A stretch of 64,000 bases of DNA. It comes from Acidobacteriota bacterium (GTDB taxonomy: Bacteria; Acidobacteriota; Holophagae; Holophagales; Holophagaceae). The stretch lies in contig JAJYRN010000003.1 of the NCBI GenBank assembly GCA_021794095.1, positions 124,001 to 188,000 on the forward strand, read 5' to 3'. Below, piece after piece: positions 1 through 64,000 of this stretch (positions are counted from its first letter, which is position 1; every line of letters begins with the position of its first letter). Both the position numbers and the translations under genes were made by a program. Below the pieces are notes generated by a model that saw only the letters and a list, made by a program, of their open reading frames with translations, did not search any database and was not told where the DNA came from.

Positions 1-348
1 GAGGTGAGCCCGCTTGACCTCACCACGGCGCTGCTCTTCCCCCTGTGGTTCATGAACGAGGGCGACGAAGACTTCACGGTGATGCGCGTGACCGTGGAGG
101 GCATCCAGGCTGGACGGTCCGCGCGGATCGAGTTGAACCTGCTGGACCGCTACGCTCCCGCCACCCGGACCACCTCTATGGCCCGGACCACGGGCTACAC
201 CGCCACCGCCGCCGTGCGCCTTGTGGCCTCCGGCGGTTTCACAAGAAAAGGCATCAGCCCGCCGGAAGCCATCGGCCGCACCCCCGGCGGCTGGGACTTC
301 GTTCGGGCCGAGCTGGCGAAGCGGAACGTGGTGTTCCGGGAAGCCTGA
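1..348 (+). CDS. Saccharopine dehydrogenase-like protein, C-terminal part (cut by window edge)
   Basis: The reading frame is open from the first base, so the start lies outside the window; the GTG at 4 is not taken as a start. The 115 visible residues resemble the C-terminal catalytic part of saccharopine dehydrogenase / lysine 6-dehydrogenase-like oxidoreductases: a strand pair around DFTVMRVTVEG, a TTSMARTTGYTA stretch, then a GISPPEAIGR segment close to the end. Members reduce or oxidise amino-acid-derived Schiff bases with NAD(P). The exact substrate cannot be told without the Rossmann half. Its TGA directly abuts the stop codon of the convergent rapZ gene, leaving no intergenic space. 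Confidence 0.6.
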   Translation, partial: EVSPLDLTTALLFPLWFMNEGDEDFTVMRVTVEGIQAGRSARIELNLLDRYAPATRTTSMARTTGYTATAAVRLVASGGFTRKGISPPEAIGRTPGGWDFVRAELAKRNVVFREA

Positions 349-1200
349 TCAGCGGTTCAACTCGCGGTGCCGCACCACGAGGGTCTTCACGTCCGGCTGC
401 AACCGCCCAGCCAATAGTTCCACCAGCGCCACGGACCGGTGCTGGCCCCCGGTGCAACCGATGGCCAGGGTGTGGTAGGCCCGGCCCTCTTGGCGCACCA
501 GGGGGATGGACCAGCGCAGCCAGGTTTCCGTGCGGTCCAGGAATTCCCTGAAATCGGGAGATTCGAGCAGGTACTCCTTCACCGCCGCATCCTGCCCCGT
601 GAGCGGCTTCAGAGCCTCCACGTAGAACGGATTCGGCAGGAACCGGGCATCCAGCACCACATCGGCATCCGGAGGCACCCCGCGCTTGAATCCGAAACTG
701 ATGAGCCGGATGGTTACATCACGGGCGGGCAGATCCGGCAGGAGGGAAGCCAGGCGCTGGCGCAGGTCCGCCAGGCTCATCTGGCTGGTGTCGAGGATGA
801 TGGTGGCCTGGGCACGGATGGGAGCGAGCAGCTCCCGCTCCCGCCGGATGCCCTCTTCCGCTGAGCCCAGCAGCGCCAGATGGTGCGGCCGCCGTGTCTC
901 CGAATAGCGGCGCAGCAGCACGCTGTCCTCCGCTTCCACGAAGACAACCTGGACCGGAAGGCTACTGTTCTGGAGGCGCTCCATCAGCGGCTCGAAATCC
1001 GGGGCGAAATCCTCCTGGCGGCTGTCCATGCCCACCGCCATGCGCTCCCGGCCGGGGCGCAGCTTGGCTTCCAGTTCGATCAGGGGTTCCAGCAAGCGCG
1101 TGGGCACATTGTCGAGCGCCGTGCAGCCGCTGTCTTCCAGTGCACCCAGCACCGAATGCCGCCCTGCCCCCGAAAGCCCCGTGACGATGATGAGTTCCAT
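349..1200 (-). CDS. rapZ: RNase adapter protein / nucleotide-binding protein RapZ
   Basis: 283 residues, normal length for the RapZ (YvcJ) family. In enterobacteria RapZ directs RNase E to the sRNA GlmZ and senses glucosamine-6-phosphate; in other phyla it is a nucleotide-binding protein of less certain role. Seen here: an N-terminal P-loop at residues 8-16 reading GLSGAGRHS, the following ALED...DN block that is typical of the family, and the conserved C-terminal GCTGGQHRS near residue 250, part of the effector-binding domain. The Walker A lysine is Arg and the next residue is His. Actinobacterial homologues also carry Arg at the first position, so it may still bind nucleotide. It lies downstream of secA behind a strong hairpin. 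Confidence 0.9.
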   Translation of the reverse strand: MELIIVTGLSGAGRHSVLGALEDSGCTALDNVPTRLLEPLIELEAKLRPGRERMAVGMDSRQEDFAPDFEPLMERLQNSSLPVQVVFVEAEDSVLLRRYSETRRPHHLALLGSAEEGIRRERELLAPIRAQATIILDTSQMSLADLRQRLASLLPDLPARDVTIRLISFGFKRGVPPDADVVLDARFLPNPFYVEALKPLTGQDAAVKEYLLESPDFREFLDRTETWLRWSIPLVRQEGRAYHTLAIGCTGGQHRSVALVELLAGRLQPDVKTLVVRHRELNR

Positions 1201-1236
1201 ATCCAGAGAACCTACCAGGGGTGCGGGCCAGGCTCT

Positions 1237-1274
1237 AGCAAAACACGAGGGCCTTTCGGCCCTCGTGTTTTGCT
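1237..1274. terminator. Perfect 17-bp stem-loop between secA and rapZ
   Basis: A perfect inverted repeat: 17-bp arms at 1237-1253 and 1258-1274 around a TTTC loop, starting AGCAAAACACGAGGGCC. It lies 16 bases past the secA stop and before rapZ. The AAAACA/TGTTTT flanks give U-rich tails in both directions, so it should act as a terminator or attenuator between secA and rapZ. Confidence 0.85.
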
Positions 1275-1290
1275 GGAAATGGGAAGAGGC

Positions 1291-3912
<2,622 letters not shown>

Positions 3913-4050
3913 GGATTCGTCCAATCACGTAAACCGCTGATTGTAGCCTGGGGCTGGCCAGATGCCCATCACGGCCTCGTCACGACTGCCCCGGGCGGTT
4001 GCGGGAAAAGGCTGGTACCGGCAGACTGAAGGTTTGGATCAGGAGACACC

Positions 4051-4470
4051 ATGGCCCTTGAGCGCACTTTTGCCATCGTCAAACCCGACGCCGTCAAGGA
4101 TGGCCATGTCGGTGAAATCCTGACCACCATTGAGCAGAGCGGCCTGAAGATCGTGGGACTCAAGCGTACCCGCCTGACCGCTGCCCTCTGCAAGGGCTTC
4201 TACCACGAGCACGTGGGCAAGGGCTTTTATGCCGATCTCGAGGCCTTCATGACCGAAGGGCCTGTGGTGCTGATGGTGCTGGAAGGCGAGAACGCCATCC
4301 TGCGCTGGCGCGATCTCATGGGCGCCACGGATCCAGCCAAGGCCACCGAAGGCACGCTTCGCAAGCGCTTCGGCACCAGCATCGGCCGCAACGCCACCCA
4401 CGGTTCCGACAAGCCTGAGAGCGCTGCCTTCGAGGTCAGCTACTTCTTCAATGCGTTCGAGCAGGTGTGA
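4051..4470 (+). CDS. ndk: Nucleoside diphosphate kinase
   Basis: 139 residues, the standard length. Transfers the gamma phosphate of ATP to (d)NDPs through a phospho-histidine intermediate, keeping NTP pools balanced. Seen: N-terminal ERTFAIVKPDAV, and the active-site NATHGSD with His117. A good ribosome site (AGGAGA) precedes ATG 4051. It is transcribed divergently from secA with about 138 bases between, which must hold both promoters, and is followed by a strong hairpin terminator. Confidence 0.98.
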   Translation: MALERTFAIVKPDAVKDGHVGEILTTIEQSGLKIVGLKRTRLTAALCKGFYHEHVGKGFYADLEAFMTEGPVVLMVLEGENAILRWRDLMGATDPAKATEGTLRKRFGTSIGRNATHGSDKPESAAFEVSYFFNAFEQV

Positions 4471-4491
4471 TGCTCTAGGCACAGCCCAAGC

Positions 4492-4520
4492 GAAAATCGG
4501 CGCCCCAGGCGCCGATTTTC
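4492..4520. terminator. Terminator hairpin after ndk
   Basis: Arms of 13 bases at 4492-4504 and 4508-4520 (GAAAATCGGCGCC and its exact complement) around a CCA loop. The A- and T-rich ends face outward on both sides, and it sits between the convergent ndk and the 158-codon gene at 4545, so it can serve both. Confidence 0.85.
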
Positions 4521-4544
4521 CTAGGAACTGACTTCAGAGAGAAC

Positions 4545-5018
4545 CTACCCCTCCAGTACCGCCTGCAGCGCGGATTGGCAGAGGCGGCGGACACCGGGCA
4601 GCATGTCCACGCTCTGCAGAGCCTTCTCGCTGATCCATTGGCCGCCCGTGGGTGGAGGCGGCAACAGATCCTCGGGCGCGCGGGTGCGCAGGAGGTGGCT
4701 GAGGTACAGGCGCTGCTGCCCCTCCAGCCCCTCCAGCCGCAGGAGCCAGGGCGTCGGCAGCCGGCTGGTGCGCTCGTCGAAGACCACGGGGAGCGTGGAG
4801 TTGTCCACGAAGTGGAACGGGATGCCCCAGGCCGCTTCAATCTGGGCGGTGAGCAGGGCCGTCGGGAGAAAGCCCGGCGACCAGGGTACCTGGGCCGGCA
4901 TGAGCAGGCCCCGGTGGGGGCTGTGAGGCGAAGGCACCAGCAGGACAAAGGGCGTCTGCTGGCCATGAACCAGCACCCCCTCGATGAAGGTCGTGAGGTG
5001 GACCCGGCCTTCGGCCAT
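4545..5018 (-). CDS. Hypothetical protein translationally coupled to proS
   Basis: 157 residues, no family recognised with confidence. The first start that fits is ATG 5018, whose A is the last base of the proS TAA (TAATG), so ribosomes finishing ProRS can re-initiate here. The protein is rich in Pro and Leu, with LTTFIEGVLVHG near the N-terminus, a GLLMPAQVPWSPG segment and a C-terminal helix ending LCQSALQAVLEG. The order of strands and the GLLMP stretch remind me of a degenerate Nudix fold without the Nudix box, but this is only an impression. No signal peptide or membrane helix is visible. Confidence 0.75.
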   Translation of the reverse strand: MAEGRVHLTTFIEGVLVHGQQTPFVLLVPSPHSPHRGLLMPAQVPWSPGFLPTALLTAQIEAAWGIPFHFVDNSTLPVVFDERTSRLPTPWLLRLEGLEGQQRLYLSHLLRTRAPEDLLPPPPTGGQWISEKALQSVDMLPGVRRLCQSALQAVLEG

Positions 5019-6925
5019 TAGCGCCCTCCTGCGGTTTCCAGTTCCTGCATGATGCGGTCGCGGGCTGCGGCGACTTCCGCCACGGCGGCCTCGGGCTTGA
5101 CCTTGACCACCGCCTTGGTGCGGCGATCCCGAAGCTCCACCACGCCGTCCTTGAGGCCCTTGGTGCCGACCATCAGCCGGAGGGGGAAGCCCAGCAGGTC
5201 CGCGTCCTTGAACTTGGCGCCTGGGCTCATGCCTTCGCGGTCGTCGTGCAGCACCTCGAAGCCCGCGGCCTCCAGTTCGCGTTCCACGCGGTCCGCCACG
5301 GCCGCCACCTCGGCATTGCCGGGGTCGAGGCTCAGCAGGTGCACCTGGTAGGGCGCGATGGGCCAAGGCCAGATAATGCCGTCGGCATCATAGTTCTGCT
5401 CGATGGCCGCGGCCACGGTGCGGGTGATGCCAATGCCATAGCACCCCATGACCATGGGGTGCTCCTGGCCCTGGTCATCCAGGAAGGTGCAGCCCATGCT
5501 CTTCGAGTATTTGGTCCCCAGCTTGAACACCTGGCCCACCTCGATGCCGCGGAACGCCTGGTAGCGGCCCTTCCCGCAGCGCGGGCAGGTGTCACCCTCC
5601 TGGGCCATGCGGAGGTCGGCGAAGATGCAGCCTTTCAGATCGCGCTCGGGGTCCAGGCCGAAGTGGTGGTAGTCGGTCCGGTTCGCCCCACAGGTGAGGT
5701 TGACGGCGCCCTTCAAGCTCTGATCAACGAGAATTGCGACCGAGGCTCGGACGTTGGCAAACCGGGTGCCCTCCCCGGGAATCGGCCCCATGAATCCCGA
5801 CTTGGCTCCGGTGAATGCTTCGGCCTCGTTGATCTCAACCATGTCCAGCGCATTGGCCCCGAGAAGGTTTTTAACCTTGACCGGGTTCACTTCATGGTCG
5901 CCACGAAGAACCACACCAACGTAATGAACATCACTGTACGTTCCTTCCACACCCGGAGCAGGATGCGTTTCCGCGATCGCAGTGGATACCTGGAAGAGAT
6001 AGAACTTGCTGGTTTGCGCGAGGGCCATGCCCTGGGGGTGCTCGGTGTCTATCATGCCGGCAGCCTGCTCCACCTGCCCGACAACACCCGGTGTGCAGAA
6101 ATGATCTCGTTTGAGTTCGAACCTATCGCCGCAACTGCCGACAGGCAGTTGCGGCGCCTCGGTCTTCTCGCTGTTGGAGGTGTACTCGCAGCCGTCGCAG
6201 CTGAGGATGGCGTCCTCGCCGCTGCCGGCCAGCACGTGGAACTCGTGCGTGAAGCTGCCGCCGATGGCGCCGCTATCAGCCTCCACGGGCCGGAACTTCA
6301 CGCCCAGGCGGCCGAAGATCCGTTTGTAGGCGTTGAACATGGCCCAGTATTCGCGGTCGGCGTCCGCATCATCCACATGGAAGGAGTAGCCGTCCTTCAT
6401 GGTGAACTCGCGGCCCCGCATGAGGCCGAAGCGCGGGCGCCGCTCGTCGCGGAACTTGGTCTGGATCTGGAAGAGGTTCATGGGCAGCTGTTTGTAGCTG
6501 CGCACGTTCTTCCGCACGATGTCGGTGATGACCTCCTCGTGCGTGGGGCCGAGGCAGAAGTTGTAGAAGGACCGCTCGTCGGGCGTCTCACCGCGGGCGC
6601 GCCGCTCGGCGATCTCGGCCTTGGCTTTGCGGTCGCAGAAGCGCAGCAGCTCGTCGCCGTAGAAGGTCCAGCGCCCGCTTTCCTGCCACAGCTCCGCCGG
6701 CAGCACCGAGGGCATGAGCAGTTCCTGGCAGCCATCCCGGCCCAGTTCCTCGCGGACGATTTCCTCGAACTTGCGGATGCTCCGGTAGGCCAGCGGCAGG
6801 TAGCTGTAGATGCCGGCGGCGGCCTTCTGGATCATGCCGGCGCGGATCATGAGCTGCTGGCTCACGACATCGGCATCGCGGGGTGTTTCACGGAGGGTCT
6901 GAATCAGGAGCTTGGATTGCTTCAT
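5018..6925 (-). CDS. proS: Prolyl-tRNA synthetase (bacterial type, with editing domain)
   Basis: 635 residues. Charges tRNA-Pro with proline; class II synthetase. Seen: the N-terminal MKQSKLLIQTLRE...DADVVSQQLMIRAG start of bacterial ProRS, motif 2 around FRDERRPRFGLMRGREF, an inserted editing domain (about residues 225-405) that deacylates Ala-tRNA-Pro, a TCPRC pair of cysteines, motif 3 GCYGIGITRT, and the C-terminal anticodon-binding domain. ATG 6925 has a GAGGA ribosome site. By hand count the DNA coding for the editing insert drops to about 52-57% GC at 5881-6000, against about 72% at 6541-6600, which hints at a mosaic gene (see findings). Confidence 0.97.
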   Translation of the reverse strand: MKQSKLLIQTLRETPRDADVVSQQLMIRAGMIQKAAAGIYSYLPLAYRSIRKFEEIVREELGRDGCQELLMPSVLPAELWQESGRWTFYGDELLRFCDRKAKAEIAERRARGETPDERSFYNFCLGPTHEEVITDIVRKNVRSYKQLPMNLFQIQTKFRDERRPRFGLMRGREFTMKDGYSFHVDDADADREYWAMFNAYKRIFGRLGVKFRPVEADSGAIGGSFTHEFHVLAGSGEDAILSCDGCEYTSNSEKTEAPQLPVGSCGDRFELKRDHFCTPGVVGQVEQAAGMIDTEHPQGMALAQTSKFYLFQVSTAIAETHPAPGVEGTYSDVHYVGVVLRGDHEVNPVKVKNLLGANALDMVEINEAEAFTGAKSGFMGPIPGEGTRFANVRASVAILVDQSLKGAVNLTCGANRTDYHHFGLDPERDLKGCIFADLRMAQEGDTCPRCGKGRYQAFRGIEVGQVFKLGTKYSKSMGCTFLDDQGQEHPMVMGCYGIGITRTVAAAIEQNYDADGIIWPWPIAPYQVHLLSLDPGNAEVAAVADRVERELEAAGFEVLHDDREGMSPGAKFKDADLLGFPLRLMVGTKGLKDGVVELRDRRTKAVVKVKPEAAVAEVAAARDRIMQELETAGGR

Positions 6926-6985
6926 GGGGTCCTCGAACCTTCGAGTCTATCCCAGGCAAGCGCCACGCCTGCCCCAGGAATGCCG

Positions 6986-7128
6986 AACCGCGAATCGCCC
7001 GAATGGCCCTACGGGCCTACGCGAAACACTTGAAGGCAAAAACCTCAGAAGGCCCGGAAACTCACCTTGCAAAGGCAAGACCAAGACCCCAGCCTTCGTT
7101 TCGCGCCTTTTCGCGTCTTTTGCGGTTT
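6986..7128. repeat. Intergenic element bounded by AACCGCGAA / TTGCGGTTT ends
   Basis: The gap between proS and the yqeY-type gene starts with AACCGCGAA (6986-6994) and ends with CGCGTCTTTTGCGGTTT next to the yqeY-type stop codon. The same kind of ends, in the same position relative to a leftward stop codon, occur in the leuD-leuC gap at 11881-12030. Short A/C/G runs with CGCGAAA spacing recur inside. No reading frame of interest is present. Confidence 0.5.
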
Positions 7129-7577
7129 CAGTTCAGCAAGCCCTGCACGAGCGCGCTGCCGGCCTTGCCGTCGAAGGCGCCGCCGTGGGCGGCCTGGAGG
7201 GCCTTCATCACCGCGCCCATGTCCTTCTTCGACGCGGCGCCGGTCTGGGCGATGGCGGCCTTCACCGCGGCTTCGAGGGCCTCACCCTCCAGCATGGCCG
7301 GCAGGTAGGCTTTCAGGATGGTGATCTCGGCTTCCTCCTGCTGGGCCCGCTCGGCCTGCCCCACCTTGCGGAACTGGGCCACGCTGTCCTCCCGGGACTT
7401 CACCAGGCGCTTGAACACCGCCAGGGCGTCCGCCTCAGAGAGGGCGCCCTGGGGACTGAGGCCCTTGGCCACGGCCTCGTTCTTGTAGGCGGCCAGGGCC
7501 ATGCGCAGCACTTGGGTGCGTGCCGCATCCCTGGCGAGCATGGCGATCTTCAAATCGGCCTGCAGGCGGTCGAGCAT
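7128..7577 (-). CDS. GatB/YqeY domain protein
   Basis: 149 residues, the usual size of stand-alone YqeY proteins, which resemble the C-terminal tRNA-binding domain of GatB. The biochemical role is not established; a link with tRNA-dependent amidation or translation is assumed. Seen: MLDRLQADLKIAMLARD..RTQVLRM at the N-terminus, an EAEITILKAYLPAML block, and a C-terminal MGAVMKALQAAHGG helix followed by VQGLLN. ATG 7577 is preceded by GGGAGG at good distance; the frame stays open further upstream but without family similarity. Confidence 0.9.
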   Translation of the reverse strand: MLDRLQADLKIAMLARDAARTQVLRMALAAYKNEAVAKGLSPQGALSEADALAVFKRLVKSREDSVAQFRKVGQAERAQQEEAEITILKAYLPAMLEGEALEAAVKAAIAQTGAASKKDMGAVMKALQAAHGGAFDGKAGSALVQGLLN

Positions 7578-7687
7578 GGGAACCTCCCTCAGAACCCCCA
7601 TCCTGACCGTTCCCGGTCCCGAACGTCCATTAATCATGCCGTGGGCAGGGGCTGCCGAAACCCCAGGCAAGCCCGCCAGGAACCCCC

Positions 7688-8149
7688 ATGAACGTCGCCT
7701 TCATCAACCCCTTCATCGAGTCCACCCTCCGCAGCCTGGAGATGATGGCCAGCATCACCGCGGAGAAGACAGGGCTTTCGGTGAAGGAAGACCTGATCAC
7801 CACCTTTGATATTTCGGCCATCATCGGCCTCACGGGTGACACCTCCGGTTCGATCATCCTGAGCTTTCCGAAGCAGCTTGCCTGCCGGATCGCCAGCAAC
7901 ATGCTCATGGAGGAGATCCCCGAACTGAATCAGAGTGTCGAGGACGCCGTGGGCGAGATCGGCAACATCGTGGTGGGGGATGCCCGCCGCATCCTCATCC
8001 AGGACGGATTCAGCCTTTCCATCTCCGTCCCCACCGTCGTCGTGGGCACTGGCCACAAGATCAGCCGCACCGGCGATGTGCCTTGCATCGCGATTCCCTT
8101 CAATACCCCGTTCGGGGAATTCGAAGTGAACGTGGGGTTGAAGGAGTAG
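7688..8149 (+). CDS. cheX: CheX-like chemotaxis phosphatase
   Basis: 153 residues. CheX-type proteins dephosphorylate CheY-P and so end a chemotaxis signal. The active-site pattern is complete: Asp86-x3-Glu90-x2-Asn93, then Pro115, in SVEDAVGEIGN. One copy of this motif is present, as in CheX rather than CheC. ATG 7688 is preceded by AGGAA. The gene stands alone, with no che neighbours, is divergent from the yqeY-type gene, and is closed by a perfect hairpin at 8160. It may serve a distant chemosensory system or another response regulator. Confidence 0.85.
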   Translation: MNVAFINPFIESTLRSLEMMASITAEKTGLSVKEDLITTFDISAIIGLTGDTSGSIILSFPKQLACRIASNMLMEEIPELNQSVEDAVGEIGNIVVGDARRILIQDGFSLSISVPTVVVGTGHKISRTGDVPCIAIPFNTPFGEFEVNVGLKE

Positions 8150-8159
8150 CCATCGGCGG

Positions 8160-8196
8160 ACACAGAATGGGGCGCCACTGGCGCCCCATTCTGTGT
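8160..8196. terminator. Perfect 17-bp terminator hairpin after cheX
   Basis: Perfect 17-bp arms (8160-8176 and 8180-8196, core GAATGGGGCGCC) around an ACT loop, in the space between the convergent cheX and ferredoxin genes. Confidence 0.85.
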
Positions 8197-8227
8197 TGCA
8201 GCCGGCGGCTCGCCGGTCGCATCAGGC

Positions 8228-8476
8228 CTACTCGTACTTGATGACTTCCACGGGGCAGCCCGCAGCGGCAGCCTTGATGCTGTCTTCCAGATCCGAGCCG
8301 TTGCTCCCGGAGAGGGGGCTCTGCTCGTCGCGGTTCTCGCTGTCCACACCATCCTCGCGCACGCTGCCGTTGATGTTGCAGCTGGTATCAGTGACGTGGA
8401 AGACATCGGGGCATTCGGCTTCGCACGCGTTGCAGACGATGCAGCCTTCCTCGATCCAAACTTTGGTGATGGCCAT
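8228..8476 (-). CDS. Single-cluster [4Fe-4S] ferredoxin with an insert
   Basis: 82 residues; a small soluble electron carrier. Cysteines at 12, 15, 18 and 22 form the CIVCNACEAEC motif and a further Cys74 lies in AAGCPVEV at the C-terminus. With 12/15/18/74 holding one [4Fe-4S] cluster, Cys22 and Cys33 are left over; in known single-cluster ferredoxins such a spare pair can form a disulfide. A polar insert of about 30 residues (38-66, rich in Ser, Asp, Glu, Asn) replaces the second cluster region. Start ATG 8476 is preceded by GGAGGAAACG. Partner enzyme unknown; its neighbours do not point to one. Confidence 0.85.
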   Translation of the reverse strand: MAITKVWIEEGCIVCNACEAECPDVFHVTDTSCNINGSVREDGVDSENRDEQSPLSGSNGSDLEDSIKAAAAGCPVEVIKYE

Positions 8477-8610
8477 GGGTCGTTTCCTCCGGATTCGTTG
8501 GGCCCAGGGGGTGGGCGGACCGTTCCAACCTAGCATCGCTTCCGGGGGGAACCAAGCCTCCCCTGGGCCGGAAGGCCGTGGGAGACTGGATTTGTGACGG
8601 AGGTCCACCC

Positions 8611-9528
8611 ATGAGCCTGCAGGAGACTGGGATCCTTGCCCGGATCCGTGCTCTGCTGCCCGGCGGCACGGATTTGACCGATGACTGCGGGCCGCTGCCT
8701 GCCCCACCCGCGGGTCAGCAGCTCCTGGTCACCACGGACTTGATGGAATCAGGTCAGCACTTCCGCCTGGACTGGCATCCACCCGGCCTGCTGGCCCGCA
8801 AGCTCCTGATGGCGAACCTTTCAGATCTGGATGCCTCCGGAGCCACGCCCTTCGGCTACACCTTGACGCTCGCCCTGGGGCCTGAAACCACAGAGGACTG
8901 GATCGAGGCCTTCCTGGCTGGGCTGGCCGAAGCCTCCCGCGCCACCGGCGTCCGGGTGCTGGGAGGCGATACGGTGGGCCGTCCATCAGGCGTAGGCCTT
9001 GGCCTCACGGCCTTTGGCTTCGCGACCCGATGGCTGCGGCGCGATGGTCTTCAGGAGAAGGATCGGATCTACCTCGACCAGATGCCCGGGGCGAGCCTGC
9101 GGGGCCTCCGCAAGCTCCAGGCCGGTGCCCGCTGGGATCCCGCCCGGCCCGATCCCGATCTGGCCGCCCACCTGGCTCCCAGCCCACGGCTCGGCCTGGG
9201 CGTGCGTTTGGCGGCCCTGCCCGAGGTTCATGCCTGCCTGGATCTTTCCGATGGTCTCAGCCGCGACCTCCGCAACCTGGCCGAGGCATCAGCACTCAGC
9301 ATCGCCGTGGATCCCGCCCTGGCGGAAGATGCACTCCAGGGCGGCGAGGACTATGCCCGCTGCTTCGGCAGCAGCCTTCCGCGCGCCGAGCTCGAAGCTC
9401 GCCTGGGCCTCCCTCTGATCGAGGTCGGACGGGTTCTGCCACGCCTGGAACAGCCGCTGCTGGCCTATGATGGAGAAGCCCTCCGGCCCTTGCCGGATCT
9501 CAGTTTCAACCATTTTGGACGCCCCTGA
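8611..9528 (+). CDS. thiL: Thiamine-monophosphate kinase
   Basis: 305 residues. Phosphorylates thiamine monophosphate to thiamine pyrophosphate, the last step of coenzyme B1 synthesis. Seen: the acidic LTDDCG metal site, TTDLMESGQHF, NLSDLDASGATP, and GGDTV, all in the order of the PurM/ThiL fold, with a C-terminal ATP-binding half containing CLDLSDGLSRDL and a GGEDY motif. ATG 8611 has GGAGG upstream. First gene of a rightward run thiL, DUF2062, ybaB, recR. No TPP riboswitch is visible upstream. Confidence 0.93.
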   Translation: MSLQETGILARIRALLPGGTDLTDDCGPLPAPPAGQQLLVTTDLMESGQHFRLDWHPPGLLARKLLMANLSDLDASGATPFGYTLTLALGPETTEDWIEAFLAGLAEASRATGVRVLGGDTVGRPSGVGLGLTAFGFATRWLRRDGLQEKDRIYLDQMPGASLRGLRKLQAGARWDPARPDPDLAAHLAPSPRLGLGVRLAALPEVHACLDLSDGLSRDLRNLAEASALSIAVDPALAEDALQGGEDYARCFGSSLPRAELEARLGLPLIEVGRVLPRLEQPLLAYDGEALRPLPDLSFNHFGRP

Positions 9529-9532
9529 CCCC

Positions 9533-10039
9533 ATGAAGCACCCGGACAAGACCCATCTCTGGGCCCGCACCAAGCGCTACATGGCGGATCCAGATCTGGA
9601 GCCCCACCACCTCGGCTGGAGCTTCGCCCTGGGCCTTTCCATCGCCATGAACCCACTGCTGGGGCTCCACACCGGGCTGGTTGTGGCTGCCTGCGCCCTG
9701 CTCCAGAAATTGCACCGTCCCCTGGCGCTCCTCGGCGCCTTCATCAACAACCCCTGGACCATGGTGCCCATCGCCACGGCCTCCACCCTGCTCGGCAACC
9801 TCCTCCTGGGCCGCGGCCTCGCCATTGATCTGAGCGGCGTGGACTGGACCAGCATCGGCTGGCACAGTTTCAGCACCCGCGAGGGGTTCCATCTCATGGC
9901 GGAGATGCTGCGCCCCATCCTGGTGCCCTACCTGCTAGGCGGTTTCGTCCTCAGCCTGCTCGCCATTCCCGTGGGATATTTTCTGATGCTGAGGCTGGCG
10001 CGCCATTTGCGCCACCCGGAACCCATTCCCCACCCCTGA
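9533..10039 (+). CDS. DUF2062 membrane protein
   Basis: 168 residues. DUF2062 proteins are small inner-membrane proteins of unknown function, sometimes fused to glycosyltransferases. Seen: the GWSFALGLSIAMNPLLGLHT segment and the family hallmark FINNPWTMVP, with three or four hydrophobic stretches (about 28-60, 66-90 and 135-158) and a charged C-terminal tail ending HLRHPEPIPHP. It begins four bases after the thiL stop, so it is probably co-transcribed; no functional link to thiamine synthesis is known. Confidence 0.85.
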   Translation: MKHPDKTHLWARTKRYMADPDLEPHHLGWSFALGLSIAMNPLLGLHTGLVVAACALLQKLHRPLALLGAFINNPWTMVPIATASTLLGNLLLGRGLAIDLSGVDWTSIGWHSFSTREGFHLMAEMLRPILVPYLLGGFVLSLLAIPVGYFLMLRLARHLRHPEPIPHP

Positions 10040-10051
10040 TTGGAGTCCCCC

Positions 10052-10354
10052 ATGGACATGCGTTTCCTCATGAAACAGGCCCAACAGATGCAGGCCAAGC
10101 TGCAGGAGGCCCAGGCCGCCCTCCGGGTGGAAGGCACCGCCGGCGGCCAGCTGGTCAAGGTCACCCTCAATGGCTCCAAAGAACTGATGGGCCTCTCCAT
10201 CGCCAAGGAGGCCATGGATCCGGAGGATCCCTCCATGCTGGAGGATCTCCTGATGGCTGCCTTCCGCGATGCCACCCAGAAGGCCGACGAGGCCATGAAG
10301 CAGCAGATGGGTGGCATGGGGGGCGGCCTGAACATCCCTGGATTGGGTTTCTGA
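10052..10354 (+). CDS. ybaB: YbaB/EbfC nucleoid-associated protein
   Basis: 100 residues. YbaB/EbfC dimers bind DNA and influence nucleoid structure or gene expression. Seen: MRFLMKQAQQMQAKLQEAQ, the signature N-terminal helix, a beta segment GGQLVKVTLNGSKEL, and a Gly/Met-rich tail. ATG 10052 follows GGAG. It lies immediately before recR, the classic dnaX-ybaB-recR order, although dnaX is missing here and DUF2062 takes its place. Confidence 0.95.
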   Translation: MDMRFLMKQAQQMQAKLQEAQAALRVEGTAGGQLVKVTLNGSKELMGLSIAKEAMDPEDPSMLEDLLMAAFRDATQKADEAMKQQMGGMGGGLNIPGLGF

Positions 10355-10370
10355 GGTCGAGGAGCGGACC

Positions 10371-10967
10371 GTGAAGCTGCCCGCGCCCCTGGAAGCGGTG
10401 GTGGAAAGCCTCCAGAAACTGCCTGGAGTGGGCGCCAAATCCGCCCAGCGCATGGCCCTTCATCTGCTGAAGGAAGGGCCCGAGGCCATGGCCCACCTGG
10501 CCCGCCAGCTCCAACAGGCCGCAGAGAAAGTGGGCTTCTGTCAGGTGTGCGGGGCCTTCACGGACCAGCCCACATGCCCCATCTGCCTGGATCCCCGGCG
10601 GGATGCCCACAGCCTCGTGGTGGTCGCCGAGGCCTCGAACGTCCTCAGCTTCGAGCGCAGCGGCCATTTCCGGGGCCGCTACCACGTGCTGGGCGGCCTC
10701 ATCTCTCCGTTGCGCGGCGTGGGGCCCGACCAGCTCCGCATCCGGGAGCTGCTGAAGCGCCTGGAGGATGGCGCGATCCAGGAAATCATCCTGGCCACCA
10801 ACCCCACGGTGGATGGCGAAGCCACCGCCAGCTGGCTGGCCCGCATCCTCGATCCCATTGGCATCCGCACCAGCCGCATCGGCCTGGGACTCCCGATCGG
10901 AAGCGACCTCGAATACGCCGACGAACTCACCCTCGACCGCGCCCTGGAAGGGCGGCGGCCCGTCTGA
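10371..10967 (+). CDS. recR: Recombination protein RecR
   Basis: 198 residues. RecR works with RecF/RecO to load RecA at gapped DNA. Seen: helix-hairpin-helix LPGVGAKSAQRMA near the N-terminus, a four-cysteine zinc finger (CQVC..., ...CPIC at about 57-72), a TOPRIM region with VVAEASNV, and the conserved C-terminal IGLGLPIGSDLEYAD. The start is GTG 10371 behind GAGGAGCGG. It converges on the 2Fe-2S ferredoxin gene with only one base between the two stop codons. Confidence 0.97.
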   Translation: MKLPAPLEAVVESLQKLPGVGAKSAQRMALHLLKEGPEAMAHLARQLQQAAEKVGFCQVCGAFTDQPTCPICLDPRRDAHSLVVVAEASNVLSFERSGHFRGRYHVLGGLISPLRGVGPDQLRIRELLKRLEDGAIQEIILATNPTVDGEATASWLARILDPIGIRTSRIGLGLPIGSDLEYADELTLDRALEGRRPV

Positions 10968-10968
10968 T

Positions 10969-11250
10969 TCAATAGCGGCAGAGAACCTCGCCTCGGGCCC
11001 AGGCCTGGCAGGCGAGGCGCTGGCCGGGCTGGGCCCTCAGGGCCTTCAGCACCCGCGATTCCGCCACGCCCATCTCGCTGAGGTGCTCCGCGCCCTCCGC
11101 GACCGTGACCAGACAGGTGCCGCAGCGGGCGTGGCCCCCGCAGCGGTGATTGAGGGGCACACCCGCCTTCGAGCTGGCGGCGAGCAGGGAGATCTCCTGC
11201 TCGCAGTCCGCTGCGCCGGGTGTCTTGCCATCGAATCGGATCGTATGCAT
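10969..11250 (-). CDS. 2Fe-2S ferredoxin
   Basis: 93 residues, plant/adrenodoxin-type beta-grasp ferredoxin. Cluster cysteines 37, 43, 46 and 81 form CGGHARCGTC plus a later LACQ, the CX5CX2C...C pattern. Two more cysteines (16, 91) lie outside the site. It follows leuD by about 118 bases in the same direction, so it could be the last gene of the leuCD transcript, or have its own promoter; a weak GC-rich hairpin near 11328-11345 lies between. A redox partner is not evident. Confidence 0.88.
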   Translation of the reverse strand: MHTIRFDGKTPGAADCEQEISLLAASSKAGVPLNHRCGGHARCGTCLVTVAEGAEHLSEMGVAESRVLKALRAQPGQRLACQAWARGEVLCRY

Positions 11251-11368
11251 GGAAGCCTGGGACAGAAGCCAGCGGGATCGCGGGCGGACAGAACCACTCT
11301 ACCAGCAGGGTCTGGGCCGCTTTCCGCGGTCCAGCCTCGGTGCCAGGACAAATCCCAGCTTGGCCCGT

Positions 11369-11860
11369 TCAGGCCCGGGCCATCAGCTTGGCGCGGGTAT
11401 AGGGGATGAGTCCCCCCGCATCCATGATGCCCTTGCGGGAGGCTGGGAGCTGGATCTGCTCGAAGGCCTTGCCCGTGGTGCGGTTCAGCACCTGCGTGGC
11501 CGTGATCTCCAGTTCATCGCCCTCGGAGGCCTCAAGCGCCGGACAGATGACCACCTGGAGGCCGAGGTTAATGGCGTTCTGGAGGAAGATGCGCGCGACG
11601 CTCTTCGCCACCACCGCCACCTCATGGCCTTTGAGGGTGGAGGCGGCCTGTTCGCGGCTGGAGCCGCAGCCGAAGTTCTCGCCGCCCACGATAATGGAGC
11701 CGGAGGGAAAGGCCTTGGCCTTGAGCTGGGCGTTGAATTCCGTGCGGTCGAAGAAGGCGAACTGGGGCGTCTCCGAAGGCAACACCGTGGCCATGAAGCG
11801 GCCCGGGTAGATGTCGTCAGTGCTGATGTCGTTGCCGAGCGAAATGATGACCTTGGCCAT
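11369..11860 (-). CDS. leuD: 3-isopropylmalate/citramalate-type dehydratase, small subunit
   Basis: 163 residues, the short (archaeal/Thermus-like) type of small subunit that carries only the swivelling domain. With the large subunit it moves a hydroxyl group by dehydration and rehydration of 2- or 3-alkylmalates. Seen: the STDDIYPGR segment and ENFGCGSSREQA, which binds substrate. ATG 11860 follows GGAG; the frame is open further upstream but that part is an intergenic repeat. Last core gene of the cassette described in findings. Leucine synthesis, homoaconitate or citramalate/citraconate isomerisation are all possible; the neighbours favour citramalate. Confidence 0.9.
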   Translation of the reverse strand: MAKVIISLGNDISTDDIYPGRFMATVLPSETPQFAFFDRTEFNAQLKAKAFPSGSIIVGGENFGCGSSREQAASTLKGHEVAVVAKSVARIFLQNAINLGLQVVICPALEASEGDELEITATQVLNRTTGKAFEQIQLPASRKGIMDAGGLIPYTRAKLMARA

Positions 11861-11880
11861 GAGAGACTCCAAAGAAATTG

Positions 11881-12030
11881 GGAACCGCGAAACCTGCGAA
11901 AAACCGCGAAAGAAGGCCTGGGGTCGAGGGGTGCCGGACAGCATTCAGACTTGGCCAGGCTGGGATAAGGATGAATCCAGGTGCACTCGGACCATCCATT
12001 TTCGCGTCAATTTGTGCCTTTCGCGGTTCC
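11881..12030. repeat. 150-bp intergenic element with 12-bp inverted ends between leuD and leuC
   Basis: The ends GGAACCGCGAAA (11881-11892) and TTTCGCGGTTCC (12019-12030) are perfect inverted repeats. The right end sits four bases from the leuC stop codon. It resembles the element at 6986-7128 in its ends and its position. Inside, ACCGCGAAAGAAGG and TTTTCGCGTC repeat the same CGCGAAA theme. It separates two subunit genes that are usually adjacent. Confidence 0.6.
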
Positions 12031-12033
12031 AGA

Positions 12034-13320
12034 TCAGTGCTTCCGGGGATCGGTGATGACGCCGGTGAGGGCGGAGGCCGCGGCGACGGCGGGACTGCAG
12101 AGGTAGACCTCGCCCGTGGGGTTGCCCATGCGGCCCTTGAAATTCCGGTTCGTGGTGCTCAGCGCCACCTCGTGATCGCCCAGGGCGCCTTCGTGGACGC
12201 CCAGGCAGGGGCCGCAGCCGGAGTTCATCACCACCGCGCCCGCCTTCATGAGGTCGTGGACATAGCCCTTGTCCAGGGCCTTGGCGAAGATCCGGCTGGA
12301 AGCCGGGAACACCAGCATGCGCGTACCCTCGGCCACCTTCTTCCCGCGCAGCATGTCCGCGGCGATGGCCAGGTCGTCCAGGCGGCCGTTGGTGCAACTG
12401 CCGATGACGATCTGCTGGACCTTGGTGCCCGCCACCTGATCCACGGACTTCACGTTGTCCACCATGTGGGGGCAGGCGATCTGCGGGGCAAGGGTAGAGA
12501 CGTCAATCTCCATCGTCTGGACGTAGGTGGCATCCGGATCGGGCGCCACGGTGGTGATCGTTTCCATCACGCCAGCTTCCTCATGCAGGTAGCGGAGGGT
12601 CTCTGCGTCGCCGGGCACAATGCCGGAGGTGGCACCAGCTTCCACGCTCATGTTGCAGATGGCCAGACGGCCGCTGGTGCTCATCTTCCGGATGGTCTCG
12701 CCATGCCACTCCAGCACCTTGAAGTTGGCGCCCTGGGCCGTGAGCTTGCCGATGACGTGCAGGATCAGATCCTTGGCGCCCACCATGGGCGGGAATTCGC
12801 CGTTGACCACCACCTTGATGGTGGCGGGCACTTCGATGTTCACGGCGAGGCCGAGGGCCCATACCGAGGCCATCTCCGTGGCGCCGATGCCGAAGGCGAA
12901 GGCACCCAGGGCCCCGTGGCTGGTGGTGTGGGAATCGGTGCCCACCACCACGAAGCCTGGCCGGACGTAGCCGTATTCAGGGAGGATCTGGTGGCAGATG
13001 CCGCCCACATCGCCGCGCACATCGTGGAACTTGGTGATGCCATTCGCGGCCACGAATTCGCGGATTTTCTTCTGGTTCGTGGCGGTCTTGGGGGATTCGG
13101 CCGGCACGCGGTGATCGAAGATGATGGCGACCCGCGAGGGATCCCACACCTTCGGGGCCAGGCCCGTGCCCTCGAACACCTCCCGGTGCTGGTTGATGAC
13201 CAGCGCGGCATTCTCGTGGGACATGGCGAGGTCCACCTTCGGCTCCACCACATCCCCGGCCTTCACGGACAGCAGGCCCGCGGCGCGGGCCAGGATCTTC
13301 TCGACAACGGTCATGCCCAT
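12034..13320 (-). CDS. leuC: 3-isopropylmalate/citramalate-type dehydratase, large subunit
   Basis: 428 residues, the shorter HacA/archaeal LeuC-like type that pairs with a 163-residue LeuD. The [4Fe-4S] cysteines are visible in GSCTNGR and in NSGCGPCLG; DHRVPAESP and the GTDSHTTSHGALG block are also in place. ATG 13320 is preceded by GAGGAGATTCCC, which overlaps the stop of the CoA-transferase gene ten bases upstream, so the two are in one operon. Substrate cannot be read from sequence: isopropylmalate, homocitrate/homoaconitate and (R)-citramalate/3-methylmalate enzymes look alike. Confidence 0.9.
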   Translation of the reverse strand: MGMTVVEKILARAAGLLSVKAGDVVEPKVDLAMSHENAALVINQHREVFEGTGLAPKVWDPSRVAIIFDHRVPAESPKTATNQKKIREFVAANGITKFHDVRGDVGGICHQILPEYGYVRPGFVVVGTDSHTTSHGALGAFAFGIGATEMASVWALGLAVNIEVPATIKVVVNGEFPPMVGAKDLILHVIGKLTAQGANFKVLEWHGETIRKMSTSGRLAICNMSVEAGATSGIVPGDAETLRYLHEEAGVMETITTVAPDPDATYVQTMEIDVSTLAPQIACPHMVDNVKSVDQVAGTKVQQIVIGSCTNGRLDDLAIAADMLRGKKVAEGTRMLVFPASSRIFAKALDKGYVHDLMKAGAVVMNSGCGPCLGVHEGALGDHEVALSTTNRNFKGRMGNPTGEVYLCSPAVAAASALTGVITDPRKH

Positions 13321-13330
13321 GGGAATCTCC

Positions 13331-14530
13331 TCAGATGACGCCTTTGGATTTCAATTCAGTCAGCTCGTCCTCGCCCAGCCCCAGGGCGGAATAGACCTCG
13401 CGGTTGTGCTCACCCAGGACCGGCGGGGGCGTATCCACCGAGCCGGGGGTCTTCTCGAACAAGGCCGTGAGGCCGAAGACCTCGACCTCGCCCATCCCCT
13501 CCAGGGGCACCTTCTGGAGGACGCCCCGGTGCTGGATCTGCGGCTGGCGAAGGGCCGCCTCCAGATCCAGGATCGCCCCACTGGGCACGTCCTTCGCATT
13601 AAGCACTTCTACCCAGAAACCGGTAGGTTTCTGGGCCAGTCGAGCCTCCAGCAAGGGGGTGAGTTCCTTCCGGTTCTTCTTGCGGGTGTCCCGCTCCTGG
13701 AAGCGGGGATCCGTCTTGAGCTCCGGCACTTCCAGCGCCTCGCAGACGGCCTCCCACTGTTCCTGCTTGTTGGCCGCGATGTTGATGTGGCCATCCTGGG
13801 TGCGGAACGTCCCGCTGGGCGCCGCGGTGAAGTTGTCATTGCCCATGAGGGCCGGCTGCTGTCCGCCGATGAGCAGGTTCGCCGCCACCCAGCCCATGAG
13901 GGGCATGATGCTGTCCAGCAGTGCCACATCAATGAACTGGCCTTCGCCGGTGCGCTCCCGGTGGAAGAGGGCCGCCATCACGGCGAAGGCCGCGTTCAGG
14001 CCACCCACGGTGTCGCAGACCGGGAACCCGGTGCGGAGCGGATTCAGCCGCTCGTCGCCGTTCACCGCCATTTCGCCCGAAAGCCCCTGGATGATCTGGT
14101 CGTAGGCCGGCTTGAAGGCGTCAGGGCCCGTCTGACCGAAGCCAGAGATGGCGCAGTAGATGAGCTTCGGGTTCAGCTCCGACAAGACCTTGTAGCCCAA
14201 GCCGAGGCGATCCATCACACCGGGGCGGAAGTTCTCCACCACCACATCCGCATCCTTCACGAGCTTGCGGAACAGCGCCTTGCCTTCGGGGGCCTTGGTG
14301 TTCAGGGTGATGGAGCGCTTGTTGCTGTTCTGGGCCAGAAAGCTGGTGCCCATGAGCTTCTTGTTCAGCTCGGGCAGGATCCCCAGCTTGCGGGCCAGGT
14401 CGCCATCCTTCGGGTTCTCGACCTTGAGGACATCCCCCCCCAGGAGGGCCAAGTGGAGCGTCGTGAAAGGCCCGGACAGGACGTTGGTGAGATCCAGGAC
14501 CTTGATGCCTTCGAGGATCCTGCGGCTCAT
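13331..14530 (-). CDS. CaiB/BaiF family (class III) CoA-transferase
   Basis: 399 residues. Family III enzymes move CoA between acids through an aspartyl-CoA anhydride. Seen: the N-terminal VLDLTNVLSGPF, GGDVLKVENP, NKRSITLN, GQTGP and the probable nucleophile Asp173 in FPVCDTVGG. It starts at ATG 14530, overlapping the lyase stop by four bases (ATGA), so the two proteins are made together. In Chloroflexus a class III succinyl-CoA:(R)-citramalate CoA-transferase is encoded beside an HMG-CoA-lyase-family (R)-citramalyl-CoA lyase; the same pair of families here, next to LeuCD, suggests the same substrate. That is an inference, not proof. Confidence 0.9.
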   Translation of the reverse strand: MSRRILEGIKVLDLTNVLSGPFTTLHLALLGGDVLKVENPKDGDLARKLGILPELNKKLMGTSFLAQNSNKRSITLNTKAPEGKALFRKLVKDADVVVENFRPGVMDRLGLGYKVLSELNPKLIYCAISGFGQTGPDAFKPAYDQIIQGLSGEMAVNGDERLNPLRTGFPVCDTVGGLNAAFAVMAALFHRERTGEGQFIDVALLDSIMPLMGWVAANLLIGGQQPALMGNDNFTAAPSGTFRTQDGHINIAANKQEQWEAVCEALEVPELKTDPRFQERDTRKKNRKELTPLLEARLAQKPTGFWVEVLNAKDVPSGAILDLEAALRQPQIQHRGVLQKVPLEGMGEVEVFGLTALFEKTPGSVDTPPPVLGEHNREVYSALGLGEDELTELKSKGVI

Positions 14531-15435
14531 GCCTGCCCCTTCGCGGTGATGGCTCCCGTCTTGTACACGCAGCCCGGCAGCTCCCGGCCGAAGAAGGAGG
14601 AAACCTCCCGTGCCACACCCAGGAGGACTCCCAGATGGATCTCGGTCCGCTGGCCGTTGCGCTGGAGGCCATGCACAAGGTCTTCCGTGGCCACATTGCC
14701 CGACGCCACCTGGGTGAAGGGGCATCCGCCGAGACCACCGAAGCTGGTCTCGATGGAGGCGGCACCCGCATCCATCGCCGCGTAGACGTTGGCCATGCCC
14801 AGGCCGAAGGTGTTGTGGATGTGGGCCGTGAACTCCGCCGAGGGATCCAGCTCCAGGAAGCAGCGCAGGTAGCGGCGGATCTGGGCAGGATGCGCGTGGC
14901 CCGCGGTGTCCGCGAGGCTGATGCTGTGGAGTCCGGCTTCCAGGTAGGCCTCCACCAGGGCCCGCACACGCTCGAAGGCGATGGCTCCCTCGAAGCCGCA
15001 CCCGAAGGCGCTCTGGACGCTCACCTGCACCCGGCGGCCGGTCTTCTGGGCGGCCTTGGCCATGGCAACGATCCGGCCCGTGGCCTCCTCCGTGGACATG
15101 CCCGTGTTCTTCCGGCTGTGGGTGTCGGAGGCGGATACGCCCATGCAGATCATCCCCACGCCCACATCCATCGCCCGCTCCAGCCCCTTCTCGTTGAGTA
15201 CAAGACCGGAGAGGAGCGCCCGGTGGGTTTCCCCGCCCAGAACGCGGAACAATTCGTCCGTATCGGCCATCTGGGGCAGCTTGTCGCCCCGGACGAAGGA
15301 GCCGACCTGGACGATGTCCACACCGGAATCCGCCACGCGGCGGATCCAGTCGAGCTTCACTGCCGTCGGCACCACCTGGCGCTCGTTCTGGAGGCCGTCC
15401 CGGGGGCCGACTTCATGGATGAGGATGGGTTTCAT
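14527..15435 (-). CDS. HMG-CoA lyase family protein (candidate (R)-citramalyl-CoA lyase)
   Basis: 302 residues, DRE-TIM metallolyase fold. Seen: GPRDGLQNE with the catalytic Arg-Asp pair near residue 12, a VSVQSAFGCGFEG segment matching the family's SVFGCPYEG region, the metal ligands in TAHIHNTFG, and the flexible-loop cysteine in LGGCPFTQVASGNVATEDLV. Family members cleave 3-hydroxy-3-methylglutaryl-CoA to acetyl-CoA + acetoacetate, or citramalyl-CoA to acetyl-CoA + pyruvate. No leucine-degradation genes (liu, ivd) are nearby, while LeuCD and a CoA-transferase are, so I favour citramalyl-CoA. ATG 15435 has AAGGA upstream. Confidence 0.88.
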   Translation of the reverse strand: MKPILIHEVGPRDGLQNERQVVPTAVKLDWIRRVADSGVDIVQVGSFVRGDKLPQMADTDELFRVLGGETHRALLSGLVLNEKGLERAMDVGVGMICMGVSASDTHSRKNTGMSTEEATGRIVAMAKAAQKTGRRVQVSVQSAFGCGFEGAIAFERVRALVEAYLEAGLHSISLADTAGHAHPAQIRRYLRCFLELDPSAEFTAHIHNTFGLGMANVYAAMDAGAASIETSFGGLGGCPFTQVASGNVATEDLVHGLQRNGQRTEIHLGVLLGVAREVSSFFGRELPGCVYKTGAITAKGQA

Positions 15436-15525
15436 GGTGCAATCCTTGGACTCACGACTAAGACCACGAAGACCGCTAAAAAGCTTGTTCTCATTTCACG
15501 TTCGTCAGCTTTCCGCCGTCAGGAT

Positions 15526-16644
15526 TCACAGTTTCGCGGCAATGGCCTCACCCATCTCGAGCGTGGTGGCGCTGCCGCCCATGTCGTAGGTCCGGACCTT
15601 GCCCTCGGCGATGACGGCAGCCGTGGCCTGCTCCAACCGCGCGCCCTTCTCGGTCTCACCCAGCCAATCGAGCATCATCTTGGCGGCCAGGATGGTGGCG
15701 ATGGGATTCACCTTGTACTGGCCCGCGTACTTCGGGGCGCTGCCGTGGCTGGGTTCGAAGACAGCCAGCTTCTCGCCGATGTTGCCGGAGCAGCCGAAGC
15801 CCAGGCCGCCCACCATCTGGGCCGCCAGATCGCTGACGATGTCGCCGAAAAGGTTGGTGGCCACCATCACGCCGTAGTTCTTCGGGTTCTTCAGCATCCA
15901 CATGGTGATGGCATCCACGTTGGCGTCATCCATGGCGATACCCGGGTATTCCTGGGCGATGCGCTTGCCGATTTCCAGGAACATGCCCTCGGTGGCCCGC
16001 ACCACGTTGGCCTTGTGGATGATCGTCACCTTGGGATAGCCGAACGTCTTCGCATACTCGAAGGCCGCACGGATGATGCGCTCGCAGCCCTTCCGGGTGT
16101 TCACCTTGCAGGTGATCGCGAATTCATCGCCCGCGAGATCCGCGAAGTGGCCGAAAGGCTTGCTGTTCGCCTTCAGCACGGCCTTCACCTCATCGGGCAC
16201 GGGGCTGAACTCCACGCCGGAGTAGAGATCCTCGGTGTTCTCGCGGAACACCACCATGTCAATGCCGTCCCGGTAGTTCAGGGGGTTGCCGGGGTAGGCC
16301 TTGCAGGGGCGCAGGCAGGTGTAGAGGTCGAACATCTGCCGCATGCGCACGATGGGGCTGCGGTACACGAGGCCCTTGCCCTTCAGCTCCGGCACGAGCT
16401 CCGCCTCGGCCTCCTTCACCGGCTTGGAGGTGATGGCGCCGAACATGGCGGCATGGCTCTTCTTCAGCAGATCCATGGTGCGCTGGGGGAAGGCCTCGCC
16501 CTCCTTGCACCAGAACTCCCAGCCGATGTCGCCGTGGGTGTAGGTGGCGTCGAACTTCAGAGCGTCGAGGCAGATCCTGGCCGCCTCCATGACTTCGACG
16601 CCCACACCGTCGCCGGGCAGCCACGCGATGTTGAACTGGCTCAT
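15526..16644 (-). CDS. Isocitrate/isopropylmalate dehydrogenase family protein
   Basis: 372 residues. A beta-decarboxylating NAD(P) dehydrogenase. Seen: LPGDGVGVEV at the start, the substrate-loop region SPIVRMRQMFDLYTCLRP, MVVFRENTEDLYSGVE, the catalytic KANVVRATEG, and GDIVSDLAAQMVGG with the metal-binding Asp residues. The loop is neither a textbook IDH nor LeuB. ATG 16644 follows AAGGAGAG, and this is the first gene of the leftward cassette with LeuCD. If it acts on 3-methylmalate it would link 2-oxobutyrate + CO2 to (R)-citramalate; isocitrate, isopropylmalate or homoisocitrate remain possible. Confidence 0.88.
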   Translation of the reverse strand: MSQFNIAWLPGDGVGVEVMEAARICLDALKFDATYTHGDIGWEFWCKEGEAFPQRTMDLLKKSHAAMFGAITSKPVKEAEAELVPELKGKGLVYRSPIVRMRQMFDLYTCLRPCKAYPGNPLNYRDGIDMVVFRENTEDLYSGVEFSPVPDEVKAVLKANSKPFGHFADLAGDEFAITCKVNTRKGCERIIRAAFEYAKTFGYPKVTIIHKANVVRATEGMFLEIGKRIAQEYPGIAMDDANVDAITMWMLKNPKNYGVMVATNLFGDIVSDLAAQMVGGLGFGCSGNIGEKLAVFEPSHGSAPKYAGQYKVNPIATILAAKMMLDWLGETEKGARLEQATAAVIAEGKVRTYDMGGSATTLEMGEAIAAKL

Positions 16645-16800
16645 GGGATCTCTCCTTGGAGTCGGACCGGATTCGGATGACCACATCGTCCGCAATCCAT
16701 CATGATGACGGTCTGGGAAATCCCCCGCCTCGGCAGCCGTCACAATTCCCCGGGAAATCCGGGAAAGCCGGGCGACCGGCGACGGATCGTCAAATCCGGC

Positions 16801-19611
16801 TCACTTGCAGGCCAGCCAACTGGCGCCACTGCGGACTTCGGCCACCAGCCTCACACCCATGGGCTCCAGGTCGTCGGCCCCTTCCATGGCCTCCTTCAGG
16901 AGGGCCGAGGCGCGTTCGACCTCCCCCGGGGGAGCCTCCATCAACAGCTCGTCGTGGACCTGGAGCAGCAGGCGCGCCCGCAGGCCTTCGGCTTCGAGGG
17001 TCCGGTGCAGACGCACCATGGCCCGGCGCATGAGATCCGCCGCGGTGCCCTGCACCACCGTGTTCACGGCCTCACGGAGGCCCGCCGCCTGGAACCGCTT
17101 ATCGGCGCTCTGCAACTCGGGAATGCGGCGGATGCGCCCCCAATGGGTGCGCACCAGCCCTTCCTCGATCGCCTTGGCCTTGGTGCCCTCGATCCATTCG
17201 GCCACCTTCGGCATGCGCTCGAAGTACCGCTCGATGAAGGCCTTGGCCTCCTTCTGGCTGACGCCGATGTTGGCGGCGAGGGCGAAGGCGCCCTGCCCGT
17301 AGAGCAGGCCGAAATTGACGGCCTTGGAGGCGCTGCGCTGCTCCGGGGTGACCTCCGCCATGGGGACGTTGTAGACCTCGGAAGCCGTGCGGCGGTGGAT
17401 GTCCTCCCCGGCCTCGAAAGCTCCCAGCAGCACGGGATCCTGGGCCAGGGCCGCCACCACCCGCAGCTCGATCTGGCTGTAGTCGGCATCCAGCAGCACC
17501 CATCCCGGCTCGGGCACGAAGGCGCCGCGGATGGCGCGGCCCTCCTCCGTGCGGATGGGGATGTTCTGGAGATTCGGATCGTTGGAGGCCAGGCGGCCCG
17601 AGGCCACGACGGCCTGGTGCAGCTTGGTGTGCACCCGGCCCGTGACGGGGTTCACCATCTGGGGCAAAGCCTCCACATAGGTGCCCAGCAGCTTCACCAT
17701 CTGGCGGTGCCGCAGCAGTTCCCGGGCGATCTCCGCGCCGTGCCGACCGGCCAGCTCCTCCAGGGTCTCCTCGTCGGTGCTGGGGGCCTTCGTCTTACCC
17801 GTGACCTTGATGACGGGCAGCTTCAGTTTTTCGAAGAGGATGGTACCGAGCTGGGTAGGGCTGTTGAGGTTGAAGGGCTCGCCCGCAAGCTCCAGCACCC
17901 GCGCCTCGGCGCGCTTGCGCTCCGCGTGCATGCGCACGGCAAGGTCGGAAAGGACCGTCAGATCCAGCCGCATGCCGCGGCGCTCCAGGGCCGCCAGTAC
18001 TTCCACGAGCGGGAGGTCCACCTCCGCGTAGAGGCGCCCCAGCCGGTCGTCCACAAGGCCTTTTCGGAGCTTGTCGCAAAGTTGCAGGGCCAGGTCCGCA
18101 TCCTCGGCAGCGTATTGCACGGCCCGCTCGAACTCGGCTTCGTCGAAGCGCTTCTGGGCCTTCCCCTTCCCCACCACCTCCTCGAAGGCGATGGGCTTCA
18201 CATCCAGATGGCGGACGGAGAGATCATCCAGGTTGTGCCGGACGCCGCTCTCCAGGAGGAAGCTCAGCACCATGCTGTCGTCGGCCAGACCCCGCACGGG
18301 CAGGTGGTGGCGGGCCAGCACCTGGAGGTCGTACTTCAGGTTCTGGCCGCATTTCGCCACGGAGGCATCCGCGAACAGGGGCGCCAGCAGCCGCCGGGCC
18401 TGCGCGAAGGGCACGTTGCGGGAGTCCAGATGAGGCCCCAGCTCCGCGAAGAAGGCCTCCGGATCGCCCCGCAGGTCCAGCAGGGAGTCCGGCAGTCCGC
18501 TGTCCGGCAGCAATCCAGGCAGCGCACCCTCGGTATCGGCCGTCGGCGGCTTCAGGTGCGCCAAGGGCACGTAGAGCCCTTCGTTGGGATTCCAGGCCAA
18601 GCTGAGGCCCACGAGGTGCCCCCGGGTCGCCTCGACACTGGTGGTTTCCGTGTCCAGGCCGAAGCGTCCCGCGGCCCGGCAGGCGGCAATGGCCTCCTCC
18701 AGATCCATGAGCGTCGCCGCGGCCCGGTACCTGCGCACGGAGCCAGCCTGCTCAGCGCTCTGCGTGAACTCCTTGGTCAGCGCCTGGAAGCCCAGTTCCT
18801 TGAACGTGGCGCGGGCCCGCTGCTCGTCCACGCCGGGATAGGCCAGATCCCCGGCATGCAGGGGCAGGGCGAGGTCGGTCACCACCGTCACGAGCCGTCG
18901 GGTGAGATCCAGCCAGCCGGAATCCGGATCCGCAGCCGTCTCCAGCCCTTCGCGCTGCTTGGGCTTGAGCTCCGCCTTGGCGGCCAGTACGGCATCCAGA
19001 CTTCCGTATTTCTCCAGCAATTGGGCCGCGCCCTTCTCGCCGATGCCCGGCACGCCCTTCACGTTGTCGGAGGCGTCGCCCACCAGGCTGAGGAAGTCCA
19101 CCACCTGCTCGGGCCACACGCCCATGCGTTCCCGTACACCCGCCCGGTCGTGCCAGACCTCACCTTCTTTGGTGTTGAGCACCTGGATCTTCCGATCGTC
19201 ATCCACGAGCTGGAGGAGATCCTTGTCGGGGCTCACGATCACCGAAGCCAGCCCTTCGCCAGCAGCTTCCCGCGCCAGGGTGCCCAGGACGTCGTCCGCC
19301 TCGTAGCCGTGCAGTTCCACGATGGGGATGCTCAGCGCCTCGACAAGCTGCCGGATCATCGGGATCTGGGGCCGCAGATCCTCCGGCATCTCGGCCCGGT
19401 TGGCCTTGTACTCGGGATAGATCTGGTGGCGGAAGGTGGGCTCCGGCGTGTCGAAGACACAGGCGATGTGCGTCGGCTTGTGCTTCTCGAGGAGCTGGAG
19501 CACCAGGCGGGTGAACGTGTACGCAGCCCCGTTCTTCAGCCGGGGATTGGCGAAATAGGCGCGAAAAATGAACGCGAAGGTGTCAACCAGGTAAAGGCGT
19601 TCCTCAGCCAT
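16801..19611 (-). CDS. polA: DNA polymerase I
   Basis: 936 residues: an N-terminal 5' nuclease domain (EADDVLGTLA, SPDKDLLQLV, GDASDNVKGVPGIGEKGA), a 3'-5' exonuclease domain that looks active (GLDTETTS near residue 318, KCGQNLKYDLQVL, YAAEDADLALQL), and a family A polymerase domain with motif A DYSQIELRV, motif B RSASKAVNFGLLYG and motif C VHDEL. It fills gaps in repair and removes Okazaki primers. The start is ATG 19611 (MAEERLYLVDTFAF). That start and its 5' leader are tandemly duplicated upstream, producing short overlapping leader frames that may affect expression (see findings). The 157 bases downstream before the dehydrogenase gene hold no gene I can see. Confidence 0.96.
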   Translation of the reverse strand: MAEERLYLVDTFAFIFRAYFANPRLKNGAAYTFTRLVLQLLEKHKPTHIACVFDTPEPTFRHQIYPEYKANRAEMPEDLRPQIPMIRQLVEALSIPIVELHGYEADDVLGTLAREAAGEGLASVIVSPDKDLLQLVDDDRKIQVLNTKEGEVWHDRAGVRERMGVWPEQVVDFLSLVGDASDNVKGVPGIGEKGAAQLLEKYGSLDAVLAAKAELKPKQREGLETAADPDSGWLDLTRRLVTVVTDLALPLHAGDLAYPGVDEQRARATFKELGFQALTKEFTQSAEQAGSVRRYRAAATLMDLEEAIAACRAAGRFGLDTETTSVEATRGHLVGLSLAWNPNEGLYVPLAHLKPPTADTEGALPGLLPDSGLPDSLLDLRGDPEAFFAELGPHLDSRNVPFAQARRLLAPLFADASVAKCGQNLKYDLQVLARHHLPVRGLADDSMVLSFLLESGVRHNLDDLSVRHLDVKPIAFEEVVGKGKAQKRFDEAEFERAVQYAAEDADLALQLCDKLRKGLVDDRLGRLYAEVDLPLVEVLAALERRGMRLDLTVLSDLAVRMHAERKRAEARVLELAGEPFNLNSPTQLGTILFEKLKLPVIKVTGKTKAPSTDEETLEELAGRHGAEIARELLRHRQMVKLLGTYVEALPQMVNPVTGRVHTKLHQAVVASGRLASNDPNLQNIPIRTEEGRAIRGAFVPEPGWVLLDADYSQIELRVVAALAQDPVLLGAFEAGEDIHRRTASEVYNVPMAEVTPEQRSASKAVNFGLLYGQGAFALAANIGVSQKEAKAFIERYFERMPKVAEWIEGTKAKAIEEGLVRTHWGRIRRIPELQSADKRFQAAGLREAVNTVVQGTAADLMRRAMVRLHRTLEAEGLRARLLLQVHDELLMEAPPGEVERASALLKEAMEGADDLEPMGVRLVAEVRSGASWLACK

Positions 19612-19714
19612 GCATTGCCCCCGTGCCGAACGGCGAGGTCTCGCGTATCCGCGCAGCGGATACCGAGAGAATGAACGCAAAGGTGTCAATCAGGTAAAGG
19701 CGTTCCTCAGCCAT
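19604..19714 (-). CDS. 36-residue leader peptide overlapping the polA start
   Basis: The duplicated polA start at 19714 begins a frame that copies polA's first 15 residues with one change (Val9 to Ile), then diverges through the hairpin sequence and ends ...GAMHG. Its TGA overlaps codons 2-3 of polA, so the leader and polA overlap by eight bases (ATGGCTGA). It carries the same upstream sequence as polA, so initiation efficiency should be similar. A ribosome that ends here could re-initiate at polA, or compete with it. A second frame of identical plan runs 19817 to 19707. Whether either is translated is unknown. Confidence 0.4.
   Translation of the reverse strand: MAEERLYLIDTFAFILSVSAARIRETSPFGTGAMHG
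19639..19668. repeat. Bulged GCA-loop hairpin, copy 1
   Basis: Arms TCTCG and GTATCCGC, separated by a single bulged C, pair with GCGGATAC and CGAGA around a GCA triloop. An identical copy lies at 19742-19771, and a copy with a changed stem and GTA loop at 38423-38452. It is in the polA 5' leader. Confidence 0.8.
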
Positions 19715-19741
19715 GCATTGCCCCCGTGTCGAACGGCGAGG

Positions 19742-19771
19742 TCTCGCGTATCCGCGCAGCGGATACCGAGA
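19742..19771. repeat. Bulged GCA-loop hairpin, copy 2
   Basis: Exact repeat of the hairpin at 19639-19668, shifted by the 103-base unit. Confidence 0.8.
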
Positions 19772-19834
19772 GAATGAACGCGAAGGTGTCTAGGAGGTCG
19801 CGGCGTGCTTCAGGCATGCCTCCAGTGTCCCACC

Positions 19835-20671
19835 TCACCTCAGTCCGAACACCCGGCGCAGGAGGCGTTCCCACCAGGCGGCGGGCAGGAGGGCCTTGGC
19901 CTTCCCGGCCCAGAAGGCATCCCTCCCGATGACCACCCGGCGCGGCGGGTGGTCGGCGACCAGGGCCCTCACAATGCGCCGGGCACAGGCCTCGGCGGGA
20001 ATGCCCATGGCGCGTCCCCGGGTCCGGGCGGCCAGATGGCGCGCCAGGACGGCCTCGTAGCGGGTGCCCCGGGCCCGCTCCCGCAGGTCACCCCAGGCCC
20101 GCGCGAGGTTTTCCTGGAAGGCGGTGCGGATGGCGCCGGGCTCCACCAGCACCACGGCCACGTCCTTGCCAATCTCCAGACGCAGGGTCTCCGCGAGGGC
20201 CACCACCGCATGCTTGGAGGCGTTGTAGGGGCCCGCCAATGGGATGGACAGACGCCCGAGCATGGACGCCACCTGGATGATGCGCGGGGCGGGCTGGCGC
20301 CGGAGCAGGGGCAGGAAGGCGGTGGTGACCGCGTGGAGCCCTACCACGTTGGTCTCGAACTGGGCACGGAGATCCTCCGGCCGCGCCAGTTCCAGGGGCC
20401 CCGTCTGGCCGTAGCCCGCATTGTTCACCAGGGCCCGCAGGGGTAGGTCCGCACAGGCGGCCACCGCCTCAGCGATGCTGCGGGGATCCGTAACATCCAG
20501 GGCCAACACCCGCAGATCCTCCCCCGGCGGCAGGTCCGTCAGGGTTTCCAGGCGGCGGGCCGTGGCCACCACGCCCCAGCCCGCCTCCCGGCAAAGGGGC
20601 ACCAGGGCGCGCCCGATGCCCGTGGAACAGCCCGTGATGAGCACCCAGGGACGGGGCCCTGAAGCAGGCAT
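19835..20671 (-). CDS. SDR family oxidoreductase
   Basis: 278 residues, classical short-chain dehydrogenase/reductase using NAD(P). Seen: cofactor site TGCSTGIG (Gly14, Gly18, Gly20), NNAG at about 83-86, and the catalytic Ser136, Tyr149, Lys153 (YNASK). A C-terminal extension after residue 225 ends with a hydrophobic/Arg-rich patch (LLPAAWWERLLRRVFGL) that could rest on the membrane. It starts inside the stop codon of the propeller gene (TGATG), so the two are co-translated. Substrate unknown; SDRs of this shape often act on lipids or retinol-like alcohols. Confidence 0.88.
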   Translation of the reverse strand: MPASGPRPWVLITGCSTGIGRALVPLCREAGWGVVATARRLETLTDLPPGEDLRVLALDVTDPRSIAEAVAACADLPLRALVNNAGYGQTGPLELARPEDLRAQFETNVVGLHAVTTAFLPLLRRQPAPRIIQVASMLGRLSIPLAGPYNASKHAVVALAETLRLEIGKDVAVVLVEPGAIRTAFQENLARAWGDLRERARGTRYEAVLARHLAARTRGRAMGIPAEACARRIVRALVADHPPRRVVIGRDAFWAGKAKALLPAAWWERLLRRVFGLR

Positions 20672-21669
20672 CAGTTCCGGCCCATCACCAGGATGGAGAA
20701 GGTACCCGGAACGATGTGGGGCCAGCCTCCGGCGGGGTTCGGCTGGAGTTGCGCGAAGGGGAGGAAGATCTCGTGGGTAGCGGGATCCAGTTCCATGGTC
20801 CTGGCACTCCGGCGGGTCTGGAGCGTGTCCACCACCTCGAAGTGGTCGCCCTTCCCTTCGTGGATCACGGTCGTGGTGCCATCCCCGCAGGAGGCGAAGA
20901 CAAAGTGCGTGCCCGCGTCGAAACGGGCCGCATCCACGCCCTTGCCGATGGGCAGGGTGGTCACGACCTTGCCGGTGTCCGCGTTCATGACCACCAGCTT
21001 CTGGTTGTGGCAGCCGATGAAGAGGCGCCGGGAGGCGGGATCCATGGTGAGGGCCGAGGGGGATTCACCGGGGGCGATCGTCCACCGGGCCGTCACCTTC
21101 AGGGCCCGGGGATCGAGCTGCAGCATCTCGCTCTTGTCTTCCAGGTTGGCGTAGACATGGCCCTTCCCATCGGCGACGGCGAATTCCGGACGGCCGCCGA
21201 GGGCGATCGTGCCATGCACCTTGCCCGTGGCCGCCTCGATGACCGTGGCGTCATTCCCATGCCCGTTGAAGGTGAGGACCAGACCATCCTTGAGGTCGGC
21301 GATGATGGCGTCCGGACCCTTGCCGGTGGGGACCGTGCCCAGCCTCTTGAGCGTCTTCAGGTCAAAGATCGCCGCGGCATCGGCCTTCCCTTCGCTGATA
21401 TAGCCGCGCCCCACGGCAGGCACGAGGGCCACCCCATGCACCCCGGGCGTATCCGTGATGCGCCCCAGTTCCTTGCCGTCCTTGGCGTCCAGCACCACCA
21501 CGGCATCGCCGTGGGTGACGAAGAGGCGGCCGGTGCTGGCATCCAGCGTCACGTAGTCCCAGCCACCGGGGCCGGAGACGGGGAAGGTGCGCAGCACGTG
21601 GTAGCCGCTGCCGGAGGCGGCCGAAAGCAGCGTGGCGCAAAGGGCGAGCATTGGAATTCGAAGGCGCAT
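20671..21669 (-). CDS. Exported YncE-like beta-propeller protein
   Basis: 332 residues. A signal peptide (MRLRIPMLALCATLLSAASG) is followed by seven or so repeats of about 40 residues with the VLDAKDGKELG / VIEAATGKVHG / VMNADTGKVV type motif, as in YVTN/YncE propellers. Such proteins bind ligands or DNA in the periplasm; the function of most is not known. A lipid or metabolite link with the coupled SDR is possible but unsupported. Start ATG 21669 follows AAGGAGAACCC. Confidence 0.82.
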   Translation of the reverse strand: MRLRIPMLALCATLLSAASGSGYHVLRTFPVSGPGGWDYVTLDASTGRLFVTHGDAVVVLDAKDGKELGRITDTPGVHGVALVPAVGRGYISEGKADAAAIFDLKTLKRLGTVPTGKGPDAIIADLKDGLVLTFNGHGNDATVIEAATGKVHGTIALGGRPEFAVADGKGHVYANLEDKSEMLQLDPRALKVTARWTIAPGESPSALTMDPASRRLFIGCHNQKLVVMNADTGKVVTTLPIGKGVDAARFDAGTHFVFASCGDGTTTVIHEGKGDHFEVVDTLQTRRSARTMELDPATHEIFLPFAQLQPNPAGGWPHIVPGTFSILVMGRN

Positions 21670-21714
21670 GGGTTCTCCTTGATTGCGACTCAGCCTAGCA
21701 CCACGAGGTATGAA

Positions 21715-23712
21715 TCAACGTGACAAGAATCGCCCGAGAACCACCCACCCGGCCCCGCCCGCCAGGGTCAGGAGAAGGCCGATCCAGGCCAGGCCCAGCG
21801 CCGGATCCCGGTCCACCCGCAGGTTCAGCGCCGGTGGAGGCCCTGGCGCGTAGCCAGCCACATAGAAACGGAAGCCGCGGAACACCAGCGGCTTCCCGGC
21901 CGTGCAGGCACCCCGCGCCAACTCGACCCCGGTGGCATCGGTCACCGCCAGCGTGGCCGACAGGTCGCGCGGATCCGGGCCCTTGGGCCGGTAGATCAGG
22001 TGGATGCGCCCCCCGAGGAACGCCGCACCCACCGGCTGGCCGTCCGGCCCAAAGGACTGGAGCCAGTGGCTTCCGGCGGCCCCCGTCGCGGGATCCCACA
22101 CGCGCAACCGCAGCACTGGATGTCGGGCCTGGGCGCCCGCCTCCGCCTCGGGATCAGGCACGAAATCCGGCTCGAACCGCGCATGGTCGTAGCGGGCCAG
22201 CACGGTCACCGACAGGCCCTTCTCTACGACGAACGGTTTGTCCAGCGTCAGGTCTTCCGTGCGGACCACGCGGCCATTCTCCAGCAGACGGATTTTTCCG
22301 TCCTCGCGGGTGATCAGCACGAAACGCTCCTGCAGCTCGGCGCCCTCGGGATCGTAGCGAAGTGTCATCCCCGGGGGGAGCACGCGCGCCAGATAGGCGC
22401 CATAGGCCTTGTCTTCGACAGGCTGGGCGCTCAGGAGGAGCGCCGCCGAGGCGCCACTGGCCTGGCGGAGCTGGACCTGGATCCAGGGGTTCCGGTAAAA
22501 GGGGGTGCGGCTGAACAGCTCCGGCTTCCCGCCCGGTCCCTTCCGCAGGCCGCCGAAATCCGGATAGATGCCCGTCACCGTGAGGCTGAACCCCGGCAAG
22601 TCCCAGACCTCACCCAGCCGAGCCGGATGCTCCAGGGTCTTGCCCATGAAGCCAAGCACCAGCTTCGGCTCTGTGGGGGGATGGGGACGCAGGGCCTGCA
22701 CCAGGGCGGGGTCGAAGCGATCCCGGTAGACCACGGCGAAGCGTCCCTGGGGTTCATCCCGGCGCCAGCCAGCGGGATCCTGCGCGAAGAGCACACCCAC
22801 CAGGGGCTGCGTGCTTCCCAACCCCAGCATGACCTGGATGGCGGGGTTGGGTGGGCCCTGGGGATCCTCCGTCACCTGGCCGCTGGGGCGGGCATCCGGA
22901 ATGAGCTTCTCCACCTGGTACCGCAGGCCGCCCGGCAGCGCGCCGCCCTGACCGGGTTCGACAGCGCTTGTCCAGGGCGCCGCGCCAGCGGCCCCGGGCG
23001 AATTCCCCAGAACGGCGAGCCGGAAGGCGGGGGAAGATGGGGCCACATGGGCCTGCGCCAGGCGGATCCGGAATCCGGGCAGGGTCAGGGGGCTCTCCGC
23101 AGACCGCGCGGGCTGGAACACCGCTGCGGTCGCGCCCTGAGCCACCCACTGGGACGCCTGCTGGCCCTCCGCGCGGTTCCAGAGGGAAGCCCCGGCCAGC
23201 AGAAGCAGCCCACCCGCCAGCAGCGGACGATCGGGCCTCGTCGTCCATCCTGCCCGCCCCCTCCAGGCCCAGGCCAGGGCCAGTCCCGCCAGGGGCAGGA
23301 GCAGGCTCTCCAGCCAGAGGCTGCGGGCCAGGTCGGGCATCCGCGCGGTGGCCAGCAGGGAGAATGGCGCATTCAGGAAGCCCCCGGGAAGGACTTCTCC
23401 GCCGCGGGCCCGGACCACGGCTGCCCCCGCAGCCAGGGCCAACAGCAGGATGCCGATCAGACATCCAGCCAGGGCGCGGGAGGTGAGGAGGCGGCGGCCC
23501 CGGGCCGGAGTCGCGAAAGCCAGGACCGCCGCCCCAAGCAGGCAGACACCCAAGGGCGCCAGGGCCTGCGCCACAGGGCCGACGCCCCGCCGCTGGAACC
23601 CGGTTTCGAGGGCCATCCAGAGCAGCGCCCAGGCCGCCGTGGCCAATGCCAGTGCGGCCATGGTCCAGGCTCGGCGCGGAAGGGAACGGGAATCGGGGGC
23701 CAGATCGGTCAT
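21715..23712 (-). CDS. ResB-like cytochrome c biogenesis protein
   Basis: 665 residues with membrane helices near residues 15-35, 48-68, 83-100 and 135-180, a large periplasmic domain (about 190-635), and a last helix just before the C-terminus, the plan of ResB/Ccs1. ResB with CcsA (ResC) carries heme to the outside of the membrane and attaches it to apocytochrome c. The C-terminal FRFYVAGYAPGPPP and the NLRVDRDPALGLAWIGLLL segment match the family end. No ccsA lies beside it. The 35-base gap to the upstream fusion gene suggests a shared transcript. Divergent at sequence level, so confidence is moderate. Confidence 0.7.
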   Translation of the reverse strand: MTDLAPDSRSLPRRAWTMAALALATAAWALLWMALETGFQRRGVGPVAQALAPLGVCLLGAAVLAFATPARGRRLLTSRALAGCLIGILLLALAAGAAVVRARGGEVLPGGFLNAPFSLLATARMPDLARSLWLESLLLPLAGLALAWAWRGRAGWTTRPDRPLLAGGLLLLAGASLWNRAEGQQASQWVAQGATAAVFQPARSAESPLTLPGFRIRLAQAHVAPSSPAFRLAVLGNSPGAAGAAPWTSAVEPGQGGALPGGLRYQVEKLIPDARPSGQVTEDPQGPPNPAIQVMLGLGSTQPLVGVLFAQDPAGWRRDEPQGRFAVVYRDRFDPALVQALRPHPPTEPKLVLGFMGKTLEHPARLGEVWDLPGFSLTVTGIYPDFGGLRKGPGGKPELFSRTPFYRNPWIQVQLRQASGASAALLLSAQPVEDKAYGAYLARVLPPGMTLRYDPEGAELQERFVLITREDGKIRLLENGRVVRTEDLTLDKPFVVEKGLSVTVLARYDHARFEPDFVPDPEAEAGAQARHPVLRLRVWDPATGAAGSHWLQSFGPDGQPVGAAFLGGRIHLIYRPKGPDPRDLSATLAVTDATGVELARGACTAGKPLVFRGFRFYVAGYAPGPPPALNLRVDRDPALGLAWIGLLLTLAGGAGWVVLGRFLSR

Positions 23713-23747
23713 CGGGGCTCGCGCAGCAAGCCCCCAGTATGGCCGCC

Positions 23748-25469
23748 TCAGACCAGGGCCAGCAGGGCCACCAGGTAGAAGCTGAGGTCCACGCTCAGTT
23801 CGAAGCGGTGTCGCCCCGTGGTGAAACGCTCATGGTAGAGCCAGAGGTAGAGCATGGGGTAGCTGGCGCAGAGCACCAGCACCAGGGCCACAGCCATGGG
23901 ATGGCCCTCGGCATGGCTCTGGAACGTCAGCCAGAGGGTGCCCGCCAGCAGGGTGCTCAACAGGAGCACCAGCACGGCCTTGGTGGCGCGCTTGCCGAGC
24001 AGAATGGGTAGGGTTTCCTTGCCCACGATCTGATCGTTCTGCATGTCGCGGATCTCGTAGATCACCGTCCGGACGAAGGCCAGCACCCCCACCAGGAAGA
24101 GCGCCGCGAAGGCACGGAGATCCCAGACGCGGCCCTGCTGCCACACGGGCATGGCCACCGCCACCGTGGCCAGGGCCACCGCCACCAGCACATCCTTGGA
24201 GCCGGGAATGGAGCGCAGGCTCAGCGTCCTGGGGCCCAGGCGGACAGGCCGCTTGTAGGCCGCGCCCAGGAGGGCGGCCGCCACAATCACGACCAGGGCC
24301 CGGGTGCCGAGACTGGCCGCCAGCCCCAGCGTGATCACCAGGGCCACGATTCCAGAACTCATCAGCTTGCGGCGGTTGCGCTCCAGGAACCTCGCCCGGG
24401 CGGGCCCCTTGGCGCCGGTTCCCAGGGGATCCAGGAAGGGGCTCAGCAGGTACATGGACAGCACGTACGAGGCCGTGACCAGCGGGTAGCGCCAGCTGGC
24501 GGGCAGACCCAGCCATTTGTGGACGCCCACGGTCATCAGTGCCGCGCCCAGGGCCAGCAGCGACGAGCTGCCGAAGGCCGCCTGGAGGAAGCTGCGCCAG
24601 CGGCTGGGGCCGCTGCCGAGCTGCTCCAGCACATCCACCACCTCGTCCACCAGCCAGGTGGGCGTGGAGGCGCCTGCCAGCACGCCCACGGTCTCGCGGC
24701 CCGTGAAGGTGCCCAGATCCAGCTCCGCGGCCGTCTCCACATACTGCACGGGCTTGCCGTAGTGGTGCGCCAGCTCCGCCAGGTGCTTGGTATTGCTGGA
24801 AGTCTTGCCGCCCACCACGATCACCGCGTCCACCGTGCGGGCCAGGTCGCGGGCCTCCTCCTGGCGTCGCCAGGTGTCCTCGCAGATGGTGTTCTCGAAG
24901 ATGGCATCGCCCGCCCGGCCGCGGATGTAGTCCGTGATCGCGTGGTAGTCCTTCACAGTGAACGTGGTCTGGGCCACCACCAGCACCTTCGACAGCTGCT
25001 CGTCCGTGAGGGCCTGCGCCTCCTCCATGTTCGCGACGATGACGCTGCCGCTCTCGGCGAAGCTGCGGTGTGCCACGCTCTCCGCGTGGCCATGGCTGCC
25101 GAGGATCACCGTGAAGTAGCCCTTCGGGCTCCACTTCTTGATCTTGCTATGAACCTTCGCGACTTCCGGGCAGGTGGCATTCACGATCTTCAGTTCGCCC
25201 TGCTTCTGGCGCTCCTTCAGGCCCCGCAGGTCCTGGATGGGAATGCCATGGGCGCGGATGACGACGGTGCCGCGCTCCACCTGCTGGGGGTCCGCAGCCA
25301 CCGCCACACCCCGCCGGCCGATCAATTCCAGCGCCTGGGGATTGTGGATCAGGGGGCCCAGGGTCTGCACCGTCCCGCCCTTGCTGCGCGCCGAGGCCTC
25401 CAGCACCGCATCCATGGCCCGCTTCACGCCCCAGCAGAAGCCCGCGGTCTTGGCGACGATCACTTTCAT
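23748..25469 (-). CDS. ispH: IspH - UbiA-like prenyltransferase fusion
   Basis: 573 residues. Residues 1-285 are a complete IspH (HMBPP reductase, last step of the MEP isoprenoid pathway): iron-sulfur cysteines 12, 100 and 196, plus His42, His74, His128, Glu130, Asn226 and the GAST segment at 267. Residues 295-573 are a polytopic membrane domain like UbiA prenyltransferases, with the second Asp motif RDMQNDQIVGKETLP (Asp475, Asp479) and YKRPVRLGPR; the first Asp motif is only partly recognisable (around Asp347). No stop or frameshift separates the parts. Start ATG 25469 gives the normal IspH N-terminus. Product channelling from IPP/DMAPP synthesis to a membrane prenyl transfer is a natural inference. 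Confidence 0.9.
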   Translation of the reverse strand: MKVIVAKTAGFCWGVKRAMDAVLEASARSKGGTVQTLGPLIHNPQALELIGRRGVAVAADPQQVERGTVVIRAHGIPIQDLRGLKERQKQGELKIVNATCPEVAKVHSKIKKWSPKGYFTVILGSHGHAESVAHRSFAESGSVIVANMEEAQALTDEQLSKVLVVAQTTFTVKDYHAITDYIRGRAGDAIFENTICEDTWRRQEEARDLARTVDAVIVVGGKTSSNTKHLAELAHHYGKPVQYVETAAELDLGTFTGRETVGVLAGASTPTWLVDEVVDVLEQLGSGPSRWRSFLQAAFGSSSLLALGAALMTVGVHKWLGLPASWRYPLVTASYVLSMYLLSPFLDPLGTGAKGPARARFLERNRRKLMSSGIVALVITLGLAASLGTRALVVIVAAALLGAAYKRPVRLGPRTLSLRSIPGSKDVLVAVALATVAVAMPVWQQGRVWDLRAFAALFLVGVLAFVRTVIYEIRDMQNDQIVGKETLPILLGKRATKAVLVLLLSTLLAGTLWLTFQSHAEGHPMAVALVLVLCASYPMLYLWLYHERFTTGRHRFELSVDLSFYLVALLALV

Positions 25470-25592
25470 GGCGGCCCCACAATCCCGACCTAATTGGTCA
25501 GCTTTTTCATCATACCGCCGGGTTAGACTGGCAAACAACCGCAGCGCACCCTCCGGGGCTTCGGCGCTGATGGTTCCACCCTACGGATTCCC

Positions 25593-26744
25593 ATGTCTGC
25601 GCCAACCGGGGCGGAGTCCCCACGCCCACGTATCCATGTGCTGGATTTCGCCCGCCTCGTGGCCATCCTGCTGATGCTCCAGGGCCACACCCTGGAGGCC
25701 TTCGTGGCGCCCTCTGCCATGGACTGGAACAGCCTGCACTGGCAGTTCTGGGGGCAGCTCCGGGGGCTCACGGCCCCCCTGTTCCTCCTGGTCTCGGGGG
25801 CCGCCACGGTGCTGGCCACCCGCCGCGACCCCACGGGCCGGATCCCGCTCCGTCAAAGCCTGCGGCGGATCCGCACGGCGGCCATGGTGCTCGCCATCGG
25901 CTACCTCATGGTGTTTCCCGCCGCGCGCCTGGCGGATCTGCGCTGGGTCTCCGCCGAGGGGTGGCGCATCTTCCTCCAGGTGAACATCCTCCAGCTCAAC
26001 GGCATCACCCTCCTGCTCCTCACCGGACTGGGGGCTCTGACCCGAAGCGCCCGGGCCCAGGCCGCCTGGAGCCTGGGGCTGGGCCTCTTCATCCTGCTGG
26101 CAGCGCCCTGGATCGCCGGGTTCGACTGGTTCGCCCGCCTGCCCGAAGGGCTGGCGGCGTACCTCTCCTTCGCCCATGGCTCGCTGTTTCCGATCTTCCC
26201 TGCCAGCGCCTTCATGTTCCTGGGGGTCGGCCTGGGCACGGTGCTGCTGGAAGCACCCGAAACCCAGCGGCTGCGGCTGTTCCGGCTCACCACCCTGGGC
26301 GCGGGTTTCGCGGCGCTGGTGGTGTCCCTACTGGCGGAGCGGGGTTCCGGCGCGCTGCTTCCCATCCATAACGCCTACCAGACCGGATGGGGGTCCACCT
26401 TCCATCGCCTGGGCTTCTCCCTGGTGGCGCTCGGTCTCCTGGCCGCCGTGGCGGAGGCTTGGCCCCGGCTCGCCCAGGCCCTGGCGCCCCTGGGGCGGAA
26501 GTCCTTGGCGGTGTACGTGGTGCACCTGGCCCTGATCTACGGAACGCCCTGGACGCCGGGGCTGATGGGGCAGCCACTCCACGCCCTCGGCGCCGTCGAA
26601 GGTGTGGCCCTGATCCCCGCCGTGGCCGCGACCACCTTCATCCTCGTCCTGCTGTGGGACCGGATGCGCACCCACTCCCCATCAGCCCGCACCCTCGCGC
26701 ATGTCACCACGGCCTGCGTACTGGGCTACGCCATCCTGTTCTGA
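25593..26744 (+). CDS. Heparan-glucosaminide-N-acetyltransferase-like / DUF1624 membrane protein
   Basis: 383 residues with about ten hydrophobic segments. The start VLDFARLVAILLMLQGHTLEAF, with an Arg and a His in the first helix, and the SLAVYVVHLALIYG near the C-terminus, resemble the DUF1624/YeiB group of membrane acyltransferases, which acylate sugars or envelope components. Divergent from the ispH fusion with a 123-base promoter gap. ATG 25593 lacks a strong ribosome site. Substrate unknown. Confidence 0.72.
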   Translation: MSAPTGAESPRPRIHVLDFARLVAILLMLQGHTLEAFVAPSAMDWNSLHWQFWGQLRGLTAPLFLLVSGAATVLATRRDPTGRIPLRQSLRRIRTAAMVLAIGYLMVFPAARLADLRWVSAEGWRIFLQVNILQLNGITLLLLTGLGALTRSARAQAAWSLGLGLFILLAAPWIAGFDWFARLPEGLAAYLSFAHGSLFPIFPASAFMFLGVGLGTVLLEAPETQRLRLFRLTTLGAGFAALVVSLLAERGSGALLPIHNAYQTGWGSTFHRLGFSLVALGLLAAVAEAWPRLAQALAPLGRKSLAVYVVHLALIYGTPWTPGLMGQPLHALGAVEGVALIPAVAATTFILVLLWDRMRTHSPSARTLAHVTTACVLGYAILF

Positions 26745-26754
26745 GCGATATCAG

Positions 26755-26824
26755 ACGTGGCGTCCCGGCTCGGCCGGGACGCCACGTGGGGATGCACGAG
26801 GCGAGCAGACGGTCCCACCTCGTT
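26755..26824. repeat. AACGAGG-family repeat, copy A, including a terminator-like hairpin
   Basis: Read on the minus strand it begins AACGAGGTGGGACCG (26824 leftwards), continues CTCGTGCATCCCCACGTG, and ends with a perfect 15-bp hairpin (26755-26769 / 26773-26787, loop TCG on the plus strand). Copies with changed stems lie at 42368-42458 and, in part, at 52301-52348. Being between convergent genes, this hairpin may also terminate both. Confidence 0.75.
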
Positions 26825-26828
26825 CATG

Positions 26829-27482
26829 TCAGAACCGCCAGCCCAGGCTGGCCTGGAGGGTGTTGCCGTCAAAGGTGCTGCTGACGCTGCTGACGACGTA
26901 GCGGACCTCGAGGTTCACGCGCGGTCCCACCTGCACACCCGCCCCGGCGGTGAAGGCCAGTTTCGTGGTCCAGTCAGCGGTGCGCAGGGCGCCCGTGGTC
27001 TGCTCCACATCCCAGCGGGCGCCGCCCAGGCCCGCCACCAGGTAGGCCTGGCTCCAGCCCTGGTTCAGCTTGAACAGGTGGTCAAAGCTGAGGAGGACAT
27101 TCTTCGCGTAGGTCCGCGTGCCGGCCGCGCCCACCGGCCCGCCCTCGCGGAAGGTGTTCCACTCCAGGCGGGTGCGACTGGCGTTCCAGTCGCCGTGATC
27201 GTGCGTCCACTGGACGCCCACACCCAGCCCCGTGCGGCGGTCCAGGTTCGTCTTGAGGTCGCCCAGTGGCATCACAGCCTGGGCATAGGCGCCAAAGTCC
27301 GCGTGAAACCGGTGGTGGCAGCACCGCGCGGGGCGGGCAGCGCAATCGGTAGGCTTCACGGGTGATTCTGTCGGCAGGGTTGCCGCGGGTTTCGGCGCTG
27401 GCTTGGCGGGAGATTCCTGGGCGCCCAGGGTGGCCCCGGCCAAGGCGAGGGGTAGCAAGTACAGAGATCGGACGAGGGGCAT
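26829..27482 (-). CDS. Outer-membrane beta-barrel protein
   Basis: 217 residues. A signal peptide (MPLVRSLYLLPLALAGATLGAQ) is followed by a Pro/Ala-rich spacer and a region of alternating strands (FGAYAQAVMPLG, GLGVGVQWTHDH, KNVLLSFDHLFKL, AYLVAGLGGARWDV, LAFTAGAGVQVG) ending in aromatic Phe (ASLGWRF), the outer-membrane assembly signal. An eight-stranded OmpX/OmpA-like barrel is likely. A CCHHR cluster with two further Cys near residues 45-55 lies just after the spacer and could bind metal. ATG 27482 was chosen because it gives a clean signal peptide. Confidence 0.8.
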   Translation of the reverse strand: MPLVRSLYLLPLALAGATLGAQESPAKPAPKPAATLPTESPVKPTDCAARPARCCHHRFHADFGAYAQAVMPLGDLKTNLDRRTGLGVGVQWTHDHGDWNASRTRLEWNTFREGGPVGAAGTRTYAKNVLLSFDHLFKLNQGWSQAYLVAGLGGARWDVEQTTGALRTADWTTKLAFTAGAGVQVGPRVNLEVRYVVSSVSSTFDGNTLQASLGWRF

Positions 27483-27651
27483 GGCGGCTCCTGGAAAAGG
27501 GCTCGTGGATGGCGAGCGACCCAAGGCCTACGCAGAAGCCATGCCGGAGGTTGAGGCCCCGAATCCAGGGCATTCAGGCTGGAATCCGCCCTCCAGGGTC
27601 GCAGGCTGCATCCCGCGTGGAGAAATCCCACAGGGGCGTGCCCCTCACGCA

Positions 27652-27679
27652 CGAAGGCCCCCGCGGACGGGGGCCTTCG
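27652..27679 (-). terminator. Terminator hairpin after the nitric oxide reductase gene
   Basis: 12-bp perfect arms (27652-27663 and 27668-27679; CGAAGGCCCCCG and its complement) around a CGGA loop, 16 bases past the stop of the leftward nitric oxide reductase gene. Confidence 0.8.
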
Positions 27680-27695
27680 AACAGCCGGCAACTCC

Positions 27696-29930
27696 TCAGT
27701 CTTCGGAGGCGCGGAAGGATAGGACGGGCTCCGTACTGGGAGCGGGGGCCTTCACCTGTTCCTCGGCGCTGCGCCAGCCCCAGACGCCGCCTACGGCCTT
27801 GAAGGTGAAGAGGATCACCGCCAGGGCGCCCAGGCTGAAGAGCACATCCCCCGGCATGCGCAGCCAGGTGCAGGCGCGCATGAAGGGACTCTGCACCACT
27901 TCGGCGCTGCGGGCGTACCAGGTTCCGTGCGCCAGACTCTGCGTGATCTGGTAGATCCCGCTGGGGATCAACGACAGCACCAGCATCAGGCCCAGGCCCA
28001 GGTTCAGTCCCCAGAAGCCCCGGGCCAGCCACTTCGAATCCCAGGCCTTGTCCGGCGTCATGCCGCGCAGGGCGAAGAGCATGAGCGAGATGGCGAGGAA
28101 CCCATAGACGCCGAAGAGCGCGGCATGGCTGTGGATGGGCGTGGTGTTGAGGCCCTGCCCGTAGTAGAGGATGGACGGCGGATTGATCATCATGCCGAAC
28201 ACCCCCGCGCCCACCATGTTCCAGAAGCAGACCGCCGCGAAGTACTTGAACGGCCATTCGTAGCCGCTGCCCAGGGCCCGGCCGGCCCGCAGGCCCTGCA
28301 CGAGTTCGTAGCCGACGATGCTGAGGGGCACGATCTCCAGCGCGCTGAACACGGCGCCCAGGGCCGAGATCGAGGAGGGCGAGCCGGTGTAGTAGAGGTG
28401 GTGGAAGGTACCGATGACGCCGCTGCCCAGGAAAAGCCCCATGCTGAGCGCCACGCTGCGGAGCGCGGTGCTTTCGCGGAGCAGACCCATGCGCGTGGAC
28501 AGCAGGGCGATGGCGACGGTGGCGAAGACCTCGAAGAAGCCCTCCACCCACAGATGGATGACCCACCAGCGCCAGTACTCGGCCACGGCCAGGTTGGTCT
28601 GCTGGGTGTACATGAAGCCCGCCGAGTAGAAGAGCGGAATGGCGACGGCGGCCATCACGAAGAGCTTGAGCAGGCCCAGCCGTCCCTTCTCACCCCGCAG
28701 CGCGGGCCGGAGGGCGCGGACCACCAGCACCAGCCAGCCGACCATGCCGATGGTCAGCAGGATCTGCCAGAGACGGCCCAACTCAAGGTATTCGTAGCCC
28801 TGGTCGCCCAGCATGAAGGAACCGGAGAGGCGACCCAGGATGGCCGCATAGCTGCCGCTGAGCGAGCCCACCACCACCACCACCAGGGCGGCCAGCAGGC
28901 CGGCCACGCCGAGCCACTGACCCTTGGGCTCCTTCCCGCTGAGCTTGGGCCCCAGGTAGAGCCCCATGGCCAGCCAGCAGGTGGCGATCCAGAACACAGC
29001 CAACTGCAGATGCCAGGTGCGGGACACCGCATAGGGCATGAGGTGGGAGAGATCCAGGCCATAGAAGCGGTTCCCTTCCACCGCATCGTGGGCGGTCAGC
29101 ACGCCCATGCCGATCTGCACGAGGAAGAGGGCCATGGCCACGGCGAAGTAGAGGGCGGACCAGCGCTGGCTGGGCGTCGCCGGCGCGGGTGTGATGGGCT
29201 TGGGATCCGGGAAAGCTTCCTCGGGCTGGCGGGCGTGGTGCCACACCATGAGGCTGATGCCGAGAATGAGCAGCACGAAGGAGAGGATGGTCCAGAGGTG
29301 GCTGATGGGCGTGATGGCATTGCCCACCAGGGGTTCCTGGGGCCAGTTCTGGGTGTAGCTGTGATCGGCGCCGGCCGGATGGGCGGCGGCGGCCCAGGCC
29401 GTCCACAGCCAGAAGTCCGCGACCCGGTCCCCTTCCTGCATCGTGGGAATCCAGCGCGCAGGAATGGCGGCCTGCCGGTCGCCCAGCACGGCGATCTTCG
29501 CCAACTCGTCCCGGGTCTTCAGGTAGGCGGCGGCCTGAAGGGCATTCAAGCGGAGCGCGTGATCTGATGATTCATACCCATTACTCTGAAATATGGTTTT
29601 GAGCTGGGCTTTGGCCTCGGCCTCGGACAGGCCCTGGGCCTCCAGACCCACCAGGGTGTGGGCCGCCCATTGGTGGAGCGCCTTGGCCGTCCAGTCCGGC
29701 GCGAGGTAGGCTCCGTGCCCCCAGACGGTGCCGATGTCCTGGCCCCCGTGGCCCAGGTAGCTCACCTGGCCTTCCAGGATCTGCCCCGGACCCACCAGCT
29801 GGGTGCCATCCGCCGCGAGTACCTGCTGGGGGATGGGAGGCGCATTCCGGGCGATCTCCCGCCCACCCCAACCCAGCACCCCGAAGCCCGCCAGGAGCAC
29901 CAGGAACACCAGCCACCATCTTGCTTTCAT
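27696..29930 (-). CDS. norZ: Quinol-dependent nitric oxide reductase (qNOR)
   Basis: 744 residues. Single-subunit enzyme that reduces NO to N2O using quinol at the inner membrane. It has the extra N-terminal helix and periplasmic domain (about 30-215) of qNOR, then about 12 helices of the heme-copper family core. Ligand motifs are present: HLWVEGFFEV (His and the Glu of the non-heme iron site, near 458), GTFHHLYYTG (two His near 512), and HSHAALFG near 600. No norC, norQ or norD lies nearby, as expected for qNOR. ATG 29930 follows a strong AGGAGG. The upstream AT-rich region may hold an FNR-type operator. Likely used for detoxification or partial denitrification. Confidence 0.95.
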   Translation of the reverse strand: MKARWWLVFLVLLAGFGVLGWGGREIARNAPPIPQQVLAADGTQLVGPGQILEGQVSYLGHGGQDIGTVWGHGAYLAPDWTAKALHQWAAHTLVGLEAQGLSEAEAKAQLKTIFQSNGYESSDHALRLNALQAAAYLKTRDELAKIAVLGDRQAAIPARWIPTMQEGDRVADFWLWTAWAAAAHPAGADHSYTQNWPQEPLVGNAITPISHLWTILSFVLLILGISLMVWHHARQPEEAFPDPKPITPAPATPSQRWSALYFAVAMALFLVQIGMGVLTAHDAVEGNRFYGLDLSHLMPYAVSRTWHLQLAVFWIATCWLAMGLYLGPKLSGKEPKGQWLGVAGLLAALVVVVVGSLSGSYAAILGRLSGSFMLGDQGYEYLELGRLWQILLTIGMVGWLVLVVRALRPALRGEKGRLGLLKLFVMAAVAIPLFYSAGFMYTQQTNLAVAEYWRWWVIHLWVEGFFEVFATVAIALLSTRMGLLRESTALRSVALSMGLFLGSGVIGTFHHLYYTGSPSSISALGAVFSALEIVPLSIVGYELVQGLRAGRALGSGYEWPFKYFAAVCFWNMVGAGVFGMMINPPSILYYGQGLNTTPIHSHAALFGVYGFLAISLMLFALRGMTPDKAWDSKWLARGFWGLNLGLGLMLVLSLIPSGIYQITQSLAHGTWYARSAEVVQSPFMRACTWLRMPGDVLFSLGALAVILFTFKAVGGVWGWRSAEEQVKAPAPSTEPVLSFRASED

Positions 29931-29973
29931 CGGAACCTCCTGTGCGGCCACCGGGACCGCTGGAAGCCAGTAT

Positions 29974-30021
29974 CAGACATATTTTAGATATTTAAGAGCC
30001 ACTATTCTTAATTGTGATCCA
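29974..30021 (-). promoter_or_regulatory. Candidate FNR/DNR-type promoter of the NO reductase gene
   Basis: TTAAT-TGTG-ATCCA at 30008-30021 matches the FNR/CRP-family consensus TTGAT-N4-ATCAA at eight of ten positions. On the minus strand a -10-like TAAAAT lies at 29986-29981. This puts the site centre about 40 bases upstream of the start point expected near 29974, the class II activator position. The surrounding 29975-30015 is strikingly AT-rich for this genome. Confidence 0.4.
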
Positions 30022-30147
30022 GTGCACCCATCCCCGCTCTTTCAGGGAATGGCACCCGGCGAATTCAAAACCTCTGGCCCGGCCCCCCGGATTCCAAGTA
30101 CCTTGGGCCCAGACGCCTTCCGAGGTATTGAAAGGGAATTCCAGGCC

Positions 30148-30588
30148 ATGGCCCACCCCGCGCTCCTGCCCGTCACCCTGACCTGCAACACGGACTTGCG
30201 CTTCATTGACCTGATCCAGGTGGTGGGTTCGGAATTCCTCAAGCACCTCAGCTTCTCCCAGGAAGATGGCGAGCGCCTCTGGCTGGCCATCCAGGAAGGC
30301 ATCGCCAACGCCATGCGGCATGGCAACCGGCTGGACCGGGACAAGCCCATCAAGGTCACCTTCGTTCCCAAGGCCGACTGCTTCGAGATCCGCATCGAGG
30401 ACCAGGGCCCCGGCGTGGACCTGGACACCCTGCCCGATCCGAACCTTCCCGAGAACCTGCTGAAGCCCGGCGGCCGCGGCGTGTATTTCATGCGGCAGGT
30501 CATGGACGAGGTCCACATGGATCGTTCGCCGCAGGGCTCCACGCTGGTCCTGGTGAAGGCCCGCAGGATCCGCGAAGCCCACGCCTAG
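30148..30588 (+). CDS. RsbW-like anti-sigma factor / serine kinase
   Basis: 146 residues. A small GHKL ATPase of the kind that phosphorylates anti-anti-sigma proteins or sequesters sigma factors. Seen: the N box EGIANAMRHGN (Asn54, His58), the G1 box DQGPGVD and the G2 region GGRGVYFMRQ. I chose ATG 30148; an in-frame ATG at 30049 would add 33 residues of low similarity. It is divergent from the NO reductase gene and followed one base later by a large gene of unknown role. No STAS-domain partner is nearby. Confidence 0.82.
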   Translation: MAHPALLPVTLTCNTDLRFIDLIQVVGSEFLKHLSFSQEDGERLWLAIQEGIANAMRHGNRLDRDKPIKVTFVPKADCFEIRIEDQGPGVDLDTLPDPNLPENLLKPGGRGVYFMRQVMDEVHMDRSPQGSTLVLVKARRIREAHA

Positions 30589-30589
30589 C

Positions 30590-31900
30590 ATGACTGCGGC
30601 TGAGCGATGGCAATCCGAACTCGACCGGCCCACGGCGGACTTTTTCGCGGCCTTCGCGGCGCGGAGCGGGGAACCCGACGGGCTCCGCGAGGGCGTGCGC
30701 GAGGCCGTCAAGGCGTTGATCCCGGCCATTGACTGGGAGGCCTACCAGCCCCACCTGCCCCACGGGATTCTGGGACTGCGGGCCGTCTTCCGCCTGCGCC
30801 CTTTGCTGGCGCCCCGCCCGTTCCACCGCCTGCTCGCCACGCAGCTCCACATGGCCGCCCATGAAGGCCGCCGGGCCGCGCCCTTGAAGGCCGCCGCGGG
30901 CAGCGGAAGCTGGCGCAACCTGGAAGGCTTCATCCGGGCTCGCCGCCCCGGTCTGGCCTATGCGGAAGCCCAGGGCTTCGAGGCCCCCGCAGCTCCGGAC
31001 TTCGAGCGACTGGGTGGCCTGGTGGCTGCGGATATGGCCAACGTGGGCCACAAGGCGGTGCTGGCGGATCATCTGGGCGACCTGGCGGCCCTTCTGGATC
31101 ACCCCCGAGCCACTGGGCGCCGCCTGTTCGGCCTGGCCGCCTGGCTCGCCGCCACACCCGAGGACATCTTCTGGCACCGCCGGGCGGCCACGCGGCTCGG
31201 GGAGGGGACGCTCTGCCTGCCGGAAGGCGCTCCTTCCCGCGATGCCGCCAGCCTGGCGCCCCTGGTGCGCGAGCTGTGCGACCTGGGCCTGGTGGAACTC
31301 CTGGACCGCCTCGCGGCCCGCGTCAGCGCGGGGCTCACCCTCGCCGACCTGCGCACGGCCTTGGCGCTGGCGGCCTCCGAGAAGCTGCTGGACGCCCGCC
31401 GGGATCTGGAGGGGAAGACCGCCTGGTGCCTCGTCTATCTGGCCACGCTGGCCCGCTCCGGCACCACGGATGCGCGCACCTGGGCCCAGGCCGCCGCCCT
31501 GGTGAACCTGTTCCCCACGGATGAACCGGAGGAGCGCATCGCCCCGAAGGTTCCCGCGGACGCACCGGATCCCGCGGCCCTCCGCGAGGCGGTCCTCGAC
31601 GCCGAGGCCGCGCAGGCCATGGGCTGGGCCCAGGCCCTGGCGCAGGAAAACCGGATGGAAGCGGCCCTGGCTGCCCTCGCCGAAACCGTCTCGTTCAACG
31701 ATCCCGCCTTCAACCACGCGCACCAGGCCCTCGCCGTGGCGGCCGCCGCGGACCTCCTGCCGGTGCTGCCACCCTTCGCCGGCGAGGCCGTGCTCATCGC
31801 CTTCGCCAAGAGCCTGGCCAACTCCCAGGGCAGCGGTGACCTCGGGCGGCAGGCGGACCGGGCGCTCGACGCCCTCCCCTTCCCGGAGTCCGGCCCATGA
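30590..31900 (+). CDS. Hypothetical Ala/Leu-rich helical protein
   Basis: 436 residues; I do not recognise the family. It is almost all helix by composition, without a signal peptide. Conserved-looking His clusters occur at HLPHGILG (near 55-60), QLHMAAHEG (near 85-93), GHKAVLADHLGD (near 150), and NHAHQAL (near 375), which would suit an all-helical metal or cofactor enzyme, loosely like questin-oxidase-type proteins; this is only a resemblance of pattern. It starts one base after the RsbW-like gene and overlaps the DUF1569 gene by four bases, so the three are one operon. Confidence 0.7.
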   Translation: MTAAERWQSELDRPTADFFAAFAARSGEPDGLREGVREAVKALIPAIDWEAYQPHLPHGILGLRAVFRLRPLLAPRPFHRLLATQLHMAAHEGRRAAPLKAAAGSGSWRNLEGFIRARRPGLAYAEAQGFEAPAAPDFERLGGLVAADMANVGHKAVLADHLGDLAALLDHPRATGRRLFGLAAWLAATPEDIFWHRRAATRLGEGTLCLPEGAPSRDAASLAPLVRELCDLGLVELLDRLAARVSAGLTLADLRTALALAASEKLLDARRDLEGKTAWCLVYLATLARSGTTDARTWAQAAALVNLFPTDEPEERIAPKVPADAPDPAALREAVLDAEAAQAMGWAQALAQENRMEAALAALAETVSFNDPAFNHAHQALAVAAAADLLPVLPPFAGEAVLIAFAKSLANSQGSGDLGRQADRALDALPFPESGP

Positions 31901-32346
31901 TGTCCCTGTTCCATCCCCCCGACTGCGAGGCCCTGCGGCGCCGGTTCGCGGAGCTTCAGCCCGACAGCCCGCGCCGCTGGGGGCGCATGGATCCGGCGCA
32001 AATGCTGGCCCACTGCGCGGCCTCCCTGGATGGGGTGCTGGCCGCCCGTGTCCTCCACCGCCCCCTCCGCTGGCGTCTGCTGGGGCCCCTCATGAGGCCC
32101 CTGGCCCTCGGGCCGCGGCCCTTCCCCCGGGGCACCGCGGCGCCCCAGGAGATCGTGGTGGCGGACTCGCGCGAGTTCGAAACCGAACTCCGCCGGCTGG
32201 CCCACCTCCTGGACCGTTGCGTCCAGCGCGGCGCCGATGGGATGCCCCGGGAACCCCATCCCTTCCTCGGCCGGCTGACCGGCCGGCAATGGGGGCGCCT
32301 GATGTACAAGCACCTGGACCACCACCTGCGCCAGTTCGGGGTGTAG
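31897..32346 (+). CDS. DUF1569 (DinB-like) protein
   Basis: 149 residues. Matches the DUF1569 pattern: LRRRFAELQPDSPRRWGRMDPAQMLAHC near the N-terminus, HPFLGRLTGRQWGRLMYKH and the final HLDHHLRQFGV. These proteins have the four-helix DinB fold with possible metal-binding His residues, and their function is unknown. It starts in the stop codon of the upstream gene (ATGA) and its stop directly abuts the stop of the convergent Lrp-type gene. Confidence 0.82.
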   Translation: MMSLFHPPDCEALRRRFAELQPDSPRRWGRMDPAQMLAHCAASLDGVLAARVLHRPLRWRLLGPLMRPLALGPRPFPRGTAAPQEIVVADSREFETELRRLAHLLDRCVQRGADGMPREPHPFLGRLTGRQWGRLMYKHLDHHLRQFGV

Positions 32347-32817
32347 TCACTGGCGGTAGTTCGGCAGGCCCGGCTTGCGCACCCATTCGAAGATGAGGCT
32401 GGTCTGGATGTGAGCCACCTCGGGCCGGGTCGTGAAGGCGTCCAGGGCCAAGTCACGCAGATGATGCGCGTCGCGGACGGCGACATGCACCTGGAAATCG
32501 CTGGAGCCCGCCACATGGTAGAGGGCCAGCACCTCCGGCAGGGCCAGGACATGCTTCCAGAACGCCTTCACCTGGGCGCGGCTGTGCTGGCGAAGCTGCA
32601 CGGCGATGAGGGCCTGGAGGCCGATGCCCAGGGCGGCCGGGTCCACATCGGCATGGGCCCCCTTCAGCACCCCTGCAGATTTCAGGCGCTGGACCCGGGC
32701 CAGGCAGGAGGACGGCGCCAGACCCACCCGAGCGGCCAGCTCCTTGTTGGAGAGCCGGGCATCGGCTTGAAGAAATTCGATGATTTCACAATCTGTTCGA
32801 TCAAGATTCGTTTCCAT
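32347..32817 (-). CDS. Lrp/AsnC family transcriptional regulator
   Basis: 156 residues. An N-terminal winged helix (DRTDCEIIEFLQADARLSNKELAARVGLAPSSCLARVQRL) is followed by the RAM ligand-binding domain, the plan of Lrp/AsnC feast-famine regulators that sense amino acids. The start ATG 32817 is divergent from recG. Nearby amino-acid transport genes are absent, so its regulon is unknown. It may regulate itself from the AT-rich upstream segment. Confidence 0.92.
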   Translation of the reverse strand: METNLDRTDCEIIEFLQADARLSNKELAARVGLAPSSCLARVQRLKSAGVLKGAHADVDPAALGIGLQALIAVQLRQHSRAQVKAFWKHVLALPEVLALYHVAGSSDFQVHVAVRDAHHLRDLALDAFTTRPEVAHIQTSLIFEWVRKPGLPNYRQ

Positions 32818-32870
32818 GTCGCATCACCAAAAAAGATTCGGTCCCTGACCGCATCCGTCCAGCCTGGGGA

Positions 32871-32900
32871 TCTGGAAGGGAATAATCAATGCCCTCGCGC
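32871..32900. repeat. Solo copy of the ddl-element terminal repeat
   Basis: TCTGGAAGGGAATAATCAAT followed by GCCCTCGCGC matches, at about 26 of 30 positions, the reverse complement of the right end of the inverted-repeat element upstream of ddl. It lies 32 bases before recG. No partner end is seen within the neighbouring 500 bases. Confidence 0.55.
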
Positions 32901-32931
32901 ATTCCCGAGCAGGCTCCTAGCCTGAAGGTCC

Positions 32932-35016
32932 ATGTCCCTCGCGCCCCTCCCGCTCAGCACCCAAGTGACGGTCCTCCGAGGCCTGGGCCCGGCCCGGGCG
33001 GCGGCGTTGCAAGAGGCGGGCATCAGCACGCTCCGCGACCTGCTCTGGAGCCTGCCGTTCCGGTACGTGGATCGGGGCAGCCTCCAGCCTCTCGGCAGCC
33101 TGGAGATGCGGGGCTTCGAGGCACCCGAAGGCGGCATCGTCACCGTGCTGGGCACCCTCCAGGATCTCCGCCAGAGCACCACCCGGGTGCAGCGCATGGC
33201 CCTCACGGAAGCGCTCCTGGCGGACGGCACCGGCACCCTGCGCCTGATCTGGTTCAACCAACCCTACCTGGGCCGTTCGCTCAAGGTGGGCGACCGGCTG
33301 CTGGCCTTTGGCCCCGTGGTGCTGGGACGGCATGGCCTGGAGATGCGCTCCCCCCAGTTCGAACTCCTGGGCCGCGGCGAGGAGACGCCGTGGGTGCGCC
33401 GGTTCCTGCCCCTCTACCGGAAACTCGGCCCCCTCCCGGGTCGCGCGCGCCAGCGGCTCGCGGCCGAGGCCCTCGCCCGCGCCCATCCGCCCGAGGAGTG
33501 GCTGCCGCTGGAGCTTTCCAAGGATCTGCCGGACACCCTCGCCGCGCTGCGGCTGCTGCATGAGCCGCCCGATGACAGCGATCCCCGGGCCCTGGAGGAG
33601 GGCACGACGCCGGCCCACCAGCGGCTGGCCGCGGAGGAGCTCTTCGCTTTCGCCCTGGGCGTGGCCCTGCGCCGGGCTGGCCGTTTGCGGCGGAAGGGCC
33701 TGGTGGTGCCCACCTCGCCGGAACTTCGCGAGCGGTTGAAGGCCTACCTGCCCTTCCCCCTTACCGGGGCCCAGCGCCGAGCGTTCAAGGAGATCGTGGA
33801 GGATCTCACCTCGGGCCGTGTCATGAACCGCCTGCTCCAGGGCGATGTGGGCAGCGGCAAGACGCTGGTGGCGTTCCTGGCCCTGGCCATGGCCGCGGAG
33901 ACGGGCGGTCAGGGCGCCCTGCTGGTGCCCACCGAAGTGCTGGCCCGGCAGCATGCGGCGAGCTTCCGGCGCCTGCTGGGGCCGGAGATGGGGGCGATGC
34001 AGTTGCTGCTGGGCGGCATGAAGGCCGCCGAGAAGCGCGAAGCCCTCGCCCGCCTCGCTTCCGGCGAGGCCCGTTACGTGGTGGGTACGCACGCCCTCTT
34101 CCAGGAGTCCGTGGCCTTCCACAAGCTCCAGCTCGTGGTGGTGGACGAGCAGCATCGCTTCGGCGTGAAGCAGCGCGAGGCCCTCAAAGAAAAGGGCGGC
34201 GATCCCCATTGGCTGGTCATGAGCGCCACGCCCATCCCGCGCTCCCTGGCCCTCTCCATCTTCGGCGATCTTGATCAGAGCGTGCTGGACGAGCTGCCCC
34301 CCGGCCGCCAGCCCGTCACCACGAAGCTGCTGCCCCCTGCCCAGGCCGAGGTGGCCTGGGGCCTCATGGCCCGGGAGCTGGCCGCGGGCCGGCAGGCCTT
34401 CGTGGTGAGTCCCGCCATTGATCCATCGGACGAAACCAAGGTGCAGCTGCGGGACATCCAGGCCATGGAGAAACTGCTCCGGGCCCGCTTCCCCGGCACA
34501 GAATTGGCGGTGGTCCACGGCCGCCTGAAAGCCGACGAGCTGACCGCGCACATGGACCGCTTCGTGCGCGGTGAGGCGGGGATCCTCCTGGCCACCACGG
34601 TCGTGGAAGTGGGCGTGGATGTGCCCAACGCCACGGTGATGGTGGTGGATCACGCCGAGCGCTTCGGCCTCAGCCAGCTCCACCAGCTGCGGGGCCGTGT
34701 GGGCCGGGGCGCCCACGCCAGCCAGTTCGTCATGCTCAGCGCCAGCGAGGCTCAGCGCCTGGCGGTGCTGGTGGACACCCGCGACGGTTTCCGCATCGCC
34801 CAGAAGGATCTGGAGCTGCGCGGACCCGGCGAGTTCTTCGGCGTGCGGCAGGCCGGCCTGCCCCAGTTCCAGGCGGCGGATCTGGTGCGCGACCGCGCCC
34901 TCCTCCTCCGCTGCCGCGAGGCCGCCGACCGCGCCATCCAGCTCGGCCTCAGCGAGCGTCAGATCGAGTGGCTGCATCGGGAACAGGCGCGCCTGAAGCT
35001 GGCGGATGTGAGCTGA
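32932..35016 (+). CDS. recG: ATP-dependent DNA helicase RecG
   Basis: 694 residues. Remodels stalled forks and branched DNA. Seen: the N-terminal wedge/OB domain (LLWSLPFRYVDRG..., VTVLGTLQDL), Walker A GDVGSGKT, DEQHRFG (the DEQH-type box II of RecG), SATPIPR, VVHGRLK, ATTVVEVGVDVPNAT and QLRGRVGRG. ATG 32932 has an AGG-containing ribosome site. Its stop at 35014-35016 is followed in the same frame by the remains of a subtilase gene. Confidence 0.97.
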   Translation: MSLAPLPLSTQVTVLRGLGPARAAALQEAGISTLRDLLWSLPFRYVDRGSLQPLGSLEMRGFEAPEGGIVTVLGTLQDLRQSTTRVQRMALTEALLADGTGTLRLIWFNQPYLGRSLKVGDRLLAFGPVVLGRHGLEMRSPQFELLGRGEETPWVRRFLPLYRKLGPLPGRARQRLAAEALARAHPPEEWLPLELSKDLPDTLAALRLLHEPPDDSDPRALEEGTTPAHQRLAAEELFAFALGVALRRAGRLRRKGLVVPTSPELRERLKAYLPFPLTGAQRRAFKEIVEDLTSGRVMNRLLQGDVGSGKTLVAFLALAMAAETGGQGALLVPTEVLARQHAASFRRLLGPEMGAMQLLLGGMKAAEKREALARLASGEARYVVGTHALFQESVAFHKLQLVVVDEQHRFGVKQREALKEKGGDPHWLVMSATPIPRSLALSIFGDLDQSVLDELPPGRQPVTTKLLPPAQAEVAWGLMARELAAGRQAFVVSPAIDPSDETKVQLRDIQAMEKLLRARFPGTELAVVHGRLKADELTAHMDRFVRGEAGILLATTVVEVGVDVPNATVMVVDHAERFGLSQLHQLRGRVGRGAHASQFVMLSASEAQRLAVLVDTRDGFRIAQKDLELRGPGEFFGVRQAGLPQFQAADLVRDRALLLRCREAADRAIQLGLSERQIEWLHREQARLKLADVS

Positions 35017-35079
35017 ACCGCGTTTCGTCAGGGCGGGCACAGGACTCGGACAAGCCGTCGGTTAGCCGCTGATCCCCGG

Positions 35080-36156
35080 GTGCAGCAGGCCGCCGAGGAC
35101 ATCGAAGTGCCCTGGATCCCAGACGAGCACGCCACCGCCGTCCGTGAGTCCGATCTCCAGGCCCAGGGACTGAACAGTGAGCCGTACTCGGGCTACCAGT
35201 GGAACCTGCGTCAGATCCATGCCGATCAGACCGCTGCCAATGGCGATATGGGCTGGGGCGTGAAGCGGGCCCGGGTGGCGGTGCTGGATGCCGGAATCTG
35301 GAGCGGCCACCCCGACATAGCCGCCAACGTCAACCTGGCGCTGAGCCGATCGTTCGTGCCCGGTGAGCCTGGCATTGATCCGATCGTGTACGGGTTCAGC
35401 CACGGCACCCATGTGGCCGGCATCATCGCCGCGCCCATCAACGGGATCGGCACCCAGGGCGTGGCGCCCCGCGCGGAGATCGTCGCCGTCAAGGTGCTGC
35501 GCAGCGACACGGGCAGCGGGTCGTTCTCCTGGCTCATCAGCGGGCTCCTGTACGCATCGGGTCCGGAAGTCCGGGCCGATGTCATCAACATGAGCCTGGG
35601 GACCACCTTCGACCGCCTCAATGCCGGCGGCGGCGGGTCCGGTCCGCTTCTTGCGGCGCTCAATCGGGCCATCACCCATGCCACCGCCGCGGGCTCCCTC
35701 TGCGTCAGCGCAGCGGGCAACGAGGGCGTGGACCTGAACAACCGCCTCTGGTCCATCCCGGCCCAGTCGGGCAATGGCATGGACGTATCCGCCACCGGAC
35801 CGTACGGACTGGCCGATTTCGATCGCGCGGCCTCCTACACGAATTACGGCCAGTCCGTCGTCTGTGTGGCCGCCCCCGGCGGTGACTTCGCCTTGGCTGG
35901 CTTTCCCTATGACATGGTGATCAGTCCGGCAGGCCACACCAGCAGGGGTTCCTGGGGGTACTACTTCGCGGCCGGAACCTCCATGGCGGCGCCCCACGTC
36001 TCCGGTGTGGCCGCCCTGATCGTGGGCAAGTACGGCAAGATGTCGCCCGCCGAGCTGAAGCGGCGCCTCCAGCAGAGCGCCGATGACATCCTCAAGCCCG
36101 GCGCCGATCCCTACTCCGGCCACGGCCGCATCAATGCCCTGGAGGCCCTGCGCTGA
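35080..36156 (+). CDS. S8 family (subtilisin-like) peptidase, N-terminally truncated
   Basis: 358 residues from GTG 35080. Catalytic residues are intact: Asp70 (AVLDAGIW), His108 (SHGTHVAG), oxyanion Asn (AAGNEG) and Ser near 299 ([11 protein letters not shown]). The part before the catalytic domain has no signal peptide; instead the frame is open all the way to the recG stop, and the codons before GTG encode a piece like the end of a subtilase propeptide ([16 protein letters not shown]). There is no ribosome site at 35080. So the gene has lost its secretion signal and most of its propeptide, probably in a deletion joining it to recG. It may be a pseudogene, or an intracellular form. Confidence 0.75.
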
Positions 36157-36169
36157 ACGGGCGCTCGGA

Positions 36170-36208
36170 AACGGAACGGGGCCGGCCCCTCATCGGCCCC
36201 GTTCCGTT
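36170..36208. terminator. Terminator hairpin after the subtilase
   Basis: 15-bp perfect arms (36170-36184 and 36194-36208, AACGGAACGGGGCCG and its complement) with a nine-base loop, between the convergent subtilase and VOC-protein genes. Confidence 0.8.
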
Positions 36209-36232
36209 CAGCAGGGGTTGGGGCAAAAGGGC

Positions 36233-36640
36233 TTAGTGGGCAGAGGGGCCCTTGAGTTCCACGACGTTGCCTTCCGGATCCGTGATGTAGATGGAAGGGC
36301 CTGTTCCTTCGGCCCCGTAGCGCAGCTCGGTCGGGCCGGCTTCCACGCCATGCGCCGCCAGGTGTCGTTGGAGATCCGCTTCATCGAAGGGTTCCACCCG
36401 GAAGCAGACGTGATCCAGGTTCCGCGCACCCTTTCCGGGTGCCCCGCCGCCGGCTCTGCCGATCGGCCCATCCACGGAGACGAGGTCGAGGATGGACCGG
36501 CCGGCGCGGAGCTGGACCAGGCCGAGGTCATCCTGTCGTCGCTCCACTGGGCAGCCGAGCACCTCGCCATAGAAACGGAGCATCGTCTCGAGGTCAACGA
36601 CGCGCAGGACAAGGTGATCAATCTCGCGGATGTGGATCAT
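36233..36640 (-). CDS. VOC/glyoxalase family protein
   Basis: 135 residues with two beta-alpha-beta-beta-beta units. Candidate metal ligands: His9 in IDHLVLRV, His near 76 in LDHVCFRV, and Glu in NVVELKG near the C-terminus. VOC proteins include glyoxalase I, fosfomycin-resistance enzymes and extradiol dioxygenases; the fold alone does not pick one. ATG 36640 overlaps the MEMO gene stop (ATGA) and has AGGAA upstream, so it is the third gene of the coaD-MEMO-VOC operon. Confidence 0.88.
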   Translation of the reverse strand: MIHIREIDHLVLRVVDLETMLRFYGEVLGCPVERRQDDLGLVQLRAGRSILDLVSVDGPIGRAGGGAPGKGARNLDHVCFRVEPFDEADLQRHLAAHGVEAGPTELRYGAEGTGPSIYITDPEGNVVELKGPSAH

Positions 36641-37803
36641 GGCGTTCCTGACACCCCGGAGCCCTTCCCGGCGACGAACGCCACGCCGGGATAGCTCACG
36701 AAATGGTAGAGGTTCGCGGGCGCGGTGCGGCCCATGCCGAGGGGCGTCACGGGCAGCTCGGGAAAGCTGATGGAGGTGCCGTAGGCGATGGGAAGGCCCA
36801 CGGGGGCCGGCAGGCTCAGATCGCGGGCGGTTGCACCCAGCAGCAGGAGGCCGAAGGGAATGGAGAAGCGCCCGCACCAGGGCATCCGGTAGGTGTCGGG
36901 ATGCTGGGGATCCACCGCCGCGTCGTAGAAGGCCTCGGCCTTCGCGGGTGCGACGGGCCCGGCCAGGGGGCCCGTCAGCAGGGCCCGGTCCCGGGCGGTG
37001 GCCTTGACGTAGGCATCCACGCCACCCTCGCCGTAGGGCGTGTAGGCGAAGTCAGCGCCGTAGTGGATGCCATCGGAGGAGATCACGATGGCCACATCCC
37101 GGCCCAGCGCCCAGCCGCGTTTCCGCATGGAGGCCGCCAGGGCCGTCCCCAGGTGGGCGGCCAGCTCCTGGAACCGCGGGAAGGAGGCCGCGGGCACGAG
37201 GATGGAGACGATCTTCAATGCAGGATCCTGGTGCTTCAGCCAATAGGCAATGGCCTCGACCGAATGCTCGCTGTCCTGCATCGCCGCATCCTGGATGACA
37301 TCGGAGGCGGGCAGCTGGGCCAGCAGCTCGTCCCGCAGGCCGGACACCGGGATGTCGCCATCGGGGGCGTGCCAGGCCCGGTAGGGATCGAAGACGAGCG
37401 CGTTCCGCGCGCCGAAGCGGCGGTAGCCATGGAAAACCCCCACCAGCACGACGGTGTGGGCCGTCACGAGAGGCACGACCCGACGGTACACGCGCCCCGC
37501 GTACAGGTCGTCATCGTGGGGACAGATCACGCCCAGGACACCGTGGGCAGGCAAGGGGCCGAATGATTCCGGGAGGGGCGGCTGGGCCGACCAGTCCCAG
37601 ACCTTGGCCATCTGGTCCGCCCGCGACGCGAAGCCGACGATGTCCTTCTGGCCCCGTACCGTGGCCGTGGAGGGGATTCCCATGGTCTTCCGCACCTCGG
37701 CCAGGGTCGGCGCGGCTGGGGGCGGAGCAGGCTGGGCCGGGAGGACCGGCGCCAGAAGGGCGGGCAGCAGCAGCCATCGCATCCGCATGGGGGCCCTGGT
37801 CAT
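36637..37803 (-). CDS. Exported MEMO1-family (AmmeMemoRadiSam protein B-like) protein
   Basis: 388 residues. MEMO-like domain with putative metal ligands at the expected places: HD in ICPHDDDLYAG, His in GVFHGYRR, DSEHSVEA, SSDGIHYG, and Cys in WCGRFSIPF. Human MEMO1 binds copper or iron at the matching His, His, Cys. Unlike most members it opens with a signal peptide (MRWLLLPALLAPVLPAQPAP), which places it outside the inner membrane. It starts inside the coaD stop (ATGA) at 37803; an in-frame ATG at 37788 would give a shorter signal. No AMMECR1 or radical-SAM partner is visible. Confidence 0.82.
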   Translation of the reverse strand: MTRAPMRMRWLLLPALLAPVLPAQPAPPPAAPTLAEVRKTMGIPSTATVRGQKDIVGFASRADQMAKVWDWSAQPPLPESFGPLPAHGVLGVICPHDDDLYAGRVYRRVVPLVTAHTVVLVGVFHGYRRFGARNALVFDPYRAWHAPDGDIPVSGLRDELLAQLPASDVIQDAAMQDSEHSVEAIAYWLKHQDPALKIVSILVPAASFPRFQELAAHLGTALAASMRKRGWALGRDVAIVISSDGIHYGADFAYTPYGEGGVDAYVKATARDRALLTGPLAGPVAPAKAEAFYDAAVDPQHPDTYRMPWCGRFSIPFGLLLLGATARDLSLPAPVGLPIAYGTSISFPELPVTPLGMGRTAPANLYHFVSYPGVAFVAGKGSGVSGTP

Positions 37804-38279
37804 GACCGCAACCGGTCCGCGATGCGGTCCCGCAGCAGCTCTGGCACCAGATCGGTGAGGGCGCCCCCCATGCTGCCGATCTCCCGCACGAGGCGGCTGC
37901 TGACGGCGCTGTACTTCTCCTTGGGCATGAGGAAGACCGTCTCCAGCTCCGGCGCCAGCTTGCGGTTCATGAGGGCCATCTGGAACTCGTACTCGAAGTC
38001 GCTGAAGGCCCGCACGCCGCGCACGATGGACTGGGCGCCCTGGGTGCGGGCGAAATCCACCAGCAGGCCATGAAAACTGGTGATCTCCACACCGGGATGA
38101 TCGCCCACCAGATCGCGCAGCATGGCCACCCGCTCCTCCACCGTGAAGGCGGCGGTCTTGGCGGGGTTGTAGAGCACCGCCACCACGAGGCGGTCCACGA
38201 GCTTTTCGGCCCGCTGAATGAGATCCCAGTGGCCGAGGGTCACGGGATCGAAGGAGCCGGGATAGATGGCCGTGCGCAC
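37800..38279 (-). CDS. coaD: Phosphopantetheine adenylyltransferase
   Basis: 159 residues, typical length. Adds AMP to 4'-phosphopantetheine in coenzyme A synthesis. Seen: YPGSFDPVTLGH with Thr14-x-Gly-His17, VRGVRAFSDFEYE, the MPKEKYSAVSSRLVREI ATP-binding segment. First gene of a leftward operon with MEMO and VOC genes joined by four-base overlaps. No intergenic promoter motif could be identified in the 70 bases up to the start of the ddl-linked element. Confidence 0.97.
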   Translation of the reverse strand: MRTAIYPGSFDPVTLGHWDLIQRAEKLVDRLVVAVLYNPAKTAAFTVEERVAMLRDLVGDHPGVEITSFHGLLVDFARTQGAQSIVRGVRAFSDFEYEFQMALMNRKLAPELETVFLMPKEKYSAVSSRLVREIGSMGGALTDLVPELLRDRIADRLRS

Positions 38280-38352
38280 GGGAGCTCCTTGGGAGGCTGT
38301 CCTAGCCTAGCGCAACCGGACTCCGGGGCGTCACCGGAGCCCGTTGGCGGTA

Positions 38353-38745
38353 AGGAGCTGGAACGGAATAATCGTTGCCATCGTTGACGCCCAGCCGCGA
38401 TGCATCCGCAGATATCCGTTCGTCTCGCGTATCGCCGTAGGCGATACCGAGAAGGAAGGGCCCGCAGGGCCATGTGGTTCATGGTTCACCATCTGCGAAG
38501 CGGATAGGGCCGCATCGGCGCAGCCGATGGCGGGGGCGGAGCCCCGAGGGCCGAAGGCCCGAGCCAGGGGCCCTGACGCCGCGGGGCGCGCGGATGGGCG
38601 TCAACCCTCCGGGCGCGGGGTGGCGGGCTGCGCGATCCTGCGTCGGCTTCGGTTCACGGAGTCCCGCTCCGCTGGAACCTCAGCCTCCTTGACTCGCTTG
38701 CCCGGCACCCCGCGCGATGGCATTGCTTATTCCGTTCCAGCTCCT
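38353..38745. mobile_element. 393-bp non-coding element with 19-bp terminal inverted repeats and GNA-loop hairpins
   Basis: The 477-base gap between coaD and ddl is the only gene-free stretch above 300 bases. It is bounded by AGGAGCTGGAACGGAATAA (38353-38371) and its exact complement at 38727-38745; imperfect pairing continues inwards through TGCCATCG. Inside lie a run of short perfect or near-perfect hairpins, nearly all with GNA triloops: 38423-38452 (GTA), 38459-38471 (GCA), 38491-38505 (GAA), 38513-38529 (GCA), 38533-38545 (GGA), 38548-38560 (GAA). No transposase, no convincing frame. Target-site duplication is not clear. It ends 11 bases before the ddl start codon. It looks like a MITE-type or structured-RNA element. 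Confidence 0.75.
38423..38452. repeat. Bulged GTA-loop hairpin (same family as the polA leader hairpins)
   Basis: TCTCG, bulged C, GTATCGCC, GTA loop, GGCGATAC, CGAGA. Compared with 19639-19668 the inner stem is changed on both arms so that pairing is kept, and the loop changes from GCA to GTA. Confidence 0.8.
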
Positions 38746-38756
38746 AAAGTGGAGCC

Positions 38757-39854
38757 ATGAGCCAGCGTCTTTCGGTCGGTCTTCTTTTCGGCGGCGAGAG
38801 CCCCGAGCACGAGGTGTCCATCGTGACGGCGCGGGCCATCGCCGAGCATCTGGATCCCGCCCGGTTCGAGGTGCGGCCCATGGGCATTGCGCGGAATGGG
38901 GTCTGGGCCGTCCTGGGCGATCCCTTCGCGCGGCTCGCCTCGGGTGAGCTGCCGGAGCGCAGCGCCCATCCCTTCATGCCCCTGGAGCGGGGCGCCGAGA
39001 ACACCCCTCTGCCCGACCTCTTCTTCAACGCGCTGCACGGCGCGGGCGGCGAGGATGGCCAGATCCAGGGCTACCTGGAGCTGCTGCACCGCCCCTACAC
39101 CGGCGCGGGCCTGCTGGCGATGGCGGCGGGCATGGACAAGTGGATCACCAAGCGCCTGTGGGAATCCGAGGGGCTGCCTGTGGTGCCCTATGAGGGGCTC
39201 ACCGAGGAGCGCTGGAACCGCGACCGGAACGGCTGCCTGGCCGCCTGCGCGAAGCTGGGGCTGCCCCTCTTCATCAAGCCCGCCAACCTGGGCAGCAGCA
39301 TCGGTGTGGAGAAAGTGAAACGGGCGGAGGATCTGCCCGCGGCCCTGGACCGGGCCTTCACCTTCGATCGCCGGGTGCTGGTGGAGCAGGGCCTGGAGGT
39401 CCGCGAGATCGAAGTGGCCGTCCTGGGCGGCGACGATCCCCTGGTGTCCCAGCCCGGTGAAATCGTCGTGGCGGACGAGTTCTACACCTTCGAGGACAAG
39501 TACATCGCCGGCAAGAGCCATTCGGAGATCCCCGCGCAGATCCCCGAGGAACTGGCGGATCTGGTGCGCAAACTGGCGGCCCGGGCCTTCGCCGCGGTGG
39601 ACGGCTACGGCATGGCCCGGGTGGATTTCTTCCTGGAACGCGCCTCCGGAAGGATTTTCCTCAACGAGCTGAACTTCATCCCCGGCTTCACCAGCATCTC
39701 CATGTTCCCCAAGATGATGGCCGCCAGCGGCGTCCCCTACGCCGAGCTGCTGACCCGGCTCATGGATCTGGCCCTGGCCCGCCACGCCCAGACCGCGCCG
39801 AAGCAGAAGGGGTTCAAATCGGGGAGCGACTGGTTCCAGGGGTCTCAAGCCTAA
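38757..39854 (+). CDS. ddl: D-alanine--D-alanine ligase
   Basis: 365 residues. Makes the D-Ala-D-Ala dipeptide for peptidoglycan. Seen: LLFGGESPEHEVS at the N-terminus, LHGAGGEDGQIQGYLEL, the ATP-grasp core (PLFIKPANLGSSIGV, VEQGLEVREIEVAVLG), DEFYTFEDKY, ARVDFFLE, and the metal-binding LNELNFIPGFTSISMFPKM. The ATG at 38757 follows GTGGAG; the inverted-repeat element ends immediately upstream, so the element may supply or disturb the promoter. Confidence 0.97.
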   Translation: MSQRLSVGLLFGGESPEHEVSIVTARAIAEHLDPARFEVRPMGIARNGVWAVLGDPFARLASGELPERSAHPFMPLERGAENTPLPDLFFNALHGAGGEDGQIQGYLELLHRPYTGAGLLAMAAGMDKWITKRLWESEGLPVVPYEGLTEERWNRDRNGCLAACAKLGLPLFIKPANLGSSIGVEKVKRAEDLPAALDRAFTFDRRVLVEQGLEVREIEVAVLGGDDPLVSQPGEIVVADEFYTFEDKYIAGKSHSEIPAQIPEELADLVRKLAARAFAAVDGYGMARVDFFLERASGRIFLNELNFIPGFTSISMFPKMMAASGVPYAELLTRLMDLALARHAQTAPKQKGFKSGSDWFQGSQA

Positions 39855-39879
39855 GTGCGTCCTGGCCGATACACCGGTC

Positions 39880-40197
39880 ATGGACGCCCTTGGACCCGCC
39901 CTTTCCGGACTTGGCGCTGCGAGCGCGGGGCTGGCCGTGCAGGCCAACAACGTGGCCAACCAGTTGACGGCGGGCTACCAGGCCAAGCGGGTGGACCTCG
40001 CCGCCCAGCCGGCGGGCGGCGTGGCGGTGCAGGGCGTGAGCACGGATCCCACGCCCCCGGCACCGGGCGGTTCCAACGTGGATCTTGCGACGGAAATGGT
40101 GCAAGGCATGGCCCTGGACGTAATGTACAAAGCCAACCTGAAGGTCGTCCGTTCCGAGGACCAGCGCCTCCAGGCCACCCTCAACCTCACGGCCTGA
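39880..40197 (+). CDS. Small FlgC-like flagellar rod protein
   Basis: 105 residues. The N-terminus (LSGLGAASAGLAVQANNVANQLTAGYQAKRVDL) carries the ANNVAN motif of flagellar rod/hook proteins and the C-terminal half (NVDLATEMVQGMALDVMYKANLKVVRSEDQ) matches FlgC's terminal helix, with the middle domain nearly absent. Normal FlgC is about 135-150 residues. It sits alone, between ddl and an S41-like gene, far from any flagellar operon in view. It could be a rod component encoded apart or a protein repurposed to another structure. Confidence 0.7.
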   Translation: MDALGPALSGLGAASAGLAVQANNVANQLTAGYQAKRVDLAAQPAGGVAVQGVSTDPTPPAPGGSNVDLATEMVQGMALDVMYKANLKVVRSEDQRLQATLNLTA

Positions 40198-40227
40198 GGA
40201 CACCCCAGCTACGGCTACACTGGGACC

Positions 40228-41394
40228 ATGCACGCCCGCACCTGGCTCTCCGTCCTGTCCCTCCCGCTGGTGGGCGCCGTCACCTATCCGGTCCTCCAGC
40301 AGCACTCAGGCGCTCCCAAAGCCGCCGCCCCGCAGGTTGCGCCTGATCCCCTGGCCGGCCTGACGGACATCCAGGATGTCCTCTCCCTGGTCCAGCGCGA
40401 CTATGTGGATCGGCCCGATATGGAAAAGGTTCTTGCCGGGGGCATCCAGGCGGTGCTGGAACGGGCCCATCCCATGAACGCCTACCTCAGCCCCGAGGAT
40501 CTGCGCCTGCCTTCGCCTGGACCGGCCTCGGCGGGACTGCTGGCCGTCAAGCGCGGCATCTATGCCCAGGTGCTCGCCGTGACCCCGGGCGGGCCTGCGG
40601 CCAAGGCCGGCATCCAGCCCGGGGACGTCATCCGCAAGGTGGATGGCGATTCGGTGGGTCTGCTCAGCGCGTGGACCCTGGAACGGCGCCTGCGCGGAGC
40701 GCCGGGCACGCCCCTGGACCTCTACCGCTATGCCAGCCTCACCGGCGATCTGGTGAAGTCCTCCCTCAAGATGGAGGTGCTGCCCAAGCAGAAGGTATCC
40801 ATCCAGAAGGCCGCGGGTGGAATCCGCATCGCGCTTCCGGATCTCGATCCGGGCCGGGCCCAGGAGGTCCGGACCCTGCTGGCCGGAGTGGACCGGAAGC
40901 AGGCGCTGGTGCTGGACCTGCGCCAATGCGTGAACGGCAGTCCCGCAGAGGCCGCAGCCCTCGCCGGATTCCTGGGCGTGAAAGGTACCGTCGGCACCCT
41001 GCAGCAGGCCGGCAAACCGGATCAGCCCCTGGCCGCGGGCCCGCTGGGCAAGCCCTTCGCCAGCATGGCGGTCCTCATCGGCCGCAGCACCCTGGGCATG
41101 CCGGAAGTGCTGGGGGCCTGCCTCAAGAAGAACGGCGCGCGGATCCTGGGCGAGCGCACGCCCGGCCTGGCCGTGGTGCGTGGCCGCTTCCCCCTGCGCC
41201 AGGGCGGCGCGGTGGAACTGGTCTACGGCCGCTGGCTGGGGGATGGTGGCGAGAAACTCGACCGCCAGGGCCTCGTGCCCGACCAGACCCTGAAGCTGGA
41301 GCAGGGCGACGATCCGCTGGCCAAGGCCCTGGACGCCCTCAAGACGCCTCTGCCCACGCCCACACCCGCGCCCACGGCGCACAAGGCGGCCTAG
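40228..41394 (+). CDS. S41 peptidase-like protein with PDZ domain, catalytic dyad lost
   Basis: 388 residues. Signal or anchor segment (WLSVLSLPLVGAVTY), a CtpA-type N-terminal helical part (VLSLVQRDYVDRPDMEKVLAGGIQAVL, with HPMNAYLSPEDL), a PDZ domain at about 100-185 (GGPAAKAGIQPGDVIRKVDG), and the S41 core. Where active enzymes read SASASE and GKG, this protein reads STLGMPE and PGLAVV, so the nucleophile Ser and general-base Lys both seem lost. A Pro/Thr-rich tail ends it. It directly precedes a divergent polysaccharide deacetylase gene, a neighbourhood common for CtpA/EnvC-type envelope factors. A scaffold or regulatory role in the cell envelope is likely. Confidence 0.78.
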   Translation: MHARTWLSVLSLPLVGAVTYPVLQQHSGAPKAAAPQVAPDPLAGLTDIQDVLSLVQRDYVDRPDMEKVLAGGIQAVLERAHPMNAYLSPEDLRLPSPGPASAGLLAVKRGIYAQVLAVTPGGPAAKAGIQPGDVIRKVDGDSVGLLSAWTLERRLRGAPGTPLDLYRYASLTGDLVKSSLKMEVLPKQKVSIQKAAGGIRIALPDLDPGRAQEVRTLLAGVDRKQALVLDLRQCVNGSPAEAAALAGFLGVKGTVGTLQQAGKPDQPLAAGPLGKPFASMAVLIGRSTLGMPEVLGACLKKNGARILGERTPGLAVVRGRFPLRQGGAVELVYGRWLGDGGEKLDRQGLVPDQTLKLEQGDDPLAKALDALKTPLPTPTPAPTAHKAA

Positions 41395-42306
41395 TTGCCC
41401 AAGACCCACCGCAGGACCTCGACCCTCACCCTGATGGTCTGGGGCGTGCTGGTACTGGCCCTGGGCCTCGGCATCGGCCTCCTGCTCAGCCAGCAGGGCT
41501 GCGGCCGGCGCCAGGCACCCGCGAAGCGCGAGGCTCCGAAACCCGAAGCGACCAAACCAGGAAAGAAGTCCGCTGAGCCGAAGGCGAAGCCTAACGCTGA
41601 GGCCGCCAGGCCTCAGCGCCCGGAACCGGATCACGGCCTTCCCCGCTTTGCCCTGGTCATTGACGATCTGGGCTACATGCCGCCTGAGCTGGTGACGCGG
41701 CTCTGCAGCCTGCCGATCCCCCTTACCGTGGCTGTGCTGCCCTACCAGGAATACACCCGGGACAGCGCGGAGATCGCCCATCGCATGGGCAAGCAGGTCA
41801 TGCTCCACCTGCCCATGGAGCCCATCGGCTATCCCGCGCCGGGTCGCGATCCCGGCCCCAACGCCATCCTCTACAATCTGCCGGAGGCCGAGGTGCGCCA
41901 GCGGGTGCGGATGGCGCTGGACCAGATCCCCTTCCGCCGGGGGGTGAACAACCACATGGGCAGCCGCATCACGCCCGACCGCACCCGCATGACCTGGGTG
42001 CTCCAGGAGATCAAGGCCAGTGGCTGTTTCTTCGTGGACAGCCGCACGGAGAAGGACAGCGTGGCCTACGACGTGGCCGAACAACTGGGCGTTCCCGCGG
42101 TGCAGCGCAAGGTCTTCCTGGATGACGACAAGTCCTTTGCCGCCGAATCCCAGCAGTGGGATAGGGCCGTGAAGCTGGCCCAGAAGGACGGCTCCGTGCT
42201 CATCATCGGCCACATCTATCCCGAGACTGTGGCGGCCCTGGAGAAGCTGGTGCCCCGCACCCAGGGGCAGGTCCGGTTCGTGACGGCGGGAGAGCTGGCG
42301 CGCTAG
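41395..42306 (+). CDS. Divergent polysaccharide deacetylase family protein (YibQ-like)
   Basis: 303 residues. A single N-terminal membrane anchor (about 12-34), a Lys/Pro/Ala-rich linker, then a divergent polysaccharide deacetylase domain: ALVIDDLGY, LTVAVLPYQEYTRDSA, VMLHLPMEP, GVNNHMGSRIT, FFVDSRTEKDS, GSVLIIGHIYPET. The family keeps the Asp and His residues of NodB-type enzymes, and the product is unknown. The start is TTG 41395 right after the stop of the S41-like gene; an ATG at 41434 is possible but would cut the anchor. The two genes are clearly one unit. Confidence 0.83.
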   Translation: MPKTHRRTSTLTLMVWGVLVLALGLGIGLLLSQQGCGRRQAPAKREAPKPEATKPGKKSAEPKAKPNAEAARPQRPEPDHGLPRFALVIDDLGYMPPELVTRLCSLPIPLTVAVLPYQEYTRDSAEIAHRMGKQVMLHLPMEPIGYPAPGRDPGPNAILYNLPEAEVRQRVRMALDQIPFRRGVNNHMGSRITPDRTRMTWVLQEIKASGCFFVDSRTEKDSVAYDVAEQLGVPAVQRKVFLDDDKSFAAESQQWDRAVKLAQKDGSVLIIGHIYPETVAALEKLVPRTQGQVRFVTAGELAR

Positions 42307-42367
42307 ACTCCTTCCTGGAGATGGCATTCCTCCCTTAACCGCCTGCTGGCTGATGATGCCTGATATC

Positions 42368-42458
42368 AACGAGGGGGGACCGCCCGGCCGCTTCGCGTCC
42401 TCTGCGTCCCCCCTCGTGCGCCCCCACGTGATGACAGGGCGAAGCCCGGTCATCACGT
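42368..42458. repeat. AACGAGG-family repeat, copy B
   Basis: Starts AACGAGGGGGGACCGCCCGG. GAGGGGGGAC pairs with GTCCCCCCTC (10 bp). It continues CTCGTGCGCCCCCACGTG and ends with a 15-bp hairpin at 42426-42458 with one mismatch and a GAA loop. The first block, the CTCGTGC..CCCCACGTG block and the last hairpin are all shared with copy A, but the last stem has different, still-paired sequence. It fills most of the 210-base gap before crcB. Confidence 0.75.
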
Positions 42459-42516
42459 CCGGCTTCCCCTCCCCTCTTCGGGAATCTTCTGCCACCCTCG
42501 CGTCCAAGGAACTGCC

Positions 42517-42900
42517 ATGGGCCCTCTCGCTGTCCTCGCCATCGGCATCGGCGCCGCTTGCGGCGCGTGGCTCCGCTGGGGCCTCGGCCTCTGGCTGAAC
42601 CCGCTCTTCCCAACCATCCCGCCGGGCACCCTGGCCGCCAACCTCCTGGGGGCCTACCTCATGGGCCTGGCCCTCGCCGCCTTCAGCCACTGGAGCGGTC
42701 TCAGCCCTGAATTGAAGCTGGGCTTCACCACCGGCTTCCTCGGAGGGCTCACCACGTTCTCGACATTCTCTGGCGAAGTCACCAGCCTCATGCTGCGCCA
42801 GCAGGTGGGCATGGCCCTGGGCGAGATCGGCGTCCATGTGGCCGGCTCCCTGGCCATGACCTATCTTGGCATCAAGACACTCCGGCTTTTCATCGCCTGA
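42517..42900 (+). CDS. crcB: Fluoride channel CrcB/Fluc
   Basis: 127 residues, four hydrophobic segments. Fluc channels let fluoride leak out of the cell. Seen: [27 protein letters not shown], and the pore motif [15 protein letters not shown] with the Phe residues and the central sodium-binding GGLTTFS. ATG 42517 follows AAGGAA. It is paired with a DUF190 gene, a frequent partnership. No fluoride riboswitch could be found upstream. Confidence 0.95.
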
Positions 42901-42911
42901 AGGAGGCTTCC

Positions 42912-43235
42912 ATGGTCAACGGCGAACGCATCTACTTCTACGTGCGGGAAGGCCAGCGGCACAAGGGCCTGCTGCTCTACGAGTGGATGCTCCGGCAGGC
43001 CCGGACCCTGGGCTTCTCCGGGGGCACAGCCATCCAGAGCCTGGCGGGCTTTGGCCGCCACGGCTGGCACGAGGCCCATTTCTTCGAGGAGGCCGGGGAA
43101 CTCCCCGTCCTCTGCATCTTCGTGGGCACCACGGCTCAGATGGATACCCTGGTCCAGGCGGTCGCAGATGCCGGCCTGTCCGTGTTCTATAGCCGGCATC
43201 CGGTGCAGTTCGGCATCACGGGACAGCAGGCCTGA
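42912..43235 (+). CDS. DUF190 protein
   Basis: 107 residues, PII-like ferredoxin fold. Seen: RIYFYVREGQRHKGLLLYEWMLRQAR and GFSGGTAIQSLAGFG, the usual DUF190 pattern. Proteins of this kind often lie beside crcB and may regulate fluoride export, but the ligand is not known. Its start lies 11 bases after crcB and has AAGGAGG upstream. Confidence 0.92.
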   Translation: MVNGERIYFYVREGQRHKGLLLYEWMLRQARTLGFSGGTAIQSLAGFGRHGWHEAHFFEEAGELPVLCIFVGTTAQMDTLVQAVADAGLSVFYSRHPVQFGITGQQA

Positions 43236-43238
43236 ACC

Positions 43239-44465
43239 ATGGCCGGAGACCGCGCCTGGCTGAACCGTACGGTCTGGGGCATGGCCATCACCAGCTTCCT
43301 GTCGGACCTGGGCCACGAGGCCCAGAGCACGCTGCTGCCGGGCTTCATGGCCGCCCTGGGCCTGCCGCCCCTGGCCCTGGGGGCGGTGGAGGGCCTGGCG
43401 GACGCGGCCTCAAGCTTCATGAAGCTGGGCGCCGGCTGGTTCTCGGATCGCATCGGCCGCCGCAAGGGCCTGGTGGTGGGCGGCTACCTGTCCACGGGCC
43501 TGGCTTCGGGTTTCATCGCCCTGGCGGCGGGCTGGCCCCTCATCCTCTTCGGCAAGTTCTTCGGCTGGCTGGGCCGCGGGCTGCGGGGGCCCCTCCGGGA
43601 TGCCATCCTCACCGATAGCATCCCCGCCGAGGCCCGGGGCCGTGCCTTCGGGTTCCATCGCGCCGGAGATACGGTCGGGGCCATCCTGGGCCCCCTGGCG
43701 GCGGTGCTGGTGCTCGGCTGGGCCACCGCCCACGGCCTCGCGACGCTCCCCTTCCAGCGCAGCCTCATGGCGTGGACCCTCGTGCCCGGCGCGCTGTCCG
43801 CCCTGGCCTTCGCGCTCCTCGTGAAGGAGCGGGCCCGCAGCCGTCCGAAGCTGCTGTCCTTCCGCCACGCCCTGGCCCAGATGCCCGCGACCTTCCGCGG
43901 CTACCTCACGGGCGTGGGCATCTTCGGCGCGGGGGACTACGCGCACACCCTGCTCATCCTCGCCGCCGCCCAGCTTCTCGCGCCCACCTACGGGATCGGC
44001 CGGGCCGCCGCGCTGGGGGGCCTGCTCTACGTCTGGCACAACGGGGTCTACGCCCTCTCCACCTACCCCGCCGGGGCGCTCGCCGACCGCTTCCACAACC
44101 ACCGCCGCATCCTGGGGCTGGGCTACGGCATCTCCGTGGCCGTGCCGCTGCTGCTCATGGCCGCCTTCCACCGGGGCGTGGCCTCGCTGCCGCTGATGGC
44201 CCTGGTGTTCGCCCTCGCGGGAATGGTGAACGGCATCCAGGACACCCTGGAAAAGTCCACCACGGCGGATCTGGTGCCGGCGGATCACCGGGGCCTGGGC
44301 TTCGGCCTGCTGGGGGCTGTCAATGGCAGCGGCGATCTGGTCTCCAGCCTGCTGGTGGGCGCCCTCTGGACCCTGCATCCCCTGTGGGGCTTCGGCTATG
44401 CCGCCCTCCTCATGGCCCTGGGCTCGGCCGTCACCCTGGCGGGGGCGCGGAGGGCAGAGGCCTGA
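43239..44465 (+). CDS. Major facilitator superfamily transporter
   Basis: 408 residues, 12 predicted membrane segments. Motif A-like DRIGRRKGLVVGG lies between helices 2 and 3, and RGLRGPLRDAILTDSIP between helices 4 and 5. The second half has DRFHNHRRILGLGYG at the matching place. The start ATG 43239 lies three bases after the DUF190 stop, so it is likely in the crcB operon, though no fluoride function is implied. Substrate unknown. It overlaps the convergent dynamin-like gene by 35 bases at the 3' ends. Confidence 0.88.
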   Translation: MAGDRAWLNRTVWGMAITSFLSDLGHEAQSTLLPGFMAALGLPPLALGAVEGLADAASSFMKLGAGWFSDRIGRRKGLVVGGYLSTGLASGFIALAAGWPLILFGKFFGWLGRGLRGPLRDAILTDSIPAEARGRAFGFHRAGDTVGAILGPLAAVLVLGWATAHGLATLPFQRSLMAWTLVPGALSALAFALLVKERARSRPKLLSFRHALAQMPATFRGYLTGVGIFGAGDYAHTLLILAAAQLLAPTYGIGRAAALGGLLYVWHNGVYALSTYPAGALADRFHNHRRILGLGYGISVAVPLLLMAAFHRGVASLPLMALVFALAGMVNGIQDTLEKSTTADLVPADHRGLGFGLLGAVNGSGDLVSSLLVGALWTLHPLWGFGYAALLMALGSAVTLAGARRAEA

Positions 44466-46080
44466 GCCGCGCCAGCGCGTCCCGCAACGCCGCCCGGCGG
44501 TCCTCGGCGCCGAGGGTGAGGGATTCCAGGGTGGCCAATTCCTGGCGCATGAAGTCCAGGGCCTGAACCACCAGATTCTGGAGGCTCGCCTGGCCAACCT
44601 CGGCCCACTGGTTGGCGAGGCGGGAGAGGCTTTTCTCCACCTCCCAGGGGAGGAGCTTGAGGAAGTGCCGCTCGAAGAGCGGTCCCAGCAGGCCCATGGG
44701 AAGCAGGAACCAGAGCAGGTCCACCTGGGTGTCGAAGACCCTGCCGATCCGCACATCGGGTTCTCGGGGCGCCGCAATCTCGGCTTGGAAGCGTGCCCCT
44801 TCAAAGGTCAGACCCAACGCCCGGCGGATGGCCTCGGCCAGACGGTCCTGGAAGGCCCGCACCAGGCGCTGGAGGCTGGCCTGCGCCTCCAGGAGGCAGA
44901 CCTCCATGACCTCGCGCCCGGAGGGGGAAACCTCGGCCATGGTCTCCCGGAGCGCGGCCTCCAGCCAGTGTTCGAAGCGCTCGCGCCGGTGGCCGAGGTG
45001 GCCGGTCCAGCCCTTCATGTCGCGTTGCAGGTGCTCCCGCAGAGCGCGCGCCAGGCCGGGCCGGAGGGCCAGGAAGTGATCCGCCGTCCGGCTCCGGGCC
45101 CGGGTCTGGAGGTCGCGGATCAGCACCCCGACTTCTCCCCGGACGGCATCCAGGGCACCCCGCTCCTGGATGAGGGCGGCCCGAAGGGCCCCTCGGGCGT
45201 CCGCCGAGGCTTCGGCCGCGCGGAGGGCCAGGGTCAGATACTCGCGGCAGGCGCCCTGGATGGCCCGCAGCTTGTGAGCCAGGATGGCCCGGGCCAGTTC
45301 CTCATGCTGGCCGGCCACGCGGTCCAGGAGGTGGCGCCGCACGGCCTCCCGGAGATGGCCCAGGTCCGGATGGGTGGAGTAGGGCAGCACCCGGACCGGC
45401 CGGCCCAGGGCCTGGGCCGCCTGGTGCTGGGTGAAGTCCAGGATCTGCTCCAGCTGCCCTGCCGTGACGAGATCCGCCTTGGTGACGAGGAGGACGATCT
45501 CCGGCGTGTGGCGGGCCACATCCTTCAGCAAGGCGAGATCCTGCTCGCTGAAGGGCTGGTTCACGGGGATGGCCAGCAGGGCGCCCCCCACGCGGGGCAG
45601 CCAGTCCAGGGCCGCCTGGGTGTTGTGCTGGAACACGCTACCCAGGCCGGGCGTGTCCACGAACCGGAGGCCATGGAAAGGCGCCAGCGCCGTCGCCGTC
45701 AGTTCCACCGTGGCCACCTGTTTCCCATTCTCCGGGTTGGCCGACTCGGTGACGTACTCGGGCAGGGCGGAGACTGGCAGGCTGCGTCGCTCCCCATCGA
45801 GAAAGGTCACCTCCAATCGGTCCTCGGGACCGTAGGCCAGGCGGGTCACCAGGGCCGTGAGGGGCAGCACGCCCGTGGGCAGGAGGTCTGCTCCGAGGAG
45901 GCTGTTCAGGAACGAACTCTTGCCCGCCTTGAAGGCCCCCAGCACCACCACATCCACCACCCCGGCGTCCCGGGTCATGGCCTCGCAGGCCCGGAGCTGG
46001 GGATCCAGGGTGGTGATGCCGAAGGCCGCGCACAGGTCTGCGAGGGCGCCCAGGTGGGTCTCGGACCGCACGGGGGTCAT
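44431..46080 (-). CDS. Dynamin-like GTPase
   Basis: 549 residues. G1 GAFKAGKSS (48-56), G3 DTPG near 142 and G4 TKAD near 202 mark a large GTPase of the bacterial dynamin-like/YjdA group. A long helical middle part (250-450) follows, then a hydrophobic patch LLWFLLPMGLLGPLF near 460-475 that could be the membrane paddle, and a final helix. Such proteins bind and remodel membranes, sometimes in stress or phage defence. It starts inside the stop of a 144-residue partner gene (ATGA). The 3' end overlaps the MFS gene by 35 bases. Confidence 0.85.
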   Translation of the reverse strand: MTPVRSETHLGALADLCAAFGITTLDPQLRACEAMTRDAGVVDVVVLGAFKAGKSSFLNSLLGADLLPTGVLPLTALVTRLAYGPEDRLEVTFLDGERRSLPVSALPEYVTESANPENGKQVATVELTATALAPFHGLRFVDTPGLGSVFQHNTQAALDWLPRVGGALLAIPVNQPFSEQDLALLKDVARHTPEIVLLVTKADLVTAGQLEQILDFTQHQAAQALGRPVRVLPYSTHPDLGHLREAVRRHLLDRVAGQHEELARAILAHKLRAIQGACREYLTLALRAAEASADARGALRAALIQERGALDAVRGEVGVLIRDLQTRARSRTADHFLALRPGLARALREHLQRDMKGWTGHLGHRRERFEHWLEAALRETMAEVSPSGREVMEVCLLEAQASLQRLVRAFQDRLAEAIRRALGLTFEGARFQAEIAAPREPDVRIGRVFDTQVDLLWFLLPMGLLGPLFERHFLKLLPWEVEKSLSRLANQWAEVGQASLQNLVVQALDFMRQELATLESLTLGAEDRRAALRDALARLRPLPSAPPPG

Positions 46081-46511
46081 CGCAGGCTTCCTTCATCCTC
46101 TGGAGCCAGCAAGGCCCGCACCGGACCCAGGATGGCCAGCAACCCGCTGATGATCTCCTCCAGGGCGCGGGCATCCTCGTCGGTCAGGGCGCCATAGCCT
46201 TGGAATCGGATCGGGGCGATGTCCTCCAGGTCCACCTCGGCGAACATCAGGTCCGTGTAGGCGGAGCGGGTGGCGGGCACCTGCGGGAGCTGGGCGGGGA
46301 TGCCCAGGCGCTGGAGCGCGGCCGTCATGCAGGCACGGGCCTGCCGGGCGCCCTCGGCCACCCGCTGCCGCTGCTGGGGCGTGGCATCCGGAACCAGCGG
46401 ACTGAAGGGCGAATCCGCCCCAAGTCCGGCCACAGCCTCCTCCGCGGCGCGGAGCAGTTTCTCCACATGCTGAAAGGTGGCGGCCACGCGGCGTTGCTGG
46501 GGGTGATTCAT
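46077..46511 (-). CDS. Hypothetical partner of the dynamin-like GTPase
   Basis: 144 residues, not recognised. Mainly helical: a first helix pair (RVAATFQHVEKLLRAAEEAVAGLG), a QQRQRVAEGARQARACMTAALQRLG helix, a short loop with DLMFAEVDLEDIAPIRFQGYG, and a last helix LEEIISGLLAILGPVRALL. No signal or membrane segment. Start ATG 46511 and the four-base overlap with the dynamin gene say that both proteins are produced together and may interact. Confidence 0.75.
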   Translation of the reverse strand: MNHPQQRRVAATFQHVEKLLRAAEEAVAGLGADSPFSPLVPDATPQQRQRVAEGARQARACMTAALQRLGIPAQLPQVPATRSAYTDLMFAEVDLEDIAPIRFQGYGALTDEDARALEEIISGLLAILGPVRALLAPEDEGSLR

Positions 46512-46525
46512 GATCCGGTCCTGGC

Positions 46526-46714
46526 TCAGCCGCGCAAGGAAGCCACGAGCCGCCGGGGATGATCCCGCAGTTCCATGGCCTCGTGCTTCCCGGTGGACTT
46601 GCCGGAAGGGACCGAGGCCCGGGCCTGGAGGGAGGCGCTGGACAGGACCACCTCGAGGGTAGGGAGGCCCCGGGAATCCAGGATCTCGAGGGCGGAGAGG
46701 GCGATGATGCGCAT
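46526..46714 (-). CDS. 62-residue enolase N-terminal fragment
   Basis: The small frame carries the opening of an enolase: [13 protein letters not shown] followed by [19 protein letters not shown], with the STG of the mobile loop kept but Asn changed to Leu in DSRG(N)P and Ala to Lys before STG. It stops 12 residues after ELRD, where enolase would continue for 350 residues. ATG 46714 has AAGGAG in perfect position, and the next gene starts 14 bases after its stop, using the fragment's end as its ribosome site. So it may be an expressed small protein or a remnant kept for coupling. No enolase barrel sequence follows in another frame. Confidence 0.6.
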
Positions 46715-46952
46715 GGAGGGCTCCTTGCGGATGGCGCGGGCCCTCAAGCCCGCGGGCAGCCGGGGGCTGCGGGACGGGCGGAGGGGCCTGCGAGGGAGGG
46801 ACGCGATGCCATGGATGCTGGTCCTTGCTGAAGCGGGAATGATCCCAGCGGCAGTCAGGGTAGGCGTCATCAGCCCCAGGGGCGGTCCACGGCGAACGCC
46901 ATCGCTCGGGGCGAGTATGGGTCCATCCGCCGGCCCTGCCAACTCCCTGCTT

Positions 46953-47573
46953 TCACGCCTCGAGGGAAAGGTTCCAGGCCTGGGCGACGAGGCGGGCCCA
47001 GTGGTGGTTCCAGGCCCGGGTCCACAGCAGGGTGCCTTCCTTCATTTCGGCGGCCGACAGCCGCTCCCGGAGACCGGCTTTCAGGGCTTCGGCCTCCAAC
47101 CCCAGGGCCGCCTCCGCCCGGGCCAGGAGCACCGCCCGGGCTGCGCGTTCCTGATCGTGGTGCTCCAGGTAGCCCGGTGCCTCCGGGGAGGGGGCGCCGG
47201 CCCGCAGGCGCTGCCAGGCCTCGAAGGCGGTCCGGGCTTCGGGATCGTCCCGCAGGGGCGGCGTCACCCGCTCCCAGCCCTGGACCGCGGCCAGCGCGGG
47301 TCCGGCGCGGTGGAGGGCGTCCCGCAGCTTCATGGCCTTGGCCACCTCCCGATCCAGGTGCTTGAGGGCCACGAAGGTGCGCGGCTTCTCCCGCTTCTCC
47401 CGGCGGTCGAAGAAGGCGTTGAGGGCGGAAACCACCACATCCATGGGGACACCGGCGGCCTCCCAGGCCAGCACCTGGCGGTAGTCCTCAGCGCTGAGCA
47501 GGCCCGCCCGGCCCCAGGCGCGAAACGCCCACTCGCGCTCGAGCCAGTCCTTCTCCTCGCGGGTGTAGGGCAT
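46953..47573 (-). CDS. Hypothetical protein coupled to a lipoprotein gene
   Basis: 206 residues, function not recognised. Helical and Glu/Ala/Arg-rich; [20 protein letters not shown] opens it, then [38 protein letters not shown], and a C-terminal [20 protein letters not shown]. The pattern of a short helix plus a [14 protein letters not shown] segment looks like the start of a DNA-binding or adaptor domain, but there is no clear match. ATG 47573 overlaps the lipoprotein stop (TGATG). The 238 bases after it, to 46715, hold no gene I can support. Confidence 0.72.
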
Positions 47574-47917
47574 CAGGGTTTGGCGGGCGGGGCGGCGGGT
47601 TCCGGTATCAGCCAGGTGCCGTCCTTCAACTGGATGGCGCCATTCTTCCAGGCCAGCACCTCGTCGGGGTAGATCCGGGCCCGGGCGAAGCCGCGCAGCT
47701 GGAAGGTGCCCGAGGCCAGGCTGTTCCCCTTGCGATCCCAGACATCCACATGCCAGTTTGTGCCCGACAGATGGGCGATCTGCACGAAGGCGGCATCCTT
47801 GCCCATGCCGGCCCACTGCGCCCCGGGCGGCAGGGAGCCCGGCTTCGCGGGAATCCGCGAGCAGGCCGCCAGCACCACCACACCCACCAGCCCCAACACC
47901 ACCTGTAACCGTCGCAT
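47573..47917 (-). CDS. Small lipoprotein
   Basis: 114 residues. MRRLQVVLGLVGVVVLAACSRIP is a lipoprotein signal with lipobox LAAC (Cys18). The mature part is a short beta-rich domain (WAGMGKDAAFVQIAHLSG, WHVDVWDRKGNSLASGTFQLRG) and a Pro/Ala-rich tail. Function not known. ATG 47917 follows AGGAG. It is divergent from map, and heads the leftward run lipoprotein, 206-aa, enolase fragment, 144-aa, dynamin-like. Confidence 0.8.
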   Translation of the reverse strand: MRRLQVVLGLVGVVVLAACSRIPAKPGSLPPGAQWAGMGKDAAFVQIAHLSGTNWHVDVWDRKGNSLASGTFQLRGFARARIYPDEVLAWKNGAIQLKDGTWLIPEPAAPPAKP

Positions 47918-47975
47918 CTCGGCACTCCTGAAACTCATCTTAGTCCAAGCCGCTAGACTGGAAGGTGAGGGCAAT

Positions 47976-48773
47976 ATGGTCCTAATCCGCGAACAGATCC
48001 GCTACAAGAGCCGCAAGGAGATCGAGAAGCTCCGGGAAGCGGGCCGGGTGGCCGCCAACGCCCTGCGTCTGGCCGCCCGCGCCGCGAAGCCTGGCGTGAG
48101 CCTGCTGGAACTCGACCGCATTGCCGAAACCTACATCCGCCAGCAGGGCGCCACGCCCAGCTTCAAGGGCTACCACGGCTTTCCGGGCACGCTCTGCACC
48201 TCGGTGAACGACAAGGTCGTGCATGGCATCCCCACCCAGTACGTGCTCCAGGAGGGCGACATCATCGCCATAGACTGCGGCGCCAAGCTGGATGGCTACC
48301 ACGGCGACACCTGCCTCACCGTGGGCGTCGGGAAGATCAGCGAGCAGGCGCGGACGCTCATCCAGACCGCCCAGCTGGCGATGTTCGTCGGCATCGAGCA
48401 CTGCCGGCCCGGCGAGCGCCTGGGCGACATGGCCACGGCCGTGCAGCGCTTCGCGGAGGAGCGCGGCTACTCCATCGTGCGGGAATACATCGGCCACGGC
48501 CTCGGCCGCGACCTGCACGAGGATCCCCAGGTGGTCTACGCCGACCAGCGCCCCGGCACCGGCTTCCGCATGGAGCCCGGCATGACCATCACCATCGAGC
48601 CCATCCTCAACACCGGCACCCACAAGTGCCTGGTGGAGCCCGACGGCTGGACCGTACGCACCAAGGATGGCGGCCTCTCCGCCCAGTTCGAACACGACAT
48701 CGCCATCACCAAGGATGGCCCCGAGATCCTCAGCATCCCGGACAAGGCATTCGAGCTGGAGGATGGGCTGTAG
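47976..48773 (+). CDS. map: Methionine aminopeptidase, type I
   Basis: 265 residues. Removes N-terminal Met from new proteins. Seen: LREAGRVAANALRLAA, GYHGFPGTLCTSVNDKVVHGIP (His of the active site), metal ligands in DCGAKLDGYHGDT, GHGLGRDLHEDP, TIEPILN, and QFEHDIAI. ATG 47976 follows AAGGTGAGG. It stands apart from the usual secY-infA-map order. A possible -10 (TAGACT near 47954) lies in the 58-base divergent gap. Confidence 0.96.
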   Translation: MVLIREQIRYKSRKEIEKLREAGRVAANALRLAARAAKPGVSLLELDRIAETYIRQQGATPSFKGYHGFPGTLCTSVNDKVVHGIPTQYVLQEGDIIAIDCGAKLDGYHGDTCLTVGVGKISEQARTLIQTAQLAMFVGIEHCRPGERLGDMATAVQRFAEERGYSIVREYIGHGLGRDLHEDPQVVYADQRPGTGFRMEPGMTITIEPILNTGTHKCLVEPDGWTVRTKDGGLSAQFEHDIAITKDGPEILSIPDKAFELEDGL

Positions 48774-48784
48774 CGCCCCTGGAC

Positions 48785-48928
48785 TCAGCGCCCGTTGTTC
48801 ATGTGCAGGTTGATATCCAGGTCGGTGGGCCAGACCCGGAACCGGAGGCGCGAGGCCTCGAGGGGCGCCAGGGGAGGACGGGCCTTCAGCGTGAGGCCTT
48901 TCCAGAGCATGCGGCCGAGCAGCGTCAT
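48785..48928 (-). pseudogene. Truncated thioesterase (hotdog-fold) remnant
   Basis: 47 codons from ATG 48928: MLWKGLTLKAR, then RLRFRVWPTDLDINLHMNNGR and a stop. This is the beginning of a 4HBT-type acyl-CoA thioesterase (the DLDINLHMNNGRY motif precedes the catalytic helix), cut right after NNGR. The break is 11 bases from the map stop codon, so a deletion likely joined map to the middle of this gene. It is divergent from and very close to ispE; its promoter may still be active. Confidence 0.7.
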
Positions 48929-48951
48929 GCCTCCCAGGCTACCGTAGAGAC

Positions 48952-49788
48952 ATGCGCCTCGCTGTCCAGGCTCCCGCCAAACTGAACCGATTCCTCGCCG
49001 TGCTGGGCCGGCGGGCGGATGGCTTTCACGAGCTGGAGCTGGTGACGACGGTGCTGGAAGGTGTGCCCGATCTTGAGGACACCCTCTCAGGTGAACCGGC
49101 GGACGCCCTGTCCCTGGCGATCTCCGGCCCCACGGGGGCGGGGCTGACGGCCGATGAATCGAACCTGGTGATCCGCGCCTGGCGCCTGTTGGAGGCCACC
49201 GCGCAGCGCCCCCTGCCCGCCACCCTGCGCCTGGAGAAGCGGATTCCCCACGGCGCCGGACTCGGCGGCGGCAGCAGCGACGCCGCCGCCGCCCTGCGCC
49301 TGGGCAACCGGCTCTTCGAACTCGGCCTGCACGATGCCAGCCTCCTGCCCCTGGCCGCGCGCCTGGGCAGCGATGTCCCCCTGTTCCTCCTGGGCGGCAC
49401 CGTGCTGGGGCTGGGGCGGGGCGAGCGGGTGTTCCCCCTGCGGCCCGTGCCCCTGGAGCCGCTCCTGCTCGTGCATCCCGGCCTGCACGTTTCGACACCC
49501 AGTGTCTATCGCGCGCTCCAGGACATCGGCTACCCCTTCCCGGAGGCCCTGGCCTCGCAACCCGGCGGGGCCGCGCCGCCCTGGCGGAATGACCTCACGG
49601 GCGCGACCCTGTGGGTCTGCCCGCCCCTGGCAGAAGTGCGCGAGGCCCTGCGCGACACCGGGGGCGAGCCTCTGCTCTGCGGCTCCGGCAGCTGCTGGGC
49701 AGCCCGATATGCCGACCCGGCCGGACGTGACGCCGCGGCCGGCCGCATCGCCGCCGCCCGGCCCGATTGGCGCCTCTGGCGGATCTGA
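48952..49788 (+). CDS. ispE: 4-diphosphocytidyl-2-C-methyl-D-erythritol kinase
   Basis: 278 residues. ATP-dependent kinase of the MEP isoprenoid pathway, so it acts upstream of the IspH encoded at 23748-25469. Seen: VQAPAKLNRFLAVLGRRADGFHEL, the GHMP ATP-binding loop IPHGAGLGGGSSDAA, and GSDVPLFLLGGT. The C-terminal motif GSGSCWAARY (usually GSGxxxF) is present with Trp/Ala. Start ATG 48952 lies 23 bases from the divergent thioesterase remnant. Confidence 0.93.
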   Translation: MRLAVQAPAKLNRFLAVLGRRADGFHELELVTTVLEGVPDLEDTLSGEPADALSLAISGPTGAGLTADESNLVIRAWRLLEATAQRPLPATLRLEKRIPHGAGLGGGSSDAAAALRLGNRLFELGLHDASLLPLAARLGSDVPLFLLGGTVLGLGRGERVFPLRPVPLEPLLLVHPGLHVSTPSVYRALQDIGYPFPEALASQPGGAAPPWRNDLTGATLWVCPPLAEVREALRDTGGEPLLCGSGSCWAARYADPAGRDAAAGRIAAARPDWRLWRI

Positions 49789-49845
49789 ATCCGGAGTCGC
49801 GGGAGTAGGATGGCCCCCGTCCCCCACCGGAACGGAGGTTGGATC

Positions 49846-50205
49846 GTGGCACAGGCCGGGAACCTCAAGGTGCTGGTGATCCTGGGCCACCCGCGCTCCG
49901 ACAGCTTCTGCGGGGCGCTGGCGCAAACCTACGCGGAAGGCGCCCGTGCAGCAGGAGTGACCGTCGAGCGCCTCGACCTGGTGGATTTGGCTTTCGATCC
50001 CTCGGTGCGGTGCCCCGCGCCGGAGGACCAGAACCTGGAGCCGGACCTCCTGCGAGCCCAGTCCCTCCTCCGCTGGGCAGACCACCTCGTATTTGTGTAC
50101 CCGGCCTGGTGGGGCACCTTCCCCGCGCTGCTGAAAGGCTTCCTGGACCGGGCGCTGTCCTACCTCCTTTGGTTCGGAATCATTCCCCTGATCCACGTCT
50201 GGTGA
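49846..50205 (+). pseudogene. Truncated flavodoxin-fold NAD(P)H:quinone oxidoreductase
   Basis: 119 residues from GTG 49846 (GGAGG upstream). The front two thirds match Flavodoxin_2/KefG-MdaB proteins: VLVILGHPRSDSFCGALAQ (FMN phosphate site), and VFVYPAWWGTFPALLKGFLDRALSY. Instead of the usual GFAF... and FMN/NADH-binding C-terminal third, it ends in LLWFGIIPLIHVW and a stop. The family is usually about 190-200 residues. No continuation is seen in other frames before the ABC gene. It is probably inactive. Confidence 0.65.
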
Positions 50206-50271
50206 GGGCCCGGATCCAGATGTCACCACAGTCGTCCTGCCCCGGGCATGATGATAGGTCTCGAGGTGCCC

Positions 50272-51192
50272 ATGTCCGGTCCTGCCCTTCGCATCCGTGG
50301 CCTGCGCAAGGCCTTCCCCAAAGTGGTGGCCGTCGCGGGCGTGGATCTGGAGGTGGCGCGGGGCGAGGTGTTCGGGCTGCTCGGTCCCAATGGCGCGGGG
50401 AAGACCACGACCCTCGAGATGATCGAGGGCCTGACGGAGCCCGATGCAGGAGAGATCGAAATCCTGGGCCAAACCTGGACCCGGAACGGACAGGCCATCC
50501 GCGCCCGCATCGGCGTGCAGCTCCAGAGCACCAGCCTCTTCAACAAGATCAAGGTGCGCGAGGCCCTGGACCTCTACGGCAGCTACTACCCCAAGGCCCG
50601 CCCCGTTGATGAACTGCTCGACCTGGTGCAACTCCAGGACAAGGCGGACGCCTACCACGTCACCCTGAGCGGCGGCCAGCAGCAGCGGCTGGCCCTGGCC
50701 CTGGCCCTGGTGAACGATCCCGAACTGGTGTTCCTTGATGAACCCACCACCGGCCTCGATCCCCAGGCCCGACGCAGCCTCTGGGACATTGTCCGCCGCA
50801 TGCAATCGGAGGGCCGGACCATCCTCCTCACCACGCACTACATGGATGAGGCCGAAGCCCTTTGCGACCGGCTGGCCATCATGGATCACGGCCAGGTGAT
50901 CTCCGCCGGCACCCCCGCCTCGCTCATCGCGCAACTGGCGATCCCCAGCGTGGTGGAGCTCACCTTCGAGGGTGCCGCGCCGGATCCAGCGGCCTTCTCG
51001 ACCCGCCTGGGCGAACCGGTGGAGCGCCGGGGCGACCTCTGGGAGATCCCCACCCGGGATCCCAAGGCCCTGCTGCCCCGCCTCCTGGAAACCGCGGAGC
51101 TGGCCGCGGTGCCCTACCAGCAGGTCCATGTCCGCCGCGCCACCCTGGAAGATGTCTTCCTGCATCAGACCGGCCGGTCCCTCCGGGACTGA
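50272..51192 (+). CDS. ABC transporter ATP-binding protein
   Basis: 306 residues. Walker A GPNGAGKTT, Q-loop region (VQLQSTSLF), signature LSGGQQQR, Walker B LVFLDEPTTGLDP, H-loop TTHYMDEAEAL. The C-terminal 80 residues after HGQVISAGTP form the extra domain of drug/Na+-type exporters. It pairs with the ABC-2 permease that follows. ATG 50272 follows GAGG; an ATG at 50248 is possible but would lengthen the N-terminus without similarity. Confidence 0.92.
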   Translation: MSGPALRIRGLRKAFPKVVAVAGVDLEVARGEVFGLLGPNGAGKTTTLEMIEGLTEPDAGEIEILGQTWTRNGQAIRARIGVQLQSTSLFNKIKVREALDLYGSYYPKARPVDELLDLVQLQDKADAYHVTLSGGQQQRLALALALVNDPELVFLDEPTTGLDPQARRSLWDIVRRMQSEGRTILLTTHYMDEAEALCDRLAIMDHGQVISAGTPASLIAQLAIPSVVELTFEGAAPDPAAFSTRLGEPVERRGDLWEIPTRDPKALLPRLLETAELAAVPYQQVHVRRATLEDVFLHQTGRSLRD

Positions 51193-51231
51193 CGGCCCGC
51201 CTTCCTCGTCCTCCCTTCGGTGGAGCCCCTC

Positions 51232-52296
51232 ATGGTCAAGATGGTCTGGCGGCAGTTCGTGATGGAGTGGAAGCTCTACACCCGGGACAAGGGGGCGATG
51301 TTCTGGACCTTCGCCTTCCCCGTGGTGATGCTGCTGGGCTTCGGCTTCATCTTCCGCGGCGGCGGCGGGCCGAAGCTCGGCGTGGTCTATGTCGAGCCCG
51401 CGGTCTCGAGCCCACGGGACGCGGCCCTGCGCAAGGCCATGGACGAAGTCCAACTCCACGTGATGCCCCTCCCGGCGGCCGAAGCCGAGGCCCGCTGGGC
51501 CCGGGGCGAGACTGCGGCCGAGGTGATCCCCACCGCGGACGGCTACCGGCTGCGCCTGAACAGCTATCTCATGGCCCAGGGCGGACCGGCGGCGGGACTG
51601 GTGAACCAGGCCTGGTTGCTGGCCCAGGCGCGCCTGAGCGGCGGCCCCGAGCCCCAGCGCATCCCCATGAGCGTGGAGAGCCCCGGCGGGCGGAAGGCCT
51701 CGAACTACGCCGCGTTCCTGCTGCCGGGCCTGCTGGGCCTGAACCTCCTGAGCATCGGCCTCTTCAGCGTGGGCATGGTGAACGTCTCGTACCGCGAGAA
51801 AGGGAAGTTCAGGCGCCTGGCGGTGACGCCGCTGCCGAAGTGGGTGTTCCTCCTGGGCCAGGTGCTCCAGCGCGTGACCATCTCCCTGGCCCAGGCCGTG
51901 GTGCTCATCGCCGTGGGCTGGGGCGTGTTCGGCATCCGCAACGAGGGTTCGTACTTCGACCTGACACTGGTGATGATCCTCGGCACGGCCTGCTTCATGT
52001 CCTTCGGCTTCGCCCTCAGCAGCCTCGCCGAGACGGCGGAGAGCTACGCCGCCATCGCCAATGTCTTCTTCTTCCCCCTGATGCTCCTGAGCGGGGTCTA
52101 CTTCACCCTGGACTCGGCGCCGCACTGGCTCCAGCACGCGGTGGGACTGCTGCCCCTGGCGCCGTTCCTCACCACCCTCCGGGCGGTCTTCAACGATGGC
52201 GCCACCCTGGCCGGCCATGGCGCCGCCCTCGTGCTGGTGGGAGCCTGGGCGGCCGCAGCCTTCGTCCTCGCCGTGCGCCGCTTCCGTTGGACCTGA
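51232..52296 (+). CDS. ABC-2 type transporter permease
   Basis: 354 residues. First helix near 25-45 after the amphipathic MVKMVWRQFVMEWKLYTRDKGAMFW, a periplasmic domain (about 45-165), then five helices (165-340) including the NYAAFLLPGLLGLNLLS region and the FFFPLMLLSGVYF segment of ABC-2 exporters. With the ATPase it would form a homodimeric exporter; substrate unknown. ATG 51232 follows GGAG. A repeat and 108 bases separate it from the hybrid kinase. Confidence 0.9.
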   Translation: MVKMVWRQFVMEWKLYTRDKGAMFWTFAFPVVMLLGFGFIFRGGGGPKLGVVYVEPAVSSPRDAALRKAMDEVQLHVMPLPAAEAEARWARGETAAEVIPTADGYRLRLNSYLMAQGGPAAGLVNQAWLLAQARLSGGPEPQRIPMSVESPGGRKASNYAAFLLPGLLGLNLLSIGLFSVGMVNVSYREKGKFRRLAVTPLPKWVFLLGQVLQRVTISLAQAVVLIAVGWGVFGIRNEGSYFDLTLVMILGTACFMSFGFALSSLAETAESYAAIANVFFFPLMLLSGVYFTLDSAPHWLQHAVGLLPLAPFLTTLRAVFNDGATLAGHGAALVLVGAWAAAAFVLAVRRFRWT

Positions 52297-52300
52297 CCTG

Positions 52301-52348
52301 AACGAGGGGGGACCGTCTGCGCGCCTTCGGCTCGCGATCTCCCCCCTC
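52301..52348. repeat. AACGAGG-family repeat, copy C (partial)
   Basis: AACGAGGGGGGACCGTCTGC, then GCGCCTTCGGCTCGCG and a closing TCCCCCCTC that pairs with the opening GAGGGGGGA (9 bp). The second hairpin of copies A and B is missing. It begins five bases after the permease stop. Confidence 0.7.
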
Positions 52349-52404
52349 TGGCATCCCGTCAGAACAGAATTGATCTCCAGAGCCCCGGTGCCGATGGAGA
52401 AGCC

Positions 52405-55542
<3,138 letters not shown>

Positions 55543-55575
55543 TCCCGGGCTACACTGGGGGCCTGGAGCCGCCGC

Positions 55576-56841
55576 ATGACTGCATCCCACCGGGCCCGCC
55601 TCGCCATCTTCTCCACGGTCTTCATGGACCTGCTGGGATTCGGCATCGTCATTCCGATCCTGCCCCTCTATGCCAAAGACATCGCGGCCCATCCCAGCCC
55701 CTGGATGGCGCATGTCAACCACCTCCTGGGGCTGGGTGCGGGCACTTCCCCCGGCGCCTTCTGGGCGGGTGTCGCCTTCCTGGTCTACAGCCTCATGCAG
55801 TTCATCGCCACCCCGCTGCTGGGCCGGTTGTCCGACCTCACGGGCCGCAAGCCGGTGCTCTGGTCCAGCCTCATGGGCACGGTGGTCGGCTACACGATGA
55901 TGGCCCTCACCAGCCGCTTCGAGTGGGTGCTGGCGGCCCGCATCCTGGATGGCATCACCGGCGGGAACATCTCGGTGGCCCAGGCCGCCATGGCCGACAG
56001 CTCCACGCCGGAAGAGCGTTCCAAGGTCATGGGCATGATCGGCGCCGCCTTCGGCCTGGGTTTCGTGGCTGGGCCCGCCCTGGCGGGCGTCCTGAGCGGC
56101 AGCACGCTGGGCCACCGCCTCCTGGCTGAGCACGGCTGGCACCTGCCCTTCTTCGTGGCCGCGGGCCTCTCCCTGCTGGCCTCGCTCCTGGTGATTTTCT
56201 GGATGCCCGAGACCCTCACGCCGGAGGTGCGGAAGCGTGCCCGGCATGAGGATTCCCGGGGCCACGCCCTGCTGGAGGCCTGGAAGCGCCCCGGCATGCC
56301 GCAGGTCATGTCTATCGCCCTCCTCGCCATGGCGGGCTTCGCCATGATGGAAGGCACCTTCTCCCTGCTGGCCAATGCCCGGTTCCACTTCGGGCAGCGC
56401 GAGGTGGGCTACCTGTTCGCGTACATCGGCATCCTCATCGTGCTTTACCAGGGCGGCCTCGTCCGCATGGTGGCCAAGCGGATCCCCGAACGGGCCGCCC
56501 TGTGGGCCGGCCTGGTACTCATGGCCCTGTCCCTGCCGCTGCTGCCGGTGCTGGGCTGGAAGTGGCCGTTCCTGCTGATCCTCATTCCCATGGCCTGGGG
56601 CAGCGGCATGAACACCACGGCGACCTCCGCCCTGGCCAGCCAGCTCACGCCGCCTGAGGCTCAGGGCAGCCTGTTCGGCGCCATGAACGCCATGACCGGC
56701 CTCGGCCGCATCCTGGGCCCCATCGCCGGGGCGTTCCTGTTCGCCCGCTGGGGCGGCCACGCCACCTACTTCGCCGCAGCCGGAGTGATGGTCCTGGCCC
56801 TGCTCCTGGCTTCCACCCTGCCCCGCACGGAGCGCGCATGA
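55576..56841 (+). CDS. MFS transporter (TetA-like)
   Basis: 421 residues, 12 hydrophobic segments. Seen: STVFMDLLGFGIVIPILPLYA of TetA/multidrug-type carriers, motif A GRLSDLTGRKPVLW, and the ARILDGITGGNISVAQA helix-4 motif with its Gly-rich antiporter face. Its stop overlaps the hutH start (ATGA), so transport and histidine breakdown may be linked, for example uptake of histidine or export of urocanate, but this is unproven. Confidence 0.9.
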   Translation: MTASHRARLAIFSTVFMDLLGFGIVIPILPLYAKDIAAHPSPWMAHVNHLLGLGAGTSPGAFWAGVAFLVYSLMQFIATPLLGRLSDLTGRKPVLWSSLMGTVVGYTMMALTSRFEWVLAARILDGITGGNISVAQAAMADSSTPEERSKVMGMIGAAFGLGFVAGPALAGVLSGSTLGHRLLAEHGWHLPFFVAAGLSLLASLLVIFWMPETLTPEVRKRARHEDSRGHALLEAWKRPGMPQVMSIALLAMAGFAMMEGTFSLLANARFHFGQREVGYLFAYIGILIVLYQGGLVRMVAKRIPERAALWAGLVLMALSLPLLPVLGWKWPFLLILIPMAWGSGMNTTATSALASQLTPPEAQGSLFGAMNAMTGLGRILGPIAGAFLFARWGGHATYFAAAGVMVLALLLASTLPRTERA

Positions 56842-58328
56842 TCCGCCTGGATGGACAATCCCTCACCGCGCCGCTGTTGGCGCGCATCGCCGCCGGAGAG
56901 GGCGTGTCGCTGGACGAGGGCGCCCTCGCGAAGGTGGTCGAGAATCGCGCCGTGGTGGACCGCATCGTGGCCGAGGGCCGCACGGTCTATGGCATCAACA
57001 CCGGCTTCGGCCAGTTCGCCACGGTGGTGATTCCACCCGACCAGCTCCAGCAGCTCCAGCTCAACCTGGTGCGCAGCCACTCGGCCGGGGTGGGCGAGCC
57101 GCTGCCGAAGGACCAGACCCGGGCCCTCATGGCCGCCCGGATCAACTGCCTCCTGAAGGCGCACAGCGGCATAAGGCCCGAGCCCATCCGCCTGCTGGCC
57201 GAATGCCTCAACCGCGACATCGTGCCCATCGTGCCCAGCCAGGGCAGCGTGGGCGCCAGCGGCGACCTGGCCCCCCTGGCCCACATGGCGCTGCTGCTGG
57301 TGGGCGAAGGCTTGGCCTGGGGCCCGGCGGGCCCCATCCCGGGCAGCGCCGCCTTGAAGCAGGCCGGGCTCACGCCGGTGGTGCTCCAGGCCAAGGAGGG
57401 GCTGGCCCTCATCAACGGCACCCAGCTCATCACCGCCCTGGGGAACCTCGCCGTGGCGCGTTTGCGGCGCTTGATCCCCCTCTCCGACGAGATCGCGGCC
57501 CTCAGCCTGGAGGCCCTCCGCGGCACCCGGGCCGCCTTCGATCCGCGCATCCATGCGGTCCGCCCCCACCCGGGCCAGATCGCCGCCGCCGGGCACATGC
57601 GGGAGATCCTCGGCGAAACGAGCGAGATCGCCGCGAGCCACCAGGACTGCCACCGCGTGCAGGATGCCTACAGCCTGCGCTGCATCCCGCAGGTCCACGG
57701 CGTCACCCGGGATGCCCTGGGTTTCGCGGGCGCCATCCTGGAACGCGAGCTGAACGCCGCCACGGACAACCCGATGATCTTCACGGACACGCAGGAATCC
57801 CGCTCCGGCGGCAACTTCCACGGCCAGTACCCGGCCTTCGCCTGTGATGTGCTGGCCATCGCCGTGGCCGATCTGGCGAGCATCTCCGAGCGCCGCCAGG
57901 AGCGCATGGTGAATCCCGCCTACAGCGACCTGCCCGCCTTCCTCACCTCCAACGGCGGCCTGGAATCGGGGTTCATGATGGCCCACGTCACCAGCGCGGC
58001 CCTCGTCTCCGAGCTGAAGGGCCTGGCCCAGCCCGCCTGCGTGGACACCATCCCCACTAGCGCCGGCAAGGAGGACCACGTGAGCATGGGCCCCATCGCC
58101 GCTCGCAAACTGCTTCGCGCCGTGGACGGCCTGGAGCAGGTGCTGGCCATCGAGGCCCGCATGGCCCTCGAAGGTGTGCGGCTGGTGGGACTGGCCCCCG
58201 CGAAGGGCCTGGAGCCCCTGCGGGACCGGCTGGCGGCGGCCTGCCCGCCCTGGTCCGACCGGGCCATGTTCGAGGAGATCCGGGCCGCCTCCGCCGCCCT
58301 CCAGACCCACGCGGAAGCGCTCCCGTGA
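56838..58328 (+). CDS. hutH: Histidine ammonia-lyase
   Basis: 496 residues. Converts histidine to urocanate and ammonia. The MIO cofactor triad Ala140-Ser141-Gly142 lies in QGSVGASGDLAPLAH, with Tyr51 in TVYGINTGFG, LINGTQ, and SRSGGNFHGQ. The rest of the Hut pathway (hutU, hutI, hutF/G) is not in the window. It is translationally coupled to the MFS gene before it and an HD-domain gene after it. Phe/Tyr ammonia-lyase or aminomutase activity is less likely, since His81 (RSHSAG) fits histidine lyases. Confidence 0.93.
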   Translation: MIRLDGQSLTAPLLARIAAGEGVSLDEGALAKVVENRAVVDRIVAEGRTVYGINTGFGQFATVVIPPDQLQQLQLNLVRSHSAGVGEPLPKDQTRALMAARINCLLKAHSGIRPEPIRLLAECLNRDIVPIVPSQGSVGASGDLAPLAHMALLLVGEGLAWGPAGPIPGSAALKQAGLTPVVLQAKEGLALINGTQLITALGNLAVARLRRLIPLSDEIAALSLEALRGTRAAFDPRIHAVRPHPGQIAAAGHMREILGETSEIAASHQDCHRVQDAYSLRCIPQVHGVTRDALGFAGAILERELNAATDNPMIFTDTQESRSGGNFHGQYPAFACDVLAIAVADLASISERRQERMVNPAYSDLPAFLTSNGGLESGFMMAHVTSAALVSELKGLAQPACVDTIPTSAGKEDHVSMGPIAARKLLRAVDGLEQVLAIEARMALEGVRLVGLAPAKGLEPLRDRLAAACPPWSDRAMFEEIRAASAALQTHAEALP

Positions 58329-59002
58329 CCAGCCGGCCCTGGCGCGCCGCCTGCGAGCAGGCCCTGCGATCCTTCTCAGAAGCCGATGCCCTGCGGTTCT
58401 GGCGCGTGGGCCACGAGGTGGACGGCGCGACCCGGCCCATCTTCAACTACCGCTTCGAGCACACCCTCTCGGTGGTGCTGCTGGCCCGCTGGCTGGCCCC
58501 CGCCACGGGCGCGGATCTGGAGGTCGTGGAGTGCGCGGCCTGGCTGCACGACGTGGCCAAGCATCTGAACGCCCATGGTACCAAGGACACCCACGCGCAG
58601 GATGCTTCGGTTCAGGTGGAGGGCATCCTCACGGGCACCGATTTCCCTCCGGCCAAAATCCCCGCCGTCCGCCACGCCATCGAGCACCACGTGGGGCTCC
58701 GCCTCGCCAAGCGCCTGGAGCCCCTGGAGGCCGCTTGTCTCTGGGACTGCGACAAGCTGAGCAAGATCGGCGCAGCGAGCCTGGTCCACTTCGCCTGCAT
58801 CAGCGGCGCCTTCCAGCCCGTCACCACCGCAGAGATCCTGGAGCGGGGGGAGGCCTGGCTGCCCCTGGCCCGCGGCATCGTGGATTCCTTCAGCACGGAA
58901 CCAGCCCGCGAAGAAGGACAGCGCCGCCTGGCCTTCCTCGAAGCCCACTACGCCCAGCTCCGCCGTGAGGGCTCGGATCCCGCCCGGGCGATGCCGTCAT
59001 GA
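58325..59002 (+). CDS. HD-domain phosphohydrolase
   Basis: 225 residues. HD superfamily metal sites: FEHTLSVVLLARWL, WLHDVAKH (the His-Asp pair near residue 75), and AIEHHVGL, with a last conserved WDCDKLSKIG. These proteins hydrolyse (d)NTPs, cyclic or other phosphoesters; the substrate is not evident. Starts at GTG 58325, overlapping hutH by four bases. Confidence 0.85.
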   Translation: MTSRPWRAACEQALRSFSEADALRFWRVGHEVDGATRPIFNYRFEHTLSVVLLARWLAPATGADLEVVECAAWLHDVAKHLNAHGTKDTHAQDASVQVEGILTGTDFPPAKIPAVRHAIEHHVGLRLAKRLEPLEAACLWDCDKLSKIGAASLVHFACISGAFQPVTTAEILERGEAWLPLARGIVDSFSTEPAREEGQRRLAFLEAHYAQLRREGSDPARAMPS

Positions 59003-60081
59003 CCCTCGCCGCCCACCCTGATCCTAGGGAATTGCTGGAAGCCTTCGAGGCGTTCACGGCGGCTTCGCAGCAGCTCCAGGTCCGCTACGAGGCGCTCCAG
59101 GGGCAACTCGGGCAGCTCCAGGGCGAGTTGCAGACTGTGATCGAAGCGGTTCCCTTCGCGGTGTGGGTGTTGGCGGAAGATGGTGCCCTGCGCTTCACCA
59201 ACCGTCCTGCCCACATGGAGGGCGCGTTCCTGGACGGCCCCGCCCCCTGGGAGCCGGTCAGCCCGGCGGGCTTGCGGCGGTTTCAATCGGCCAGCGGGCG
59301 TGAACAGATCTTCGAGGAGGAGCGCCGTCCCGTGCCCCGCGGAGGCACCCTCGTCACCCTGCGCGATGTCACCGAGGCCGTGTTCCGCGCCCAGCAGGAA
59401 TCCCGCGAGGACCGCCTGGCCGCCATGGGCCGCATGGCCGCGGAGCTGGCCCACGAGATACGGAATCCCCTCGGGAGCCTGGCCCTCTTCGCCGGCATGC
59501 TCGTGGAGGATCTGGAAGGCCAGGAGGGCCCCCAGGATCTCGCCCGCAAGATGCAGGAATCCGTAGGGCGCTTGAACCGCCTGGTGGGCAACACCCTCGC
59601 CTTCAGCCGCGACCTGCAGCCGCGCCGCCAGGCCCTGCTCCTGCGGGCCTTCTGGGAGGAAGTCCTGCGCGCCGCCACCCTGGCCGAGCGGGTGCCCTGG
59701 GATAACCGGGTCCCCGAGGCCGCCACCTGGAACGGTGATCCGGATCTGCTGCGCCAGGTGGCGCAGAACCTGCTCCAGAACGCCACCCGCGCCCTGGAGG
59801 ACCATCCGAGCCCCCGCGTGCTCCTGGCCGCGGCGGAGGAAGTGGTGGATGGCGTGTCCTGCTGGCATCTGACGCTCACCGACAATGGCTGCGGCATCCC
59901 GGCCCAGGCCCTGGCCCGGGTCTTCGATCCCTTCTTCAGCACCTTCGGCGGCGGCACGGGCCTGGGGCTGGCGGTCTGCCACCGGATCATGGTGGCCCAC
60001 GGCGGCCTGCTCTACCTGGAAAGCCAGGAGGGACGCGGCACCACCGTCCACCTGCGCCTGGAGGCGGCGCCGCCGGAGTGA
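58999..60081 (+). CDS. PAS-like sensor histidine kinase
   Basis: 360 residues without membrane helices. An N-terminal coiled segment (QQLQVRYEALQGQLGQLQGELQ) and a degenerate PAS (VIEAVPFAVWVLAEDGALRF) are followed by HisKA (His152 in AELAHEIRNPLGSLAL) and HATPase (QNLLQNATRAL, DNGCGIPAQ, GGGTGLGLAV). It resembles FlrB/AtoS-type soluble kinases that pair with sigma-54 activators, but no regulator is next to it. It overlaps the HD gene by four bases. Confidence 0.9.
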   Translation: MTLAAHPDPRELLEAFEAFTAASQQLQVRYEALQGQLGQLQGELQTVIEAVPFAVWVLAEDGALRFTNRPAHMEGAFLDGPAPWEPVSPAGLRRFQSASGREQIFEEERRPVPRGGTLVTLRDVTEAVFRAQQESREDRLAAMGRMAAELAHEIRNPLGSLALFAGMLVEDLEGQEGPQDLARKMQESVGRLNRLVGNTLAFSRDLQPRRQALLLRAFWEEVLRAATLAERVPWDNRVPEAATWNGDPDLLRQVAQNLLQNATRALEDHPSPRVLLAAAEEVVDGVSCWHLTLTDNGCGIPAQALARVFDPFFSTFGGGTGLGLAVCHRIMVAHGGLLYLESQEGRGTTVHLRLEAAPPE

Positions 60082-60085
60082 TGCC

Positions 60086-60793
60086 ATGAGCCCGAGCACC
60101 GAACGGCCCGGCCTGGTCTGCTTCGACCTGGATGGCACCCTGGTGGATCCCCTGCTGGGTGTGACCAATTGCCTCCGCAAGACCTGCGAGACCTTCGGCC
60201 TGCCCCTGCCGCCGGAGGCAACGATCCGGGACTGGATCGGCTTCGGCATGCGCGAATCCCTCGCCTCGCTTCCAGGCCTGGCGGATCCGGCCCGGCTGGA
60301 GGCGGCCCTCGACTTCTACTGGGAGCGCTACCGCGAGGATGGCGTCTTCGAGCACGAGCTGTACCCCGGCGTGTTCCACCTGCTCCACCGCCTGAAACGC
60401 CAGGGCCACCGCATCTACATCGTCTCCGCCAAGCCGGTTCTCTTCGCCCGGCGCATCGCCTACCAGTTCGATCTGAACCTCATCTTCGACGACATCTTCG
60501 GCAGCACCCTGAAGGGGAAGTGGCAGCCCAAGACCGAGGTGCTGGCCGGCCTGACCCGGCAGGGCACCATCTGGCCCAGCGGTGTCTTCATCGGTGATCG
60601 CGGTGTGGACATGGAAGGCGCCCGGACCCACGGACTGGAAGCCATCGGCGTCACCTGGGGCTACGGCACCCGCGAAGAACTGCTGCGAGCGGGTGCGGAG
60701 CACCTCTTCGACACCGTGCCCGATCTCGATGCCTGGCTGAGGCTCCGGTTCCCCCAGGAGGAGATTCACGACGCCTTCACGCGGTCGGAATAG
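60086..60793 (+). CDS. HAD-family phosphatase (phosphoglycolate phosphatase-like)
   Basis: 235 residues. HAD motif I CFDLDGTLVD (nucleophile Asp and acid Asp), motif II IVSAKP, Lys in KTEVLAGL and motif IV IGDRGVDMEGA. The helical cap (FGLPLPPEATIRDWIGFG) is of the Gph type. Its substrate may be phosphoglycolate or a nucleotide. Last gene of the rightward MFS-hutH-HD-kinase-HAD run and convergent with the LolA-like gene, with three bases between the stop codons. Confidence 0.87.
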   Translation: MSPSTERPGLVCFDLDGTLVDPLLGVTNCLRKTCETFGLPLPPEATIRDWIGFGMRESLASLPGLADPARLEAALDFYWERYREDGVFEHELYPGVFHLLHRLKRQGHRIYIVSAKPVLFARRIAYQFDLNLIFDDIFGSTLKGKWQPKTEVLAGLTRQGTIWPSGVFIGDRGVDMEGARTHGLEAIGVTWGYGTREELLRAGAEHLFDTVPDLDAWLRLRFPQEEIHDAFTRSE

Positions 60794-60796
60794 CAG

Positions 60797-61375
60797 CTAT
60801 TTCTGCGGCGTGGCCCAGCGGGTTCCAGGCGGGGGATCGAAGTGGAAGGTGGAAGGGCGCGGCGGCGGCGGCACATGGGCCTGCGCCAGCACCAGCCGCT
60901 GGTGGGCACCCGTGCCGTCGGTCCAGGCCACCGAAGCGAGCAGTCCATGGTGGCCCCCGGCCTTCACCTCGGGCAACCCCGGGACGCGCGGATGCAGGAG
61001 GACCATCTCCCCAGGCAGGGCCTCGGCCCGGTAGAGCAGATCCAGACGGCGGGGTTCCAGCAGGAGGCCCAGGAGGGGGTATTCCTTCAGGGCTTCCTGG
61101 AGCTTGACGCTCTGGGCGGTACGGGTATCCGGGTCGTACTGCACGAGTTGGCGGCCATCCGCCATCACCAGGAGCCCCGAATCATAGGCCACGCGCAGCC
61201 GGCCCCCTTTTTCGAGCAGAAGGGTGCCCCGCTGCTGGAGCTTCCCGAACACCGCGCTGTCGCTGGTCTGGGTGAACCGGGCCGCCAGCGCCGGCTGCGA
61301 CGGGAGGGCCCTCCACCAGCCCGGGAGCGCCGCAACGGCCGGAAGGCACACCGCCAGCATCAGGAAGCGCCGCAC
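60797..61375 (-). CDS. LolA-like outer-membrane lipoprotein carrier
   Basis: 192 residues. A signal segment (LMLAVCLPAVAALPGWW) then a LolA-type curved sheet: ALAARFTQTS, LLLEKGGRLRVAYDSGLLVMADGRQLVQYDPDTRT and LLHPRVPGLPE. LolA shuttles lipoproteins through the periplasm. The start is probably GTG 61375, one base after the stop of the MglA-like gene; a shorter form could start at the Met five codons in. This places a cell-envelope protein under the same message as a polarity GTPase. Confidence 0.72.
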   Translation of the reverse strand: MRRFLMLAVCLPAVAALPGWWRALPSQPALAARFTQTSDSAVFGKLQQRGTLLLEKGGRLRVAYDSGLLVMADGRQLVQYDPDTRTAQSVKLQEALKEYPLLGLLLEPRRLDLLYRAEALPGEMVLLHPRVPGLPEVKAGGHHGLLASVAWTDGTGAHQRLVLAQAHVPPPPRPSTFHFDPPPGTRWATPQK

Positions 61376-61376
61376 C

Positions 61377-62654
61377 TCAACCCCGCTTGATCTCAAGGGA
61401 GAGTTTGGCCGTGGCCCCCTTGGAAGGTACCGGACGACGGAGCTGGCCTTCGCTGACCACCTGGCCTCCGGCACGGAGCTGCACGACCACCTCAATGTCC
61501 TGGGCGTCAAGCTCCGGGGGCAGGTCGAGCCGAAGCACCGAAGGAGCCCCCGACCGGCCCACCATGGTCAATTCGCCGAGCAGCGAGTTGATCGCATCCT
61601 TGTGATCCAGATGCTTGGTCTTGGGCACGGCGGGTTTCTGGACATCAGCCTTCAGTGCCGCCAGAGCGGCCAAGGGATCCGCCTTGGGCCTGGCCGGTGA
61701 CGGCGTGGCCGGCCGGGGCGGTTTGAGGGATTCAACGGCCGGAGGCGGCGGGAGTGCGGCAGGTGCGGGCAACGGTGCCACGGGTGCCAGCACGGGTGGG
61801 ATGGGCGCAGCCTCTTCCGGTGCGGGCTCGGGCGTCTTCACTGTGGTGGGCGGTTCCGGCAGCATCGGGGGCTCGATGATGAGGCTGTCATCGTCATCCG
61901 TATCCGCCAAGGGGCCGGGCTGCGGGGGGGCGGGAGATCGGGAGCTTCCCATGTCCAGCAGGTCCGTCACGGAGGGCAGATCGGATAGCGTGAGGGGCTG
62001 GGGCGCGGGTGGGAGCGGTTGGGCGGCCTGTGGCGGGGGGAGGGGCGCCGGGGCCTGCCCTTCACCCATTACATGGTTCTTGATGTGCGTGAGGGCCAGG
62101 CGGGTGATGCCCCGGAGGGTTTCGAAGACGCCGGTCCCGTCGGAGGCCACTGACTGGAAGCTGGGCAGTCCCCTGGCATTGAAAGTGGACTCCAGTTCAT
62201 CTATAGAGACCACGTTCTTGAGATCCCGCTTGTTCCACTGGAACACGAGGGGAATCTCGTCGAGGACTAGGCCAAGTTCCTTGAGGTTTTCGGCGAGGTT
62301 CTGGTAGCTCTCCCGGCAGGCGTCCAGCATCGCCGTCTGGCTGTCCACCACGAAGACGATGCCATCCACCCCCTTGAGCACGAGCTTCCGGGTGCTGTTG
62401 TAGAACACCTGACCCGGCACCGTGTAGAGCTGGAGTTTGGTCTTGAACCCACCCACCATGCCCACATCCATGGGCAGCAGGTCGAAAAACAGGGTGCGGT
62501 CTGTCTCGGTATTGAGACTGACCATCTCGCCGCGAGCCTTCTGGGTGGTCCTCCCGTAAATAGTGTTGAGATTAGTGGTCTTCCCGCACAGGCCCGGCCC
62601 GTAATAGACGATCTTTGCCGTCATCTGCCGTGTGGCGTGATTGAAGAAAACCAT
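61377..62654 (-). CDS. MglA-type GTPase with proline-rich C-terminal extension
   Basis: 425 residues. Residues 1-195 are a complete MglA-like Ras-superfamily GTPase: VYYGPGLCGKTTNLN (P-loop 19-27), STETDRTLFFDLLP-like switch region, YTVPGQVFYN (switch II), VVDSQ, QWNKRDL (G4). MglA sets the front-rear axis for gliding and type IV pili. After this comes a Pro/Ala/Glu-rich linker (about 200-345, including an acidic DTDDDDS patch) and a small C-terminal beta-like domain (about 355-425, LRLDLPPELDAQDIEVVVQL). Myxococcus MglA stops near 195, so the extension is unusual. The cognate MglB is not in view. Confidence 0.9.
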   Translation of the reverse strand: MVFFNHATRQMTAKIVYYGPGLCGKTTNLNTIYGRTTQKARGEMVSLNTETDRTLFFDLLPMDVGMVGGFKTKLQLYTVPGQVFYNSTRKLVLKGVDGIVFVVDSQTAMLDACRESYQNLAENLKELGLVLDEIPLVFQWNKRDLKNVVSIDELESTFNARGLPSFQSVASDGTGVFETLRGITRLALTHIKNHVMGEGQAPAPLPPPQAAQPLPPAPQPLTLSDLPSVTDLLDMGSSRSPAPPQPGPLADTDDDDSLIIEPPMLPEPPTTVKTPEPAPEEAAPIPPVLAPVAPLPAPAALPPPPAVESLKPPRPATPSPARPKADPLAALAALKADVQKPAVPKTKHLDHKDAINSLLGELTMVGRSGAPSVLRLDLPPELDAQDIEVVVQLRAGGQVVSEGQLRRPVPSKGATAKLSLEIKRG

Positions 62655-62736
62655 CCTGGGGTGTCCTCGGACAGGGAGGGACTCAGAATAGCCTCACCTG
62701 GCGGCCAGGCTCAACCACGGACCTGACTGTTAAGAA

Positions 62737-63255
62737 TTATGAAGAAAGTCCCTTCAGCGCCATGAGCACCTCCTGGGCATGCCCTGCGGGGTTCACGCCC
62801 ACGAACACCTTCCGGATCACGCCGGAGGCATCAATCAGGAAGGTCGTGCGTTTGGCCCAGCCCAGAATGGGCATACGAACCCCGTAGGCGTCAATGATCC
62901 GGCGGTCGGGATCCGCCACCAGCCGGAACGGCAGATGGTACTTGGCCGCAAAGACCTTGTGGCTGGCAGCGGTGTCGGCGCTCACGCCGAGGATCACGGC
63001 ACCCGTGGCCTGGATGGCAGAGTAGCCATCCCGGAAACTGCAGGCTTCCGTCGTGCAGCCAGGGGTTTCGTCCTTGGGATAGAAATACAGCACCACCGGA
63101 TGCCCCTTGAAGTCCGCAAGGGCGATGGGGCGGCCATCCTGATCCACGGACTGGAAGGCCGGGGCCGGTTGGCCGGCCACAGGCATCGCGGCGCGGGCGG
63201 TACCGCTGAGCAGAGCCAGGATGGACACCGAGGCTCCAGGAAGAATGAATCGCAT
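62737..63255 (-). CDS. Exported peroxiredoxin (BCP/PrxQ type)
   Basis: 172 residues. A signal peptide (MRFILPGASVSILALLSGTARA) directs it outside the inner membrane. The thioredoxin-fold core has peroxidatic Cys67 and resolving Cys72 in TPGCTTEACSFRD, the short-range pair of PrxQ, plus LGVSADTAASHKVFAAKYHLPF and a WAKRTTFLID block. It reduces peroxides with thiol donors. Start ATG 63255 was chosen because it gives the signal peptide; most BCPs are cytosolic, so the export is the notable point. Divergent from the dehydrogenase gene. Confidence 0.88.
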   Translation of the reverse strand: MRFILPGASVSILALLSGTARAAMPVAGQPAPAFQSVDQDGRPIALADFKGHPVVLYFYPKDETPGCTTEACSFRDGYSAIQATGAVILGVSADTAASHKVFAAKYHLPFRLVADPDRRIIDAYGVRMPILGWAKRTTFLIDASGVIRKVFVGVNPAGHAQEVLMALKGLSS

Positions 63256-63345
63256 GGGCTGCCTTTCGCGCGGGGGCGGAGATTCGCCATACTCGCTTGG
63301 ATGCCGCGAAAGATCCAACCGGTTCGCGGAGATGTGGGAGTGGAT

Positions 63346-64000
63346 GTGGCGATCCGGCTGGCAGTGATTCCGGGAGATGGCATCGGACCCGAGGTGGTTC
63401 GCGAAGTCCTGCCCCTGCTGGAGTGGGCGCGAGGCCGAGGCAGGGAGCTGACCTGGGAGATCCATCCCTGGGGCGCCACGCATTTCCTGGCCACGGGGAA
63501 GATCCTGCCAGAGGATGCGTTCATCGAACTCCGGGATCAAACGGATGGCATCCTCTTCGGCGCCGTCGGAGACCCGCGGGTGCCGGACGGCCGCCACGCC
63601 GAAGGCCTGCTGCTGCGCCTGCGCCGGGATCTGGAATTGACCGTCAATGAGCGGCCCTGCCGGCCCATCCTGGACGCCCACCTGCCCTTGAAGGGCGTGA
63701 GGGCCGCCGAGGTCGCAATCGAAGTCTTCCGGGAGAATACGGAAGGCCCCTATTGCCTGAAGGGGACCACGGAGCCCCATCGCGCCACGGATCTGGCCGA
63801 ACACACCGAACCCGCTGTGCGCCGCCTGCTGGAGGCGGCCTTCGCGCGGGCGGCGGAACGTGGCTGCTCCCTGACCCTGGCCCACAAGGCGAACGTGCTG
63901 AAGCATGGCCATGGGCTGTGGCTGCGGATGTTCCAGGAACTCCGGGCAGCCTTCCACCAGGTGCCCGCCCGAGGCCTTCATGCGGACGCCCTGCTCTGCG
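63346..64000 (+). CDS. 3-isopropylmalate dehydrogenase-like protein (cut by window edge)
   Basis: The frame is open to the last base, so only the first 218 residues are seen. RLAVIPGDGIGPEVV at the start, ENTEGPYC, and the LAHKANVLKHGHGLW block match LeuB/tartrate-type beta-decarboxylating dehydrogenases, closer to isopropylmalate dehydrogenase than the dehydrogenase at 15526. GTG 63346 is taken as start because GGGAG lies at the right distance; an in-frame ATG at 63301 would add 15 residues. A second dehydrogenase of this family makes it likely that the one at 15526 has a job other than leucine synthesis. Confidence 0.85.
   Translation, partial: MAIRLAVIPGDGIGPEVVREVLPLLEWARGRGRELTWEIHPWGATHFLATGKILPEDAFIELRDQTDGILFGAVGDPRVPDGRHAEGLLLRLRRDLELTVNERPCRPILDAHLPLKGVRAAEVAIEVFRENTEGPYCLKGTTEPHRATDLAEHTEPAVRRLLEAAFARAAERGCSLTLAHKANVLKHGHGLWLRMFQELRAAFHQVPARGLHADALLC

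Follow-up and report, generated by a model that had tools for sequence, protein, structure and literature searches.

Fusion of IspH to a UbiA-type domain

What does a UbiA-type membrane domain do when it is attached to IspH? The question is posed by a gene in a 64,000-nucleotide stretch of DNA (the window) from a Geothrix-like bacterium, in which the only IspH, the enzyme that catalyzes the final step on the way to the isoprenoid building blocks, is covalently joined to such a domain. Fusions of this type are already known. Rao et al. (2015; PMC4746011) reported 47 IspH-UbiA sequences in sulfate reducers, noted two DXXXD motifs in them and put forward membrane localization or anchoring together with a local supply of IPP and DMAPP; their attempts to express the full-length active protein failed. 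A later paper using the IspH-UbiA term merely cites this work. A preliminary description of the locus, which had named fusions with ribosomal protein S1 as the only known ones for IspH, is corrected on this point by the 2015 report. A literature search of open-licence papers turned up none that deals with the fusions of Geothrix or Nitrospinota.

What is added here are the hosts and the state of the motifs. The fusion occurs as sole IspH in two further phyla beyond the sulfate reducers, and there is evidence that its UbiA active site was remodeled, in some lineages to the point of breakage, without loss of the fusion. With these new hosts, the single clade formed by the fused IspHs and the reshaped active site, the question from 2015 can now be put to the test: does the membrane half serve as an enzyme, as a sensor or as an anchor?

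The gene lies at 23748..25469 on the minus strand (the preliminary description gave no strand) and consists of 573 codons and one terminal stop in one open frame without interruption. Residues 1-284 of the 573 make up the IspH portion, and the UbiA-fold portion follows at the C-terminal end in the same frame. The IspH (LytB) domain (residues 3-281; 24627..25463, minus strand) covers the whole PF02401 (LYTB) profile of Pfam (E 1.2e-79, 267.8 bits) and reaches 252.7 bits with TIGR00216, against a cut-off of 187.85. When the model of the full protein was searched with Foldseek, IspH structures ranked at the top and UbiA structures next.

The three Cys ligands of the 4Fe-4S cluster, Cys12 (25434..25436), Cys100 (25170..25172) and Cys196 (24882..24884; all on the minus strand), are invariant in an alignment of 25 fused homologues, as are His42, His74, His128, Glu130, Thr169, Asn226 and Ser268. 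All of these positions are known to be important in IspH. The host genome (3.0 Mb, 99% complete) has no IspH other than the fused protein, and in 13 further genomes with the fusion there is likewise no other full IspH. As the host genome contains no other IspH, we infer that the fusion has IspH reductase activity. In a Nitrospinota genome that also has the fusion, a second LytB match was seen (G060:C77:12548-13219), which is weak (46 bits, in a 320-residue frame).

The IspH-RPS1 fusions resemble the window protein in that IspH carries a C-terminal extension in one polypeptide. Their partner is ribosomal protein S1, whereas Pfam and NCBIfam find no S1 domain in the window protein. The similarity to the "Rosetta stone" proteins of Rao et al. 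(2015) is closer: IspH comes first and UbiA second, the size is similar, and separate UbiA or MenA proteins are encoded elsewhere (PMC4746011).

Profile matches and predicted fold of the membrane half

By profile and predicted structure, the C-terminal half belongs to the UbiA superfamily. The domain spans residues 303-573 approximately (23751..24563, minus strand) and has nine long helices in the AlphaFold2 model. PF01040 (UbiA) matches residues 367-548 of the full protein above the curated cut-off (E 1.6e-14), and the UbiA half searched alone gives E 2.9e-15, so that this is not an unrelated membrane family, a concern of the preliminary description. In four of the five fused domains compared with the profile, the match begins only at its positions 65-70, past the first Asp-rich motif, which was the first hint that this motif is unusual. 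All NCBIfam UbiA cut-offs are missed by far.

The AlphaFold2 model of the full protein (pLDDT 83.9, pTM 0.69) leaves the relative placing of the two domains uncertain; the UbiA half modeled alone has a pLDDT of 83.4 and a pTM of 0.83. In VIA-align comparisons, this half matched A. pernix UbiA (4od4/4od5) best, with Z 19.3 over 252-254 residues at 3.1 A. Since soluble prenyl synthases, which share the helical fold, also reach Z 15-16, the fold evidence speaks for the superfamily and not for a function. In the model, one motif sits at the end of the second long helix of the domain and the other at the end of the sixth, an arrangement shared with known UbiA proteins. A PDB sequence search with the single UbiA half gave no reliable match. 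When a profile was used, the second motif aligned with that of solved DGGGP synthase and chlorophyll synthase. Profile against profile, the match of the fused domain to the genome's own MqnP was weak and yielded no residue mapping.

Distribution and descent of the fusion

Of 297 Acidobacteriota genomes, 36 have a full-length fusion; they belong to Holophagaceae, where the fusion is kept across the genomes sampled, to a second family of Holophagae and to three further, scattered families. Among 77 Nitrospinota genomes, 11 have a full-length fusion, and a twelfth match is a stand-alone protein. Geothrix rubra, G. fermentans, G. campi and G. terrae are among the named carriers; the one genome scan behind these names gave no sequences from Desulfobacterota. 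The hosts reported by Rao et al. (2015), in contrast, were Desulfobacterales and other sulfate reducers. The homologue search returned full-length identities of 70-87% for congeners and 33-39% for distant relatives. Viral contigs contained no relative of the fusion, and the best of the phage matches listed cover the IspH half only.

In the IspH-domain tree, all 27 fused sequences fall into one group (support 100/99), and unfused IspHs of the same two phyla, including those of a third Holophagae family, lie outside it. This supports one origin of the fusion within the Acidobacteriota and Nitrospinota set. As the fused IspHs form a single clade, the arrangement appears to be long-lived and not the product of repeated accidents. 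In the UbiA-domain tree, the deeper branches are weakly placed, and stand-alone relatives are found inside this weakly supported part. An assembly or sequencing artefact or a frameshift that joined two neighboring genes, against which the preliminary description had cautioned, has a negligible probability, because open frames of the same length are conserved in more than 30 congeners, in other families and in another phylum, genomes with the fusion have no second full IspH, both domain trees give full support to Holophagaceae and to the second Holophagae family, and no point in favor of an artefact was found.

The first Asp-rich motif is altered

Motif positions were assigned via a stand-alone archaeal (Natronomonas) relative, L095, whose first motif aligns with that of solved DGGGP synthase. 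For 74 fused domains, we tabulated the columns that correspond to Asn68, Asp72, Asp76, Tyr139, Asp198 and Asp202 of A. fulgidus UbiA. In the window protein, the first motif is located in residues 343-361 (SPFLDPLGTGAKGPARARF; 24387..24443, minus strand), where it was judged by alignment and dN/dS. It reads Ser343-Pro-Phe-Leu-Asp347 instead of the canonical N-x-x-x-D-x-x-x-D, with the first Asp kept and the Asn and last Asp absent; in the alignment, Ser343 takes the position of Asn68 and Asp347 that of Asp72. The second motif, Asp475-x-x-x-Asp479 (24033..24047, minus strand), is intact, with Asp479 invariant and Asp475 nearly so. The preliminary description had recognized this pair correctly as a UbiA Asp motif, without mention of the altered first one. 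A. pernix and A. fulgidus UbiA, MqnP, CyoE and DGGGP synthase share the UbiA fold, the second Asp motif and the catalytic Tyr with the fused domain, but are stand-alone proteins with a first motif of the N-D-x-x-D-x-x-x-D type.

The last Asp of the first motif is absent from all 74 fused domains. By their published description, the proteins of Rao et al. (2015; PMC4746011) differ in having two DXXXD motifs, of which the window protein has the second only and none of the 74 domains the first. Over the tabulated columns, Holophagaceae show the pattern (S/T)-D-x-Y-D-D in 45 of 50 cases, with Ala in the first position in three and Asn in two, so that Ser, Thr or Ala replaces Asn68 in 48/50. Nitrospinota uniformly show N-D-(I/V/M/A)-Y-D-D (11/11). 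The second Holophagae family has N-D, N-S or N-N, followed by Y-D-D, and the first-motif Asp is changed to Ser in 4/9 and to Asn in 1/9. Two genomes of Acidobacteriota family f20 read N-D-R-Y-(I/V)-N and have lost the second motif with the full domain kept (DIWIIQSN in L123:6314-8083, DIWVIQSN in L124:7130-8899). The second motif is also altered in f9, in f27 and in one Holophagaceae genome. The UbiA fold is kept in all lineages of the table.

Changes at several of these positions have been studied in other UbiA proteins. In A. fulgidus UbiA, GPP binding is abolished by N68A and by D72A and weakened 45-fold by D198A and 21-fold by D202A, Asp76 is no direct metal ligand, and the equivalent changes in EcMenA cause loss of function (PMC4106721). 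Human UBIAD1 (first motif N102TYYDFSKG) is active without the last Asp, and its N102S variant has blunted activity and a lower GGPP affinity (PMC9314443). As Asp76 is not a direct ligand and UBIAD1 does without it, only the Asn and the first Asp of motif 1 appear decisive, and we dropped the idea that the missing last Asp alone would make the fused domain inactive.

The altered first motif casts doubt on ordinary prenyl transfer; catalysis may remain. In other prenyl-diphosphate enzymes, Mg2+ can be coordinated by Ser and Thr, and UBIAD1 works without the last Asp, so that loss of catalysis is not implied.

An unusual first motif was also seen in two stand-alone Bacteroidota UbiA-like proteins (L092:5401-6282 and L093:5803-6726), which represent another UbiA group. 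They keep the second motif (DIRDMQND and DIRDMQAD), and His and Thr replace the Asn and Asp of the first.

Constraint on the pocket

Pairwise dN/dS counts were obtained for 37 Geothrix-type genes (661 pairs with a whole-gene dS of 0.2-1.2); since the sequences are related, the counts are descriptive of constraint and do not amount to a formal test. IspH had a value of 0.12 and the whole UbiA domain one of 0.24, against 0.03 in the stretch with motif 1 (residues 344-362) and 0.08 in that with motif 2 (residues 470-493). When the UbiA domain of these genes is scanned in windows of 19 residues, the ten with the highest conservation all start at residues 344-347 or 463-471. Residue 343, the Asn equivalent, varies between Ser, Thr and Asn. 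The lineage-specific form P-F/Y-L-D-P-x-G-x-G-x-K-G-P of the first motif is maintained. Simple erosion of this motif in Geothrix can thus be ruled out, and the low dN/dS and high conservation of the motif stretches indicate a pocket that is selected and not decaying. A pocket that is altered but selected suggests that a ligand is still handled by the Holophagaceae domain, with an isoprenoid diphosphate as the most plausible candidate.

Possible roles of the membrane half

The best overall explanation, to which we give about an even chance, is a membrane-tethered IspH with a selected, non-canonical isoprenoid-diphosphate pocket. It builds on what is directly established, namely a single gene, a sole IspH with complete IspH residues, the UbiA fold and a conserved fusion. 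The cell's only IspH would be made as a membrane protein. Its N-terminal domain would be a normal 4Fe-4S HMBPP reductase that produces IPP and DMAPP, and the UbiA-fold domain would keep it on the cytoplasmic side of the membrane, the site at which prenyl diphosphates are lengthened and consumed. In Holophagaceae, the pocket would bind an isoprenoid diphosphate without being an ordinary prenyltransferase. Tethering of the sole IspH follows from the architecture and had been suggested in the preliminary description, as well as by Rao et al. (PMC4746011). Since all lineages keep the fold joined to IspH, and not the complete set of catalytic motifs, tethering, with or without ligand binding, is most likely the role common to all of them. 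That other lineages have repeatedly lost catalytic residues speaks against prenyl transfer as a common function. Tethering may not be the whole story: the conserved pocket exceeds the needs of a plain anchor, and the Nitrospinota fusions, which keep N, D, D and D, may be active transferases.

Rao et al. (2015) and the preliminary description regarded the fusion as a bifunctional enzyme, in which the UbiA half transfers prenyl groups from DMAPP or a longer donor and IspH raises the local supply. We consider this rather unlikely, though it accounts for several observations. Nearly all Holophagaceae retain the Asp pair of motif 2 and the catalytic Tyr, Nitrospinota keep the four Mg-binding residues of A. 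fulgidus UbiA, and both motif regions are under the strongest constraint within the domain. Against it, the Asn ligand is replaced in most Holophagaceae, a type of change that abolishes or blunts ligand binding or activity in the UbiA enzymes studied (PMC4106721, PMC9314443), and the fusion is still in place in f20, in f27 and in half of the second Holophagae family, where catalytic ligands are gone. The word "prenyltransferase" in the preliminary description is therefore too strong, as is its "substrate channelling"; its observation is confirmed and its interpretation partly supported.

Separate quinone and heme prenyltransferases also argue against the bifunctional enzyme. As the preliminary description had suggested looking for, further UbiA genes are present: the host genome has four UbiA-type genes, one MqnP-like (TIGR01475 above cut-off), one CyoE-like, one without family assignment and the fused domain. 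With the MqnP-like and CyoE-like proteins encoded separately, the fused domain is not required as a quinone or heme enzyme, which rules it out as a missing quinone enzyme. Nearly all fusion genomes (13 further genomes checked) also encode a stand-alone canonical UbiA, and in the single-contig genome G039 there are two UbiA genes in all, a canonical one and the fused one.

Alternatively, the UbiA half could be an isoprenoid sensor that binds a prenyl diphosphate and feeds back on IspH, a reading that we hold to be improbable. The analogy is to UBIAD1, the UbiA protein by which animals sense GGPP at HMG-CoA reductase, the key enzyme of the other route to isoprenoids (PMC9314443). There too, a protein of UbiA fold and a key enzyme of isoprenoid synthesis are physically held together at the membrane (PDB 8djk), and the UbiA protein shares with the fused domain the absence of the last Asp and a similar fold (Z 15.8 by VIA-align). 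A selected but non-canonical pocket would fit a sensor, as would the Ser, Thr or Ala at the position of Asn102 in 48/50 Holophagaceae. However, the UBIAD1 complex is non-covalent, eukaryotic and part of the mevalonate pathway, and UBIAD1 is a proven prenyltransferase as well as a GGPP sensor (PMC9314443). Moreover, the Asn102Ser variant of UBIAD1 senses GGPP less well, not better, the fusion persists in lineages without motif 2, and the argument is one of analogy. In its boldest form, in which the Holophagaceae domain would be a former prenyltransferase turned into a built-in sensor controlling IspH, an independent, covalent MEP counterpart of UBIAD1-HMG-CoA reductase, we regard the idea as a long shot.

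Gene neighborhood

The neighbors of the fusion bear on the bifunctional enzyme as well. At a Nitrospinota locus, L046, the fusion comes directly after a gene for a menaquinone-biosynthesis decarboxylase (L046:767-2452; TIGR03701 above cut-off), a point in favor of the bifunctional enzyme. This was the only locus with an mqnL-type neighbor. A comparison of fusion neighborhoods across lineages found no common neighbor and no conserved gene of an acceptor pathway, which counts against the bifunctional enzyme, and as neighbors differ between lineages, the neighborhood was dropped as a clue to the acceptor. In the window, ispE (48952-49701, plus strand) is indeed present, as described before; at about 23 kb from the fusion, it is not clustered with it.

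Other features of the neighborhoods were seen in passing. In the window, a gene on the minus strand (21715..23712), 36 bases downstream of the fusion, encodes a 665-residue protein with several hydrophobic segments and no match in Pfam or NCBIfam. At L046, the UbiD C-terminal domain occurs again in the next frame (1954-2385), perhaps due to a frameshift or a duplicated piece. At four loci of the second Holophagae family (L018, L019, L022 and L023), a xylose-isomerase-like TIM-barrel gene abuts or slightly overlaps the fusion; in L019, the one of the four that was scanned, it is an AP_endonuc_2 protein.

Follow-up and report, generated by a model that had tools for sequence, protein, structure and literature searches.

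The open reading frame directly behind recG in the window (the whole stretch of 64,000 nucleotides analysed here) is very probably what a recent 5' deletion left of a subtilisin-like protease gene, and this unsecreted remnant is most likely a young pseudogene. The recG stop is the TGA at 35014–35016, and the same frame stays open from 35017 to the TGA ending at 36156, a span of 379 codons. The features of the region are as follows.

32932 to 35016, plus strand: recG, intact, encoding an ATP-dependent DNA helicase of 694 aa (Pfam RecG_wedge, DEAD, Helicase_C and RecG_dom3_C)
35017 to 35058, plus strand: junction of uncertain origin that separates the recG stop from the first codon recognisable as protease, with no convincing match to any relative's spacer
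35059 to 35133, plus strand: end of the propeptide region, 25 residues in the recG frame, placed by tblastn with relatives' N-termini and by alignments to orthologues and pro-subtilisin E 3whi; the right edge is approximate
35080 to 36156, plus strand: longest ORF that opens with a start codon (GTG), of 358 aa; it encodes a subtilase catalytic domain with Asp-His-Ser segments and is without promoter, ribosome site, signal peptide and most of the propeptide
35107 to 35109, plus strand: alternative GTG start preceded by a GAGG-like site (35095–35098), probably incidental, the same DNA lying inside the complete G001 gene
36233 to 36656, minus strand: glyoxalase-like gene 3' of the protease remnant (Pfam Glyoxalase, E 1.2e-12), start approximate

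The glyoxalase-like gene sits between the protease remnant and a Memo-like gene, and it has no match in the corresponding stretches of the genomes G065 and G027.

A sequence-only reading of this DNA had described the frame past the recG TGA as open into a subtilase with an intact catalytic triad, the codons in between encoding the end of a propeptide, and both parts of this description hold. The translation matches Pfam Peptidase_S8 (PF00082) over profile positions 5–288 of 288 with an E-value of 2.4e-47 and 162.1 bits against a gathering cut-off of 21.8, and the segments carrying the catalytic Asp (VAVLDAG), His (SHGTHVAG) and Ser (GTSMAAPH) are all present in an alignment with 10 orthologues and 3whi. 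Neither a stop nor a frameshift occurs inside the catalytic domain. Solved chains matching the remnant at E 0.001 or better number 173, the best of them being pro-subtilisin E (PDB 3whi), with which residues 20–375 align at E 1.6e-31, partly ahead of the mature domain. Homology to the relatives begins at remnant residue 16, and in tblastn searches with the N-termini of three relatives the match was confined to the retained end, starting at about 35059, with E-values of about 1e-10 to 1e-11; the complete propeptide is absent and only this end has been kept. The genome contains one other S8 match, which is partial (32.3 bits, G000:C5:8235-8993, L094) and lies inside a 1120-codon open frame.

The same reading had found no ribosome site at the first start and no secretion signal, and our results agree. 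The first start, GTG 35080, has an anti-SD energy of -1.1 and no ribosome site, and there is no in-frame ATG before residue 16, the first being at 35248. Across the remnant, the 22 start codons in frame average -2.72 (sd 1.64); the second best of them, GTG 35107 with its GAGG-like site, reaches -5.9, and the true starts of eight relatives, at -6.9 to -9.3, are all stronger. The test is a soft one, since even the assumed starts of the window's recG, ddl and Memo-like gene reach no more than -2.4 to -3.6, and for this reason a weak ribosome site alone does not exclude translation. The GAGG-like site itself is probably incidental because the same DNA lies within the complete G001 gene. Neither a -35-like TTGAC nor an AGGAG occurs within 35014–35110, and tblastn found no signal peptide or matching N-terminus in any frame of 34601–35200, the other matches having E-values of 0.066 or worse. 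The search included a start codon with signal peptide reached through a frameshift near 35017–35080; no N-terminus was found in any frame, and the idea that a frameshift or sequencing error conceals a signal peptide was rejected on this ground. A displaced N-terminus or second copy was not found elsewhere in the genome, where the G001 N-terminus as query hit nothing beyond the 21 retained residues. Scans for promoters and terminators in the window (34700 to 36700) and at the G065 locus (L077) returned nothing, and they are uninformative, as the conserved promoter region of G065 with its TTGAC escapes them too.

We searched 47 genomes of the genus, the window's own included, for orthologues, the genus being taken as Geothrix from the named records that match the orthologues, among them Geothrix terrae, G. 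paludis, G. fuzhouensis and Geothrix sp. SG200. An orthologue is present in 11 of the 47 genomes (again counting the window) at 74–84% identity, and the remaining matches are distant subtilases. The ten other orthologues are all complete, with open frames of 437–491 codons versus 379 in the window, and each has a signal-like N-terminus (judged by eye), a propeptide, an AGGAG ahead of the ATG and a TTGAC box 117–120 bases before it, whereas the window has neither of these two motifs. The part of the N-terminus and propeptide that is missing from the window amounts to about 75 residues in the relatives, with a hydrophobic, signal-like N-terminus. All ten complete genes also have a leader hairpin just before the AGGAG, with compensatory changes in five of eight pairs. 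The leader (TTGAC, T-rich stretch and hairpin; L002:1134-1260 and nine other orthologues) is kept also where the gene lies away from recG. The shared region may function as a promoter and leader under regulation; Rfam at gathering thresholds returned one tRNA and no leader family for four loci (L003, L007, L008 and L084).

The complete gene stands directly behind recG in eight of the ten genomes and elsewhere in G032 and G002. In these eight, the interval that is missing from the window contains the promoter-like box, the ribosome site, the signal-like N-terminus and the propeptide of the complete gene, and the comparable codon lies 383–707 bases behind the recG stop, versus 45 in the window. 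The RecG match reaches the last residue (694) and the TGA stop in all nine recG-protease loci. This comparison of recG 3' regions, which the sequence-only reading had proposed, supports its suggestion that a deletion joined recG to the interior of a protease gene. Counting against a deletion is the 42-base junction, which one clean deletion does not explain against any known relative. The approximately 42 bases have no copy in the 47 genus genomes, only flanking parts being matched in relatives, and comparison with the relatives' spacers and leader hairpin gave short matches at chance level. The sequence GCCGTCGGTTAGCCG, from 35054 on, resembles the left arm of the leader hairpin, a likeness that is suggestive only.

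A RecG tree of 34 sequences, drawn from 34 of the 47 genus genomes (two of the 47 had no recG match and 11 others were left out), places the window beside G027 (99/96) and this pair beside G065 (100/100). The full protease gene is found in G065, and G027 has none, its recG stop abutting the end of the Memo-like gene; therefore there has been loss at the recG locus in both sister lineages. In G027 (L078, about 2355–2420) the deletion removed the whole protease and apparently the stop codon of the Memo-like gene as well. With a codon model of 11 orthologues, omega is 0.074 on the window branch versus 0.057 elsewhere (LRT 0.88), and an omega of 1 on the window branch is rejected (LRT 53.4). Changes seen only in the window affect 3 of the 211 columns that are invariant in the other ten, each of which shows 0–6 such changes. 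When a neutral last phase was added to the window branch, 2dlnL was -2.73 at 0.02, -5.50 at 0.03, -83 at 0.15 and -128 at 0.2 substitutions per site, which rules out a neutral phase of more than about 0.024 substitutions per site. Pairwise dS between the window and G027 is 0.32–0.52 in recG, the Memo-like gene, coaD and ddl, or approximately 0.16–0.26 per lineage, and any neutral phase would thus be confined to roughly the last tenth of the time since the G027 split. The dating therefore leaves either a truncation after the G027 split, in about its last tenth, or a truncated gene kept under selection. The dN/dS test for lost constraint proposed earlier has so far revealed no relaxation, and the low omega on the window branch fits a recent deletion and continued use alike.

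The recG gene of G027 contains two in-frame insertions. One is a copy of a dispersed palindromic repeat of about 75 bases (L078, about 320–440), and the second, of about 20 codons, lies in the helicase part (L078, about 1715–1785). The repeat gave 28 rows in G000 and 20 in G027, where recG itself accounts for one G000 row and for part of the G027 self-match; it forms tandem arrays in places, about 97 bases apart, and one copy lies in the window at about 42375–42412.

We propose that in the ancestor recG was followed by a complete gene for an exported protease of the subtilisin type, equipped with a promoter, leader and ribosome site of its own and encoding a signal peptide and a propeptide. 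One or more recent deletions in the window lineage would then have removed at least about 340 bases, from the recG stop into the last third of the propeptide, taking with them the promoter, leader, ribosome site and about 75 codons. What was left over would be a mature catalytic domain stripped of the elements that serve transcription, initiation of translation, export and folding, presumably transcribed at best weakly as the tail of the recG message. Subtilisins of the extracellular type generally need their propeptide for folding. Comparison with the relatives shows that there was a deletion and which elements went with it, that the catalytic segments are intact and that constraint has not yet relaxed; the remnant is probably not made as an active enzyme. 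Measured against its functional orthologues it has lost elements that are needed for expression or function, as a pseudogene does; a readable catalytic domain with omega below 1 is also expected of a retained gene. The feature is ordinary gene decay by deletion together with a coincidence of frame.

The frame shared by the protease and recG is due to chance, a shared frame between two neighbours being expected one time in three. A RecG-protease fusion produced by stop-codon readthrough, as suggested by the sequence-only reading, would make use of this shared and open frame, but it is not conserved: among the nine recG-protease pairs only the window and G006 have a common frame, the pair is out of frame in the seven other relatives, and G006 has a stop between the two genes. 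With 0 of 8 relatives sharing the frame without an intervening stop, with TGA ending recG in nine of nine loci, and with nothing conserved that readthrough could use, such a fusion was rejected and is hardly credible. The suggestion that re-initiation would yield an intracellular protease is not supported, there being no dedicated ribosome site for it. It is unlikely that the remnant is a new intracellular protease, cotranscribed with recG, translated from GTG 35107 or 35080 and kept by selection as a cytoplasmic subtilase. The intact catalytic segments, the branch omega of 0.074, the GAGG-like site ahead of GTG 35107 and the finding of no terminator-like site between 34700 and 36700 are consistent with such a protein, but that site is weaker than all eight true starts tested and lies in DNA that is coding in the complete G001 gene, the general need for a propeptide in folding argues against it, the sister genome G027 lacks the gene, and a recent deletion accounts for the low omega equally well. 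Intracellular subtilisin proteases (ISPs) have a LIPY/F motif in a short N-terminal propeptide, according to the accessible part of PMC6220982, and this motif is absent from the N-terminus of the remnant. There is only a slim chance that the deletion itself made the exported subtilase cytoplasmic, with cotranscription from recG, a start at GTG 35107 and maintenance by selection, as an intracellular protease that has no inhibitory propeptide of the usual kind.

An assembly error or collapse that removed the interval, so that the organism would have the complete gene, is very unlikely. The assembly is a draft of 28 contigs (2,993,436 bases) with the locus inside a 246 kb contig, and the G027 contig is also deleted at the same place, to a different extent; on the other hand, the assembly is 99.25% complete and 0.09% contaminated, the window sequence is identical in the genome, none of the other contigs has the missing N-terminus, and a simple misjoin would not create the approximately 42 junction bases absent from relatives. 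Parsimony would favor decay that began once, before the two sisters diverged, with G027 later losing the remainder. Neutrality since the split, however, predicts about 0.16–0.26 substitutions per site, and both 0.15 and 0.2 are rejected by the values given above, so that so old a truncation survives only with the truncated gene under continued selection and is highly improbable. A recent deletion in the window lineage remains the preferred reading.

The case is mainly a matter of annotation, as an automatic pipeline would label 35080–36156 a cytoplasmic subtilase, whereas comparison shows it to be the 5'-deleted remnant of an exported enzyme. It also provides one dated case of stepwise loss, the gene being full in G065, truncated in the window and gone in G027. 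Should the truncated gene be in use, it would be a test case for the change from an extracellular to an intracellular protease, and if the cytoplasmic reading were true, the birth of an intracellular protease would have been caught in the act. No paper on this gene was found in the accessible parts of the literature on intracellular subtilisins, Geothrix pseudogenes and truncated subtilases.

Compared with exported subtilisin-type proteases (PF00082; 3whi), the remnant has an equally complete catalytic domain, but it is without the signal-like N-terminus and most of the propeptide, both of which are present in 10 of 10 genus orthologues. Like the ISPs of Bacillus, Planococcus and others, as far as these are described in the accessible part of PMC6220982, it is a subtilase without a signal peptide; it differs from them in having neither the LIPY/F motif nor its own ribosome site, and its catalytic domain is 74–84% identical to the exported Geothrix orthologues rather than to ISPs. 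It also resembles 5'-truncated pseudogenes that arise by deletions between neighbours, in which promoter, start and N-terminus are gone and the rest is readable, and here the sister genome has lost the rest; the remnant differs from them in that its frame happens to run on from the stop of the upstream gene.
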